Shown: in pieces, positions 1-37,104 of the stretch
Layout: the number at the start of each line of letters is the position of its first letter
How positions within the stretch are numbered: the first letter of the stretch is position 1
Origin: Candidatus Hydrogenedentota bacterium
GTDB lineage: Bacteria; Hydrogenedentota; Hydrogenedentia; Hydrogenedentales; CAITNO01
Assembly (NCBI GenBank): GCA_012523015.1
Contig: JAAYJI010000323.1
Span: 1-37,104 of the forward strand
Length of the DNA: 37,104 nt
Direction: 5' to 3'
Translations under genes and position numbers: made by a program
Notes under the pieces: generated by a model
What the model saw: the letters and a program-made list of their open reading frames with translations, nothing else
What the model was told of the DNA's origin: nothing
Databases searched by the model: none

Positions 1-453
1 GCGCAGGATACGGAGCCCTTCCATTTCCATACCTTGGAAACTATAGGGGGACGTGCGCGGTTTAAAAGCACCGCCGCGCAAGATGTTGGCGCCCCCGTCC
101 TTCACCGCTTTCGCCGTGGTCAGGATCTGTTCTTCTGATTCGACCGAGCAGGGACCGGCCATCACACAAAAGTGCGGCCCGCCAATCTTGACGTCTCCGC
201 AGGAGATGATGGTGTTTTCCTTTTTAACCTCTCGCCCCGCCAGTTTAAAGGGCTTCAGAACGCGGATCACCTGTTCCACATAGGGAAGCGCCTCAAGAGA
301 GGTGAGCCGTTCTTTTCCGCGTTCATCGCCGACGGCAGCGACAACCGTACGTTCCACACCTTGAATGACGTGGGCTTGATAGCCCAGATCTTCAACGCGT
401 GAAACAACATGGTCAACATTTTCTTGATTCGATGATGAGAGTACAATAATCAT
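1..453 (-). CDS. aroF: 3-deoxy-7-phosphoheptulonate (DAHP) synthase, 5' part only
   Basis: This is the first 151 codons of a minus-strand gene whose 3' end lies beyond the window edge. DAHP synthase condenses phosphoenolpyruvate with erythrose-4-phosphate, the first step of the shikimate pathway. The reading frame starts MIIVLSSSNQENVDHVVSRV and gives a small ferredoxin-like regulatory domain (about residues 1-70). The catalytic barrel then begins, with family hallmarks visible as VMAGPCSVESEEQI and LRGGAFKPRTSPYSFQG. The N-terminal extension is typical of the Thermotoga/Bacillus-like class of the enzyme, where it mediates feedback inhibition by aromatic amino acids. The ATG at 451-453 has a GAAGGA element about 12 bases upstream, rather far but usable. 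A candidate promoter lies at 506-534. The family call is secure; the C-terminal half cannot be seen. Confidence 0.93.
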   Translation of the reverse strand, partial: MIIVLSSSNQENVDHVVSRVEDLGYQAHVIQGVERTVVAAVGDERGKERLTSLEALPYVEQVIRVLKPFKLAGREVKKENTIISCGDVKIGGPHFCVMAGPCSVESEEQILTTAKAVKDGGANILRGGAFKPRTSPYSFQGMEMEGLRILR

Positions 454-505
454 GAGATGAGCAAGTCCTTCGTTGTCTGAAATTCTTGTCCCGCGCCCTG
501 TCTAC

Positions 506-534
506 AGTATACACTTTTTCAGCTATACAATTAA
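506..534 (-). promoter_or_regulatory. Candidate sigma70 promoter of the DAHP synthase gene
   Basis: Read on the minus strand, TTAATT (529-534) and TATACT (506-511) are separated by 17 bases and lie about 50 bases before the DAHP synthase ATG. The -10 box is good and the -35 box is weak. This is a match by eye only. Confidence 0.4.
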
Positions 535-590
535 ACTGAAACCCGCCGGACGGGGGCAGGCAGACTCAAGCTTCCGCTGCAAGCATTTCC

Positions 591-613
591 CAAAAAGAAG
601 GGGCTCTGCCCCG
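591..613 (-). terminator. Intrinsic terminator after the hybrid sensor kinase gene
   Basis: On the minus strand GGGGC-AGA-GCCCC forms a five-pair GC hairpin with a three-base loop, followed by TTCTTTTT. It lies about 70 bases past the kinase stop codon and before the DAHP synthase promoter, so it would separate the two transcription units. Confidence 0.65.
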
Positions 614-683
614 TTTTCTCGGAAAAATAGGCTATAAAAACAGGGAAATAGGGCGCTCTGCAGGGAACGTCCCGTCGCGAGGT

Positions 684-3179
684 TCATGGATTGGATGGTT
701 TATCGACAACACCGCGAGAATTGTTCAGAACCTTGTGGATTGCATCAACAAGATCTTTAATAATGATCGGTTTGAGTACAAGATCACGGATGCCGACGCT
801 ATCAAGCGTATCATGTTCGACTTGGTCGCAGAAACCGGTAAAAAGGATGATAGGCAAATGGTGGGCGTGTTGATGAATTTCTTGGGCAAGTTGGATTCCC
901 GTCATCCCGGGCATAATCTGGTCCAAAATAACCAGATCGAATTTGTCTATATCCTGTAGAAAGAGACGCATCGCTTGACTGGCGCCCTGACAGGTCGTGA
1001 CGGTGAATCCATAGCGAGGCAGCGCTGATTCCGCAAAACGCAGGACAGTGCAATCATCATCGACAAAAAGAATATGAGCGGAGCAGTTCTTCAGAGGTTC
1101 TACAAGGGAGGTGCTTTCTGTTTGAACGCCGGAGATACGGGGCAAAAAGACGTCGAATCGGGAGCCCGATTTCAGTTTGCTCTTTACCGTAATAACGCCG
1201 CCATGATTGGTAATGATACCGTGTGCCATGGCAAGCCCCATACCGGTTCCTACGCCGGGATCTCTGGTCGTAAAAAAAGGATCGAAAATACGTGTTCGCA
1301 CGGATTCAGACATGCCATGCCCTGTATCCGCAATAGAAAGCTGCACATAAGAACCGGGCGTGGTTCCCGGAAAAGAAAGAGAATCCTTTTCGGTCAAATT
1401 CCGATCCTGTATCTTGATTTTGATGGTCCCTACCGCTGTACCAATGGCCTGAACCGCATTTATAATGATATTGGTGATTACTTGATAAAGTTGTGAAGAA
1501 TTCGCTAGGACGATGCCGGAATTCGTGTCGATTGATTCTGTGACCGTGATCGTGTCGGGAATCGTGGAGCGCAAAAGTTTCAGTACATTGCGAGCGATAA
1601 TATGCAAATAAATGGGGGATCGTTCTTGATCCGACTGACGGCTGAACGCGAGAATCTGGCGCACCAGCTCTTTGGCGCGGTTGGCTGCCGCTAAGACTTC
1701 TGTCAAGTCTTCATGGATAAAAGAGCCTTGCTCGACTTCTTGCAAGGCGAGATCTGTGAGCCCGATAATACCTGCCAACATATTGTTAAAATCATGGGCA
1801 ATGCCGCCGGCGAGAACGCCTAAACTTTCCAAGCGCTGCGTATGACGGACTTTGTTCTCCAAGTGTTGGCGCTGTTTTTCCGAGGCAACACGAAGGGTCA
1901 CATCTTTCATTGTGCCCAAGATCCGGTCGCCCTTACCCGATTCGTCGGGCAACACAATACCGCGATCTTCTATATAGTGGATAGCTCCCGATTTATGGAC
2001 AATGCCGTATTGCACTTCATATTTATTCAGATGCTTAATGGCGTTGTTGATAGTGCCGATAACTCGTTGGTAATCTGCGGGAAGAATCCGTTCCCGCCAG
2101 CCCTTGAGTCCCTGACGCGTCACGAGTTGAGGGGAATCGCCGCAAATCTCTTGTGTCGCCCCCTCCACAATCATTTGCCGGGTTTTCAAAAAGCCATCGT
2201 AGACGATAAGTCCCGTATAAGAGGCAATGGAGTTAAAACCAATATTGCTTTGATCGTTTTCTTTCTTCGGCGCCTCATCTTTCAAGAGGTGAACGAGTAG
2301 GATGACCCGGTAAAATTCATCGTCCAGATCAAAGGCGCGCGCCACCACTTCCACAGGCATCTTGATACCGTCGCGGCAGGTCATCATGGTCTCAAAGTGG
2401 AATTTTCGCAGTTTGAAAAGGTTTTTGATGGATCCCGAAACTTTTTTCGTATTGCTAAAAGAAAATAATTGACGTAAAGAAATATGCCGCTTCTGATATC
2501 GGGTATAGCCGAAACAGCGTGACGCCGCTTCGTTCAAAGTTTCAAGGCTGCCCTTTTCACCGGAAGCATCGACTTTCAGCACCAAAACGGCATCGCTGCA
2601 GGCGTTCAACAAAAAGTGATACATTTCTTCACATCGGTGCAGCGAACGCGCATGGGCGGCCACCATGTCCACAAGCCGTTCCCCGGCAGACGGAGGATTG
2701 CTGTGCAGCGCGTGGGCGTGTATGAGTTCGGTCAATGCGGAAAAGAGTGTTTTCGGTGTTCGTTTCGCCACATGAACATGTGAATATTGAGTGGTACGCA
2801 GTTCCTGACGTAAGTGGGGAACCTGCTCCGGTTTAGCAAAAAGTAACAGTGGGATTTGGTGGCGTTCGCTGGCGTCACATAATTTTACAGGCAGTTTAGG
2901 CGCCTTTTTAGTGCCCACCAATTCATAGAGCACGCAATCCATGGTTTTGTGTTTCATGGAACGGATCAAAAGGCTTTGGTTGCTCAATTCTTCGATGACA
3001 AGATTGACGGAAGCATTGTTTGCTTCCTGAACCAGGGCGTCCATGATTGTCTTGGACACGCGGCAGCAGATAATAATGGTCTTTTGTTTTGATGTATTTG
3101 TGTTGTCCACAGTTTTAACCACACAATGAATGTTCCTGCGCCTGAAATCATGACCCGGGCTCTCTAGCGCGCTATCCAC
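684..3179 (-). CDS. Hybrid sensor histidine kinase / response regulator with PAS domains
   Basis: This 831-residue protein is a hybrid two-component kinase. In order it has a receiver-like N-terminal fold lacking clear phosphorylation residues (about 33-155), two PAS-like segments (about 180-300 and 315-435), a HisKA dimerisation helix with the phospho-accepting His462 in GGIAHDFNN, an HATPase domain (N-box Asn574, G1 box DTGHGM at 618-623, G2 box GVGTGMGLA at 642-650), and a C-terminal receiver (acidic VDDD near 706, phospho-acceptor Asp753, Lys803). There is no membrane segment, so it should sense a cytoplasmic signal or work with a partner. The start used is a GTG without a clear Shine-Dalgarno site; other in-frame starts such as the ATG at codon 46 are possible. 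No separate output regulator is adjacent, so its target is unknown. Confidence 0.9.
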   Translation of the reverse strand: MDSALESPGHDFRRRNIHCVVKTVDNTNTSKQKTIIICCRVSKTIMDALVQEANNASVNLVIEELSNQSLLIRSMKHKTMDCVLYELVGTKKAPKLPVKLCDASERHQIPLLLFAKPEQVPHLRQELRTTQYSHVHVAKRTPKTLFSALTELIHAHALHSNPPSAGERLVDMVAAHARSLHRCEEMYHFLLNACSDAVLVLKVDASGEKGSLETLNEAASRCFGYTRYQKRHISLRQLFSFSNTKKVSGSIKNLFKLRKFHFETMMTCRDGIKMPVEVVARAFDLDDEFYRVILLVHLLKDEAPKKENDQSNIGFNSIASYTGLIVYDGFLKTRQMIVEGATQEICGDSPQLVTRQGLKGWRERILPADYQRVIGTINNAIKHLNKYEVQYGIVHKSGAIHYIEDRGIVLPDESGKGDRILGTMKDVTLRVASEKQRQHLENKVRHTQRLESLGVLAGGIAHDFNNMLAGIIGLTDLALQEVEQGSFIHEDLTEVLAAANRAKELVRQILAFSRQSDQERSPIYLHIIARNVLKLLRSTIPDTITVTESIDTNSGIVLANSSQLYQVITNIIINAVQAIGTAVGTIKIKIQDRNLTEKDSLSFPGTTPGSYVQLSIADTGHGMSESVRTRIFDPFFTTRDPGVGTGMGLAMAHGIITNHGGVITVKSKLKSGSRFDVFLPRISGVQTESTSLVEPLKNCSAHILFVDDDCTVLRFAESALPRYGFTVTTCQGASQAMRLFLQDIDKFDLVILDQIMPGMTGIQLAQEIHQHAHHLPIILFTGFCDQVEHDTLDSVGIRDLVLKPIIIKDLVDAIHKVLNNSRGVVDKPSNP

Positions 3180-3411
3180 AAACTATGATGGTAACTTAAA
3201 AAGTGCAGCTAGTCAATTTCGGAAAGGCAGCCTGTGTTGCCGGCTGTTATTAAAAACAGTGTAGGCTCAGGTAGAATATTGTTATATAATTCAAATTGAG
3301 GTCGGGCGCTGTCTTGCGCCGGACCAACGAATCTATTTTACCACGTTTTGCCACGCTTGTCTTTTTCAAGATAGGGCGTCTATGTCCTTTCTTGGTAGGT
3401 GTACTCCATTG

Positions 3412-5373
3412 ATGCTCAGTCCTTCGCTTATACTTCTCATCACGGGATTCTTGGTGTTGACCAGTATTCTTGCCAGCCGTGCGTCTGACCGTTTGGGCGT
3501 GCCTGCGCTCATTGTATTTCTGTGTATAGGCATGCTGGCAGGTGAAGATGGGCTGGGCCGTATTCAATTCGATAATGCGCAGGCGGCCAACTTTGTGGGG
3601 ACACTCGCCCTCGCCTATATCCTCTTTTCCGGTGGACTTGATACCAATTGGCGCATCGTTAAATCGGTGGCCGTGCCCAGCATCATTTTGGCAACCTTCG
3701 GCGTGTTTATAACTGCCGCGCTGGTTGCTCTTTTTTCATGCTATGTTCTGGGCTTGGATTTCCTGACCAGCGTCTTGCTGGGCTCCATTATTTCTTCCAC
3801 CGACGCTGCCGCCGTCTTCTCTATTTTACGAAGCAAAGGCGTTTCCTTAAAAGGGCAATTGCAGCCCCTTTTAGAGTTTGAATCGGGCAGTAATGATCCG
3901 ATGGCGGTCTTCTTAACCCTCGGCGCAACCCAAGCTATCACCCTGTCCAATTTTCATTGGTCTCAACTGATCCCTCAATTTTTTCTCAGCACATTTTGCG
4001 GCTTATTCGTGGGCATCGCAGTGGGGAAAATTGCCGTTTTTTTGTTCAACCGCATGAAAATGGAACATGATGGGCTTTATCCCGTGCTCAGCATGAGCTT
4101 GGTCTTGCTCACCTTTGGCGCGGCGGAGCAATTAAAAGGAAGTGGTTTCCTCGCCGTCTACCTCTGCGGCATCATCTTGAACGGTTCTGACTTCGCTTTC
4201 AAGCGTTCTGTGGAAAGGTTTCATGATGGGCTCGCGTGGCTGATGCAAATCATGATGTTCCTTGCCTTGGGCTTGTTGATCACGCCGTCCAAGTTGTCCG
4301 GCATTGCGGTGACGGGTATCTGCGTGACGCTCTTCCTCATGTTTGTTGCACGACCCGCCGCAGTTCTCCTGTGCATGCTCAAAAGTTCCTTCTCCGGCAG
4401 AGAGCGCATGTTGATTTCATGGACCGGATTGCGCGGTGCCGTACCTATTGTATTGGCGACTTTCCCCTTGCTGGCCGGCTATGAGGAAGCAGGTCTGCTT
4501 TTTAATATCGTCTTTTTTATCGTATTGACTTCGGTCCTGGTTCAGGGTACCTTTCTGATGCCGGTGGCACGCTTCTTTAAAGTAGATAAGCCCATTGAAA
4601 ATCAACCCATCTATTCTCTGGAAATCGCAAGAAACGGACAGACCCAGGGTGAAACTCGGGAGATCCAAATCTTGCCGAACATGGCGGCTGCAGGCAAGGT
4701 CATTGCTGATTTGTTGCTGCCCGCCGATGTGTTGGTCTTGCTCATTGGCAGAGGCGAAGAATTTGTGGTGCCCCGAGGCATGACCCGTGTGGAGCCTTAC
4801 GACACCCTGCTGTTGATTGGCCGTGCGAAATCTTTGCATGACGCCGCCGAATCGCTCACCTCACCCACACCGCCCAAGTATCCGAAAATACCGGATGATC
4901 CCATGACCACACTGCCCATGACTACCAATGCCAATGATCTGATGCGTCAAGTGGTGGTGGTCGGTTACGGCGGCGTGGGCAAGCGTATCAGCGATATCTT
5001 GAAAAAGCACAACGTTCCGTTTGTGATTGCAGAAGAGGACCGCGAAATTGTCGAGCAGCTGCGCAAACAAGGGTATCTTGCCGTGGTCGGCGATGCCTCT
5101 TCTTCCATGGTCTTGGCGCAGGCTCATGTGGCGCGTGCCTCTGTGCTGGTCATAACCACGCCTGACGCCCTGAAAGCACTGCAAATGATCGAAACAGCAC
5201 GCCTCTTAAATGCGGATATCGACATCATTGTCCGCGCGCAAAGTGATATGGAAGCTTCACTCTTCGCCAAGGAAAAAGTGAATAAAATCTTGGTTGCTGA
5301 AGATGAGTTGGCACACAACATTACCGACAGCATCCTCCACAAAGTACCCCAAAGCGATAGTGAAGAAGTCTAG
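3412..5373 (+). CDS. CPA1-family cation (K+ or Na+)/proton antiporter with RCK domain
   Basis: The protein is an inner-membrane monovalent cation/proton antiporter resembling NhaP2/CvrA. The first ~385 residues form about 12 hydrophobic segments and carry the CPA1 signatures SSTDAAAV (Asp131) and FESGSNDP (Asn161-Asp162), the ion-exchange residues. A TrkA_C-like domain follows (about 400-490), then a TrkA_N/RCK Rossmann domain (about 515-640) with the nucleotide-binding motif VVGYGGVGKR, so transport is probably gated by nucleotide. The open frame begins at 3382, but MLSPSLILL at 3412 matches the usual family N-terminus and leads directly into the first membrane helix, so I use that ATG (653 residues). 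It is divergent from the sensor kinase and convergent with the next gene. NhaP2-type proteins usually have one TrkA_C region; the added TrkA_N module makes this a Kef-like arrangement. Confidence 0.9.
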   Translation: MLSPSLILLITGFLVLTSILASRASDRLGVPALIVFLCIGMLAGEDGLGRIQFDNAQAANFVGTLALAYILFSGGLDTNWRIVKSVAVPSIILATFGVFITAALVALFSCYVLGLDFLTSVLLGSIISSTDAAAVFSILRSKGVSLKGQLQPLLEFESGSNDPMAVFLTLGATQAITLSNFHWSQLIPQFFLSTFCGLFVGIAVGKIAVFLFNRMKMEHDGLYPVLSMSLVLLTFGAAEQLKGSGFLAVYLCGIILNGSDFAFKRSVERFHDGLAWLMQIMMFLALGLLITPSKLSGIAVTGICVTLFLMFVARPAAVLLCMLKSSFSGRERMLISWTGLRGAVPIVLATFPLLAGYEEAGLLFNIVFFIVLTSVLVQGTFLMPVARFFKVDKPIENQPIYSLEIARNGQTQGETREIQILPNMAAAGKVIADLLLPADVLVLLIGRGEEFVVPRGMTRVEPYDTLLLIGRAKSLHDAAESLTSPTPPKYPKIPDDPMTTLPMTTNANDLMRQVVVVGYGGVGKRISDILKKHNVPFVIAEEDREIVEQLRKQGYLAVVGDASSSMVLAQAHVARASVLVITTPDALKALQMIETARLLNADIDIIVRAQSDMEASLFAKEKVNKILVAEDELAHNITDSILHKVPQSDSEEV

Positions 5374-5420
5374 GCCGTGTACAGGGAAAAGGACGTCGGC
5401 CCTTTCTCACAGAGGCAGTC

Positions 5421-5951
5421 CTACAACAAAGGTTTCTTCAGTTCTGTCTTGGGATTTACACCGTCATCAAGGAAGACCTTCACACCTGAAGGACGGACCC
5501 AAACTATGTTCACCGTATAGTTGCAGTTGTTCATGGTGAAGGGCATGGTAAGTTCTGCCGTGCCCGATACGCCGACGAGACCGCCCAAATTCAGCGAACG
5601 GGTTAGTTGGTACTTCCAAAGTGCGCCTGTAGGCTGCATGTAGTTACCGTAGAGGGTAATATTCTGCGGGCGTACTTGCGCCGCGCCGACGAAGGTGCAG
5701 CCGTCTTCGAAATTCACCGTAGTTTCCGCGCCCGTGGCCGTGTCGGGATAGGCGAGGAAATGTTGCTCCACATAGTGCGGATATTGAAAGTAAAAGCTGA
5801 GTGTTTCATGATCCCATTTGTTGGAATGTAATTCCACGATACCCTCAATCTCGGTGTAATAGACACGCTCTTTGGTCAGGTAGCGGTAAAGAGGAATGGC
5901 CGCAGCCAACACAAGTACTACGAGAAGAATATAACCAATTGCTTTGTTCAT
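5421..5951 (-). CDS. Small membrane-anchored protein of unknown function
   Basis: I do not recognise this 176-residue protein. It begins with a short positive stretch and one strong hydrophobic helix (about residues 4-24, LLVVLVLAAAIPL) that looks like an uncleaved anchor, leaving about 150 residues outside the cytoplasm. The rest is rich in aromatic and beta-prone residues with little charge clustering, consistent with a beta-sandwich, and contains three cysteines counted from the translation (near 85, 144 and others uncertain). There is no lipobox. It stands alone: convergent with the antiporter gene and divergent from the exonuclease gene. Start ATG at 5949-5951. Coding status is supported by its length, clean N-terminal anchor and fit between neighbours, not by homology. 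Confidence 0.65.
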   Translation of the reverse strand: MNKAIGYILLVVLVLAAAIPLYRYLTKERVYYTEIEGIVELHSNKWDHETLSFYFQYPHYVEQHFLAYPDTATGAETTVNFEDGCTFVGAAQVRPQNITLYGNYMQPTGALWKYQLTRSLNLGGLVGVSGTAELTMPFTMNNCNYTVNIVWVRPSGVKVFLDDGVNPKTELKKPLL

Positions 5952-6119
5952 ACCGGAATTCCTTGTGTACTGTGATCATTAGACCTTGCGCGTGCAAGAC
6001 TTAAATGCGGACAAGCCGGTTTCCGCCGGCGCCGTCACTCTAATCTCCATTATAGGCTACTTTTGAAAGCTGTGAAAAATAAATATGTCTCCTTCCTAAT
6101 AATCAGTCAGGGCACAGCG

Positions 6120-6148
6120 TTTATTAGCCTGCTCACTTATGGTATCAT
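6120..6148 (+). promoter_or_regulatory. Candidate extended -10 promoter for the xth operon
   Basis: TATCAT (6143-6148) is preceded by TGG, giving an extended -10 element. A weak -35 TTTATT (6120-6125) sits 17 bases upstream. Transcription would start near 6155, about 40 bases before the exonuclease start. Confidence 0.4.
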
Positions 6149-6196
6149 TTTGTTTAAGGATTAACTGTTTTATGTAATACCATGGGAAAGGAAAAA

Positions 6197-6985
6197 ATGA
6201 CTGTACTGTATTGCTGGAATGTCAATGGATTGCGGGCTGTAATTAAAAATGGTTTTTTAGATTGGTTTAACACCCTTCAGCCGCACACCCTGTGTTTGCA
6301 GGAGACCCGCTTGTTGCCCGAAGAAGTGCCGACCGCCTTATTGGAGACGGAGGGTTATCATTTCTATTGGAATCCTGCGGAAAAGCGCGGGTACAGCGGT
6401 ACGGCAACCTTTACCAAAGCCGAAGCGGATAACGTAACCACACTGGGTGTTCCCGAATTCGACAAAGAGGGCCGCGCCCAATTTTTGCATTACAAAGACT
6501 ACGTATTGGTCAACACCTATTGGCCCAACAGCCAGGAAGAACGGAAACGGCTGCCCTACAAACTCGACTTTTGCGTATGTATTGGAGAGGCCTTAGATAG
6601 TCTCGTGCAAAAAGGGAAGAACGTGATCCTTTGCGGCGATTACAATATTGCCCATACCGAAATTGATCTTGCCCGTCCCAAGCAAAATGAAAACAGTGCA
6701 GGCTATTATATTGAAGAGCGGGAAGCCATGACTGAATTTCTTGCCCGCGGTTATGAGGATCTCTATCGCAATCGCTATCCCGATAAGGTAGGCTACACAT
6801 GGTGGTCTTATCGCTCCGGCGCACGGAAAAGAAACATTGGCTGGCGCATCGATTATTTTTGTGTGAACACGGCCTTTCAAGATCAAGTGGAAGATACCGC
6901 CATTCGTGATGATGTTTTTGGTTCTGACCACTGCCCGCTGTCGCTCACGCTAAAATCGGCTACGCCCTCCAAAGGAAAAAAGTGA
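6197..6985 (+). CDS. xth: Exodeoxyribonuclease III (AP endonuclease)
   Basis: ExoIII-family enzyme of 262 residues that cleaves DNA at abasic sites and removes 3' blocking groups in base excision repair. All catalytic positions of the family can be read: Asn8 in CWNVNGLRA, Glu36 in LQETRL, Tyr108 in NTYWPNS, Asp148 and Asn150 in CGDYNIAH, Asp219 in WRIDYF, and Asp244-His245 in GSDHCPLSL. The length is normal. The open frame starts at 6182, but the ATG at 6197 has AAAGGA four bases upstream and begins at the usual family N-terminus, so it is preferred. The stop codon overlaps the start of the next gene (TGATG), indicating translational coupling to the acyltransferase. Confidence 0.96.
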   Translation: MTVLYCWNVNGLRAVIKNGFLDWFNTLQPHTLCLQETRLLPEEVPTALLETEGYHFYWNPAEKRGYSGTATFTKAEADNVTTLGVPEFDKEGRAQFLHYKDYVLVNTYWPNSQEERKRLPYKLDFCVCIGEALDSLVQKGKNVILCGDYNIAHTEIDLARPKQNENSAGYYIEEREAMTEFLARGYEDLYRNRYPDKVGYTWWSYRSGARKRNIGWRIDYFCVNTAFQDQVEDTAIRDDVFGSDHCPLSLTLKSATPSKGKK

Positions 6986-7863
6986 TGCCCTCCCATACAC
7001 GTGCCATAGTCCGTGTTTTTTTGCTTGTTCTTTTTTCCTTAATTATGTTGATCTTCCGCTTGTTGTTTTGGCCTGTTGCCAAGGTATCGCCGAAGACAGA
7101 TCGACGCTACCGACGTTTCCTGTTGAAGAACTGGGCGCGCGTCTATGCCCGTATTGCGGGAATACGTATTGTCTGTGAGGGTCAGGCACCGAAGCCGCCC
7201 TTCTTCCTCGTTATGAATCATCTCTCCTATTTCGATATGCTCGTTTTGGCACGGGAGACGGGCTGCGTCTTTGTATCACGCGAAGATGTGGCTGACTGGC
7301 CCGTATTTGGCTTTATCGCCAAATCGCTCTACATCATTTTCATTAATCGCGCCTTAAAACGGGACACAGTCCGCGTCAATTCTTTGATTATCAAAACCAT
7401 TGAAGAAGGGGACGGCATCGCTATCTTTCCGGAAGGAGCCGTGTCCTGCGGTATGACCGTTGAAGCCTTTAAGTCACCGCTCCTCCAATCGGCTATCGAC
7501 CTGAATATCCCTGTCCATTATGCCGCACTCAGTTATCATTGTGCTGACCCCATGCCCGTGGAAGGCGAACTCGTCAGTTGGTGGCGGCCCATCCCTTTTT
7601 ACGTTCATCAGTACCGATTCCTAAAGCATCCCGGCGCCACGGCGACAATCCGTTTCGGCGAGGAAGCTCTTTTCGATACAGACCGAAAAGTGTTGACACG
7701 GCGGCTTCATGAAGGTGTTCTCGCTCTGTTTACGCCGTTGCGTATGGCGGCGGAGGTCTACGCAGAAGATGATTTCCCCGTGTCGACGGAAGAAGCGGAG
7801 GCGCCCGATTGTATCGCCCACGGTGAAGCGCTGCCCGAGTCCTTGTCCTTGGATCCTCGCTAA
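6985..7863 (+). CDS. plsC: 1-acyl-sn-glycerol-3-phosphate acyltransferase (PlsC family)
   Basis: A 292-residue lysophosphatidic acid acyltransferase-like protein, expected to acylate a glycerophospholipid precursor or another lipid acceptor at the inner membrane. A hydrophobic helix (about 8-31) anchors the N-terminus. The catalytic H-x4-D motif is His79-Asp84 in MNHLSYFD, and the second hallmark is IFPEGA with Glu150. NRALKRDT (about 121-128) corresponds to the family's third block. The ATG at 6985 overlaps the exonuclease stop codon and has AAAGGA eight bases upstream; the GTG at 6982 is less likely. The C-terminus beyond residue about 245 is acidic and not conserved. PlsC-like folds also include lyso-ornithine and other acyltransferases, so the substrate is not certain. 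Confidence 0.88.
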   Translation: MPSHTRAIVRVFLLVLFSLIMLIFRLLFWPVAKVSPKTDRRYRRFLLKNWARVYARIAGIRIVCEGQAPKPPFFLVMNHLSYFDMLVLARETGCVFVSREDVADWPVFGFIAKSLYIIFINRALKRDTVRVNSLIIKTIEEGDGIAIFPEGAVSCGMTVEAFKSPLLQSAIDLNIPVHYAALSYHCADPMPVEGELVSWWRPIPFYVHQYRFLKHPGATATIRFGEEALFDTDRKVLTRRLHEGVLALFTPLRMAAEVYAEDDFPVSTEEAEAPDCIAHGEALPESLSLDPR

Positions 7864-7918
7864 AGCCGCTGCTCCTGCTGTTTTACCGTCTTTACAGCCT
7901 TATGATATTATAGCGCCC

Positions 7919-8776
7919 ATGATGCATACCCCTGTATATGACAGCCGCTGCGAAGGCAGTTTTCTCCGTTTACCCCGCGATCTGATCCGCGCCAGAGAAC
8001 TGTTGATATCATTGGTTTGGAAAGATTTGCGCGTGCGCTATCGCTACGCTGTTATGGGTTTTTTGTGGGCAATCATTGAGCCTCTCGCCTTCACGCTCAT
8101 CCTGAGTTTTGTCTTCTCTTTTGTCTTCGGTCAGCGCATTGCTTCCGACGCCGGAAGTGCCGGTCCGCCTTATGCCGTTGTGCTCCTTTGCGGTCTGATT
8201 TTCTGGCAATATTTTTCCCTCTCCTTGACTTCCGCCACTACCTCGGTAGTGACCAATGGAAACCTCATCAAGAAGGTGCGCTTTGCCCGTGAGGTCATAC
8301 CCATATCTGCTTGTTGTATGCCCTTGGTGCAACTGGGGTTGGGTTTTATCATGCTCATCATAGCCCACCTGATCATGGGCGGCAATCTTGGATTCACTAT
8401 TCTTTACGTCCTTCCCCTTTTTGCAATCCAATTCATATTAACTCTTGGGCTCGCTTTGTTCCTTGCCTGTTTTCATGTCCATTATCGGGATGTGGGCAAT
8501 CTCGTCAATGTATTACTGCTCTTGTTTTTTTACGGTACTCCCGTATTCTATCCCCTTGAACTGGTGCGTTCCGCGCCATTGCCCCAGTGGATCAAAACCC
8601 TATACATGGCAAATCCCATGACAGGGCTCTTGACCGGCTATAGACAGATACTGTTTGAGCAGCGCTTTCCGGAAACGGCGTTGATCCTGTGGCCCCTTCT
8701 TTGTGCTGTCGCCGCCATCCTCACAGGCAGTTGGCTCTTCAGGCGATTCTCCACCACCATGGCGGATTATATCTAA
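7919..8776 (+). CDS. ABC-2 type transport permease, polysaccharide/lipid exporter type
   Basis: Membrane subunit of an ABC exporter of the Wzm/TagG class, which moves O-antigen, teichoic acid or other lipid-linked glycans across the inner membrane. The protein has about six hydrophobic segments after an amphipathic N-terminal stretch (LISLVWKDLRVRYR) and the characteristic C-terminal NPMTGLLTGYRQILF. A longer open frame starts at 7709, but its first 70 codons overlap the acyltransferase and read as arginine-rich noise, so the ATG at 7919 (or 7922) is the start, giving 285 residues. I see no Shine-Dalgarno site; a TATTAT box at 7906-7911 lies so close that a nearly leaderless message is possible. 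The ATPase partner (Wzt/TagH) normally next door is missing; the next gene is a nucleotidylyltransferase. Confidence 0.88.
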   Translation: MMHTPVYDSRCEGSFLRLPRDLIRARELLISLVWKDLRVRYRYAVMGFLWAIIEPLAFTLILSFVFSFVFGQRIASDAGSAGPPYAVVLLCGLIFWQYFSLSLTSATTSVVTNGNLIKKVRFAREVIPISACCMPLVQLGLGFIMLIIAHLIMGGNLGFTILYVLPLFAIQFILTLGLALFLACFHVHYRDVGNLVNVLLLLFFYGTPVFYPLELVRSAPLPQWIKTLYMANPMTGLLTGYRQILFEQRFPETALILWPLLCAVAAILTGSWLFRRFSTTMADYI

Positions 8777-8857
8777 GGGAAAAAAAAGACCAGGGCGGGC
8801 AACGATACGAACTGTGAAGAATTGAATGTAAAGCCCTAAGCATGGAAAGGAATTACA

Positions 8858-10054
8858 ATGCAGGCAGTGATTATGGCAGCGGGAAAATCGACACGAACAT
8901 GGCCGCTTACGCTGACCCGGCCGAAACCGCTCCTTCCTGTCATGAATACGCCGCTCATGGCGCATCAATTAACCTCCTTGGAGGGTATCGTAGATGAGGT
9001 GATCCTTATCACCGGATACTTGGGCGACATGATCCACAATCGCTTTGGCGAAAGCTTCCACAATATACGCTTGCGCTATGTGGAGCAAACCGAACAGCAC
9101 GGTACCGGTCACGCAGTCCAACAAGCAGAGCCGGCGGTCAACGGTCCCTTTATCGTCCTGAATGGAGATGACCTTTATGATCCTGAAGATTTGAAACGGC
9201 TCGCTAGCCGACCCGGTCAGGTATTGGTTCGGGAAGTGGATCAACCGGAACGCTTCGGCATTTTTGAGATTGACGAGCAGAATCGCGCCCTATCCTTGGA
9301 AGAGAAGCCGGAGAAACCGCGAACGCGGCTCGCCAATCTCGGCGCCTACTCTTTCGGGACTGATGTCTTCCGCCATATCGAAAAAATAGAGCCTTCCCCC
9401 CGCGGCGAAATCGAAGTGACCGACGCGCTCAAGATGATGATAGAAGACAATGCCTTACACGTGGTTCTTTCCCAAGGCTATTATCTGACCATTGGCTACG
9501 CGTGGCATTTACTGGAAGCAAACCATTATTGGCTTGATCATTTCCTGAGCCCGCAGCAGCAGGGAACGCTGAGTCCTCGCGCCGAAATCATAGGCAATGT
9601 TCATATCGGCAGAGGGACCCAAGTGCGTTCCGGCGTGGTTATTGAGGGACCGGTCTACATCGGCGAAGAATGCACCATCGGCCCGAACGCTTGGATACGC
9701 CCCCATACAACCATAGGCGACGGTTGTCATATCGGGCAGGCTTGTGAGATTAAGGCGTCCATCCTCTTCGATCATGTCTTCGCATCCCACCAAAATTATG
9801 TGGGTGACAGTATTATCGGTGCCCATACCAATCTTGGCTGTGGAACGAATATTGCCAATGTGCGCCACGACGGCGCGCCTATACGCTGTCTCGTTCGCGA
9901 TGAATTGATTGATACAGGGAGAGTCAAGTTGGGCGCAATCATTGGGGATCATGTGCATACAGGTGTAAACACCGCCATTTATCCGGGCCGCAACCTCTCG
10001 CCCCATAGCACTACCTTGCCGGGCTGCACCGTTCGTTTCGACACAAACGAATAG
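8858..10054 (+). CDS. Bifunctional sugar-1-phosphate nucleotidylyltransferase / acyltransferase-like protein (GlmU-like)
   Basis: A 398-residue protein with two domains. Residues 1-230 are a nucleotidyltransferase fold: AAGKSTRTWPLT with TRPKPLLPV is the nucleotide-binding loop and LNGDDLYD (Asp104-Asp105) is the metal-binding site. Residues about 240-398 form a left-handed beta helix of hexapeptide repeats (for example IGRGTQVRSG, IGDGCHIGQ, IGDHVHTGV), as in the acetyltransferase half of GlmU. The AAGKSTRT form of the loop is the one common in archaeal-type GlmU-like enzymes rather than in E. coli GlmU. The likely role is making a UDP- or dTDP-activated sugar for envelope glycans. AAAGGA lies eight bases before the ATG. 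Whether the beta helix is an active acetyltransferase cannot be told from the sequence. Confidence 0.85.
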   Translation: MQAVIMAAGKSTRTWPLTLTRPKPLLPVMNTPLMAHQLTSLEGIVDEVILITGYLGDMIHNRFGESFHNIRLRYVEQTEQHGTGHAVQQAEPAVNGPFIVLNGDDLYDPEDLKRLASRPGQVLVREVDQPERFGIFEIDEQNRALSLEEKPEKPRTRLANLGAYSFGTDVFRHIEKIEPSPRGEIEVTDALKMMIEDNALHVVLSQGYYLTIGYAWHLLEANHYWLDHFLSPQQQGTLSPRAEIIGNVHIGRGTQVRSGVVIEGPVYIGEECTIGPNAWIRPHTTIGDGCHIGQACEIKASILFDHVFASHQNYVGDSIIGAHTNLGCGTNIANVRHDGAPIRCLVRDELIDTGRVKLGAIIGDHVHTGVNTAIYPGRNLSPHSTTLPGCTVRFDTNE

Positions 10055-10092
10055 GGCAAGTCTTTTGAAAAAAACAAGGCTATTCTATTCCT

Positions 10093-11007
10093 TCACGCGG
10101 CTTCTTCAAGGCTTTCTTGCGTCGCGGGAGCGGCGTCTGTGTGGAAAACTTCATCTAGAAAATCCAGCACCACTTCTTTGTATTCCTCGGGGTATTTCCA
10201 CAAGAACATCCAGTGCCCGGCGCCCTTGAAAAAATGAAGCCGTTTTAAAGGTGCTGAGCAAGCGTCAAAAATTGACTGCGTCTCTTGCACGGGAATTTCC
10301 TTTTCCGAGTCTCCTGCGAGGATGAGCGTGGGCGTTGTGGTCATGCCGACAAAGTCAACCGGCCGCATACGCCAAGGCGGCGAATTAGCGATTACCGCGA
10401 AGAGCAGATAAAAAGGATAGGCAATAAAATGGGGTGTATGATACATGGCAAGGCGATTGCGCACCGCATTTTTAAAAGTGTCATAACTGGATTCGAGAAC
10501 GACAAAAGAAAGATCCGGCAAGTCAGGCAGGGCGAAACTGATGGCTGCCGCGCCCAGCGAAATGCCGTCAGCGCCAATGTGTGTGTATCCTCGTTCTTTA
10601 AGAAATTCGTAACAGGCGATTACATCTTTACGTTCCTGCCAACCTACCGTCACTTTGCCCTCATTGCTTTTGCCCGAGCCGCGCAGGTCGGGCATGAGTA
10701 CACTAAAACCCTGTTCAAGGTAAAAAACGGCATGGGAGCGGCACGCGTTACGGTTGCTGTTAATACCCGCCAAGAGGATGACAGCCCGATCCTCTGAACC
10801 GGCAATATACCATGCGGAGAGTTTGATCCCGTCGGAAGCGCTGATCGTAACCGCAGCAAGGGGATGCCCTTCCAAGTAGTCGGGATCTTCAAAGTCTGTA
10901 AGCCGTTGGCGAACTGTCTGCGTGACACTGCTGACAGCAACGACCGCCCAAAGTAGGAAAAAGATGCCGACGCACAGTACAACCGCCCATTTTAAGAATC
11001 TACGCAC
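10093..11007 (-). CDS. Membrane-anchored alpha/beta hydrolase
   Basis: A 304-residue serine hydrolase of the BAAT/acyl-CoA thioester hydrolase-like and YqiA/YhfR-like alpha/beta fold. Residues about 7-27 form an N-terminal membrane helix, placing the enzyme on the outer face of the inner membrane. The catalytic triad can be read as Ser150 in GISLGAA, Asp233 in LAGDSEKEIP and His265 in GAGHWMF; RGSGKSNEG (109-117) follows the oxyanion strand. The start is GTG at 11005-11007 with AAAGGA seven bases upstream. The end is convergent with the nucleotidylyltransferase gene. The substrate is unknown; peptidase, esterase or thioesterase activity are all possible in this fold. Confidence 0.82.
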   Translation of the reverse strand: MRRFLKWAVVLCVGIFFLLWAVVAVSSVTQTVRQRLTDFEDPDYLEGHPLAAVTISASDGIKLSAWYIAGSEDRAVILLAGINSNRNACRSHAVFYLEQGFSVLMPDLRGSGKSNEGKVTVGWQERKDVIACYEFLKERGYTHIGADGISLGAAAISFALPDLPDLSFVVLESSYDTFKNAVRNRLAMYHTPHFIAYPFYLLFAVIANSPPWRMRPVDFVGMTTTPTLILAGDSEKEIPVQETQSIFDACSAPLKRLHFFKGAGHWMFLWKYPEEYKEVVLDFLDEVFHTDAAPATQESLEEAA

Positions 11008-11216
11008 TGCTCTTTCCTTTCGCTGCCCTCTTAGCTATGCCCTTCACGATGTTTTACAATCTCTGCTATGAGACTCAGGAAAAGCTTGGGAGGTTTACTC
11101 TATATCTGCTTCCCGCATATCAAAATGTTCAGGTAGATTGAAGGCAGGCGTCAAAGTACGCATAGACGGGGAACACGGAACGTCCCCGGCGGACAATGAT
11201 TTTGAACAGGCTTTTT

Positions 11217-12854
11217 CTATGCGGAGATGTTCAGCCAGCCTACCTTCGCTTTGTTCAAAGCATATCCCACTTCTTGCAAATAATTTCCATAACAAGACAT
11301 GCAATGGAAACCGCGTTTTTCCTGAAGCAGTCGGTTGCCGTCGCCGTTGATGCGTAAATTTATTTGGCTGGTACAGATATCAAGTTCCGGATTATCCAGT
11401 ACCGTTGCCTCATAGCCGAGCCACCGCTCGCTGGCGAAATCAGGAGCGAGCATGGTCATATTTTGACCGGTTCTGAAAGCTACTTTAGGTGCGACACCGT
11501 AATCGGATTCGAAGTGGGTGCGCACGTGCATGCTCTCCAGATTTACGCCGTCCATTTTTCGCGGAGCCGTGCAATGGGCGACCGTAATGGTGTTGTTGTG
11601 GGGGAAGGTCGGGTTGCATAAGAAGACGGGTTTGCCGCTAATATAATGGAGCAGGATGCCCGAGGGAATCACAGCGAAATCGGATTCGCAAAAGGCAAGC
11701 CCCCCTTCATCGTTGATCAAGGTCAGGCTAAGGCAGGCGGTAGTCTCGGACATGGTGATGATCGTGCCCATACATTCGCTTACCGTGATGGCGTCCGTCT
11801 CATTCTCTTCCATAAGATCACGGAATACTTCGGTCAGCAGAAAGGCTTTTTCCGCAAAGGTGTACATTTCTGCCAGCGTATCCGGTGAGCCTGCTCCGGC
11901 GATCAGTTCCGCTGTGGTGAGCTGCTGCTGACGGGGGAGCAGTGTGATGCCCGGTTGTTGCAAGTATTCCCGAGCTAAATCGTTGCATTGCTTCACGAGG
12001 GCAGCGTTGGCGCGGGCGGCTTGTATCCGTTGACCCATCTCATCGTAAGGAATCTCTGCATATTCCAAGCCCCACAATTCTTGTGCCCGTTTCGGCGCCT
12101 CGCTCCCGCGGCCCTTGTCCCAGCCGATGGCGGCACCAATGGCGACCACACGTTTGCCACGGATATTCTTGAGTCCGTGCAGCGCCCGCAAGCGCCACAG
12201 TACTTCGTCGTAGTCGTCGACCACAACATCCCCGTAATCCATGCCGCCGGTACCCTGAGGCGCGTCCGTTTCCCGCCTAAAAAAGCGCGGATGGACAATT
12301 TCAAACCACAAGTAGGCTGGGCCGCTGTTATGGCGGACAAACATGAGATTATATTTGTTGGGATCGGCCAGTGCTAACATTAAACCGGTACTGCCGCCGG
12401 CACCGAAAATGAGAACACCATCATGATCTTCGGCGGCGATCGTCCGCGCTTCTTCCACAGAAGAGGCGGATTTCAACGGCAGCATTTCCAGCAGGAAATC
12501 GGCTTTTGCCGTCATGGCATCAAGTTCACTTCGTATTTTAACACGTTCAGCTTCCACATGGGATTCTGTAATGAGTCCGCCCCAGCCGCGCCAAGAGGTA
12601 GCATCCTGATAGCTGGCGATGGCATAGGCTAAAACCTGTTGTTTACGCAGTGCCTTGTCCTGTTTTAAGACGCGCCGCGGTAAGGTATCGGCAAAGGCGG
12701 TGCTGCCGCCCAAATGGTGCAGCAGTGCCCCTCCCAAGGCGGCGGCTCCCGTGCCGGCAATGAATTGGCGTCGGCTGAATTCAGGCGCTCTCGTGCCGCA
12801 GCAACCGGAACAATGGTGAGAATGGGAATGCCCGTGTTCTTCAGAATGACTCAT
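11217..12854 (-). CDS. Tat-exported L-fucose/arabinose isomerase-like protein
   Basis: A 545-residue protein with a Tat signal: SRRQFIAG (twin Arg28-Arg29) followed by a hydrophobic Ala/Gly segment and a likely cleavage near AFA-DT (about 55). Before the twin arginines is a metal-binding-like stretch HGHSHSHHCSGCCG (7-20). The mature part resembles sugar isomerases of the FucI/AraA fold: a phosphate-like Rossmann region GVLIFGAGGSTG, KRVVAIGAAIGWDKG, and a C-terminal half with VSECMGTIITM, NDEGGLAFCESDF and ISGKPVFLCNPTF. These are features of the family called fucose isomerase-like proteins in Planctomycetes and similar bacteria. ATG at 12852-12854 with AAAGGA seven bases upstream. Its exact activity is unknown; the catalytic metal ligands cannot be assigned by eye. 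Confidence 0.75.
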   Translation of the reverse strand: MSHSEEHGHSHSHHCSGCCGTRAPEFSRRQFIAGTGAAALGGALLHHLGGSTAFADTLPRRVLKQDKALRKQQVLAYAIASYQDATSWRGWGGLITESHVEAERVKIRSELDAMTAKADFLLEMLPLKSASSVEEARTIAAEDHDGVLIFGAGGSTGLMLALADPNKYNLMFVRHNSGPAYLWFEIVHPRFFRRETDAPQGTGGMDYGDVVVDDYDEVLWRLRALHGLKNIRGKRVVAIGAAIGWDKGRGSEAPKRAQELWGLEYAEIPYDEMGQRIQAARANAALVKQCNDLAREYLQQPGITLLPRQQQLTTAELIAGAGSPDTLAEMYTFAEKAFLLTEVFRDLMEENETDAITVSECMGTIITMSETTACLSLTLINDEGGLAFCESDFAVIPSGILLHYISGKPVFLCNPTFPHNNTITVAHCTAPRKMDGVNLESMHVRTHFESDYGVAPKVAFRTGQNMTMLAPDFASERWLGYEATVLDNPELDICTSQINLRINGDGNRLLQEKRGFHCMSCYGNYLQEVGYALNKAKVGWLNISA

Positions 12855-13139
12855 GCAAGTATCCTTTCGCTTGTTCGTGCCTTATGCAAAACATTCTATC
12901 ATAACCACACAAAATAATCGTGATCTACAAGGGATAAATTATTGAGTAGACGAGGCTGCAGCAACACGAAATGATGTCCATACTATTTTTATAAAAGCCG
13001 TACTTATTCAGATGATTGATCCCCAATGCAGGCTATGGAGCGCCTGTCGCCGCGCTCTTTTATTCGATACCGGACAAGACCTATTGCCGGGAAAGAACTT
13101 GCTTTTTTAGGCGCGATATGTCATCATATGGAGTGATAA
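12855..13139. other. Intergenic region between the isomerase-like gene and the gcv operon
   Basis: This stretch holds the divergent promoters of the isomerase-like gene (minus) and the gcv operon (plus), but I see no strong -35/-10 pair. A short inverted repeat ATATG-TCAT-CATAT (13117-13130) lies just before the riboswitch aptamer. No open frame is convincing. Confidence 0.5.
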
Positions 13140-13218
13140 CCTGTCGTGACTGGCGAGTAGAGGCGTGGACTTAACCACGGTGGAGCGGCAGGCATAAGTC
13201 TGGCCGATCGCCTGGGCG
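13140..13218 (+). ncRNA. ZTP riboswitch aptamer (pfl motif)
   Basis: The sequence carries the conserved pfl-motif blocks: CGTGACTGGCGA (13145-13156), CGTGG...CCACGG-TGGAGC (13164-13186) and CGCCTGGGCG (13209-13218). P1 is CCTGTCG (13140-13146) pairing with CGGCAGG (13186-13192), one G-U pair. P2 is CGTGG (13164-13168) with CCACG (13175-13179). The pseudoknot is GGCG (13152-13155) with CGCC (13209-13212). P3 can be GCC (13203-13205) with GGC (13215-13217), although the four bases GATC between are more than usual. These riboswitches sense ZTP/ZMP and turn on purine and one-carbon genes; here the next gene is gcvT, 46 bases downstream, which fits. Confidence 0.92.
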
Positions 13219-13263
13219 TATGACACGCGAAACTCAAGTAAAACACACATAAAAAGGTGCGCC
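13215..13263 (+). promoter_or_regulatory. Translational expression platform of the ZTP riboswitch, with gcvT ribosome-binding site
   Basis: The ribosome-binding site AAAGGTG (13253-13259) lies four bases before the gcvT ATG. Bases GGCGTAT (13215-13221), which start within P3 of the aptamer, can pair with GTGCGCC (13257-13263), covering the end of the Shine-Dalgarno and the bases up to the ATG (seven pairs, two of them G-U). The same GGC is needed for P3, so the two states exclude each other: ligand-bound P3 would free the site. No intrinsic terminator hairpin with a T-run is present between aptamer and ATG, which favours control of translation over termination. The pairing was found by eye. 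Confidence 0.6.
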
Positions 13264-14352
13264 ATGTTATACACGCCTTTACACGAAGCATACGAACAGG
13301 ATGGGGGAAAGGTCGTCGATTTCTACGGATGGGCACTGCCTGTGCAGTTCCGTGGAATCATGGAGGAACACCGTCACGTCCGCGAACAAGCAGGTATTTT
13401 TGACTGCTCTCACATGGGCGAATTCCTCATACGCGGCGCCGAAAATATACAAAAGTTCAGCGACCTAGTGATCGGCGACATGACGAAGCTCGCCTTGGGA
13501 AGATGCCGCTATACGGCGTTGCTTAACGAGGCGGGAGGAATCATTGATGACGGCGTCGCGCTGAGACTGGACGAGGAAACGCTTTTCGTGGTCACCAACG
13601 CAGGTACCTTAGAGCGGGTGGGCAAGCATCTCGCCGCTTTCGTGTCCGGCGTTGAAAATGTCTCAGACAGCACCGCGAAAATCGATGTGCAGGGGCCTAT
13701 GGCACCGCAAGTGATGGCTGCCGTTGGTTTTGAAGGTGTCGAGCGCATGTCCTTTTGGGCAGGCGGCACTTTCCTTTGGAAAGGTGTTGAGATGATTGTC
13801 ACCCGCGCCGGCTATACCGGTGAGCTGGGCTATGAAATATTTGTGCCCAAGGCTGAGGCGTTGTCGCTGTGGAATCTGTTGCGGCAGCAGCCTGAAGTGC
13901 TTCCTTGCGGCTTGGGCGCACGGGATACGCTGCGCATGGAAATGGGCTATGCTCTGAGCGGTCAAGATCTGAACGAAACACGTACGCCTCTCGAGGCGGG
14001 TCTGGATCGCTTTATTGCTTGGGATACCTCTTTTCCCGGCAAAGAGATTTTGGAAAAACAACGGAACCAACAGGACTACAAGGTCATGGTTCCGCTGCGC
14101 AGCAATGACCGCCGCGCGCCTCGTCACGGTTTTGAGTTGCGTCTGAATGGACAAAGCGTCGGCGAAGTTACCAGCGGCACTTTCGCGCCCAGTCTAAGTT
14201 GTGGCATTGGCTTGGGCTATATTCCCATCGCCATGGTCAGTACAGGATTGGAGCTCGAAGCGGGCCCTCGATCTTTACCTTTAGTGGTGGAAACAGCGCC
14301 TCTCTACAAAGAGGGGACGGGACGTAATCGTATTGAAATCCAAAAACCTTAA
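13264..14352 (+). CDS. gcvT: Aminomethyltransferase, T-protein of the glycine cleavage system
   Basis: T-protein transfers the methylene group from the aminomethyl-lipoyl arm of GcvH to tetrahydrofolate, releasing ammonia and making 5,10-methylene-THF. The 362-residue product has the normal length and the family N-terminus (TPLHEAY, VDFYGWALPVQF, DCSHMGE), a folate-binding central part (VTRAGYTGELGYEIF) and the C-terminal barrel (GEVTSGTFAPSL, GLGYIP). The ATG at 13264 follows AAAGGTG at 13253-13259. It is the first gene of a four-gene operon and lies directly behind the ZTP riboswitch. The next gene, gcvH, starts 20 bases after its stop. Confidence 0.97.
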   Translation: MLYTPLHEAYEQDGGKVVDFYGWALPVQFRGIMEEHRHVREQAGIFDCSHMGEFLIRGAENIQKFSDLVIGDMTKLALGRCRYTALLNEAGGIIDDGVALRLDEETLFVVTNAGTLERVGKHLAAFVSGVENVSDSTAKIDVQGPMAPQVMAAVGFEGVERMSFWAGGTFLWKGVEMIVTRAGYTGELGYEIFVPKAEALSLWNLLRQQPEVLPCGLGARDTLRMEMGYALSGQDLNETRTPLEAGLDRFIAWDTSFPGKEILEKQRNQQDYKVMVPLRSNDRRAPRHGFELRLNGQSVGEVTSGTFAPSLSCGIGLGYIPIAMVSTGLELEAGPRSLPLVVETAPLYKEGTGRNRIEIQKP

Positions 14353-14372
14353 GCATTGTGGAGAATGAACAA

Positions 14373-14756
14373 ATGAATCCGGATACACTGAGATACACCG
14401 AAGAACATGAGTGGATTGTCGAACAACGTGGATTATATGTGATCGGTATCACTGAATATGCGGTAGAAGAATTAGGCGAAATCACCTTTGTAGAATTGCC
14501 CGAAGTGGGACGCCATTTGGAAGTGGGCGAAGATGCTGCAGTCATCGAATCGGTCAAAGCGGCAAGTGATATCTTTGCACCCGTCTCCGGCGTCGTCGCT
14601 GAAGTCAATGATGCCCTGGAGATGGAGCCGGATCTCATCAACCGTGATCCTTACGGTAAAGGTTGGATTCTCAAACTCAAAGATGTATCGGAAGAAGAAT
14701 ACAACGAACTCATGGATGCGCGCTCTTATCGCGGCTATATGAAGACGGTGGAATAG
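14373..14756 (+). CDS. gcvH: Glycine cleavage system H protein (lipoyl carrier)
   Basis: A 127-residue lipoyl-domain protein that carries the aminomethyl group from P-protein to T-protein. The lipoylated lysine is Lys62 in ESVKAASD, and other family blocks are visible: TEEHEW at the N-terminus, GITEYAVEELGEI, and VNRDPYGKGW-like INRDPYGKGW. The open frame begins with a GTG at 14358, but the ATG at 14373 has GGAGAA eight bases upstream and gives the usual N-terminus MNPDTLRYTEEHEW. It is followed by a 198-base gap with a hairpin before gcvPA. No lipoate-ligase or dihydrolipoyl dehydrogenase (L-protein) gene is present in the window. Confidence 0.97.
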   Translation: MNPDTLRYTEEHEWIVEQRGLYVIGITEYAVEELGEITFVELPEVGRHLEVGEDAAVIESVKAASDIFAPVSGVVAEVNDALEMEPDLINRDPYGKGWILKLKDVSEEEYNELMDARSYRGYMKTVE

Positions 14757-14808
14757 TCGTCGCTCTGTCCGTGCCGTCTTTTTGCCACCCCTCTCATGAC
14801 TATGTGCA

Positions 14809-14834
14809 AAAGGGCTGTTGCAGACACGCCCTTT
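14809..14834 (+). repeat. Stable hairpin between gcvH and gcvPA
   Basis: AAAGGGC-TGT (14809-14818) pairs with ACA-c-GCCCTTT (14824-14834): ten pairs, a five-base loop TGCAG and one bulged C. There is no following T-run on the plus strand, so it is unlikely to be a simple terminator. It could set the relative amounts of GcvT/H and GcvPA/PB messages by processing or stabilisation. Confidence 0.55.
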
Positions 14835-14954
14835 AGACCGTTAGTGTTATATATTCCCAAAAGAGATGAAGCCTATCCTTCCCTTTCTTCACAGGAGCAA
14901 GTCTTCATCTTCAATCAGCCCTGCCGGTATACCGGTAAAAGTTGAGGTATTATC

Positions 14955-16247
14955 ATGGACTGGATTCCGGTTACTTCTGCCGACGAACAGGACATGCTCC
15001 GTATCGCCGGTGCCGCGTCCATCGAGGGATTTTTTGAAATAATCCCTGAGGCGCTCCGTTTAAAAGAATGGAGCCTGCCCGAGGGACTCAGTGAATTTGG
15101 GTTGCGCCGTCACCTCGAGAGGATGGCAGAAAAGAATTGCACGCAATACCTATCCTTTTTAGGCGGCGGTTATTATGATCATTATATCCCCGCGGCCGTG
15201 GATGCACTCGCAGCGCGCAGCGAATTCTATACGGCGTACACGCCCTACCAGCCCGAGTGTGCGCAAGGAACACTGCAGGCGATCTATGAATATCAATCCG
15301 TTATTTGCAGATTGACGGATATGGAATGCGCCAATGCCTCGCTCTATGACGGGGGCACCGCCGTGTTTGAAGCTGTGTCTATGGCGTGCCGTGTGACGGG
15401 CCGACGCAAAGCCCTTATTCATCCGTCGCTCCACCCCGTATGGCGTCAAATGCTGGAAACCCATCTCGCGGGCTCACCCATACAGCTTGTTGATGGAGAG
15501 CATGCCGACGCAGAGACTGCTTGTGTCGTAGCCCAGAATCCGGCATTCTTGGGAGATATCCATGACTTCACCGAACACGCCGATCAATGCCATGAAAAGG
15601 GCGCGTTACTCGTTATGGCGGTAAACCCCATATCCTTGGGCATCGTGAAGACGCCCGGCGCCATGGGAGCCGATATCGTCGTTGCAGAAGGACAGAGCCT
15701 GGGTTTGCCCTTGGGCTTTGGCGGCCCCTATTTGGGCATTTTAGCGGCAAAGAAAAAACATATCCGAAAGATGCCCGGAAGAATTGCTGCAGCAACCACC
15801 GACACGGAGGGCAGACGAGGCTATGTGTTGACCTTGCAGGCGCGCGAACAACATATCCGCCGAGAAAAAGCACTCTCAAATATTTGTTCTAACCAAGCTT
15901 TGTGCGCCTTGCGTGCCTTGATCCATTTATGTTTGCTGGGCAAGCGCGGCCTTGAAGAGACCGCAAAGAGCTGTTTCTCTAAAAGCGAATATCTGAAAGG
16001 GCAGCTCGATTTTCTAAGTCTGCTTAATAAGGGAGCCACCTTTAATGAATTTGCGGTGCGCCTGCCCCTTCCTGCCGAACAAGTATGTGCTGCCATGGCG
16101 AAGCGCGGCTTCCTCGCCGGCTTGCCCCTCGCCGAATTGGGGCGGGGTGAAGCCGAGGATCTGCTCATCGCCGTCACCGAAAAACGCAGTCGTGAAGAAT
16201 TGGATTATTTCGTGAAAGAATTGCGGGAGGTCTGTACCCATGTCTAA
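14955..16247 (+). CDS. gcvPA: Glycine dehydrogenase (decarboxylating), subunit 1
   Basis: N-terminal half of the split, PLP-dependent P-protein that decarboxylates glycine and loads the aminomethyl group on GcvH. The 430-residue product shows family blocks FLGGGYYDHYIPAAVD, YTPYQPECAQGTLQAIYEYQ, NASLYDGGTA and GQSLGLPLGFGGPYLG, and RRGYVLTLQAREQHIRREKA. The subunit-1/subunit-2 split is the arrangement of Bacillus, Thermotoga and many other bacteria, unlike the single ~950-residue GcvP of E. coli. GAGG lies seven bases before the ATG. Its last eight bases overlap the first of gcvPB, so the two are translated together and should form a 1:1 heterotetramer. Confidence 0.96.
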   Translation: MDWIPVTSADEQDMLRIAGAASIEGFFEIIPEALRLKEWSLPEGLSEFGLRRHLERMAEKNCTQYLSFLGGGYYDHYIPAAVDALAARSEFYTAYTPYQPECAQGTLQAIYEYQSVICRLTDMECANASLYDGGTAVFEAVSMACRVTGRRKALIHPSLHPVWRQMLETHLAGSPIQLVDGEHADAETACVVAQNPAFLGDIHDFTEHADQCHEKGALLVMAVNPISLGIVKTPGAMGADIVVAEGQSLGLPLGFGGPYLGILAAKKKHIRKMPGRIAAATTDTEGRRGYVLTLQAREQHIRREKALSNICSNQALCALRALIHLCLLGKRGLEETAKSCFSKSEYLKGQLDFLSLLNKGATFNEFAVRLPLPAEQVCAAMAKRGFLAGLPLAELGRGEAEDLLIAVTEKRSREELDYFVKELREVCTHV

Positions 16248-17691
16248 AACTATTTTTGAAGCTTCCGTTGCCGGCCGTTTTGCCGTACTTCCCGACACCC
16301 TTGATGTGCCTGAAGCGGTGCTGCCCGAGTCCTTGCGCCGAGACACCCCTCTTGCCCTGCCCGAAATGAGTGAACTCGATGTGATCCGCCACTTCACCCG
16401 TTTGTCCCAAAAGAATTTTGGCGTAGATTCTCAGTTCTATCCTTTGGGCTCGTGTACCATGAAATACAATCCGAAGATCGCCGAAGTAGTCGGCGCATTG
16501 CCGGGATTTTCTAATGTTCACCCTCAGCAGGGCTCTTTTGAAGTCTACTTAAAAAGTTGTCAGGGCGCGCTGGAACTTGTCTACGAGCTTGAACAGTTGT
16601 TGGCAGAAATTGGCGGTATGAGCGCCGGGTCTTTGCAGCCCATGGCGGGCGCGCACGGAGAATTGACCGGTGTGTTGCTCATCGCTGCCTATCATCGCGA
16701 CCGCGGAGACACAGGCCGAGATACTATATTGATTCCTGACTCCGCACATGGAACCAATCCCGCCAGTGCTGCCATTGCAGGATTTAAAGTCGAGACCTTA
16801 CCTTCCAACAAAGATGGCGTCGTCGATTTGGATGCCTTCAAAGCCTTGCTCGGGCCCCACGTGGCGGGAGTTATGCTTACCTGTCCCAATACGCACGGCG
16901 TCTTTGAACCGGATGTGGCGCGTGTCGCCGCCCTCGCCCATGAAGCGGGCGCCCTTATGTATTATGACGGCGCTAATCTCAACGCCATTGTCGGACGCTG
17001 CCGGCCCGGAGAGATGGGCTTTGATGTGATGCATTATAACCTGCACAAAACCTTTGGAACCCCCCACGGCATGGGCGGGCCCGGTTCAGGTGCTATTGCT
17101 GTAGGCGAGAAATTGCGCCCGTACCTGCCCGGACCGCGCGTTGTCAAAGAAGATTCTTGTTTCTCTTTGCGGTCGCCGGAAAAGAGCATTGGCAAGATCA
17201 CGCCCTTTTTCGGAAGTTTTCTCGTAGGGCTCCGCGCCTATGCCTATATACGCGGACTCGGCACAGAGGGATTAAAGCGTGTAAGCGCCTATGCCGTACT
17301 CAACGCGAACTATGTATTGGCACGGCTTCGTGAAACCTTGCCCGCCGCCTATGAAGGTCTGTGTATGCACGAATGTTTGCTCACGGCTGAAAAGCTGACA
17401 ACCGATAAAGGCGTGCGTGCGCTGGACATGGCGAAAGCCTTGCTGGATCGGGGCTTCCATGCGCCGACCGTCTATTTCCCGCTCACCGTAAAAGAATGTC
17501 TCATGATTGAACCGACAGAGACCGAATCCCGAGAGACTCTTGACGCTTTCTGTGAGGCGATACGTGAAATTGTGGCGCTCGCAGAGACCGACCCGGAGGC
17601 GCTGCACAAAGCGCCGCAGCATCTGCCGGTAGGGCGCTTGGATGAAGTCAAAGCAGCCCGTGATCTTAATTGTGCCGACCTGCCGCTATGA
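16240..17691 (+). CDS. gcvPB: Glycine dehydrogenase (decarboxylating), subunit 2
   Basis: Catalytic PLP-binding half of the P-protein, 483 residues. Lys270 in YNLHKTFGTPHG is the Schiff-base lysine; YPLGSCTMKYNPK, QPMAGAHGEL, DSAHGTNPAS and GGPGSGAIAVG are clear family blocks. It overlaps gcvPA by eight bases (start ATG 16240, gcvPA stop 16245-16247) and ends the operon; the MFS gene beyond is convergent and 49 bases away. GGAGG at about 16226-16230 is a good ribosome-binding site inside gcvPA. The L-protein, needed to reoxidise GcvH, must be encoded elsewhere. Confidence 0.97.
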   Translation: MSKTIFEASVAGRFAVLPDTLDVPEAVLPESLRRDTPLALPEMSELDVIRHFTRLSQKNFGVDSQFYPLGSCTMKYNPKIAEVVGALPGFSNVHPQQGSFEVYLKSCQGALELVYELEQLLAEIGGMSAGSLQPMAGAHGELTGVLLIAAYHRDRGDTGRDTILIPDSAHGTNPASAAIAGFKVETLPSNKDGVVDLDAFKALLGPHVAGVMLTCPNTHGVFEPDVARVAALAHEAGALMYYDGANLNAIVGRCRPGEMGFDVMHYNLHKTFGTPHGMGGPGSGAIAVGEKLRPYLPGPRVVKEDSCFSLRSPEKSIGKITPFFGSFLVGLRAYAYIRGLGTEGLKRVSAYAVLNANYVLARLRETLPAAYEGLCMHECLLTAEKLTTDKGVRALDMAKALLDRGFHAPTVYFPLTVKECLMIEPTETESRETLDAFCEAIREIVALAETDPEALHKAPQHLPVGRLDEVKAARDLNCADLPL

Positions 17692-17740
17692 GCGTAACGC
17701 TGCCCTAAATCAACAACAAGGACGGGTATCAGCATCACGG

Positions 17741-18943
17741 TCAGCAGTGATGACGCTGACGCTTTTCCACAGCAACCGCGGCGAGCACTAAAAGCGTGAG
17801 GAACACGGGCGCGCCCGTGGCACTTACAACGCCAATGGAAAGAGTACTTGCGTTGGCAACAGTGCCGATGATCCACGGCATGGCAAGGCTGCCTATATTA
17901 CCTGCGGCGGTCAATACGGCAAAAAGAGAGGCGCCGCCCAAGGGGAAGAGATTCGCCCCGTCGCTGATGCAGGTCGGCCATAATACGCTGCAGCCGAATC
18001 CGGTCAATACACAAGCTGTCAAGGCGACGGCGGGCGTGGAGAAAGGACCTGCGCACAAGAGCAGCACAGCGCTCACAATTCCTGAAATGATCAATAACGT
18101 TGAGGCGCGCAGATGGCTCAATCGATAACTGGTCAAGAGACGGCCTCCCGCCATACCTAAAGAAAAGAGGATGAGCGCAAAAGCACCGACGAATTTGCTG
18201 TATCCCAGCTCCAGTTCCGCATAGGCGGGAAGCCATTGCATCATCCCTGTTTCTGTAGCTCCCGCCAAAGCCATCAGCGTAAGGGCGAGCAGGAAGCGGG
18301 GCCGACGCAACAATACCCGTAAGCCCTCCCTGCTTTGTTGCGGATGGATCAGCGCGGGCAGTGGAACCACGGCGAAAGCAACGAGCAGCAGCAAGGGAAA
18401 GATGGCGAGGGTGCCCGCCATAAAACGCCAAGACAGTCCCGTATGGAGACCGCCGGACACAGCCAGTACCGTCAAAATGCCGCCGATACAAAAATACGCG
18501 TGGAGCCGATTCAAGGCGGCAGTACGACGATGAGTATTGACGGCGGCAACGAGGGGGCCCATCGACATATCGAGGATACCGGCGCCGCTTCCCGAGACGA
18601 TACCCGCCAGCAGCAAGGTTTCATAGCGTTGCGCCAAGGCAACCAGCACCAGACCCACCGCGCTGACCGCCATTCCGGCGACGGCAAACAAGCGTACACC
18701 GAACCGATCAGCCAAGGGACCGGTCACTACGATGCCGAAAATAATACCGGCAAACATCAGCGCCGGGATACGGCCCAATTGCTCCTCATTCAATCCGCCG
18801 AAATCAACACCGAAGATAGTCAGGTAGAGTGGATAAAGATTGATTACAATGGCGACACAAATCATACCGCCATGGCAGAGGCTGACAAGATAAGGGGATT
18901 TCAAAGGACACCTCGTACAAAGTGAATGACATGGGTTTGACAA
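17741..18943 (-). CDS. Major facilitator superfamily transporter
   Basis: A roughly 400-residue inner-membrane protein with about 12 hydrophobic segments. The MFS loop-2/3 signature is visible as GPLADRFGVRLF (about 77-88), and a conserved block LNRLHAYFCIGGI in TM5 recalls the FHS (fucose/glucose-galactose-H+ symporter) and related sugar-permease branch, suggesting a sugar or sugar-derived substrate. That assignment is tentative. The start used is a TTG at 18941-18943 without a clear Shine-Dalgarno site; TM1 begins near residue 16, so the true start must be near here, with ATG at codon 27 being too late for a full first helix. Convergent with gcvPB, divergent from the FAD oxidoreductase gene. 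Confidence 0.85.
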   Translation of the reverse strand: MSNPCHSLCTRCPLKSPYLVSLCHGGMICVAIVINLYPLYLTIFGVDFGGLNEEQLGRIPALMFAGIIFGIVVTGPLADRFGVRLFAVAGMAVSAVGLVLVALAQRYETLLLAGIVSGSGAGILDMSMGPLVAAVNTHRRTAALNRLHAYFCIGGILTVLAVSGGLHTGLSWRFMAGTLAIFPLLLLVAFAVVPLPALIHPQQSREGLRVLLRRPRFLLALTLMALAGATETGMMQWLPAYAELELGYSKFVGAFALILFSLGMAGGRLLTSYRLSHLRASTLLIISGIVSAVLLLCAGPFSTPAVALTACVLTGFGCSVLWPTCISDGANLFPLGGASLFAVLTAAGNIGSLAMPWIIGTVANASTLSIGVVSATGAPVFLTLLVLAAVAVEKRQRHHC

Positions 18944-19264
18944 ACATTTTTATCGGACAGAGGCAAGAAAAAACTGCTGGTAGTGTGCCTTAAGCTCGGT
19001 TCATGTTGCAAGTCAAATCACAAATCTTGAAGCGAAGGAAAAAAGAACACCCCCTCCGTTAGAACGTTTTCTATCGACCGTGTTCCGAGAGTCTGGCAAA
19101 ACCGACAGCTAAGCCCGACAAAAGACAGCTTTATTTTCATTTCCTTCATGATTAAATTTGCGTTCCTTTCTAATTCATGATATATAGTACTTCGGATGCG
19201 TTGTGTTAACCCCAGTCTTTTTGTTGCTTGAGAGCACTACATTATTTGAAGAAAGAACCTATCC
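18944..19264. other. Divergent promoter region between MFS transporter and FAD oxidoreductase
   Basis: No convincing open frame or RNA. The best signal is an extended -10 (TGA followed by TATATA, 19178-19186) with a possible -35 TTGCGT at 19158-19163 for the plus-strand gene, weak and with a long spacer. Nothing else stands out in the 321 bases. Confidence 0.35.
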
Positions 19265-21232
19265 ATGACCAAAGAGACCCCTCGTAATCGTCGTGATTTT
19301 ATGAAGTCGCTGGGCAGTGTGGGAGCCCTGTCGACCTATTCCCTTGCCGTGTTCCTGCCCAAAGTGCACGCAGAGGAGACCGAATTTGTAAAACCGGATT
19401 TTGATGTTCTCACCACAGCCACGGCGCCCTCGGAAGAAGCGAATATGACCACCGTCGACTTGGCCTGTGATTTTCTGGTTGCAGGCGGCGGTATGGCCGG
19501 CGTCTGCGCAGCGTTGGCCGCTGCCCGTCATGGTGCGAAGGTTGTATTAGTACAAAACCGCTCCCGGTTGGGCGGTAACGCCAGCAGCGAAGTGCGCATG
19601 CACATTGTAGGCGCGAACCATCACAAAGGACATCCCGGTTGGCGGGAGGGCGGCTTATTAGAAGAATTGCGGATTGAAGATGCCGTGCGCAATCACCACT
19701 GGTCTTGGGAGCTGTGGGATTTCATGCTCTACGACAAAGTCGTGTCTGAACCTAATATTACGCTGCTTTTGGATAGCTCTGTCTATGCCGTTGAAATGGA
19801 AGACGACCGCATTCACCGGGTCTGGGCGCGCAATGATTTGACCGAATGTATTTACCGCATCCGTGCAGCCCTTTATGCCGATTGCACCGGTGATTGTCGC
19901 TTGGGACTTGAGGCAGGCGCAGTTTTTCGAACGGGACACGAAGCGCAAGATCAATACCAAGAATCACTTGCCCCGCTCACAGCCGGGCCGGAAACCATGG
20001 GCAGCAGTATCCTCTTCACCGCCAAAGATTACGGCTATCCCATTCCTTTTACGCCGCCGAAGTGGGCACAAAAAATAACCAAAGAACAGCTGCGCCTGCG
20101 ACGCATACGTTCTTGGGAGTACGGCTATTGGTGGATCGAATGGGGCGGCAATTTGGACGCCATTAAAGACAACGAAAAGATTCGTTTTGAATTGCTGTCC
20201 ATTTTGATGGGAGTCTGGGATTACATCAAGAATTCCGGTGAACATCCGGACAGCGCTACGTGGGGCATGGACTGGGTGGGCATGATTCCCGGCAAACGGG
20301 CGAGCCGCCGCCTCATCGGTCCGCATATTCTTACACAAGCCGATCTCGAATCGAAAAACGGCGACTTTGAAGATGCCGTTGCCATTGGCGGCTGGCCCTT
20401 CGACAATCATACCCCCGGAGGCTTTTATGATTCAGACCGCAAACCGTCAGATTCGACGAATTTAACGGAAGTGTATAACATACCCCTGCGCGCCTTGTAT
20501 TCGGTTAATGTGCCGAACTTGTTCATGGCAGGCCGCAATATCAGTGCCTCCCACGTTGCGATGACTTCCACTCGGGTCATGGGCACCTGCGCTGTGGAAG
20601 GTCAAGCCATAGGCACAGCCGCCGCAGTCTGCACGAAAAAAGACATTCTGCCTCAGGGCCTCTATGACGATAAGGCATTGCTGAAAGCGTATCAACAACA
20701 ACTGCTGCGTGATGATCAGACCATCAAAAATATGAAGAATGAAGATCCCCATGATTTGGCTCGGAAGGCTTCGGAAGTGCGCGCTTCAGGCGAATCGGAA
20801 GGAAGCAAAGCCGCTAATATTCTTAGTGGTGAAGTGCGCGATACACCGGGTGAGTGCGATCATCGTTGGTTTGGACCCATGACGGATGAGGGCGCGTGGA
20901 TCGAATTGCATTGGACGAATAAGCAAGAAATTTCTGAAGTGCAATTATGCTTTGATACGGATTTCTACCGGGAGCTGTCCCTGTCGGAACAAAGCAGTGT
21001 GCAAAAAGATCAGGTACGGGGCCCGCAGCCGGAAACGGTGCGCGATTATAAAGTGCTCTATCGCGACTCGGCAAAGGACAGCTGGCAGCCTGTGGTGGAG
21101 ATTACAGGCAATTATGAACGGCTGCGCAGGCATCGTTTTACTCCAATACACACCGACGCGCTGCGTTTAGAGATTACGGCGACCAACGGCGTGCCTGAGG
21201 CGCGGCTCTACGAAATTCGATGCTACGCCTGA
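19265..21232 (+). CDS. Tat-exported FAD-dependent oxidoreductase with C-terminal discoidin-like domain
   Basis: A 655-residue protein. Residues 7-36 form a Tat signal (NRRDFMK with Arg9-Arg10, then LGSVGALSTYSLAVFLPKVHA). A Rossmann FAD-binding fold follows (FLVAGGGMAGVCAALAAAR, about 70-88; RLGGNASSEVRMH), typical of the FAD-dependent family with glucose-inhibited-division-like or thiazole-like N-terminal folds seen in polysaccharide loci of Planctomycetes and Bacteroidetes. NLFMAGRNISASHVAM and GTCAVEGQAIGTAAA are the C-terminal FAD blocks. The last ~140 residues (from about 515; WFGPMTDEGAWIELHWTNKQEI to LRLEITATNGVPEARLYEI) resemble an F5/8 type C (discoidin, carbohydrate-binding) domain. 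It is probably an extracytoplasmic oxidase acting on a glycan. ATG at 19265 with GAAAGAA upstream; no lipobox. Confidence 0.82.
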   Translation: MTKETPRNRRDFMKSLGSVGALSTYSLAVFLPKVHAEETEFVKPDFDVLTTATAPSEEANMTTVDLACDFLVAGGGMAGVCAALAAARHGAKVVLVQNRSRLGGNASSEVRMHIVGANHHKGHPGWREGGLLEELRIEDAVRNHHWSWELWDFMLYDKVVSEPNITLLLDSSVYAVEMEDDRIHRVWARNDLTECIYRIRAALYADCTGDCRLGLEAGAVFRTGHEAQDQYQESLAPLTAGPETMGSSILFTAKDYGYPIPFTPPKWAQKITKEQLRLRRIRSWEYGYWWIEWGGNLDAIKDNEKIRFELLSILMGVWDYIKNSGEHPDSATWGMDWVGMIPGKRASRRLIGPHILTQADLESKNGDFEDAVAIGGWPFDNHTPGGFYDSDRKPSDSTNLTEVYNIPLRALYSVNVPNLFMAGRNISASHVAMTSTRVMGTCAVEGQAIGTAAAVCTKKDILPQGLYDDKALLKAYQQQLLRDDQTIKNMKNEDPHDLARKASEVRASGESEGSKAANILSGEVRDTPGECDHRWFGPMTDEGAWIELHWTNKQEISEVQLCFDTDFYRELSLSEQSSVQKDQVRGPQPETVRDYKVLYRDSAKDSWQPVVEITGNYERLRRHRFTPIHTDALRLEITATNGVPEARLYEIRCYA

Positions 21233-21242
21233 TCCTGTCGTC

Positions 21243-23039
21243 TTAGGCGCTTACCCTGTCGGCTGATGAAGCGGCGGCATCCATGCTTTGTGCTTCCGCG
21301 GCGGCACGCTGCGGGACAGTGCGCCACGCGATGACCGCCTCAATAAGCATCCAGATTTGCAGGAGCAAAATAGCAATACTGAAGCCGACCAAAAGATAAT
21401 TCTGCTTTGCCCAAAAGTCGGCTAGTTGAAGTACAATCGCCCATGCCGGCATGACCAGCATGAGTATAAGGGGCAACACTGCAAAAAATACGGGTTTCTT
21501 TACCCAACGCAAATAGAAAATAACCACCATGAGGGCGAGTCCCGCCAACAATTGATTGGTCGCGCCGAATAGGGGCCATAACAGCAACCCGCCCGAGCCG
21601 GGGCCTTGGGGACCGGGCATAAAGGCGAGCACGGCGGCTGTCCCAACAGCGACCAAGGTGGCAACATATTTATTGCCTAAGGCTTTCACATTTACGGCGC
21701 TGCCGATTTCTTGAATAACGTAGCGGTTGAGCCGGGTTGAGGTATCAATGGAAGTCATGGCAAAACCGGCAATCATGACAGCAACCACACCGCAGGCAAG
21801 TTCGCGGGGAATGCCGAGCGACGCGATTAAATTGCCGGCGCCCTGCACAAATACAGCGATGGTTTGGGCAAGGCTCATCTTGTCCCAGCCGACGCCATAG
21901 TAATGGAGGAAGGCCGCTGATCCGGTGAGCGTTTCACCGTCCACTTTCACCAACATGCCAATACCGGCAACACAGCTGAAGATGACCAAAATGGCGAGCA
22001 TCGCCTCCACCAACATGGAACCGTAACCTATAAAATGCGCGTCGGATTCCCGATCGATTTGTTTGGAGGAGGTGCCCGAAGAGACGACGGAATGGAAACC
22101 GGACACGGCGCCGCAAGCAATAGTAATGAATAAGAAGGGCATGATGGGCGGGGCACCGGCGCCGGCACTGCCCACTACTTTCGTGACAATAGGCGGCGCG
22201 GCGACAAACAAGCCTGCCATCAGCGCGCCAAGAGCCACGTATAGCTGCAGGGCGCTGATATAGTCGCGCGGCTGCAGCAACAGCCACACAGGCAGTACGC
22301 TGGCGATAAAACAATAGAGGAGAATGAATACGGTCCAGAAGCCCACCGACGAATGAAGCGATTCCATTAAGGATGCACCTTCTCCCGGAAAAAGCGGGAA
22401 GGGGAGTGACAGCGGTAAATGGTAAACGCCCAGATACACGGTAAAATATAAGAGGAAAAGGGCGATGATGGAAGGGATCGCCAAAGGAAGCTTCGTTTTA
22501 TAAATTAATAGACCAATCACTACGGCGAGGGGCATGGCAAACCAAACGGAAAACACCGATTCCGGGTAGATGGAAAATAAGGTGGCAATGACCAATCCAA
22601 AAACAGCTACCACCAGGGTCAGCGTAAAAAAGAGGATACTCAAAAATAATAAGCGGCACCGTTTGCTCACCATCTTGCCGGAAACATCGCCAATAGACTG
22701 ACCCCGGTGACGGATAGACACGACTAAGGTTCCGAAGTCATGAACAGCCCCCACAAAAATAGAACCGAATACAACCCAGAGCAAGGCAGGCAGCCAGCCC
22801 CATAGAACAGCGATGGCAGGCCCTACAATGGGGCCGGTACCGGCGATGGATGAAAAGTGGTGGCCAAACAAAACTGCCGGTTTGGTCGCCACATAATCTT
22901 TGCCGTCGGCAAGCGTGTGGGAGGGGGTGGGGGTGACGGGGTTTAAAGAAAATATTTTCCGAGCCAGCCAGCGGCCATAGCTGTGGTAGGCGACAATAAA
23001 CCCAAAGAAAGACGCGACAGCAATCAGAATCGTAGTCAT
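21243..23039 (-). CDS. cstA: Carbon starvation protein A, peptide/pyruvate-type transporter
   Basis: A 598-residue polytopic membrane protein of the CstA family (about 16-18 hydrophobic segments). Family blocks are readable: YHSYGRWLARKIFSLNP at the N-terminus, GHHFSSIAGTGPIVGPAIA, AVHDFGTLVVSIRHRGQSIG, and GATNQLLAGLALMVV toward the C-terminus. CstA proteins take up peptides or pyruvate, often under carbon limitation. This is the shorter form (E. coli CstA has 701 residues), as found in many non-enteric bacteria. ATG at 23037-23039 with AAAGGA about 10 bases upstream. It lies 52 bases after the phosphomannose isomerase gene on the same strand, so the two probably share a transcript. Convergent with the FAD oxidoreductase gene. 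Confidence 0.93.
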   Translation of the reverse strand: MTTILIAVASFFGFIVAYHSYGRWLARKIFSLNPVTPTPSHTLADGKDYVATKPAVLFGHHFSSIAGTGPIVGPAIAVLWGWLPALLWVVFGSIFVGAVHDFGTLVVSIRHRGQSIGDVSGKMVSKRCRLLFLSILFFTLTLVVAVFGLVIATLFSIYPESVFSVWFAMPLAVVIGLLIYKTKLPLAIPSIIALFLLYFTVYLGVYHLPLSLPFPLFPGEGASLMESLHSSVGFWTVFILLYCFIASVLPVWLLLQPRDYISALQLYVALGALMAGLFVAAPPIVTKVVGSAGAGAPPIMPFLFITIACGAVSGFHSVVSSGTSSKQIDRESDAHFIGYGSMLVEAMLAILVIFSCVAGIGMLVKVDGETLTGSAAFLHYYGVGWDKMSLAQTIAVFVQGAGNLIASLGIPRELACGVVAVMIAGFAMTSIDTSTRLNRYVIQEIGSAVNVKALGNKYVATLVAVGTAAVLAFMPGPQGPGSGGLLLWPLFGATNQLLAGLALMVVIFYLRWVKKPVFFAVLPLILMLVMPAWAIVLQLADFWAKQNYLLVGFSIAILLLQIWMLIEAVIAWRTVPQRAAAEAQSMDAAASSADRVSA

Positions 23040-23091
23040 AACCGGCTATCCTTTTCTTTTTACGGGCCTTGGTCTGAGGTCCTCCTTGTAC

Positions 23092-24207
23092 TTATGATGA
23101 AATAGACGTCCTATTGTTTCGATCGAAAATAGCGCGGGATCCCGCCATGCCGGCAAGGGATTCGATCTGCTCATCCCTATAGCCTTGAAGTCTTAAAGGC
23201 ATGACCACATCTTCTAAAAGACGAGGGACATAATAGTCAAGATAGGTGCCTGTCGTTTGAACAGACCATTCCTTGAGCGATGCCGGGACGAGCGCCGCTT
23301 CTCCGCGCTGCAGCGTGCACCGACTCTCCTCACTGATCAAGAGTAAGGGCTCTTCCGTGGCGAGGACGATATGAAAACTTTGTGAGTCCCCACAATACAC
23401 GCGCTGACCCTTGGTCTGCACTTTTTCCGCCGCAAAATAGGGACAGGCGCAAAGGTATTCCCGAACAGCATCCTCGCTTTCAATCGCTAAGGAAGGGGCG
23501 GAATCTGCCATGGAAGATTGATCGTATTGGAGAGATTGCAACGCTTTATCAAGATGGAGAGTTCGCCGTTCTCCTCCTTTTTCAACCCGATTATAATCAT
23601 AGAGGCGGTAGGTGATATCACTGTTTTGTTGTATTTCCGCCACCATGATACCGGCGCCGATAGCATGTACGACACCGGCAGGAACAAAAAAGAACGCGCC
23701 TATTTGTGCAGGAACAGATTGCATCATGCTGCTTAGGTCACCGCCCGCGTGCGCCGCTCTTTCGAAAGACTCTTGATCAACGTCCGGCTGTAATCCCAGC
23801 AAAAGACGGCTGTCTTTTTTCGAGCCGAGGACATACCACATCTCGGTCTTTCCGTTGTCGAGCCCTTCCAAGCACGATGCTAACGTGTCATCGGGATGTA
23901 CTTGTACGGATAGATCGGCGTCCGCATCGATGAGTTTGAGTAGGAGCGGAAAAGAATTTCCCGGGGTGTTCTTACCGGCGTTGCCGAGAAGCCCGACGCC
24001 ATCCAAGGCGATGAGCTGCCGCAACGTGTGTCCTGTGAAGGGGCCTTCACTGACGACGCTGCAATGAACCTCATGATCTGCAATCAACCACGCCTCACCA
24101 ATAGGCTGATCGCCGGACAGCGCTGTATTCAGATAGCCGCTTAATTGCGTGCCGCCCCAAAGGCGTTCCATATAAGCCGCTTTGAATTTTAAAAATCCGA
24201 AATTCAT
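23092..24207 (-). CDS. manA: Mannose-6-phosphate isomerase, class I
   Basis: A 371-residue zinc enzyme of the cupin fold that interconverts mannose-6-phosphate and fructose-6-phosphate. The Zn ligands can be read as Gln102 and His104 in SVQVHPDD, Glu122 in KTEMWYVL and His181 in PAGVVHAIG; MERLWGGTQL at the N-terminus is also typical. It feeds mannose into glycolysis or provides mannose-6-phosphate for GDP-mannose. The start is ATG at 24205-24207 with only a weak and distant Shine-Dalgarno site. It is followed directly by cstA on the same strand. The C-terminal ~45 residues are less conserved than the rest. Confidence 0.9.
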   Translation of the reverse strand: MNFGFLKFKAAYMERLWGGTQLSGYLNTALSGDQPIGEAWLIADHEVHCSVVSEGPFTGHTLRQLIALDGVGLLGNAGKNTPGNSFPLLLKLIDADADLSVQVHPDDTLASCLEGLDNGKTEMWYVLGSKKDSRLLLGLQPDVDQESFERAAHAGGDLSSMMQSVPAQIGAFFFVPAGVVHAIGAGIMVAEIQQNSDITYRLYDYNRVEKGGERRTLHLDKALQSLQYDQSSMADSAPSLAIESEDAVREYLCACPYFAAEKVQTKGQRVYCGDSQSFHIVLATEEPLLLISEESRCTLQRGEAALVPASLKEWSVQTTGTYLDYYVPRLLEDVVMPLRLQGYRDEQIESLAGMAGSRAIFDRNNRTSISS

Positions 24208-24298
24208 GGAAGTATTGATCTATTGTCCTATCTGAAGTGAATATGACAGTATTTTGAACATGAAGGAAATACAAAGACTTTTGCCGGGAACAGATAGC

Positions 24299-24318
24299 GA
24301 CACGATTACAAGCGTGTC
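24299..24318. repeat. Inverted repeat GACACG-N8-CGTGTC
   Basis: A six-base perfect inverted repeat with an eight-base loop, followed by CTTTT on the plus strand. It lies about 92 bases upstream of manA. It could be an operator for manA or a terminator-like hairpin; the context does not decide. Confidence 0.35.
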
Positions 24319-24527
24319 CTTTTATCCCAATCTTTAATTAGTGTAGAAAAAAGACAGGGAGCGATACAAGAGCCGGAATAAAAAACAGCCGTATCCTCGG
24401 TGCAGCCTCTGCTTATTTTTAGGTTGCGGCTATAAATAATGGTTATTATGTCAGGAAGAGATTAATGTTTTATGTTTAATCTATGAATTCGATCGCAATT
24501 CTCCTCTTACAACAAAAAGTCAGCCAC

Positions 24528-24544
24528 CACTAAAAAATTTAGTG
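24528..24544. repeat. Perfect inverted repeat CACTAAA-AAA-TTTAGTG
   Basis: Seven bases on either side of a three-base A loop. It lies about 30 bases upstream of the extended -10 box at 24577, where an activator or repressor of the DUF4926 gene could bind. The A/T-rich form also permits a hairpin. Confidence 0.4.
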
Positions 24545-24573
24545 TGAATTTAAGTCGCTTTAGCATTTAATTG

Positions 24574-24582
24574 TGGTATACT
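24574..24582 (+). promoter_or_regulatory. Extended -10 promoter for the DUF4926 gene
   Basis: TGG followed by TATACT gives an extended -10 element (24574-24582). No good -35 is visible, as is usual for such promoters. Transcription would start near 24589, about 67 bases before the ATG at 24656. Confidence 0.4.
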
Positions 24583-24655
24583 CTTTTCGATATAGATTGT
24601 TGGTGTTTTTATTTGTCTTCATATTGTTTTATTTTTTTATGAAAAGGTTGGTACT

Positions 24656-24880
24656 ATGAAACCCGATTTGTTTAAAGAAGTTGTGTTGACACAGAGCTTC
24701 CCGGAAGAAGGACTGCGTGAAGGCGATATCGCCGTGGTAGTCAATTACAATAATGCCGGCGGTAACGGTGACGCAGAAGCGCTCTTAGAGTTGCCCCGTT
24801 CTTTTGGCGATGCCTTTTCTTTTGTGACTGTTCCTGTGTCTGCCATCGCGCCCTTTGAGGAAAACCAGAGCGTTAACTGA
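24656..24880 (+). CDS. DUF4926-type small protein
   Basis: A 74-residue product resembling the DUF4926 family, small proteins whose core reads like DVVALTEDLPEEGL-RGD-GTVVE; here it is FKEVVLTQSFPEEGLREGDIAVVVNY. The fold is expected to be a small SH3-like beta barrel. The function is unknown; members are scattered in bacteria, often near toxin-like or restriction genes, but none is visible here. Start ATG at 24656 with AAAGG eight bases upstream. The gene stands alone, with its own promoter and a 134-base gap before the convergent dipeptidase gene. Confidence 0.6.
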   Translation: MKPDLFKEVVLTQSFPEEGLREGDIAVVVNYNNAGGNGDAEALLELPRSFGDAFSFVTVPVSAIAPFEENQSVN

Positions 24881-25014
24881 TTGCTGTTGTTCGGATCAGA
24901 TACGCCGTTTTGGTATGAGCGAATAATACGCTTAGCAGGCTTCTCTTTGGTCTATGGATCATGAGATGCTTATGCGGCGGCAGGGGGAGCTGTATGTCTA
25001 AACGCAAGTCAGCG

Positions 25015-26166
25015 TTATTGTTTGCCCCATCCTAATTGCAGCACACGTTCAATGTTGCCATTGAGAAATTTGGCTGCTCGCTCTCTTCCATAGCGCACAC
25101 ACAATAAAGTGCGCAATTCCCCATAGTCTCTCGGGGATTTAAAATCTTTGGGCGGCGCCGTGAATCCGTCGAAATCCGATCCGAAAGCCACCACATCATC
25201 CCCGCCAAATTCGATTAAATGATCCACAGTCCGCAGTATGGACTCGATCCCTTTGCGCGGTTCCGGTTTCTCTAACCAATGTCCCATAGCGATGATGCCG
25301 ACGACCCCGCCGGAATCGGCAATGTCATGGATTTCTTTGGGCGTCGGATTCATGGGGTAGGGCGCCAGTGCATGAACGCCGACATGGGACATAACGATGG
25401 GGCGCCGGATGGCATGGCGCTTCGCCCGCTCAAGAATTTCGGCGCGGCACTTAGGGGTAGCGTGACACATGTCTACGACCATCCCCAAATCCAGCATGCG
25501 GTCCACCAGTTCACAGCCGAAGTCGGTCAGCCCGCTTTCCAAATCGATTTTCTGACGAAAGCATCCTATTTTTCGCAATAGGGTCAGATCGGGGAAGGCA
25601 TCCACATTCTTGCACGCCTCATTGGGATAGAGATGGGGGATGATCATATGACAGATACCCTCTTCGAAGAAAGCATCCACATTTTCAATCTTGCCATTTA
25701 AATGATGAGCCCCTTCCACAGAGCGCAGGACAGCGATTTTTCCTTCCGCTGTGATCCGCTTCATTTCAGAAAAGGACAAAGCTGTTTCAAAATGTGGTTC
25801 CCCGTTGGCATTTGCCCGTTTTATCATGGTTTCTTGATGTTTCAGGCATTCGAAAACCAGGGCGTCGGGGGCGGTGCGGAAAATATGATTCAAGCGCGGC
25901 ATGAACCAGCGCAGCAGCTGCAGGGGCCACACATCTTTTTTGAAGTCTTGTTCCACCATGTAGATGGTGGAGAAAAAGGCTTTCACCTCACCGGCGCGCA
26001 AGGCGTGGGCATCGGTACGCATGGTTAAGGGAAAGAAACCGGCTCGAGGCCGGTGGCGCTTCCAAAACTTTTTGCCCAGCATAAAACTTTTGAGGGTAGG
26101 GTGCATGTGCATGTCAAAAACGCCGAGAGAAAGAGCAGGACTGTCCGTTTGCGTATCGGTGACCAT
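25015..26166 (-). CDS. Membrane-dipeptidase-like metallohydrolase, peptidase family M19
   Basis: A 383-residue cytoplasmic amidohydrolase-fold enzyme of the renal-dipeptidase (M19) family, expected to cleave dipeptides, including some with D-residues. Family blocks are RSVEGAHH (bridging Glu), VDMCHATP, MSHVGVHAL (His ligands) and FGSDFDGF near the C-terminus. The N-terminal metal motif is FDMHMHP with His20-x-His22, where most M19 enzymes have H-x-D; the family of bacterial M19 homologs shows both kinds, so this may only mark a sub-branch. No signal peptide is seen. ATG at 26164-26166 with AGGAG eight bases upstream. Divergent from the ROK kinase gene. A minus-strand TATAAT at 26216-26221 is a possible -10 box. 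Confidence 0.83.
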   Translation of the reverse strand: MVTDTQTDSPALSLGVFDMHMHPTLKSFMLGKKFWKRHRPRAGFFPLTMRTDAHALRAGEVKAFFSTIYMVEQDFKKDVWPLQLLRWFMPRLNHIFRTAPDALVFECLKHQETMIKRANANGEPHFETALSFSEMKRITAEGKIAVLRSVEGAHHLNGKIENVDAFFEEGICHMIIPHLYPNEACKNVDAFPDLTLLRKIGCFRQKIDLESGLTDFGCELVDRMLDLGMVVDMCHATPKCRAEILERAKRHAIRRPIVMSHVGVHALAPYPMNPTPKEIHDIADSGGVVGIIAMGHWLEKPEPRKGIESILRTVDHLIEFGGDDVVAFGSDFDGFTAPPKDFKSPRDYGELRTLLCVRYGRERAAKFLNGNIERVLQLGWGKQ

Positions 26167-26370
26167 GAGACTTCTCCTGTGTCTGTTAAAAAAAGATGCA
26201 CTACGCTTATACTTTATTATAAAAGAGTTTCAGTGTGATAACCTAAAAGTTAATCTGCAGATGCATTGAAGCCCGTGATCATGGTAGGCTTAGCCGTAAA
26301 TTGAACAGGGCTTAAAGATCAAAAGATTTGTATTTTCACGGTTGTACACGCTCTGTTGGGAGTTATTGAA

Positions 26371-27324
26371 ATGAAAGATTCTTCCTCAAAAGTCATTGGT
26401 ATAGAAATTGGCGGAACCAAATTACAAGCTGTTCTGGGCAGACCGTCAGGAGAAATTTTGGCGCATCGACGCGCTGCCGTGGATGTGGAAGCGGGGGCGG
26501 CGGGCATACTTGCTTGGTGCTACGAGCAAGTACAAGCCTTGATGCGCACCGATGATTGTGCGGCTATAGGCATTGGATTTGGCGGCCCCATAGAATCCAA
26601 GACCGGGCAGGTCTTGGTTTCCCATCAAATAGCGGGCTGGGAAAATGTTCCCATTCGACTCTTATTTGAGGAGCGTTTCGCTTTACCGGTAGTCGTTGCC
26701 AACGACGCCAATGCGGCGGGGTGGGCGGAATACTGTCTGGGCGCAGGGCAAGGTTTACATCAATTTATGTATATGAATATTGGCAGCGGCATTGGCGGCG
26801 CGTTGATCATAGACGGGCATCTCTATGACGGACAAGGGCTCGGCGCTTGCGAGTTGGGGCATACGTGGATACCCGACTGGACTTCTCCGCTTCCCGGCGC
26901 TGTAGATAAATTAGAACATTTATGCTCCGGGTGGTCTATTGAACGGCGCATACGGGGCTGGAAATCACTGGATCTAGAATCACCTTTAGCAAAACTCTGT
27001 GACCAAGACGAGACCCGTTTAAGTTGTGCCCTCTTGGCGGAGGCGGCACGGTTAGGTGACGATCGAGCCCTCCAAGAGATTGACCGTATCGCCCAAGGCT
27101 TGGGGATCACTTTGGGTAATGCAGTGACCTTGTTTCATCCGCAGCGCATCGCCTTAGGCGGCGGTGTCTCGCTCATGGGCGATGTTTTGTTGAATCCCTT
27201 GCGGGAAGCACTGGCACAATACAGTTTTCGGCCCTTTAAAAGATCCACAGCCCTTGTGCCTTGTGCCCTGGAAGAAGATGTGGTTGCCATTGGCGCCCTC
27301 TTGTTGGCGGGTACGCTGGTATAG
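26371..27324 (+). CDS. ROK-family sugar kinase (glucokinase-like)
   Basis: A 317-residue ATP-dependent sugar kinase. The phosphate-binding loop is IEIGGTK (11-17), the catalytic Asp112 sits in VVANDANAAGWAE, and Glu161 with His164 in CELGHTW contact the sugar. The conserved zinc-binding cysteine cluster of many ROK proteins (C-x-C-G-x-x-G-C) is absent: the matching stretch reads PGAVDKLEHLCSG, so the zinc site seems lost while His164 remains. There is no N-terminal helix-turn-helix, so it is a kinase and not a ROK repressor. Start ATG at 26371 with GGGAG eight bases upstream; an upstream TTG at 26356 is possible but unlikely. Substrate may be glucose, N-acetylglucosamine or another hexose. 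Confidence 0.9.
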   Translation: MKDSSSKVIGIEIGGTKLQAVLGRPSGEILAHRRAAVDVEAGAAGILAWCYEQVQALMRTDDCAAIGIGFGGPIESKTGQVLVSHQIAGWENVPIRLLFEERFALPVVVANDANAAGWAEYCLGAGQGLHQFMYMNIGSGIGGALIIDGHLYDGQGLGACELGHTWIPDWTSPLPGAVDKLEHLCSGWSIERRIRGWKSLDLESPLAKLCDQDETRLSCALLAEAARLGDDRALQEIDRIAQGLGITLGNAVTLFHPQRIALGGGVSLMGDVLLNPLREALAQYSFRPFKRSTALVPCALEEDVVAIGALLLAGTLV

Positions 27325-27358
27325 CCCGAATTTAGGAAAAGGCGCTTTTTTGATAAAT

Positions 27359-27387
27359 TCGACATTTTAAGCTGCTTTTCGTATACT
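27359..27387 (+). promoter_or_regulatory. Candidate sigma70 promoter of purD
   Basis: TCGACA (27359-27364, five of six matching TTGACA) and TATACT (27382-27387) are separated by 17 bases. Transcription would start near 27394, leaving a leader of about 210 bases before purD. Confidence 0.55.
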
Positions 27388-27393
27388 AGTTGG

Positions 27394-27603
27394 AGGGTTT
27401 CAGGGAGTTGGCTATATCAAGTGGAAAGAAATCGTGTACCCCTGTGTTATCCGGTTGGGATAAGGCAACACCCTGCAAGCGTGTACAAGGAAGCCCTTCA
27501 ATATGATACGCCGGAAACACGTGATAGAACAGCAGTTTAATGCAGTATTGCGAAGCGTAGTTGTTCTCCGAAAGCTCTCTTTTTTTTAATAAGGATAGTA
27601 CTC
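27394..27603 (+). promoter_or_regulatory. Long leader of purD with a hairpin and T-run
   Basis: The leader contains TTATCC-GGTTG-GGATAA (27447-27463, six pairs) within a competing GTGTT/AACAC pairing (27444-27448 with 27467-27471), and a T-run just before the purD ribosome-binding site (about 27578-27586). It does not match the ZTP, purine, PRPP, glycine or THF riboswitch patterns I know. The end reads AATAAGGATAG before the ATG; AAGGA is the Shine-Dalgarno site, nine bases from the ATG. Confidence 0.35.
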
Positions 27604-28896
27604 ATGAATGTGATGGTCATTGGCAGTGGCGGGCGTGAGCACGCGTTGGCGTGGAAAATTGCCCAGAGTCCGCTCGTGAAAAAAGTCTATGGCGCGCCGG
27701 GCAACCCCGGTATCGATGCCTTGGAAAAGGGTATCTGTGTCAATGTTGCCATCGACGATTTTGACCTGTTATCCACTTATGCGGAAATTGAATCCATTAG
27801 CCTCATCGTCGTAGGACCTGAGGCGCCCCTGGCAGAAGGTATTGTCGACACTTTAGGAAAGCGAGGCTTCGCCGTCTTTGGGCCTTCCAAAGCAGCGGCG
27901 CAACTGGAAGCGAGCAAATCTTTCGCCAAGGCCTTTATGGAGCGGCATAAGATCCCCACGGCCGCGTACCATGTTTTTGATGATGCGCAAGGGGCTTTGG
28001 ACTTTTTAAAAACAGCCGCTTTCCCCTTGGTTATCAAAGCCGATGGTCTGGCTGCCGGCAAAGGGGTCAGTGTTGTATACACCCTTTCCGAAGCGGAGGA
28101 AGCGGTACGTGCGGCGATGCTTGAGAATGTATTTGACGATGCAGGCGCCCGTATCGTTATTGAAGACTATCTGGAAGGCGAAGAGGCTTCCATCTTGGCA
28201 TTGTGCGACGGCAAAAATTTCAAGACCCTGGCAACCAGTCAAGATCATAAGCCGGCGCTGGACGGGGATAAAGGACCGAACACAGGCGGTATGGGCGCTT
28301 ATTCTCCGGCTCCTGTCGTGTCAGACGCCTTAATGGAAGTTATTCGCAGGGATATTCTTGCTCCCTCCGTGGCGGGTATGGCGGCGGAAGGAAACCCGTA
28401 CCGGGGCATTCTCTACGCCGGACTTATGATTACGGCGGAGGGTCCGAAGGTTATCGAATTTAACGTGCGTTTCGGTGATCCCGAGACCCAAGCGATTCTG
28501 CCGCGTATGACCAGTGACATTGTGCCGCTCCTCCAGTCTTGTTGTGACGGTTCCCTTGCCGCCCATGACATCGCCTACAGCCCATCGCCTTGTGTGTCGG
28601 TCGTTATGGCGAGCGGTGGCTATCCGGGAGCCTATGCCAAGGGTAAAGCGATTACGGGCATTGCCAATGCGGAAACCATTGACGGCGTTACGGTCTTTAT
28701 GGCAGGCGTACGCCAGCAGGGCGATACGCTTTTGACTGCCGGAGGCCGTGTCCTGAATGTGACTGCCACAGCGCCCACCCATGAGGAGGCTGTGCGGAAG
28801 GCCTACGCCGCCGTTGAACGTATTCATTTTGAAGGCGTGCAGTACCGCAGCGATATTGGCAAAAAAGCCTATCAACACTTGACCGAAAATGAATAA
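27604..28896 (+). CDS. purD: Phosphoribosylamine-glycine ligase (GAR synthetase)
   Basis: ATP-grasp enzyme of purine synthesis that joins 5-phosphoribosylamine with glycine. The 430-residue product has the normal length and blocks: MVIGSGGREHALAWK at the N-terminus, the ATP-grasp strand VIKADGLAAGKGV, and GGMGAYSPAPV plus EFNVRFGDPETQAILPR in the catalytic core. ATG at 27604. It uses glycine, the same substrate that the gcv operon consumes, but lies about 10 kb away on the same strand. The SGNH hydrolase gene follows within 30 bases and may share its transcript, although the functions are unrelated. Confidence 0.97.
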   Translation: MNVMVIGSGGREHALAWKIAQSPLVKKVYGAPGNPGIDALEKGICVNVAIDDFDLLSTYAEIESISLIVVGPEAPLAEGIVDTLGKRGFAVFGPSKAAAQLEASKSFAKAFMERHKIPTAAYHVFDDAQGALDFLKTAAFPLVIKADGLAAGKGVSVVYTLSEAEEAVRAAMLENVFDDAGARIVIEDYLEGEEASILALCDGKNFKTLATSQDHKPALDGDKGPNTGGMGAYSPAPVVSDALMEVIRRDILAPSVAGMAAEGNPYRGILYAGLMITAEGPKVIEFNVRFGDPETQAILPRMTSDIVPLLQSCCDGSLAAHDIAYSPSPCVSVVMASGGYPGAYAKGKAITGIANAETIDGVTVFMAGVRQQGDTLLTAGGRVLNVTATAPTHEEAVRKAYAAVERIHFEGVQYRSDIGKKAYQHLTENE

Positions 28897-28925
28897 GAGT
28901 AGCGATGTCTCGGAAAGAAAACGAG

Positions 28926-30101
28926 ATGAATCCGATCCCTGCTGATCCGGGAAAACCAGACGCGCCCACGGGTTCCCGTCCTTCCTATGCCCGTCAAGCC
29001 CTCTTTATAGCGCTGCCTGTCCTGTTGATTTTTGCCTGCGCCGAATTGGGCGCACGGCTCAGAGAGCGTTACATTCCGCCCATGCCCGTAGATGTGGGAC
29101 AAGGCTTTAATCCCGATGACCGGCTCTTTGTGCCTGGTGCCGGCGGCATGATGGAAACGAATCCTCAAAAAAGTACTTCTTTTCAACACCAACGTTTTGC
29201 ACTCGTGAAGCCCCGTGATACCTTGCGCATCATTGCTTTAGGCGGATCGTCGGTGAACTACCTCGATTATGAATTTGAGCAAATGAAACAGGACTTGGCG
29301 CTTGCCTTGTCCGACCGCTACAAGGACGTGGAGATTATCAATTGCGGCGGGTTGTCCTACGGTTCCCATCGACTCGTATTGATTGCTTCCGAGATCATAG
29401 GCTATGCGCCGGATGTGGTGTTGCTCTATACGGGACATAACGAATTCGAAGAGCTGGAACAGATGCACTTGGCCACGCTGTCGGATACGAAGATTCAGCG
29501 CATGTTAACTATTTCCGCTTTCTATCGTTTTATCCGAGATAAGACGGCGCAGCAGCGCATCAAGAACTTAGAGCAAAGCCGCGCCATACGAGATCTTTCC
29601 GCTTCCATTCCGGATTCATCCCGTACTTGGCTGCATCGTTTTAGCGAAGATGAAATCCGTACGCGGATGGCGGACTTTGAAAAGAATCTTGAGACCATGA
29701 TTCAGTTGTGTCAAGATAACCAAGTTCCTGTCATTATAGGCACGGTCCCGTCCAAATGGTATCGGCCCAATTTGCCCGGTACGGATGGGGAACGCTATGA
29801 GGCGGTAACGAGCCTTTTTGAAAAAGGACAGGTTGACGAGGGCATTAAACTGGGACGTGCCTTATTGCGAGAAGCGACGCCTCGCCACCAATCATCGGAT
29901 TTGGAAAATGAAATTATTCGCGCCGTTGCGCATCGCTGGGCGCTTCCGCTCGCCGATGTGGAAGCTGCCATTATCGACGCCGAGCCCCGTGGGATACCCG
30001 GAGAGACGCTTTTCAATGATCATTGCCACCTAAACCCTGCGGGCAACGAAATTTTGCGGCGCTTATATCAGCAAGAAATCTTGAATCTTGTACAAAGTTA
30101 A
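28926..30101 (+). CDS. Membrane-anchored SGNH/GDSL-like hydrolase
   Basis: A 391-residue protein with an N-terminal membrane helix (about 24-40) followed by an extracytoplasmic SGNH domain. The four family blocks are readable: block I IALGGSSV with Ser108, block II NCGGLSYGS, block III YTGHNEFEE with Asn172, and block V NDHCHLNPAG with Asp365 and His368. Such proteins act as esterases, often on acetylated or otherwise esterified polysaccharides. A stretch at about 195-290 is helical and charged. The ATG at 28926 has GGAAAG eight bases upstream; the ATG at 28905 is also possible (398 residues). It follows purD closely. The substrate cannot be told. Confidence 0.8.
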   Translation: MNPIPADPGKPDAPTGSRPSYARQALFIALPVLLIFACAELGARLRERYIPPMPVDVGQGFNPDDRLFVPGAGGMMETNPQKSTSFQHQRFALVKPRDTLRIIALGGSSVNYLDYEFEQMKQDLALALSDRYKDVEIINCGGLSYGSHRLVLIASEIIGYAPDVVLLYTGHNEFEELEQMHLATLSDTKIQRMLTISAFYRFIRDKTAQQRIKNLEQSRAIRDLSASIPDSSRTWLHRFSEDEIRTRMADFEKNLETMIQLCQDNQVPVIIGTVPSKWYRPNLPGTDGERYEAVTSLFEKGQVDEGIKLGRALLREATPRHQSSDLENEIIRAVAHRWALPLADVEAAIIDAEPRGIPGETLFNDHCHLNPAGNEILRRLYQQEILNLVQS

Positions 30102-30102
30102 G

Positions 30103-30130
30103 TTGCGGGAATGCAGTTTAGCCTTATAAT
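30103..30130 (+). promoter_or_regulatory. Candidate promoter and palindrome before the GH3-LysM gene
   Basis: TTGCGG (30103-30108) and TATAAT (30125-30130) lie 16 bases apart. The -10 box runs into a perfect 12-base palindrome ATTGTATACAAT (30129-30140), a possible repressor site that would block transcription start. TSS near 30137, about 100 bases before the ATG at 30240. Confidence 0.4.
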
Positions 30131-30239
30131 TGTATACAATGCTAAGGTATCGGATACCGTAGTTTTGAACCAATCGTAGAAAGACAGCTGTAGACTGAAG
30201 CGGCTTGAAGCCGTTCAACATCACGGATAGGGAATCACC

Positions 30240-32846
30240 ATGGAAAAACAATCTTGGTATAGCGGCGATACAGACAACATTCCAATCCAATCGGGAGAAG
30301 GAAAGCGAGACTCCTTTTCCTTTGGCCCCTCCGCTACACTTCTTGTCACCTTTCTTTTAGGATTGGCTGTTGGATTTTTACTCTGTTACGCACTGTTGGA
30401 GATGCGGCAGGGCGCTGACGATAAAGAGGCCGCCTCCGAATCTTCTTTTGACGGAGTGACAGAAACAACCCTTGTGCCGCTTCAGAGCAAAGGCGAAGAG
30501 CTGGATCTTGCCGTTGCGCAAGTGGATCCGGAAAGCGTCTGGCCTGCCCGTCACCTGCTTATAAGCTTGCCGGGAACCCATCTGGATGAGGACAGCGCCG
30601 AGCTATTGAATCGCTTCAAGCCCGGCGGAGTTTGGCTGCGTCAGGCGAATACGGTGGATACCAATCAGATCGGCCACTTGGTACAGCAGATCAACAAATA
30701 CGCAGCGCTCCAAGGGCCTTCCGCGGCGGAGCCTCTGATTGTGACCGCCCAAGACGGCGGCGATGCTGCCAATCCGTTACGGCTGGCGGGAACCCTTGCC
30801 CCCCGTGATCTTGCGCAGCTGGACACCTTAGACGCCATCCGTGCTGCGGGTAAAGACTTGGCGGAAAAATCACTGAATCTTGGGGTTGGCGTTTTACTCA
30901 CGCCTGTTCTTGATATTTTCGATCCGGAAAAACAGAAGACTTCCGATCGTTACCGCTTTTTAGGGGATTCACCGGAAGCCGTGTCGCAAGCAGGCATCGC
31001 TTTCGCAGAAGGCCTGCAAGCAGGCGGTGTCATGGCGGTAGCCAAACATTATCCCGGTATCGGTTCTGCTTCGATACGCGAAGGAAACGTGCCGCTCATC
31101 GCTGAAACCAATGTGGAATATCTTGCATCCAATATGATGCCCTTCATGGATGCCGCCGCCTACGACATTAGCGGCATGCTGATCAGCAGCGCCTCTGTTC
31201 CCGCCTTAGATGTGCAACAACCCGGAAGGCCCGCGTCCTTGTCTCCCGTACTTGTGCGCGAAGTATTTCGTAATAAATGGGGATATTCGGGGGTGTTGCT
31301 GGCAGAAGATATACGTACTGTCGCTTCCTGGTCAAGGAAATCGGTAGAAGAGAATGTTATCGCTGCCCTCGCCGCCGGATGCGATGCTGTGCTGATTTCC
31401 GACATGAGCCTTGACGATATGACGCGGATCTCGGCAGCCATCAAAGACGCCTGCGCCAGCGGCGTCCTGAGCGAGGAAAATTTGCTCGCTTCCCGACAAC
31501 GGCTTGATTTGTGGCGCACGAAGCTGGAACGTGTGAAAAGCCAGCGCACAAAAGAAACGGCGGCTGAGGCTGATGTGAATGAAGACGAAGACACTGCCGT
31601 TCCCGATGAAAGCGCCATTGACGATGAGGTCGCCGATGCCGAAGAAGGGGCCGATGAATCAATAGACGAAGCGGCGGATGAAGTGGAGGAAGAAGTTGCC
31701 GCGCCGGCCGAAGATACCTTGGAAGAAGCGGCGCCTGCAGCGGAAGAAACTGAACCGGAAGCGCCTGTTGAGGCTCCTGAGAAGGAAGTAAAAGCGCCGG
31801 AAGCCGAGGTCAAAGAGCAGCCGAAAAAAGCGCCGGTAAAAGAGACTGCGACACCGCCCGAAGGTTCCAAAAAAGTGGAACATATCATTAAGAAGGGTGA
31901 AACGCTCACGGGTATCGCACAGAGCTATCAAGTATCCGTGAAAAACATTATGACATGGAATAACATGTCCGACAGTAATATCAGATTCGGCCAAAAGTTA
32001 AGCATTTTTACGACCAAGGACGTGGCGGACGCGGCGCCTGCGGAAACACAAGACAAAGCAGCGCCGGAAGTGAAAGCGGCGCCGGAAGAATCTTCGGACA
32101 CCGCCGCAGCAGCGGAAGAAATCGTTGCGCCTGCTGATCCTGTGGAAGAAGAAACGGCGCCCGTTGAAGAAGTCCAGCCTGAGCCTGTTGCTGATGATGA
32201 TAAAGCGGATGAAGAGCCGAGCGCCCCGGCGGTCGATGCTCCTGCTGCTGCCGATCAGGAAGAGACGCCCGCCCCGGATGTTGATACCGAGCATCCTGAA
32301 ACCCATGTGCCCGAACAATTCCCGCCTGTGACGGAAGAGGTCTTGCCGCCTGTAGTCGAAATTTCCGCCATGCCCTTAGAGCCTGATCATGACAGTGAAG
32401 ATCTCGAAATCACAGAGGAAGAACATGCCTCTACGGTTACCAAAAACTTTTCAGTGCGATCCTCCTCCGGAAAAAAAGAAGATAAAAAGGACGACAAAGA
32501 AGCATCGGTAAGCCAAGAGAGTGAATCCGCCGCTGCAGCGGAGGAATCGGAAGAAGAATTGGAAATGACCGTGACTGTCGAGCCGATCACCGTTGAAACG
32601 GCAACGACCGTTGCGCCGGCGGCTGCCGAAGTTGTAGCGCCGGTGCCTGCCGACGAAGCGGCACCCGTCACGACCAGTGTTTCTTCCGAACCCGAGTACA
32701 CGGAACACAAGATCGCAACCGGGGAAAATCTCTCGCAAATAGCCAAAAAATATAATATCAGCCTTCAAGAACTGATCAAACTCAACAATATTTCGAATCC
32801 GGATATTGTCGTGATCGGTCACTCCTTGAAGGTGCCGAAACAGTAA
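30240..32846 (+). CDS. Membrane-anchored GH3 (NagZ-like) domain protein with two LysM domains, probably catalytically inactive
   Basis: An 868-residue protein with one membrane helix (about 31-52), a GH3 fold resembling beta-N-acetylhexosaminidase NagZ (about 100-430), an acidic Glu/Ala/Pro-rich linker (440-545), LysM 1 (546-591, HIIKKGETLTGIAQSYQV), a longer acidic linker (592-819) and LysM 2 (820-866). Retained GH3 features are TPVLDI, SDRYRFLG and KHYPG (269-273). The catalytic residues look lost: after KHYPG, NagZ has HGD...DSH with the Asp-His dyad; here the stretch is IGSASIREGN (274-283). The nucleophile Asp of the SDDL motif is Glu356 in LLAEDIRT. The LysM domains should bind peptidoglycan, so this may be an envelope scaffold or muropeptide sensor. 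AGGGA lies seven bases before the ATG. Confidence 0.8.
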   Translation: MEKQSWYSGDTDNIPIQSGEGKRDSFSFGPSATLLVTFLLGLAVGFLLCYALLEMRQGADDKEAASESSFDGVTETTLVPLQSKGEELDLAVAQVDPESVWPARHLLISLPGTHLDEDSAELLNRFKPGGVWLRQANTVDTNQIGHLVQQINKYAALQGPSAAEPLIVTAQDGGDAANPLRLAGTLAPRDLAQLDTLDAIRAAGKDLAEKSLNLGVGVLLTPVLDIFDPEKQKTSDRYRFLGDSPEAVSQAGIAFAEGLQAGGVMAVAKHYPGIGSASIREGNVPLIAETNVEYLASNMMPFMDAAAYDISGMLISSASVPALDVQQPGRPASLSPVLVREVFRNKWGYSGVLLAEDIRTVASWSRKSVEENVIAALAAGCDAVLISDMSLDDMTRISAAIKDACASGVLSEENLLASRQRLDLWRTKLERVKSQRTKETAAEADVNEDEDTAVPDESAIDDEVADAEEGADESIDEAADEVEEEVAAPAEDTLEEAAPAAEETEPEAPVEAPEKEVKAPEAEVKEQPKKAPVKETATPPEGSKKVEHIIKKGETLTGIAQSYQVSVKNIMTWNNMSDSNIRFGQKLSIFTTKDVADAAPAETQDKAAPEVKAAPEESSDTAAAAEEIVAPADPVEEETAPVEEVQPEPVADDDKADEEPSAPAVDAPAAADQEETPAPDVDTEHPETHVPEQFPPVTEEVLPPVVEISAMPLEPDHDSEDLEITEEEHASTVTKNFSVRSSSGKKEDKKDDKEASVSQESESAAAAEESEEELEMTVTVEPITVETATTVAPAAAEVVAPVPADEAAPVTTSVSSEPEYTEHKIATGENLSQIAKKYNISLQELIKLNNISNPDIVVIGHSLKVPKQ

Positions 32847-32865
32847 TCCCAAAAGGGAGCTTTGC

Positions 32866-33858
32866 ATGCAGTATAGACAATTAGGGAACAGTGATTTAAA
32901 AATACCGGTGGTGTCCTTTGGCGCTTGGGCAATTGGCGGATGGATGTGGGGCGGTACGGATGATGACCTTGCGATCCGCGCTATCCATGGCGCTATCGAT
33001 CACGGAATGACGCTGATTGATACGGCGCCTGTCTATGGCATGGGACACAGTGAACGTGTGGTGGGCGAGGCTGTCAAAGGCCGCCGTGACCAAGTCATTA
33101 TTGCTACGAAATGTGGACTCCGTTGGGATGATAAGGAAGGCAGTTACCATTTCAGCACGAAGAGCAACGATGGAGTGGATCTAGATGTTTACCGTAACCT
33201 TAAGGCAGCTTCTATCCGCAAGGAATGTGAAGATAGTCTCAGACGGCTGAACGTGGATCATATCGATTTATACCAGTGCCACTGGCCTGATCCGAGCACG
33301 CCGATCCAAGAGACCATGGAGATTTTAACCAAGCTGCAGCAGGAAGGTAAAATTCGCGCTTTTGGTGTGAGTAACTTTTCAAAGGATCAATTGGAAAGCT
33401 GCCTCAAATGGGGGCGCATCGTAAGTGATCAGCCGCGTTACAGTGCGCTGGACCGTTCCATTGAAGAGGAAATTCTCCCCTTTTGCCGCGAGAATAATAT
33501 TGGTATTCTTGCCTATAGCCCCCTGGAACAAGGCTTATTAACCGGTAAAGTGGCTATGGATCGCAATTTTAAGAAAGGCGATCAGCGCCGCGACAAAAAG
33601 CTGTTTGAACACGATAATCGGCTCAGAATTAATACGACCTTGGAGTTCGCACAGTCCATTGCAAATCGCTATGACGCAAGTTTGGCACAAATTTTCTTAG
33701 CGTGGCTCATCGCGCAAGACGGGGTTACTTCCGTTCTTGCCGGCACACGCAATGAGGCGCAGATGAAGGAGAATGCCGGAGCCGGTGAGTTGAAGCTTAC
33801 TGAAGAAGATTGCGCTGCCTTGCGCCGGTATGTGGAATCGCTGCACATTGAACGTTGA
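32866..33858 (+). CDS. Aldo/keto reductase
   Basis: A 330-residue NADPH-dependent oxidoreductase of the AKR superfamily. The catalytic tetrad can be read: Asp52 and Tyr57 in IDTAPVYGMG, Lys82 in IATKCGL and His139 in LYQCHWPD. The C-terminal NAD(P)-binding segment SVLAGTRNEAQMKEN is present. The closest known kind are the YajO/IolS-like AKRs acting on sugars or small aldehydes; the exact substrate is unknown. GGGAG lies about 10 bases before the ATG at 32866. The gene begins 19 bases after the GH3-LysM stop, so it may be in the same transcript. Confidence 0.93.
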   Translation: MQYRQLGNSDLKIPVVSFGAWAIGGWMWGGTDDDLAIRAIHGAIDHGMTLIDTAPVYGMGHSERVVGEAVKGRRDQVIIATKCGLRWDDKEGSYHFSTKSNDGVDLDVYRNLKAASIRKECEDSLRRLNVDHIDLYQCHWPDPSTPIQETMEILTKLQQEGKIRAFGVSNFSKDQLESCLKWGRIVSDQPRYSALDRSIEEEILPFCRENNIGILAYSPLEQGLLTGKVAMDRNFKKGDQRRDKKLFEHDNRLRINTTLEFAQSIANRYDASLAQIFLAWLIAQDGVTSVLAGTRNEAQMKENAGAGELKLTEEDCAALRRYVESLHIER

Positions 33859-34034
33859 TTCCAAGCGCGGCTTTCGTAATCAGCCGGCATGAGCCAAGGC
33901 TTTACCCTGAACCTTCGGAAGCGACAATAGCCGTTAAATAACCGGCCAACGATACGCGTAGCAATTGAAGCGCCTGTCGGATGGGCAGACAGTTCGAGTT
34001 TGACCCTGCCCGATCACGTATTCGGATGTCGGAT

Positions 34035-34064
34035 TTGGTTTGATCCCGCCTTGTCGGGTATAAT
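34035..34064 (+). promoter_or_regulatory. Promoter of tRNA-Ser
   Basis: TTGGTT (34035-34040) and a perfect TATAAT (34059-34064) with an 18-base spacer end 11 bases before the tRNA. The GC-rich bases between the -10 box and the start are like those of stable-RNA promoters. Confidence 0.65.
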
Positions 34065-34075
34065 TCCTGCCATTG

Positions 34076-34165
<90 letters not shown>

Positions 34166-34277
34166 GTTACCCTTCCCTATGAGGAGGTTGGGGATAGATA
34201 GTTGTCATGCCCCTATGGGGGCGCAGTTTGCCTCAATCCGAAAACAGATCGCTTCCCGCCTTAAATGGGTTCTATTC

Positions 34278-35315
34278 ATGATTAACGGTTTCCCTCGGAT
34301 TTTAATCATCCGATTCAGCGCCATTGGAGATGTTGTACGGGTATTGCCTGCTTTAAACGCCTTGCGTCACAGCTTTCCCCATGGCCAAATCGATTGGGCT
34401 GTCGAACAGAAGTCCAAAGATATCCTGCTCGACCATCCCGCCCTTGATCAGATACATGTCTTTAAACGCCCTGCCGAAGTCAAAAAAGCTGTCCTTGCAT
34501 TTTTACAATTTTGTAAAACCCTCCGTGACAGCCGTTATGACATCGTCTTAGATTTTCACGGCATTTTCAAAAGCGGTATCGCAGCCGGATTCACGCGCGC
34601 CAAAGACCGTTTTGCTTTTGCGCCGCCACGGGGCAAAGAGCTGGGCTATCTCTTTTCCAACCACAAAGTGCGTCTGCCGTCCATGCTGCTCAATCGTGTG
34701 GAAGAGAATATGCTGCTCTGTGAGGCGGCCAATGCACGGCCCGGCGCAGTCGAATACAGCATTCCCCTTTCCGAAGAAGTAGAAGAGGCTATTGACGCCT
34801 ACGTACAAGAACAATTCCAGAGCGCCAAACGCATCGTTGCGCTCCATGCGCCTGTAGACCGCCCTTCAAAGCAGTGGCCTATTGATCGGTATGCAGCCTT
34901 GGCCGATATGCTCTTATCTGACGGACGCTTTGAAGTATTGTTGACGTGGGGCCCCGGTCAGCGTGCTTGTGTGGAGAAGCTCGCATCAAAATGCAAGCGT
35001 AATCCCCATATTGCGCCGGAGACTCCCGGTCTGAAAGAGTACGCCTGTATGATCCGCCATTGCGCCCTTTACGTAGGCGGCGATACAGGGCCTATGCATA
35101 TTGCAGCCGCCATGGATGTGCCGGTAGTCGCCATATTTGGCGGTACTTCCCCGCAAAAGCACCAACCCTACAACAAGATCAGCCATATCTTGTATGCCGG
35201 TCCCAAGGAACTGGATCGCAATTTAACAGAACGGCAGGCAAAAGCGTATCTGGATGCCATCACGGCGGATCAAGTCTATGACGCGTGCATCGACCTGTTA
35301 AAGAAACCTCGCTGA
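34278..35315 (+). CDS. Glycosyltransferase family 9 protein (heptosyltransferase-like)
   Basis: A 345-residue GT-B enzyme resembling ADP-heptose:LPS heptosyltransferases. N-terminal block RILIIRFSAIGDVVRVLPAL, an acceptor-binding loop, and the nucleotide-sugar block GGDTGPMHIAAAMDVPVVAIFGG-like (given here as GGDTGPMHIAAA and VVAIFGGTSPQKHQPY) are clear. It would add a sugar, likely a heptose, to lipopolysaccharide core or another glycolipid on the cytoplasmic face. A longer open frame starts at 34119, inside tRNA-Ser, and cannot be real; the ATG at 34278 gives the family N-terminus. There is no strong Shine-Dalgarno site. Convergent with the following aldo/keto reductase gene, seven bases between stops. 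Confidence 0.88.
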   Translation: MINGFPRILIIRFSAIGDVVRVLPALNALRHSFPHGQIDWAVEQKSKDILLDHPALDQIHVFKRPAEVKKAVLAFLQFCKTLRDSRYDIVLDFHGIFKSGIAAGFTRAKDRFAFAPPRGKELGYLFSNHKVRLPSMLLNRVEENMLLCEAANARPGAVEYSIPLSEEVEEAIDAYVQEQFQSAKRIVALHAPVDRPSKQWPIDRYAALADMLLSDGRFEVLLTWGPGQRACVEKLASKCKRNPHIAPETPGLKEYACMIRHCALYVGGDTGPMHIAAAMDVPVVAIFGGTSPQKHQPYNKISHILYAGPKELDRNLTERQAKAYLDAITADQVYDACIDLLKKPR

Positions 35316-35322
35316 CCGAAGC

Positions 35323-36441
35323 TTATTCTTCTTTGCCCAAGCCTTGCCTTTGCGCTTCTTTTAAGGCTTCGAAACGATCCAAAATCGGAAGTTGCTGCGT
35401 ACATTCCGCTTCGCATTGCCGGCACTGCGTACAGGCAGCCAAGACATCTTCCACATCTGTAATATTCCAATGATATTTCAAATGACGCAGCGCAGTGCCC
35501 GGCGCGTCCATCAGTGAAAAATTATAGGCTTCCATCATGCGAACCACAGGGATGTGTTCGGGACAATCTCGGCAATACCCGCATTGCGTGCAATATTCTT
35601 TATAGGAGCTGCTCATGGTTTCGGTCAGAGAATCGATAGCCTGCTGATCCATGGGCGTATAAGAATCTAAAGCTGCAACCGCATCATCCACATCGGCTTT
35701 GTTCCGAAATCCTACCAACGCTGTGGTCACGCCGGGAACAGAAAGATTAAAATGCAGCGCTGTATGAACCATGGTCCGTTGGCTCGCATCGGTGACATGG
35801 CGAAAATGTTTTTCATGCTCTGTAAGGACGCCGCCGCCCAGCGTGTTCATGGTGACAACTGCAAGTCCCCGATCCGCTGCTGCCCGCACGCCCTCCTTGC
35901 GTAAATGGTAGTTCTGTAAGTTCAAACCGATGAGCATACTTTCGAAAAGTCCTTCACCTTCCTCGAGCATGGCTTCCACGTATTGATGTTCTAAGTGGGT
36001 AGACACGCTGATATGACGCACCAGCCCTTCCTCTTTAAGCTGTCGGAACGCACGGAGCACGCCCTTTGCTTTTCTTTTCCCCAAATCTTCAGGCTGCACA
36101 AGACACCAGACATGATAAAAATCAAGGGCATCCACGTGTAAGCGTTCAATGGAGGTTTCGCATTGACGCCGGACGGCATCGGGATCGGCCGCCATGGTTT
36201 TCGAAGAAAGGTAGAAAGGCTTTTGGGTCTTTTGCATCTCCTTAACCGCTATGCCCATGATCGTTTCACTATAATCGTCGCAATAGGTGGGCGCTGTGTC
36301 AAAATAGGTGATGCCCCGTTCAAAGGCATGGTAGACGATCTCAGCCATGGCTTCTGTATCAGCAGGATTTTCAAAGCGCATGCCGCCAAAGCCAATGCGC
36401 GATATGGTTAAACCGGTATTTCCAAATGAAGAATAAAGCAT
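35323..36441 (-). CDS. Aldo/keto reductase with C-terminal [4Fe-4S] ferredoxin-like domain
   Basis: A 372-residue protein. The N-terminal AKR barrel holds Asp48 and Tyr53 (FDTAPTYCDD), Lys81 (SSKTM) and His110 (FYHVWC). The C-terminal ~90 residues carry two Cys clusters, CTQCGYCRDCPEHIPV and CTQCRQCEAECTQQLPI, each with the C-x2-C-x2-C-x3-C pattern of a 4Fe-4S cluster followed by Pro or Leu-Pro. Such AKRs are found in anaerobes and facultative bacteria and may take electrons from ferredoxin. The substrate is unknown. ATG at 36439-36441 with a weak AGAGA upstream. It is not adjacent to the other aldo/keto reductase and shares only the barrel with it. Confidence 0.9.
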   Translation of the reverse strand: MLYSSFGNTGLTISRIGFGGMRFENPADTEAMAEIVYHAFERGITYFDTAPTYCDDYSETIMGIAVKEMQKTQKPFYLSSKTMAADPDAVRRQCETSIERLHVDALDFYHVWCLVQPEDLGKRKAKGVLRAFRQLKEEGLVRHISVSTHLEHQYVEAMLEEGEGLFESMLIGLNLQNYHLRKEGVRAAADRGLAVVTMNTLGGGVLTEHEKHFRHVTDASQRTMVHTALHFNLSVPGVTTALVGFRNKADVDDAVAALDSYTPMDQQAIDSLTETMSSSYKEYCTQCGYCRDCPEHIPVVRMMEAYNFSLMDAPGTALRHLKYHWNITDVEDVLAACTQCRQCEAECTQQLPILDRFEALKEAQRQGLGKEE

Positions 36442-36639
36442 AGGTCTCTCGTAGGGTTTAAACTAATGGTTGTATAAGAAAAGAAAGTAGTTGTGGACTC
36501 GGTGAAGACCATTTTCTCGTCGCGAGCAGCGCTCACGAAGGTATTATGCGGTGCCGCTGATCAAAGGCGCTTCACAACAGCTTTTATGCCATGTCGGAAT
36601 ACAGGGATATAGTCCCTAAGTACCGCGCCCTTTTTATGG

Positions 36640-37104
36640 CTAGCGGTCAGTACGCCGCCGATCCACAAAGATAACGCTTTTCCCTTCGGTAGGTTGGGCT
36701 TTTTGGCGTACCTGTGCGAGAACCTCCAACATCTTTTTGCCGGACTTAAAACTTCGGTGCTGCGTATGGGCAACGCCGACAGCAAGTGCCATTAAGGGCG
36801 CATGCACACTGCGCCCGTCGACGCTCTTCGCCAATAAGAAGCCTTGGTCCAATTCTTGCGGGGTATAGAAACGGCGCACATCCGTATCAAATTGTTCGAT
36901 CATAGCAGCGCAATACCGTTCGTAGTCCTCCAGTTTCAGCATCAGGATGAAATGCTGGCGGCCCATGTGGGCGATGCTCGATTCGTAACAGCCTTGTGAT
37001 TTAGTCAGGTTCGATAAAAGGGTCGACATCCATTTCAATACGTTGTCTTGCCCTTCCCGACCGCGATTTTTACTGAAGGCATCAAAGCCGACAATGTCGA
37101 TGTA
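36640..37104 (-). CDS. GGDEF-like domain protein, 3' part only
   Basis: The last 154 codons of a minus-strand gene that starts beyond the right edge; the frame is open to the window end. The visible part begins YIDIVGFDAFSKNRG, like the first block of GGDEF domains (D-x-D-x-F-K-x-x-N/D). The position of the GG(D/E)EF motif reads HMGRQHFI, so the active-site acidic residues are lost and it should not make cyclic di-GMP. Related degenerate domains serve as signal-binding or dimerisation modules in response regulators. Stop codon TAG at 36640-36642. The upstream domains, which would define its role, are out of sight. Confidence 0.68.
   Translation of the reverse strand, partial: YIDIVGFDAFSKNRGREGQDNVLKWMSTLLSNLTKSQGCYESSIAHMGRQHFILMLKLEDYERYCAAMIEQFDTDVRRFYTPQELDQGFLLAKSVDGRSVHAPLMALAVGVAHTQHRSFKSGKKMLEVLAQVRQKAQPTEGKSVIFVDRRRTDR

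Follow-up and report, generated by a model that had tools for sequence, protein, structure and literature searches.

Nearly the whole 5' leader of a gcvT-gcvH-gcvPA-gcvPB operon in Candidatus Hydrogenedentota, the name that close relatives of its GcvT also carry, is made up by a ZTP riboswitch, which probably serves to turn glycine cleavage on by freeing the ribosome binding site (RBS) of gcvT. The operon lies within the window, by which we mean the whole 37,104-nucleotide stretch of DNA analysed here, and its features are collected in Table 1.

The covariance-model search that the original prediction had named as a possible refutation gave a significant match on the forward strand (RF01750, ZMP/ZTP riboswitch, window 13136-13224; cmscan, 55.7 bits, above the gathering score of 39 bits, with an E of 1.4e-06 for the window), which spans the full model (positions 1-86); no other ZTP match occurs anywhere in the 3.7-Mb genome. 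With the phylum model R1, which was built from sequences that include this aptamer itself, the score is 81.1 bits. The pfl-motif blocks and the P1, P2 and pseudoknot pairings were located where they had been predicted, the proposed span of 13140-13218 beginning with the first P1 base and ending shortly after P3. In the alignment of 35 relatives, all 8 of the 8 P1 pairs show double-sided changes and 97.6% of cells are paired, with the observed values being reached by 0 of 500 shuffles, while P2, the pseudoknot and the core are invariant; the GGCG/CGCC pseudoknot is present in 35/35 sequences and, as it never varies, gains no covariation support from these rows. What had to be rejected was the view of GATC in P3 (13206-13209) as an unusual extension, since it is the consensus loop of P3: the Rfam consensus at this place is GCCGacCGCCUGGGC, with the same spacing, and the four-base spacing is shared by all 35 aligned relatives, nearly all of which have GNTC. 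No Rfam model of a glycine riboswitch reached its cut-off within the window, where only the tRNA and ZMP-ZTP models reach theirs. Judged by its sequence, the RNA is a genuine canonical ZTP riboswitch of a known kind, with ZMP/ZTP as the predicted ligand.

As predicted, the riboswitch is directly followed by the glycine cleavage operon, with gcvT, gcvH, gcvPA and gcvPB each scoring above the curated NCBIfam cut-off. A putative promoter lies just upstream of the aptamer, and TTGCAT-N17-TGG-CATAGT occupies the same place in both congeners; a sigma-70 scan returned nothing and gives the putative promoter no score. Divergent from the riboswitch leader, the reverse strand encodes a 545-aa protein (11217-12854) whose start is rich in His and which carries a twin-arginine-like motif (SRRQF); no Pfam or NCBIfam match was found for this protein. 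The same contig also carries the glycine-using purD (window 27604-28896), without a ZTP riboswitch.

Table 1. Coordinates of the riboswitch, its operon and the divergent Omnitrophota leaders (window positions unless a locus is given).
Feature	Position	Strand	Remarks
Putative promoter, TTGCTT (13099-13104), 17 nt, TGT-CATCAT (13119-13127)	13099..13127	+	inferred
ZMP/ZTP riboswitch aptamer (RF01750)	13136..13224	+	covariance-model match, full length
P1 5' strand CCTGTCGT	13140..13147	+	pairs with 13185-13192; double-sided change in relatives
J1/2 GGCG	13152..13155	+	pseudoknot partner of 13209-13212; invariant in 35 relatives
P2 hairpin GTGG-ACTTAA-CCAC	13165..13178	+	GTGG 13165-13168 with CCAC 13175-13178; invariant pairs
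P1 3' strand GCGGCAGG	13185..13192	+	pairs with 13140-13147; same alignment of relatives
P3 hairpin GCC-GATCGCCTG-GGC	13203..13217	+	GCC 13203-13205 with GGC 13215-13217
Pseudoknot strand CGCC in P3 hairpin	13209..13212	+	pairs with GGCG 13152-13155
Proposed anti-RBS strand GGCGUAU	13215..13221	+	open P3 allows 7 pairs with GUGCGCC 13257-13263
Shine-Dalgarno AAAGG of gcvT	13253..13257	+	three species of the genus share an unchanged AGGTGCGCCATG
gcvT, aminomethyltransferase	13264..14352	+	TIGR00528, 288 bits, cut-off 236
gcvH	14358..14756	+	TIGR00527, 156 bits, cut-off 116
gcvPA	14955..16247	+	NF001696, 558 bits, cut-off 364
gcvPB	16240..17691	+	NF003346, 697 bits, cut-off 441
Divergent ZTP-like leader RNA	L056:199-285, L052:5746-5882, L167:623-710		Omnitrophota
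Divergent ZTP-like leader RNA	L170, L173-L180 (about 1501-1574 of each)		Omnitrophota

RF01750 matches were found in 59 of the 68 Hydrogenedentota genomes, at 76 places, of which 53 lie before gcvT, 19 before purH and 4 without an assigned gene, the downstream sequence being missing for 3 of these 4. All 72 assignable places thus precede gcvT or purH, in keeping with a placement before purine and one-carbon genes. Counted by genome, the switch stands before gcvT in 53/59 and before purH in 19/59 of the ZTP-bearing members, and because of the former number the ZTP-gcvT link is a rule of the phylum and not a peculiarity of the window. The comparison of the leader across related genomes that had been suggested as a check therefore upholds the prediction, with conservation before gcvT throughout the phylum. 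The ZTP-linked purH (L031:1653-2768 and the other purH loci) encodes the AICAR-formyltransferase part only (profile positions 200-510 of 510), and the cyclohydrolase part would need to be encoded elsewhere.

Outside the phylum, RF01750 matches were found in 21/294 genomes from the phylum to which L111 (Phycisphaerae, Planctomycetota) belongs, where the assigned targets are glyA, purH and, behind a tandem pair, formate dehydrogenase, and in 11/289 genomes from that of L100, a Pontiellaceae bacterium, where the switches precede pflB, pflA, glyA and multi-pass transporter-like proteins. No gcvT was found among the assigned places in these two phyla, and none of the 51 genomes (28 + 23) from other phyla with similar GcvT has an RF01750 match over the cut-off. 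The tandem aptamers before the formate dehydrogenase alpha subunit gene (L183 and L203; G736:C1, about 3156912-3157207) each have a terminator-like tail. In the phylum of L100, three RF01750 matches (L209, L211 and L212), each before a multi-pass transporter-like protein, have the P3 loop CGUCUGGG in place of CGCCUGGG, and in L209 and L211 J1/2 reads GACG for GGCG, which restores the pseudoknot. A candidate at L163 (23.1 bits) was discarded as a chance match inside a purine-biosynthesis coding region.

ZTP-like leaders were also found at two gcvT loci of Omnitrophota, one of them weak by model (24.1 bits with the phylum model, 23.0 bits with Rfam) and the other found by pattern. A search by pattern, and then with a covariance model trained on five examples, detected this divergent RNA in 11 of the 384 sampled genomes, or in 12 with the genome of L056 added; in 11 genomes the gene behind it is gcvT, and in 1 a bifunctional purH. 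In many members J1/2 has lost the final G of its GGCG, and P3 is A-U-rich, with AAAAUC and GGUUUU replacing GCC/GGC; in P1, two pairs show double-sided change. The RF01750 scores of all listed members (23 to 32.4 bits) are below 39. The link to purH argues for ZMP/ZTP as the ligand here as well. Intrinsic terminators, consisting of stems with T-runs that reuse GCCUGGG, overlap P3 and precede gcvT, as expected for the layout of an ON switch. On the same contig as L170 in genome G120, a second copy of the leader (L181) is found at a distance of about 1.15 kb from the copy linked to gcvT. Behind it come what seems to be the remnant of a gcvT start and, further on, an unrelated ORF; this copy looks like a duplicated leader.

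In the window, the linker between aptamer and gcvT is 39 nt long and contains the RBS; between 13224 and 13264, nothing resembles an intrinsic terminator. Within the genus, AGGTGCGCCATG stays invariant while the rest of the linker diverges, and, where P3 ends, GGCG(U/C)AU is complementary to the GUGCGCC that precedes the start codon, with a C-to-U change that preserves the pair. In other genera of the same family, a complement occurs in shifted register, namely GGUCGCCU with AGGCGACC in L017 and GUUCGCCU with AGGCGAAC in L022 and L029, and in L034 and L035 of this family GCGCAUCG pairs with CGAUGCGU, covering the start codon. The platform tests were devised after the sequences had been seen, and relatedness inflates their statistics; read in this light, the P3-RBS pairing score has a mean of 18.0 in the window's family versus 13.6 for shuffles, AGGCG adjoins the Shine-Dalgarno in 13/42 ZTP-gcvT leaders versus 21/221 other starts (p = 6e-4) and in 0 of the 17 placeable purH starts, the pairing in the window alone gave p_shuffle 0.09, and over the whole phylum the pairing is not significant (p 0.075). 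Duplex formation between the start region and the sequence that follows P3 gave a null result (own -11.7, other species -11.4, shuffles -11.6 kcal/mol), and constraining the aptamer gave a modelled gain in RBS accessibility of 0.049 versus 0.033 +/- 0.017 for swapped linkers. The minimum free energy of the leader (z -2.0) belongs to an alternative fold and, with pseudoknots not modelled, is uninformative. Taken at moderate strength, the capacity of the P3 strand to pair with the RBS or start codon in the window's family suggests translational control.

On these comparisons, translational control in the ON direction appears to be the best-supported reading, and both the direction and the level of control are what we infer. 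Here we propose that, when 10-formyl-THF runs short, AICAR transformylation would stall and ZMP/ZTP would rise; the ligand would lock P3 and the pseudoknot, and the locked P3 strand would be unable to pair with the RBS, so that gcvT would be translated and glycine cleaved to 5,10-methylene-THF and, through FolD, 10-formyl-THF. The association in 19 genomes with purH, which encodes the step that consumes ZMP, supports this ON circuit. An ON switch that acts on transcription instead, for example by way of Rho or of a cryptic terminator within the leader or the first part of gcvT, seems rather unlikely: terminators are used by many known ZTP switches (PMC2864571, PMC7337938) and by the Omnitrophota relatives, and the P3-RBS pairing is weak phylum-wide, but the short linker is taken up in part by the RBS and is free of terminator-like sites, and the RBS has its complement in the window's family.

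We consider it improbable that ligand would repress glycine cleavage, for example by sparing glycine for purine synthesis, given that ligand would free the RBS in the proposed platform, that an ON response is to be expected before purH, where this RNA stands in 19 genomes, and that the layout in the Omnitrophota relatives is that of an ON switch; in favour of such an OFF switch are the consumption of glycine in purine synthesis (PurD) and the tandem ZTP OFF system proposed before moeA (PMC9481103). A different ligand, such as glycine or folate, might be suspected as gcv is not among the targets commonly listed for ZTP switches (PMC2864571), but is highly improbable in view of the agreement of every core residue with the ZTP consensus, the presence of the same RNA before purH and the lack of any glycine riboswitch model at its cut-off in the window.

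The genes found agree with the proposed ON switch. The window genome has an AICAR-formyltransferase domain and FolD, and formate-THF ligase was not found in it (about 96% complete) or in its three congeners, so that the ligase is likely to be absent; among the genomes examined, 10/40 have it. Glycine cleavage yields 5,10-methylene-THF, which FolD converts to 10-formyl-THF. With FolD and AICAR formyltransferase present and no formate-THF ligase detected, more glycine cleavage at a shortage of 10-formyl-THF is a sensible response, and the metabolic logic of the original prediction is borne out by this gene set.

Compared with known systems, the RNA shares all helices, the pseudoknot and the conserved core with the pfl motif (RF01750), for which purH is also a target in this phylum, but differs in standing before a glycine cleavage operon without an overlapping terminator. 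In the pfl switches of Thermosinus carboxydivorans and Clostridium beijerinckii, which have the same aptamer and a platform that likewise reuses the P3 strand, P3 competes with a terminator (PMC7337938, PMC10085676), whereas in the window the competitor is likely the gcvT RBS. The glycine riboswitch (gcvT motif), which controls gcv operons in other bacteria (PMC7266159), has the same target but an unrelated aptamer and ligand. In the literature searched, we found no link of ZTP/pfl RNA with gcvT, gcv or glycine cleavage, nor of a riboswitch with Hydrogenedentes. The sensor is of a known kind, and its wiring to glycine cleavage appears to be little documented.

It is an evenly balanced possibility that glycine cleavage is a main ZTP target in two candidate phyla, through a canonical, RBS-exposing aptamer in Hydrogenedentota and a divergent aptamer with a P3 terminator in Omnitrophota. 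The Omnitrophota RNAs, which fall short of the cut-off of the current Rfam model, form a subtype that lends itself to testing. Together, these findings connect the alarmone for 10-formyl-THF with glycine cleavage as a supply of one-carbon units, in a phylum most members of which seem to be without formate-THF ligase.
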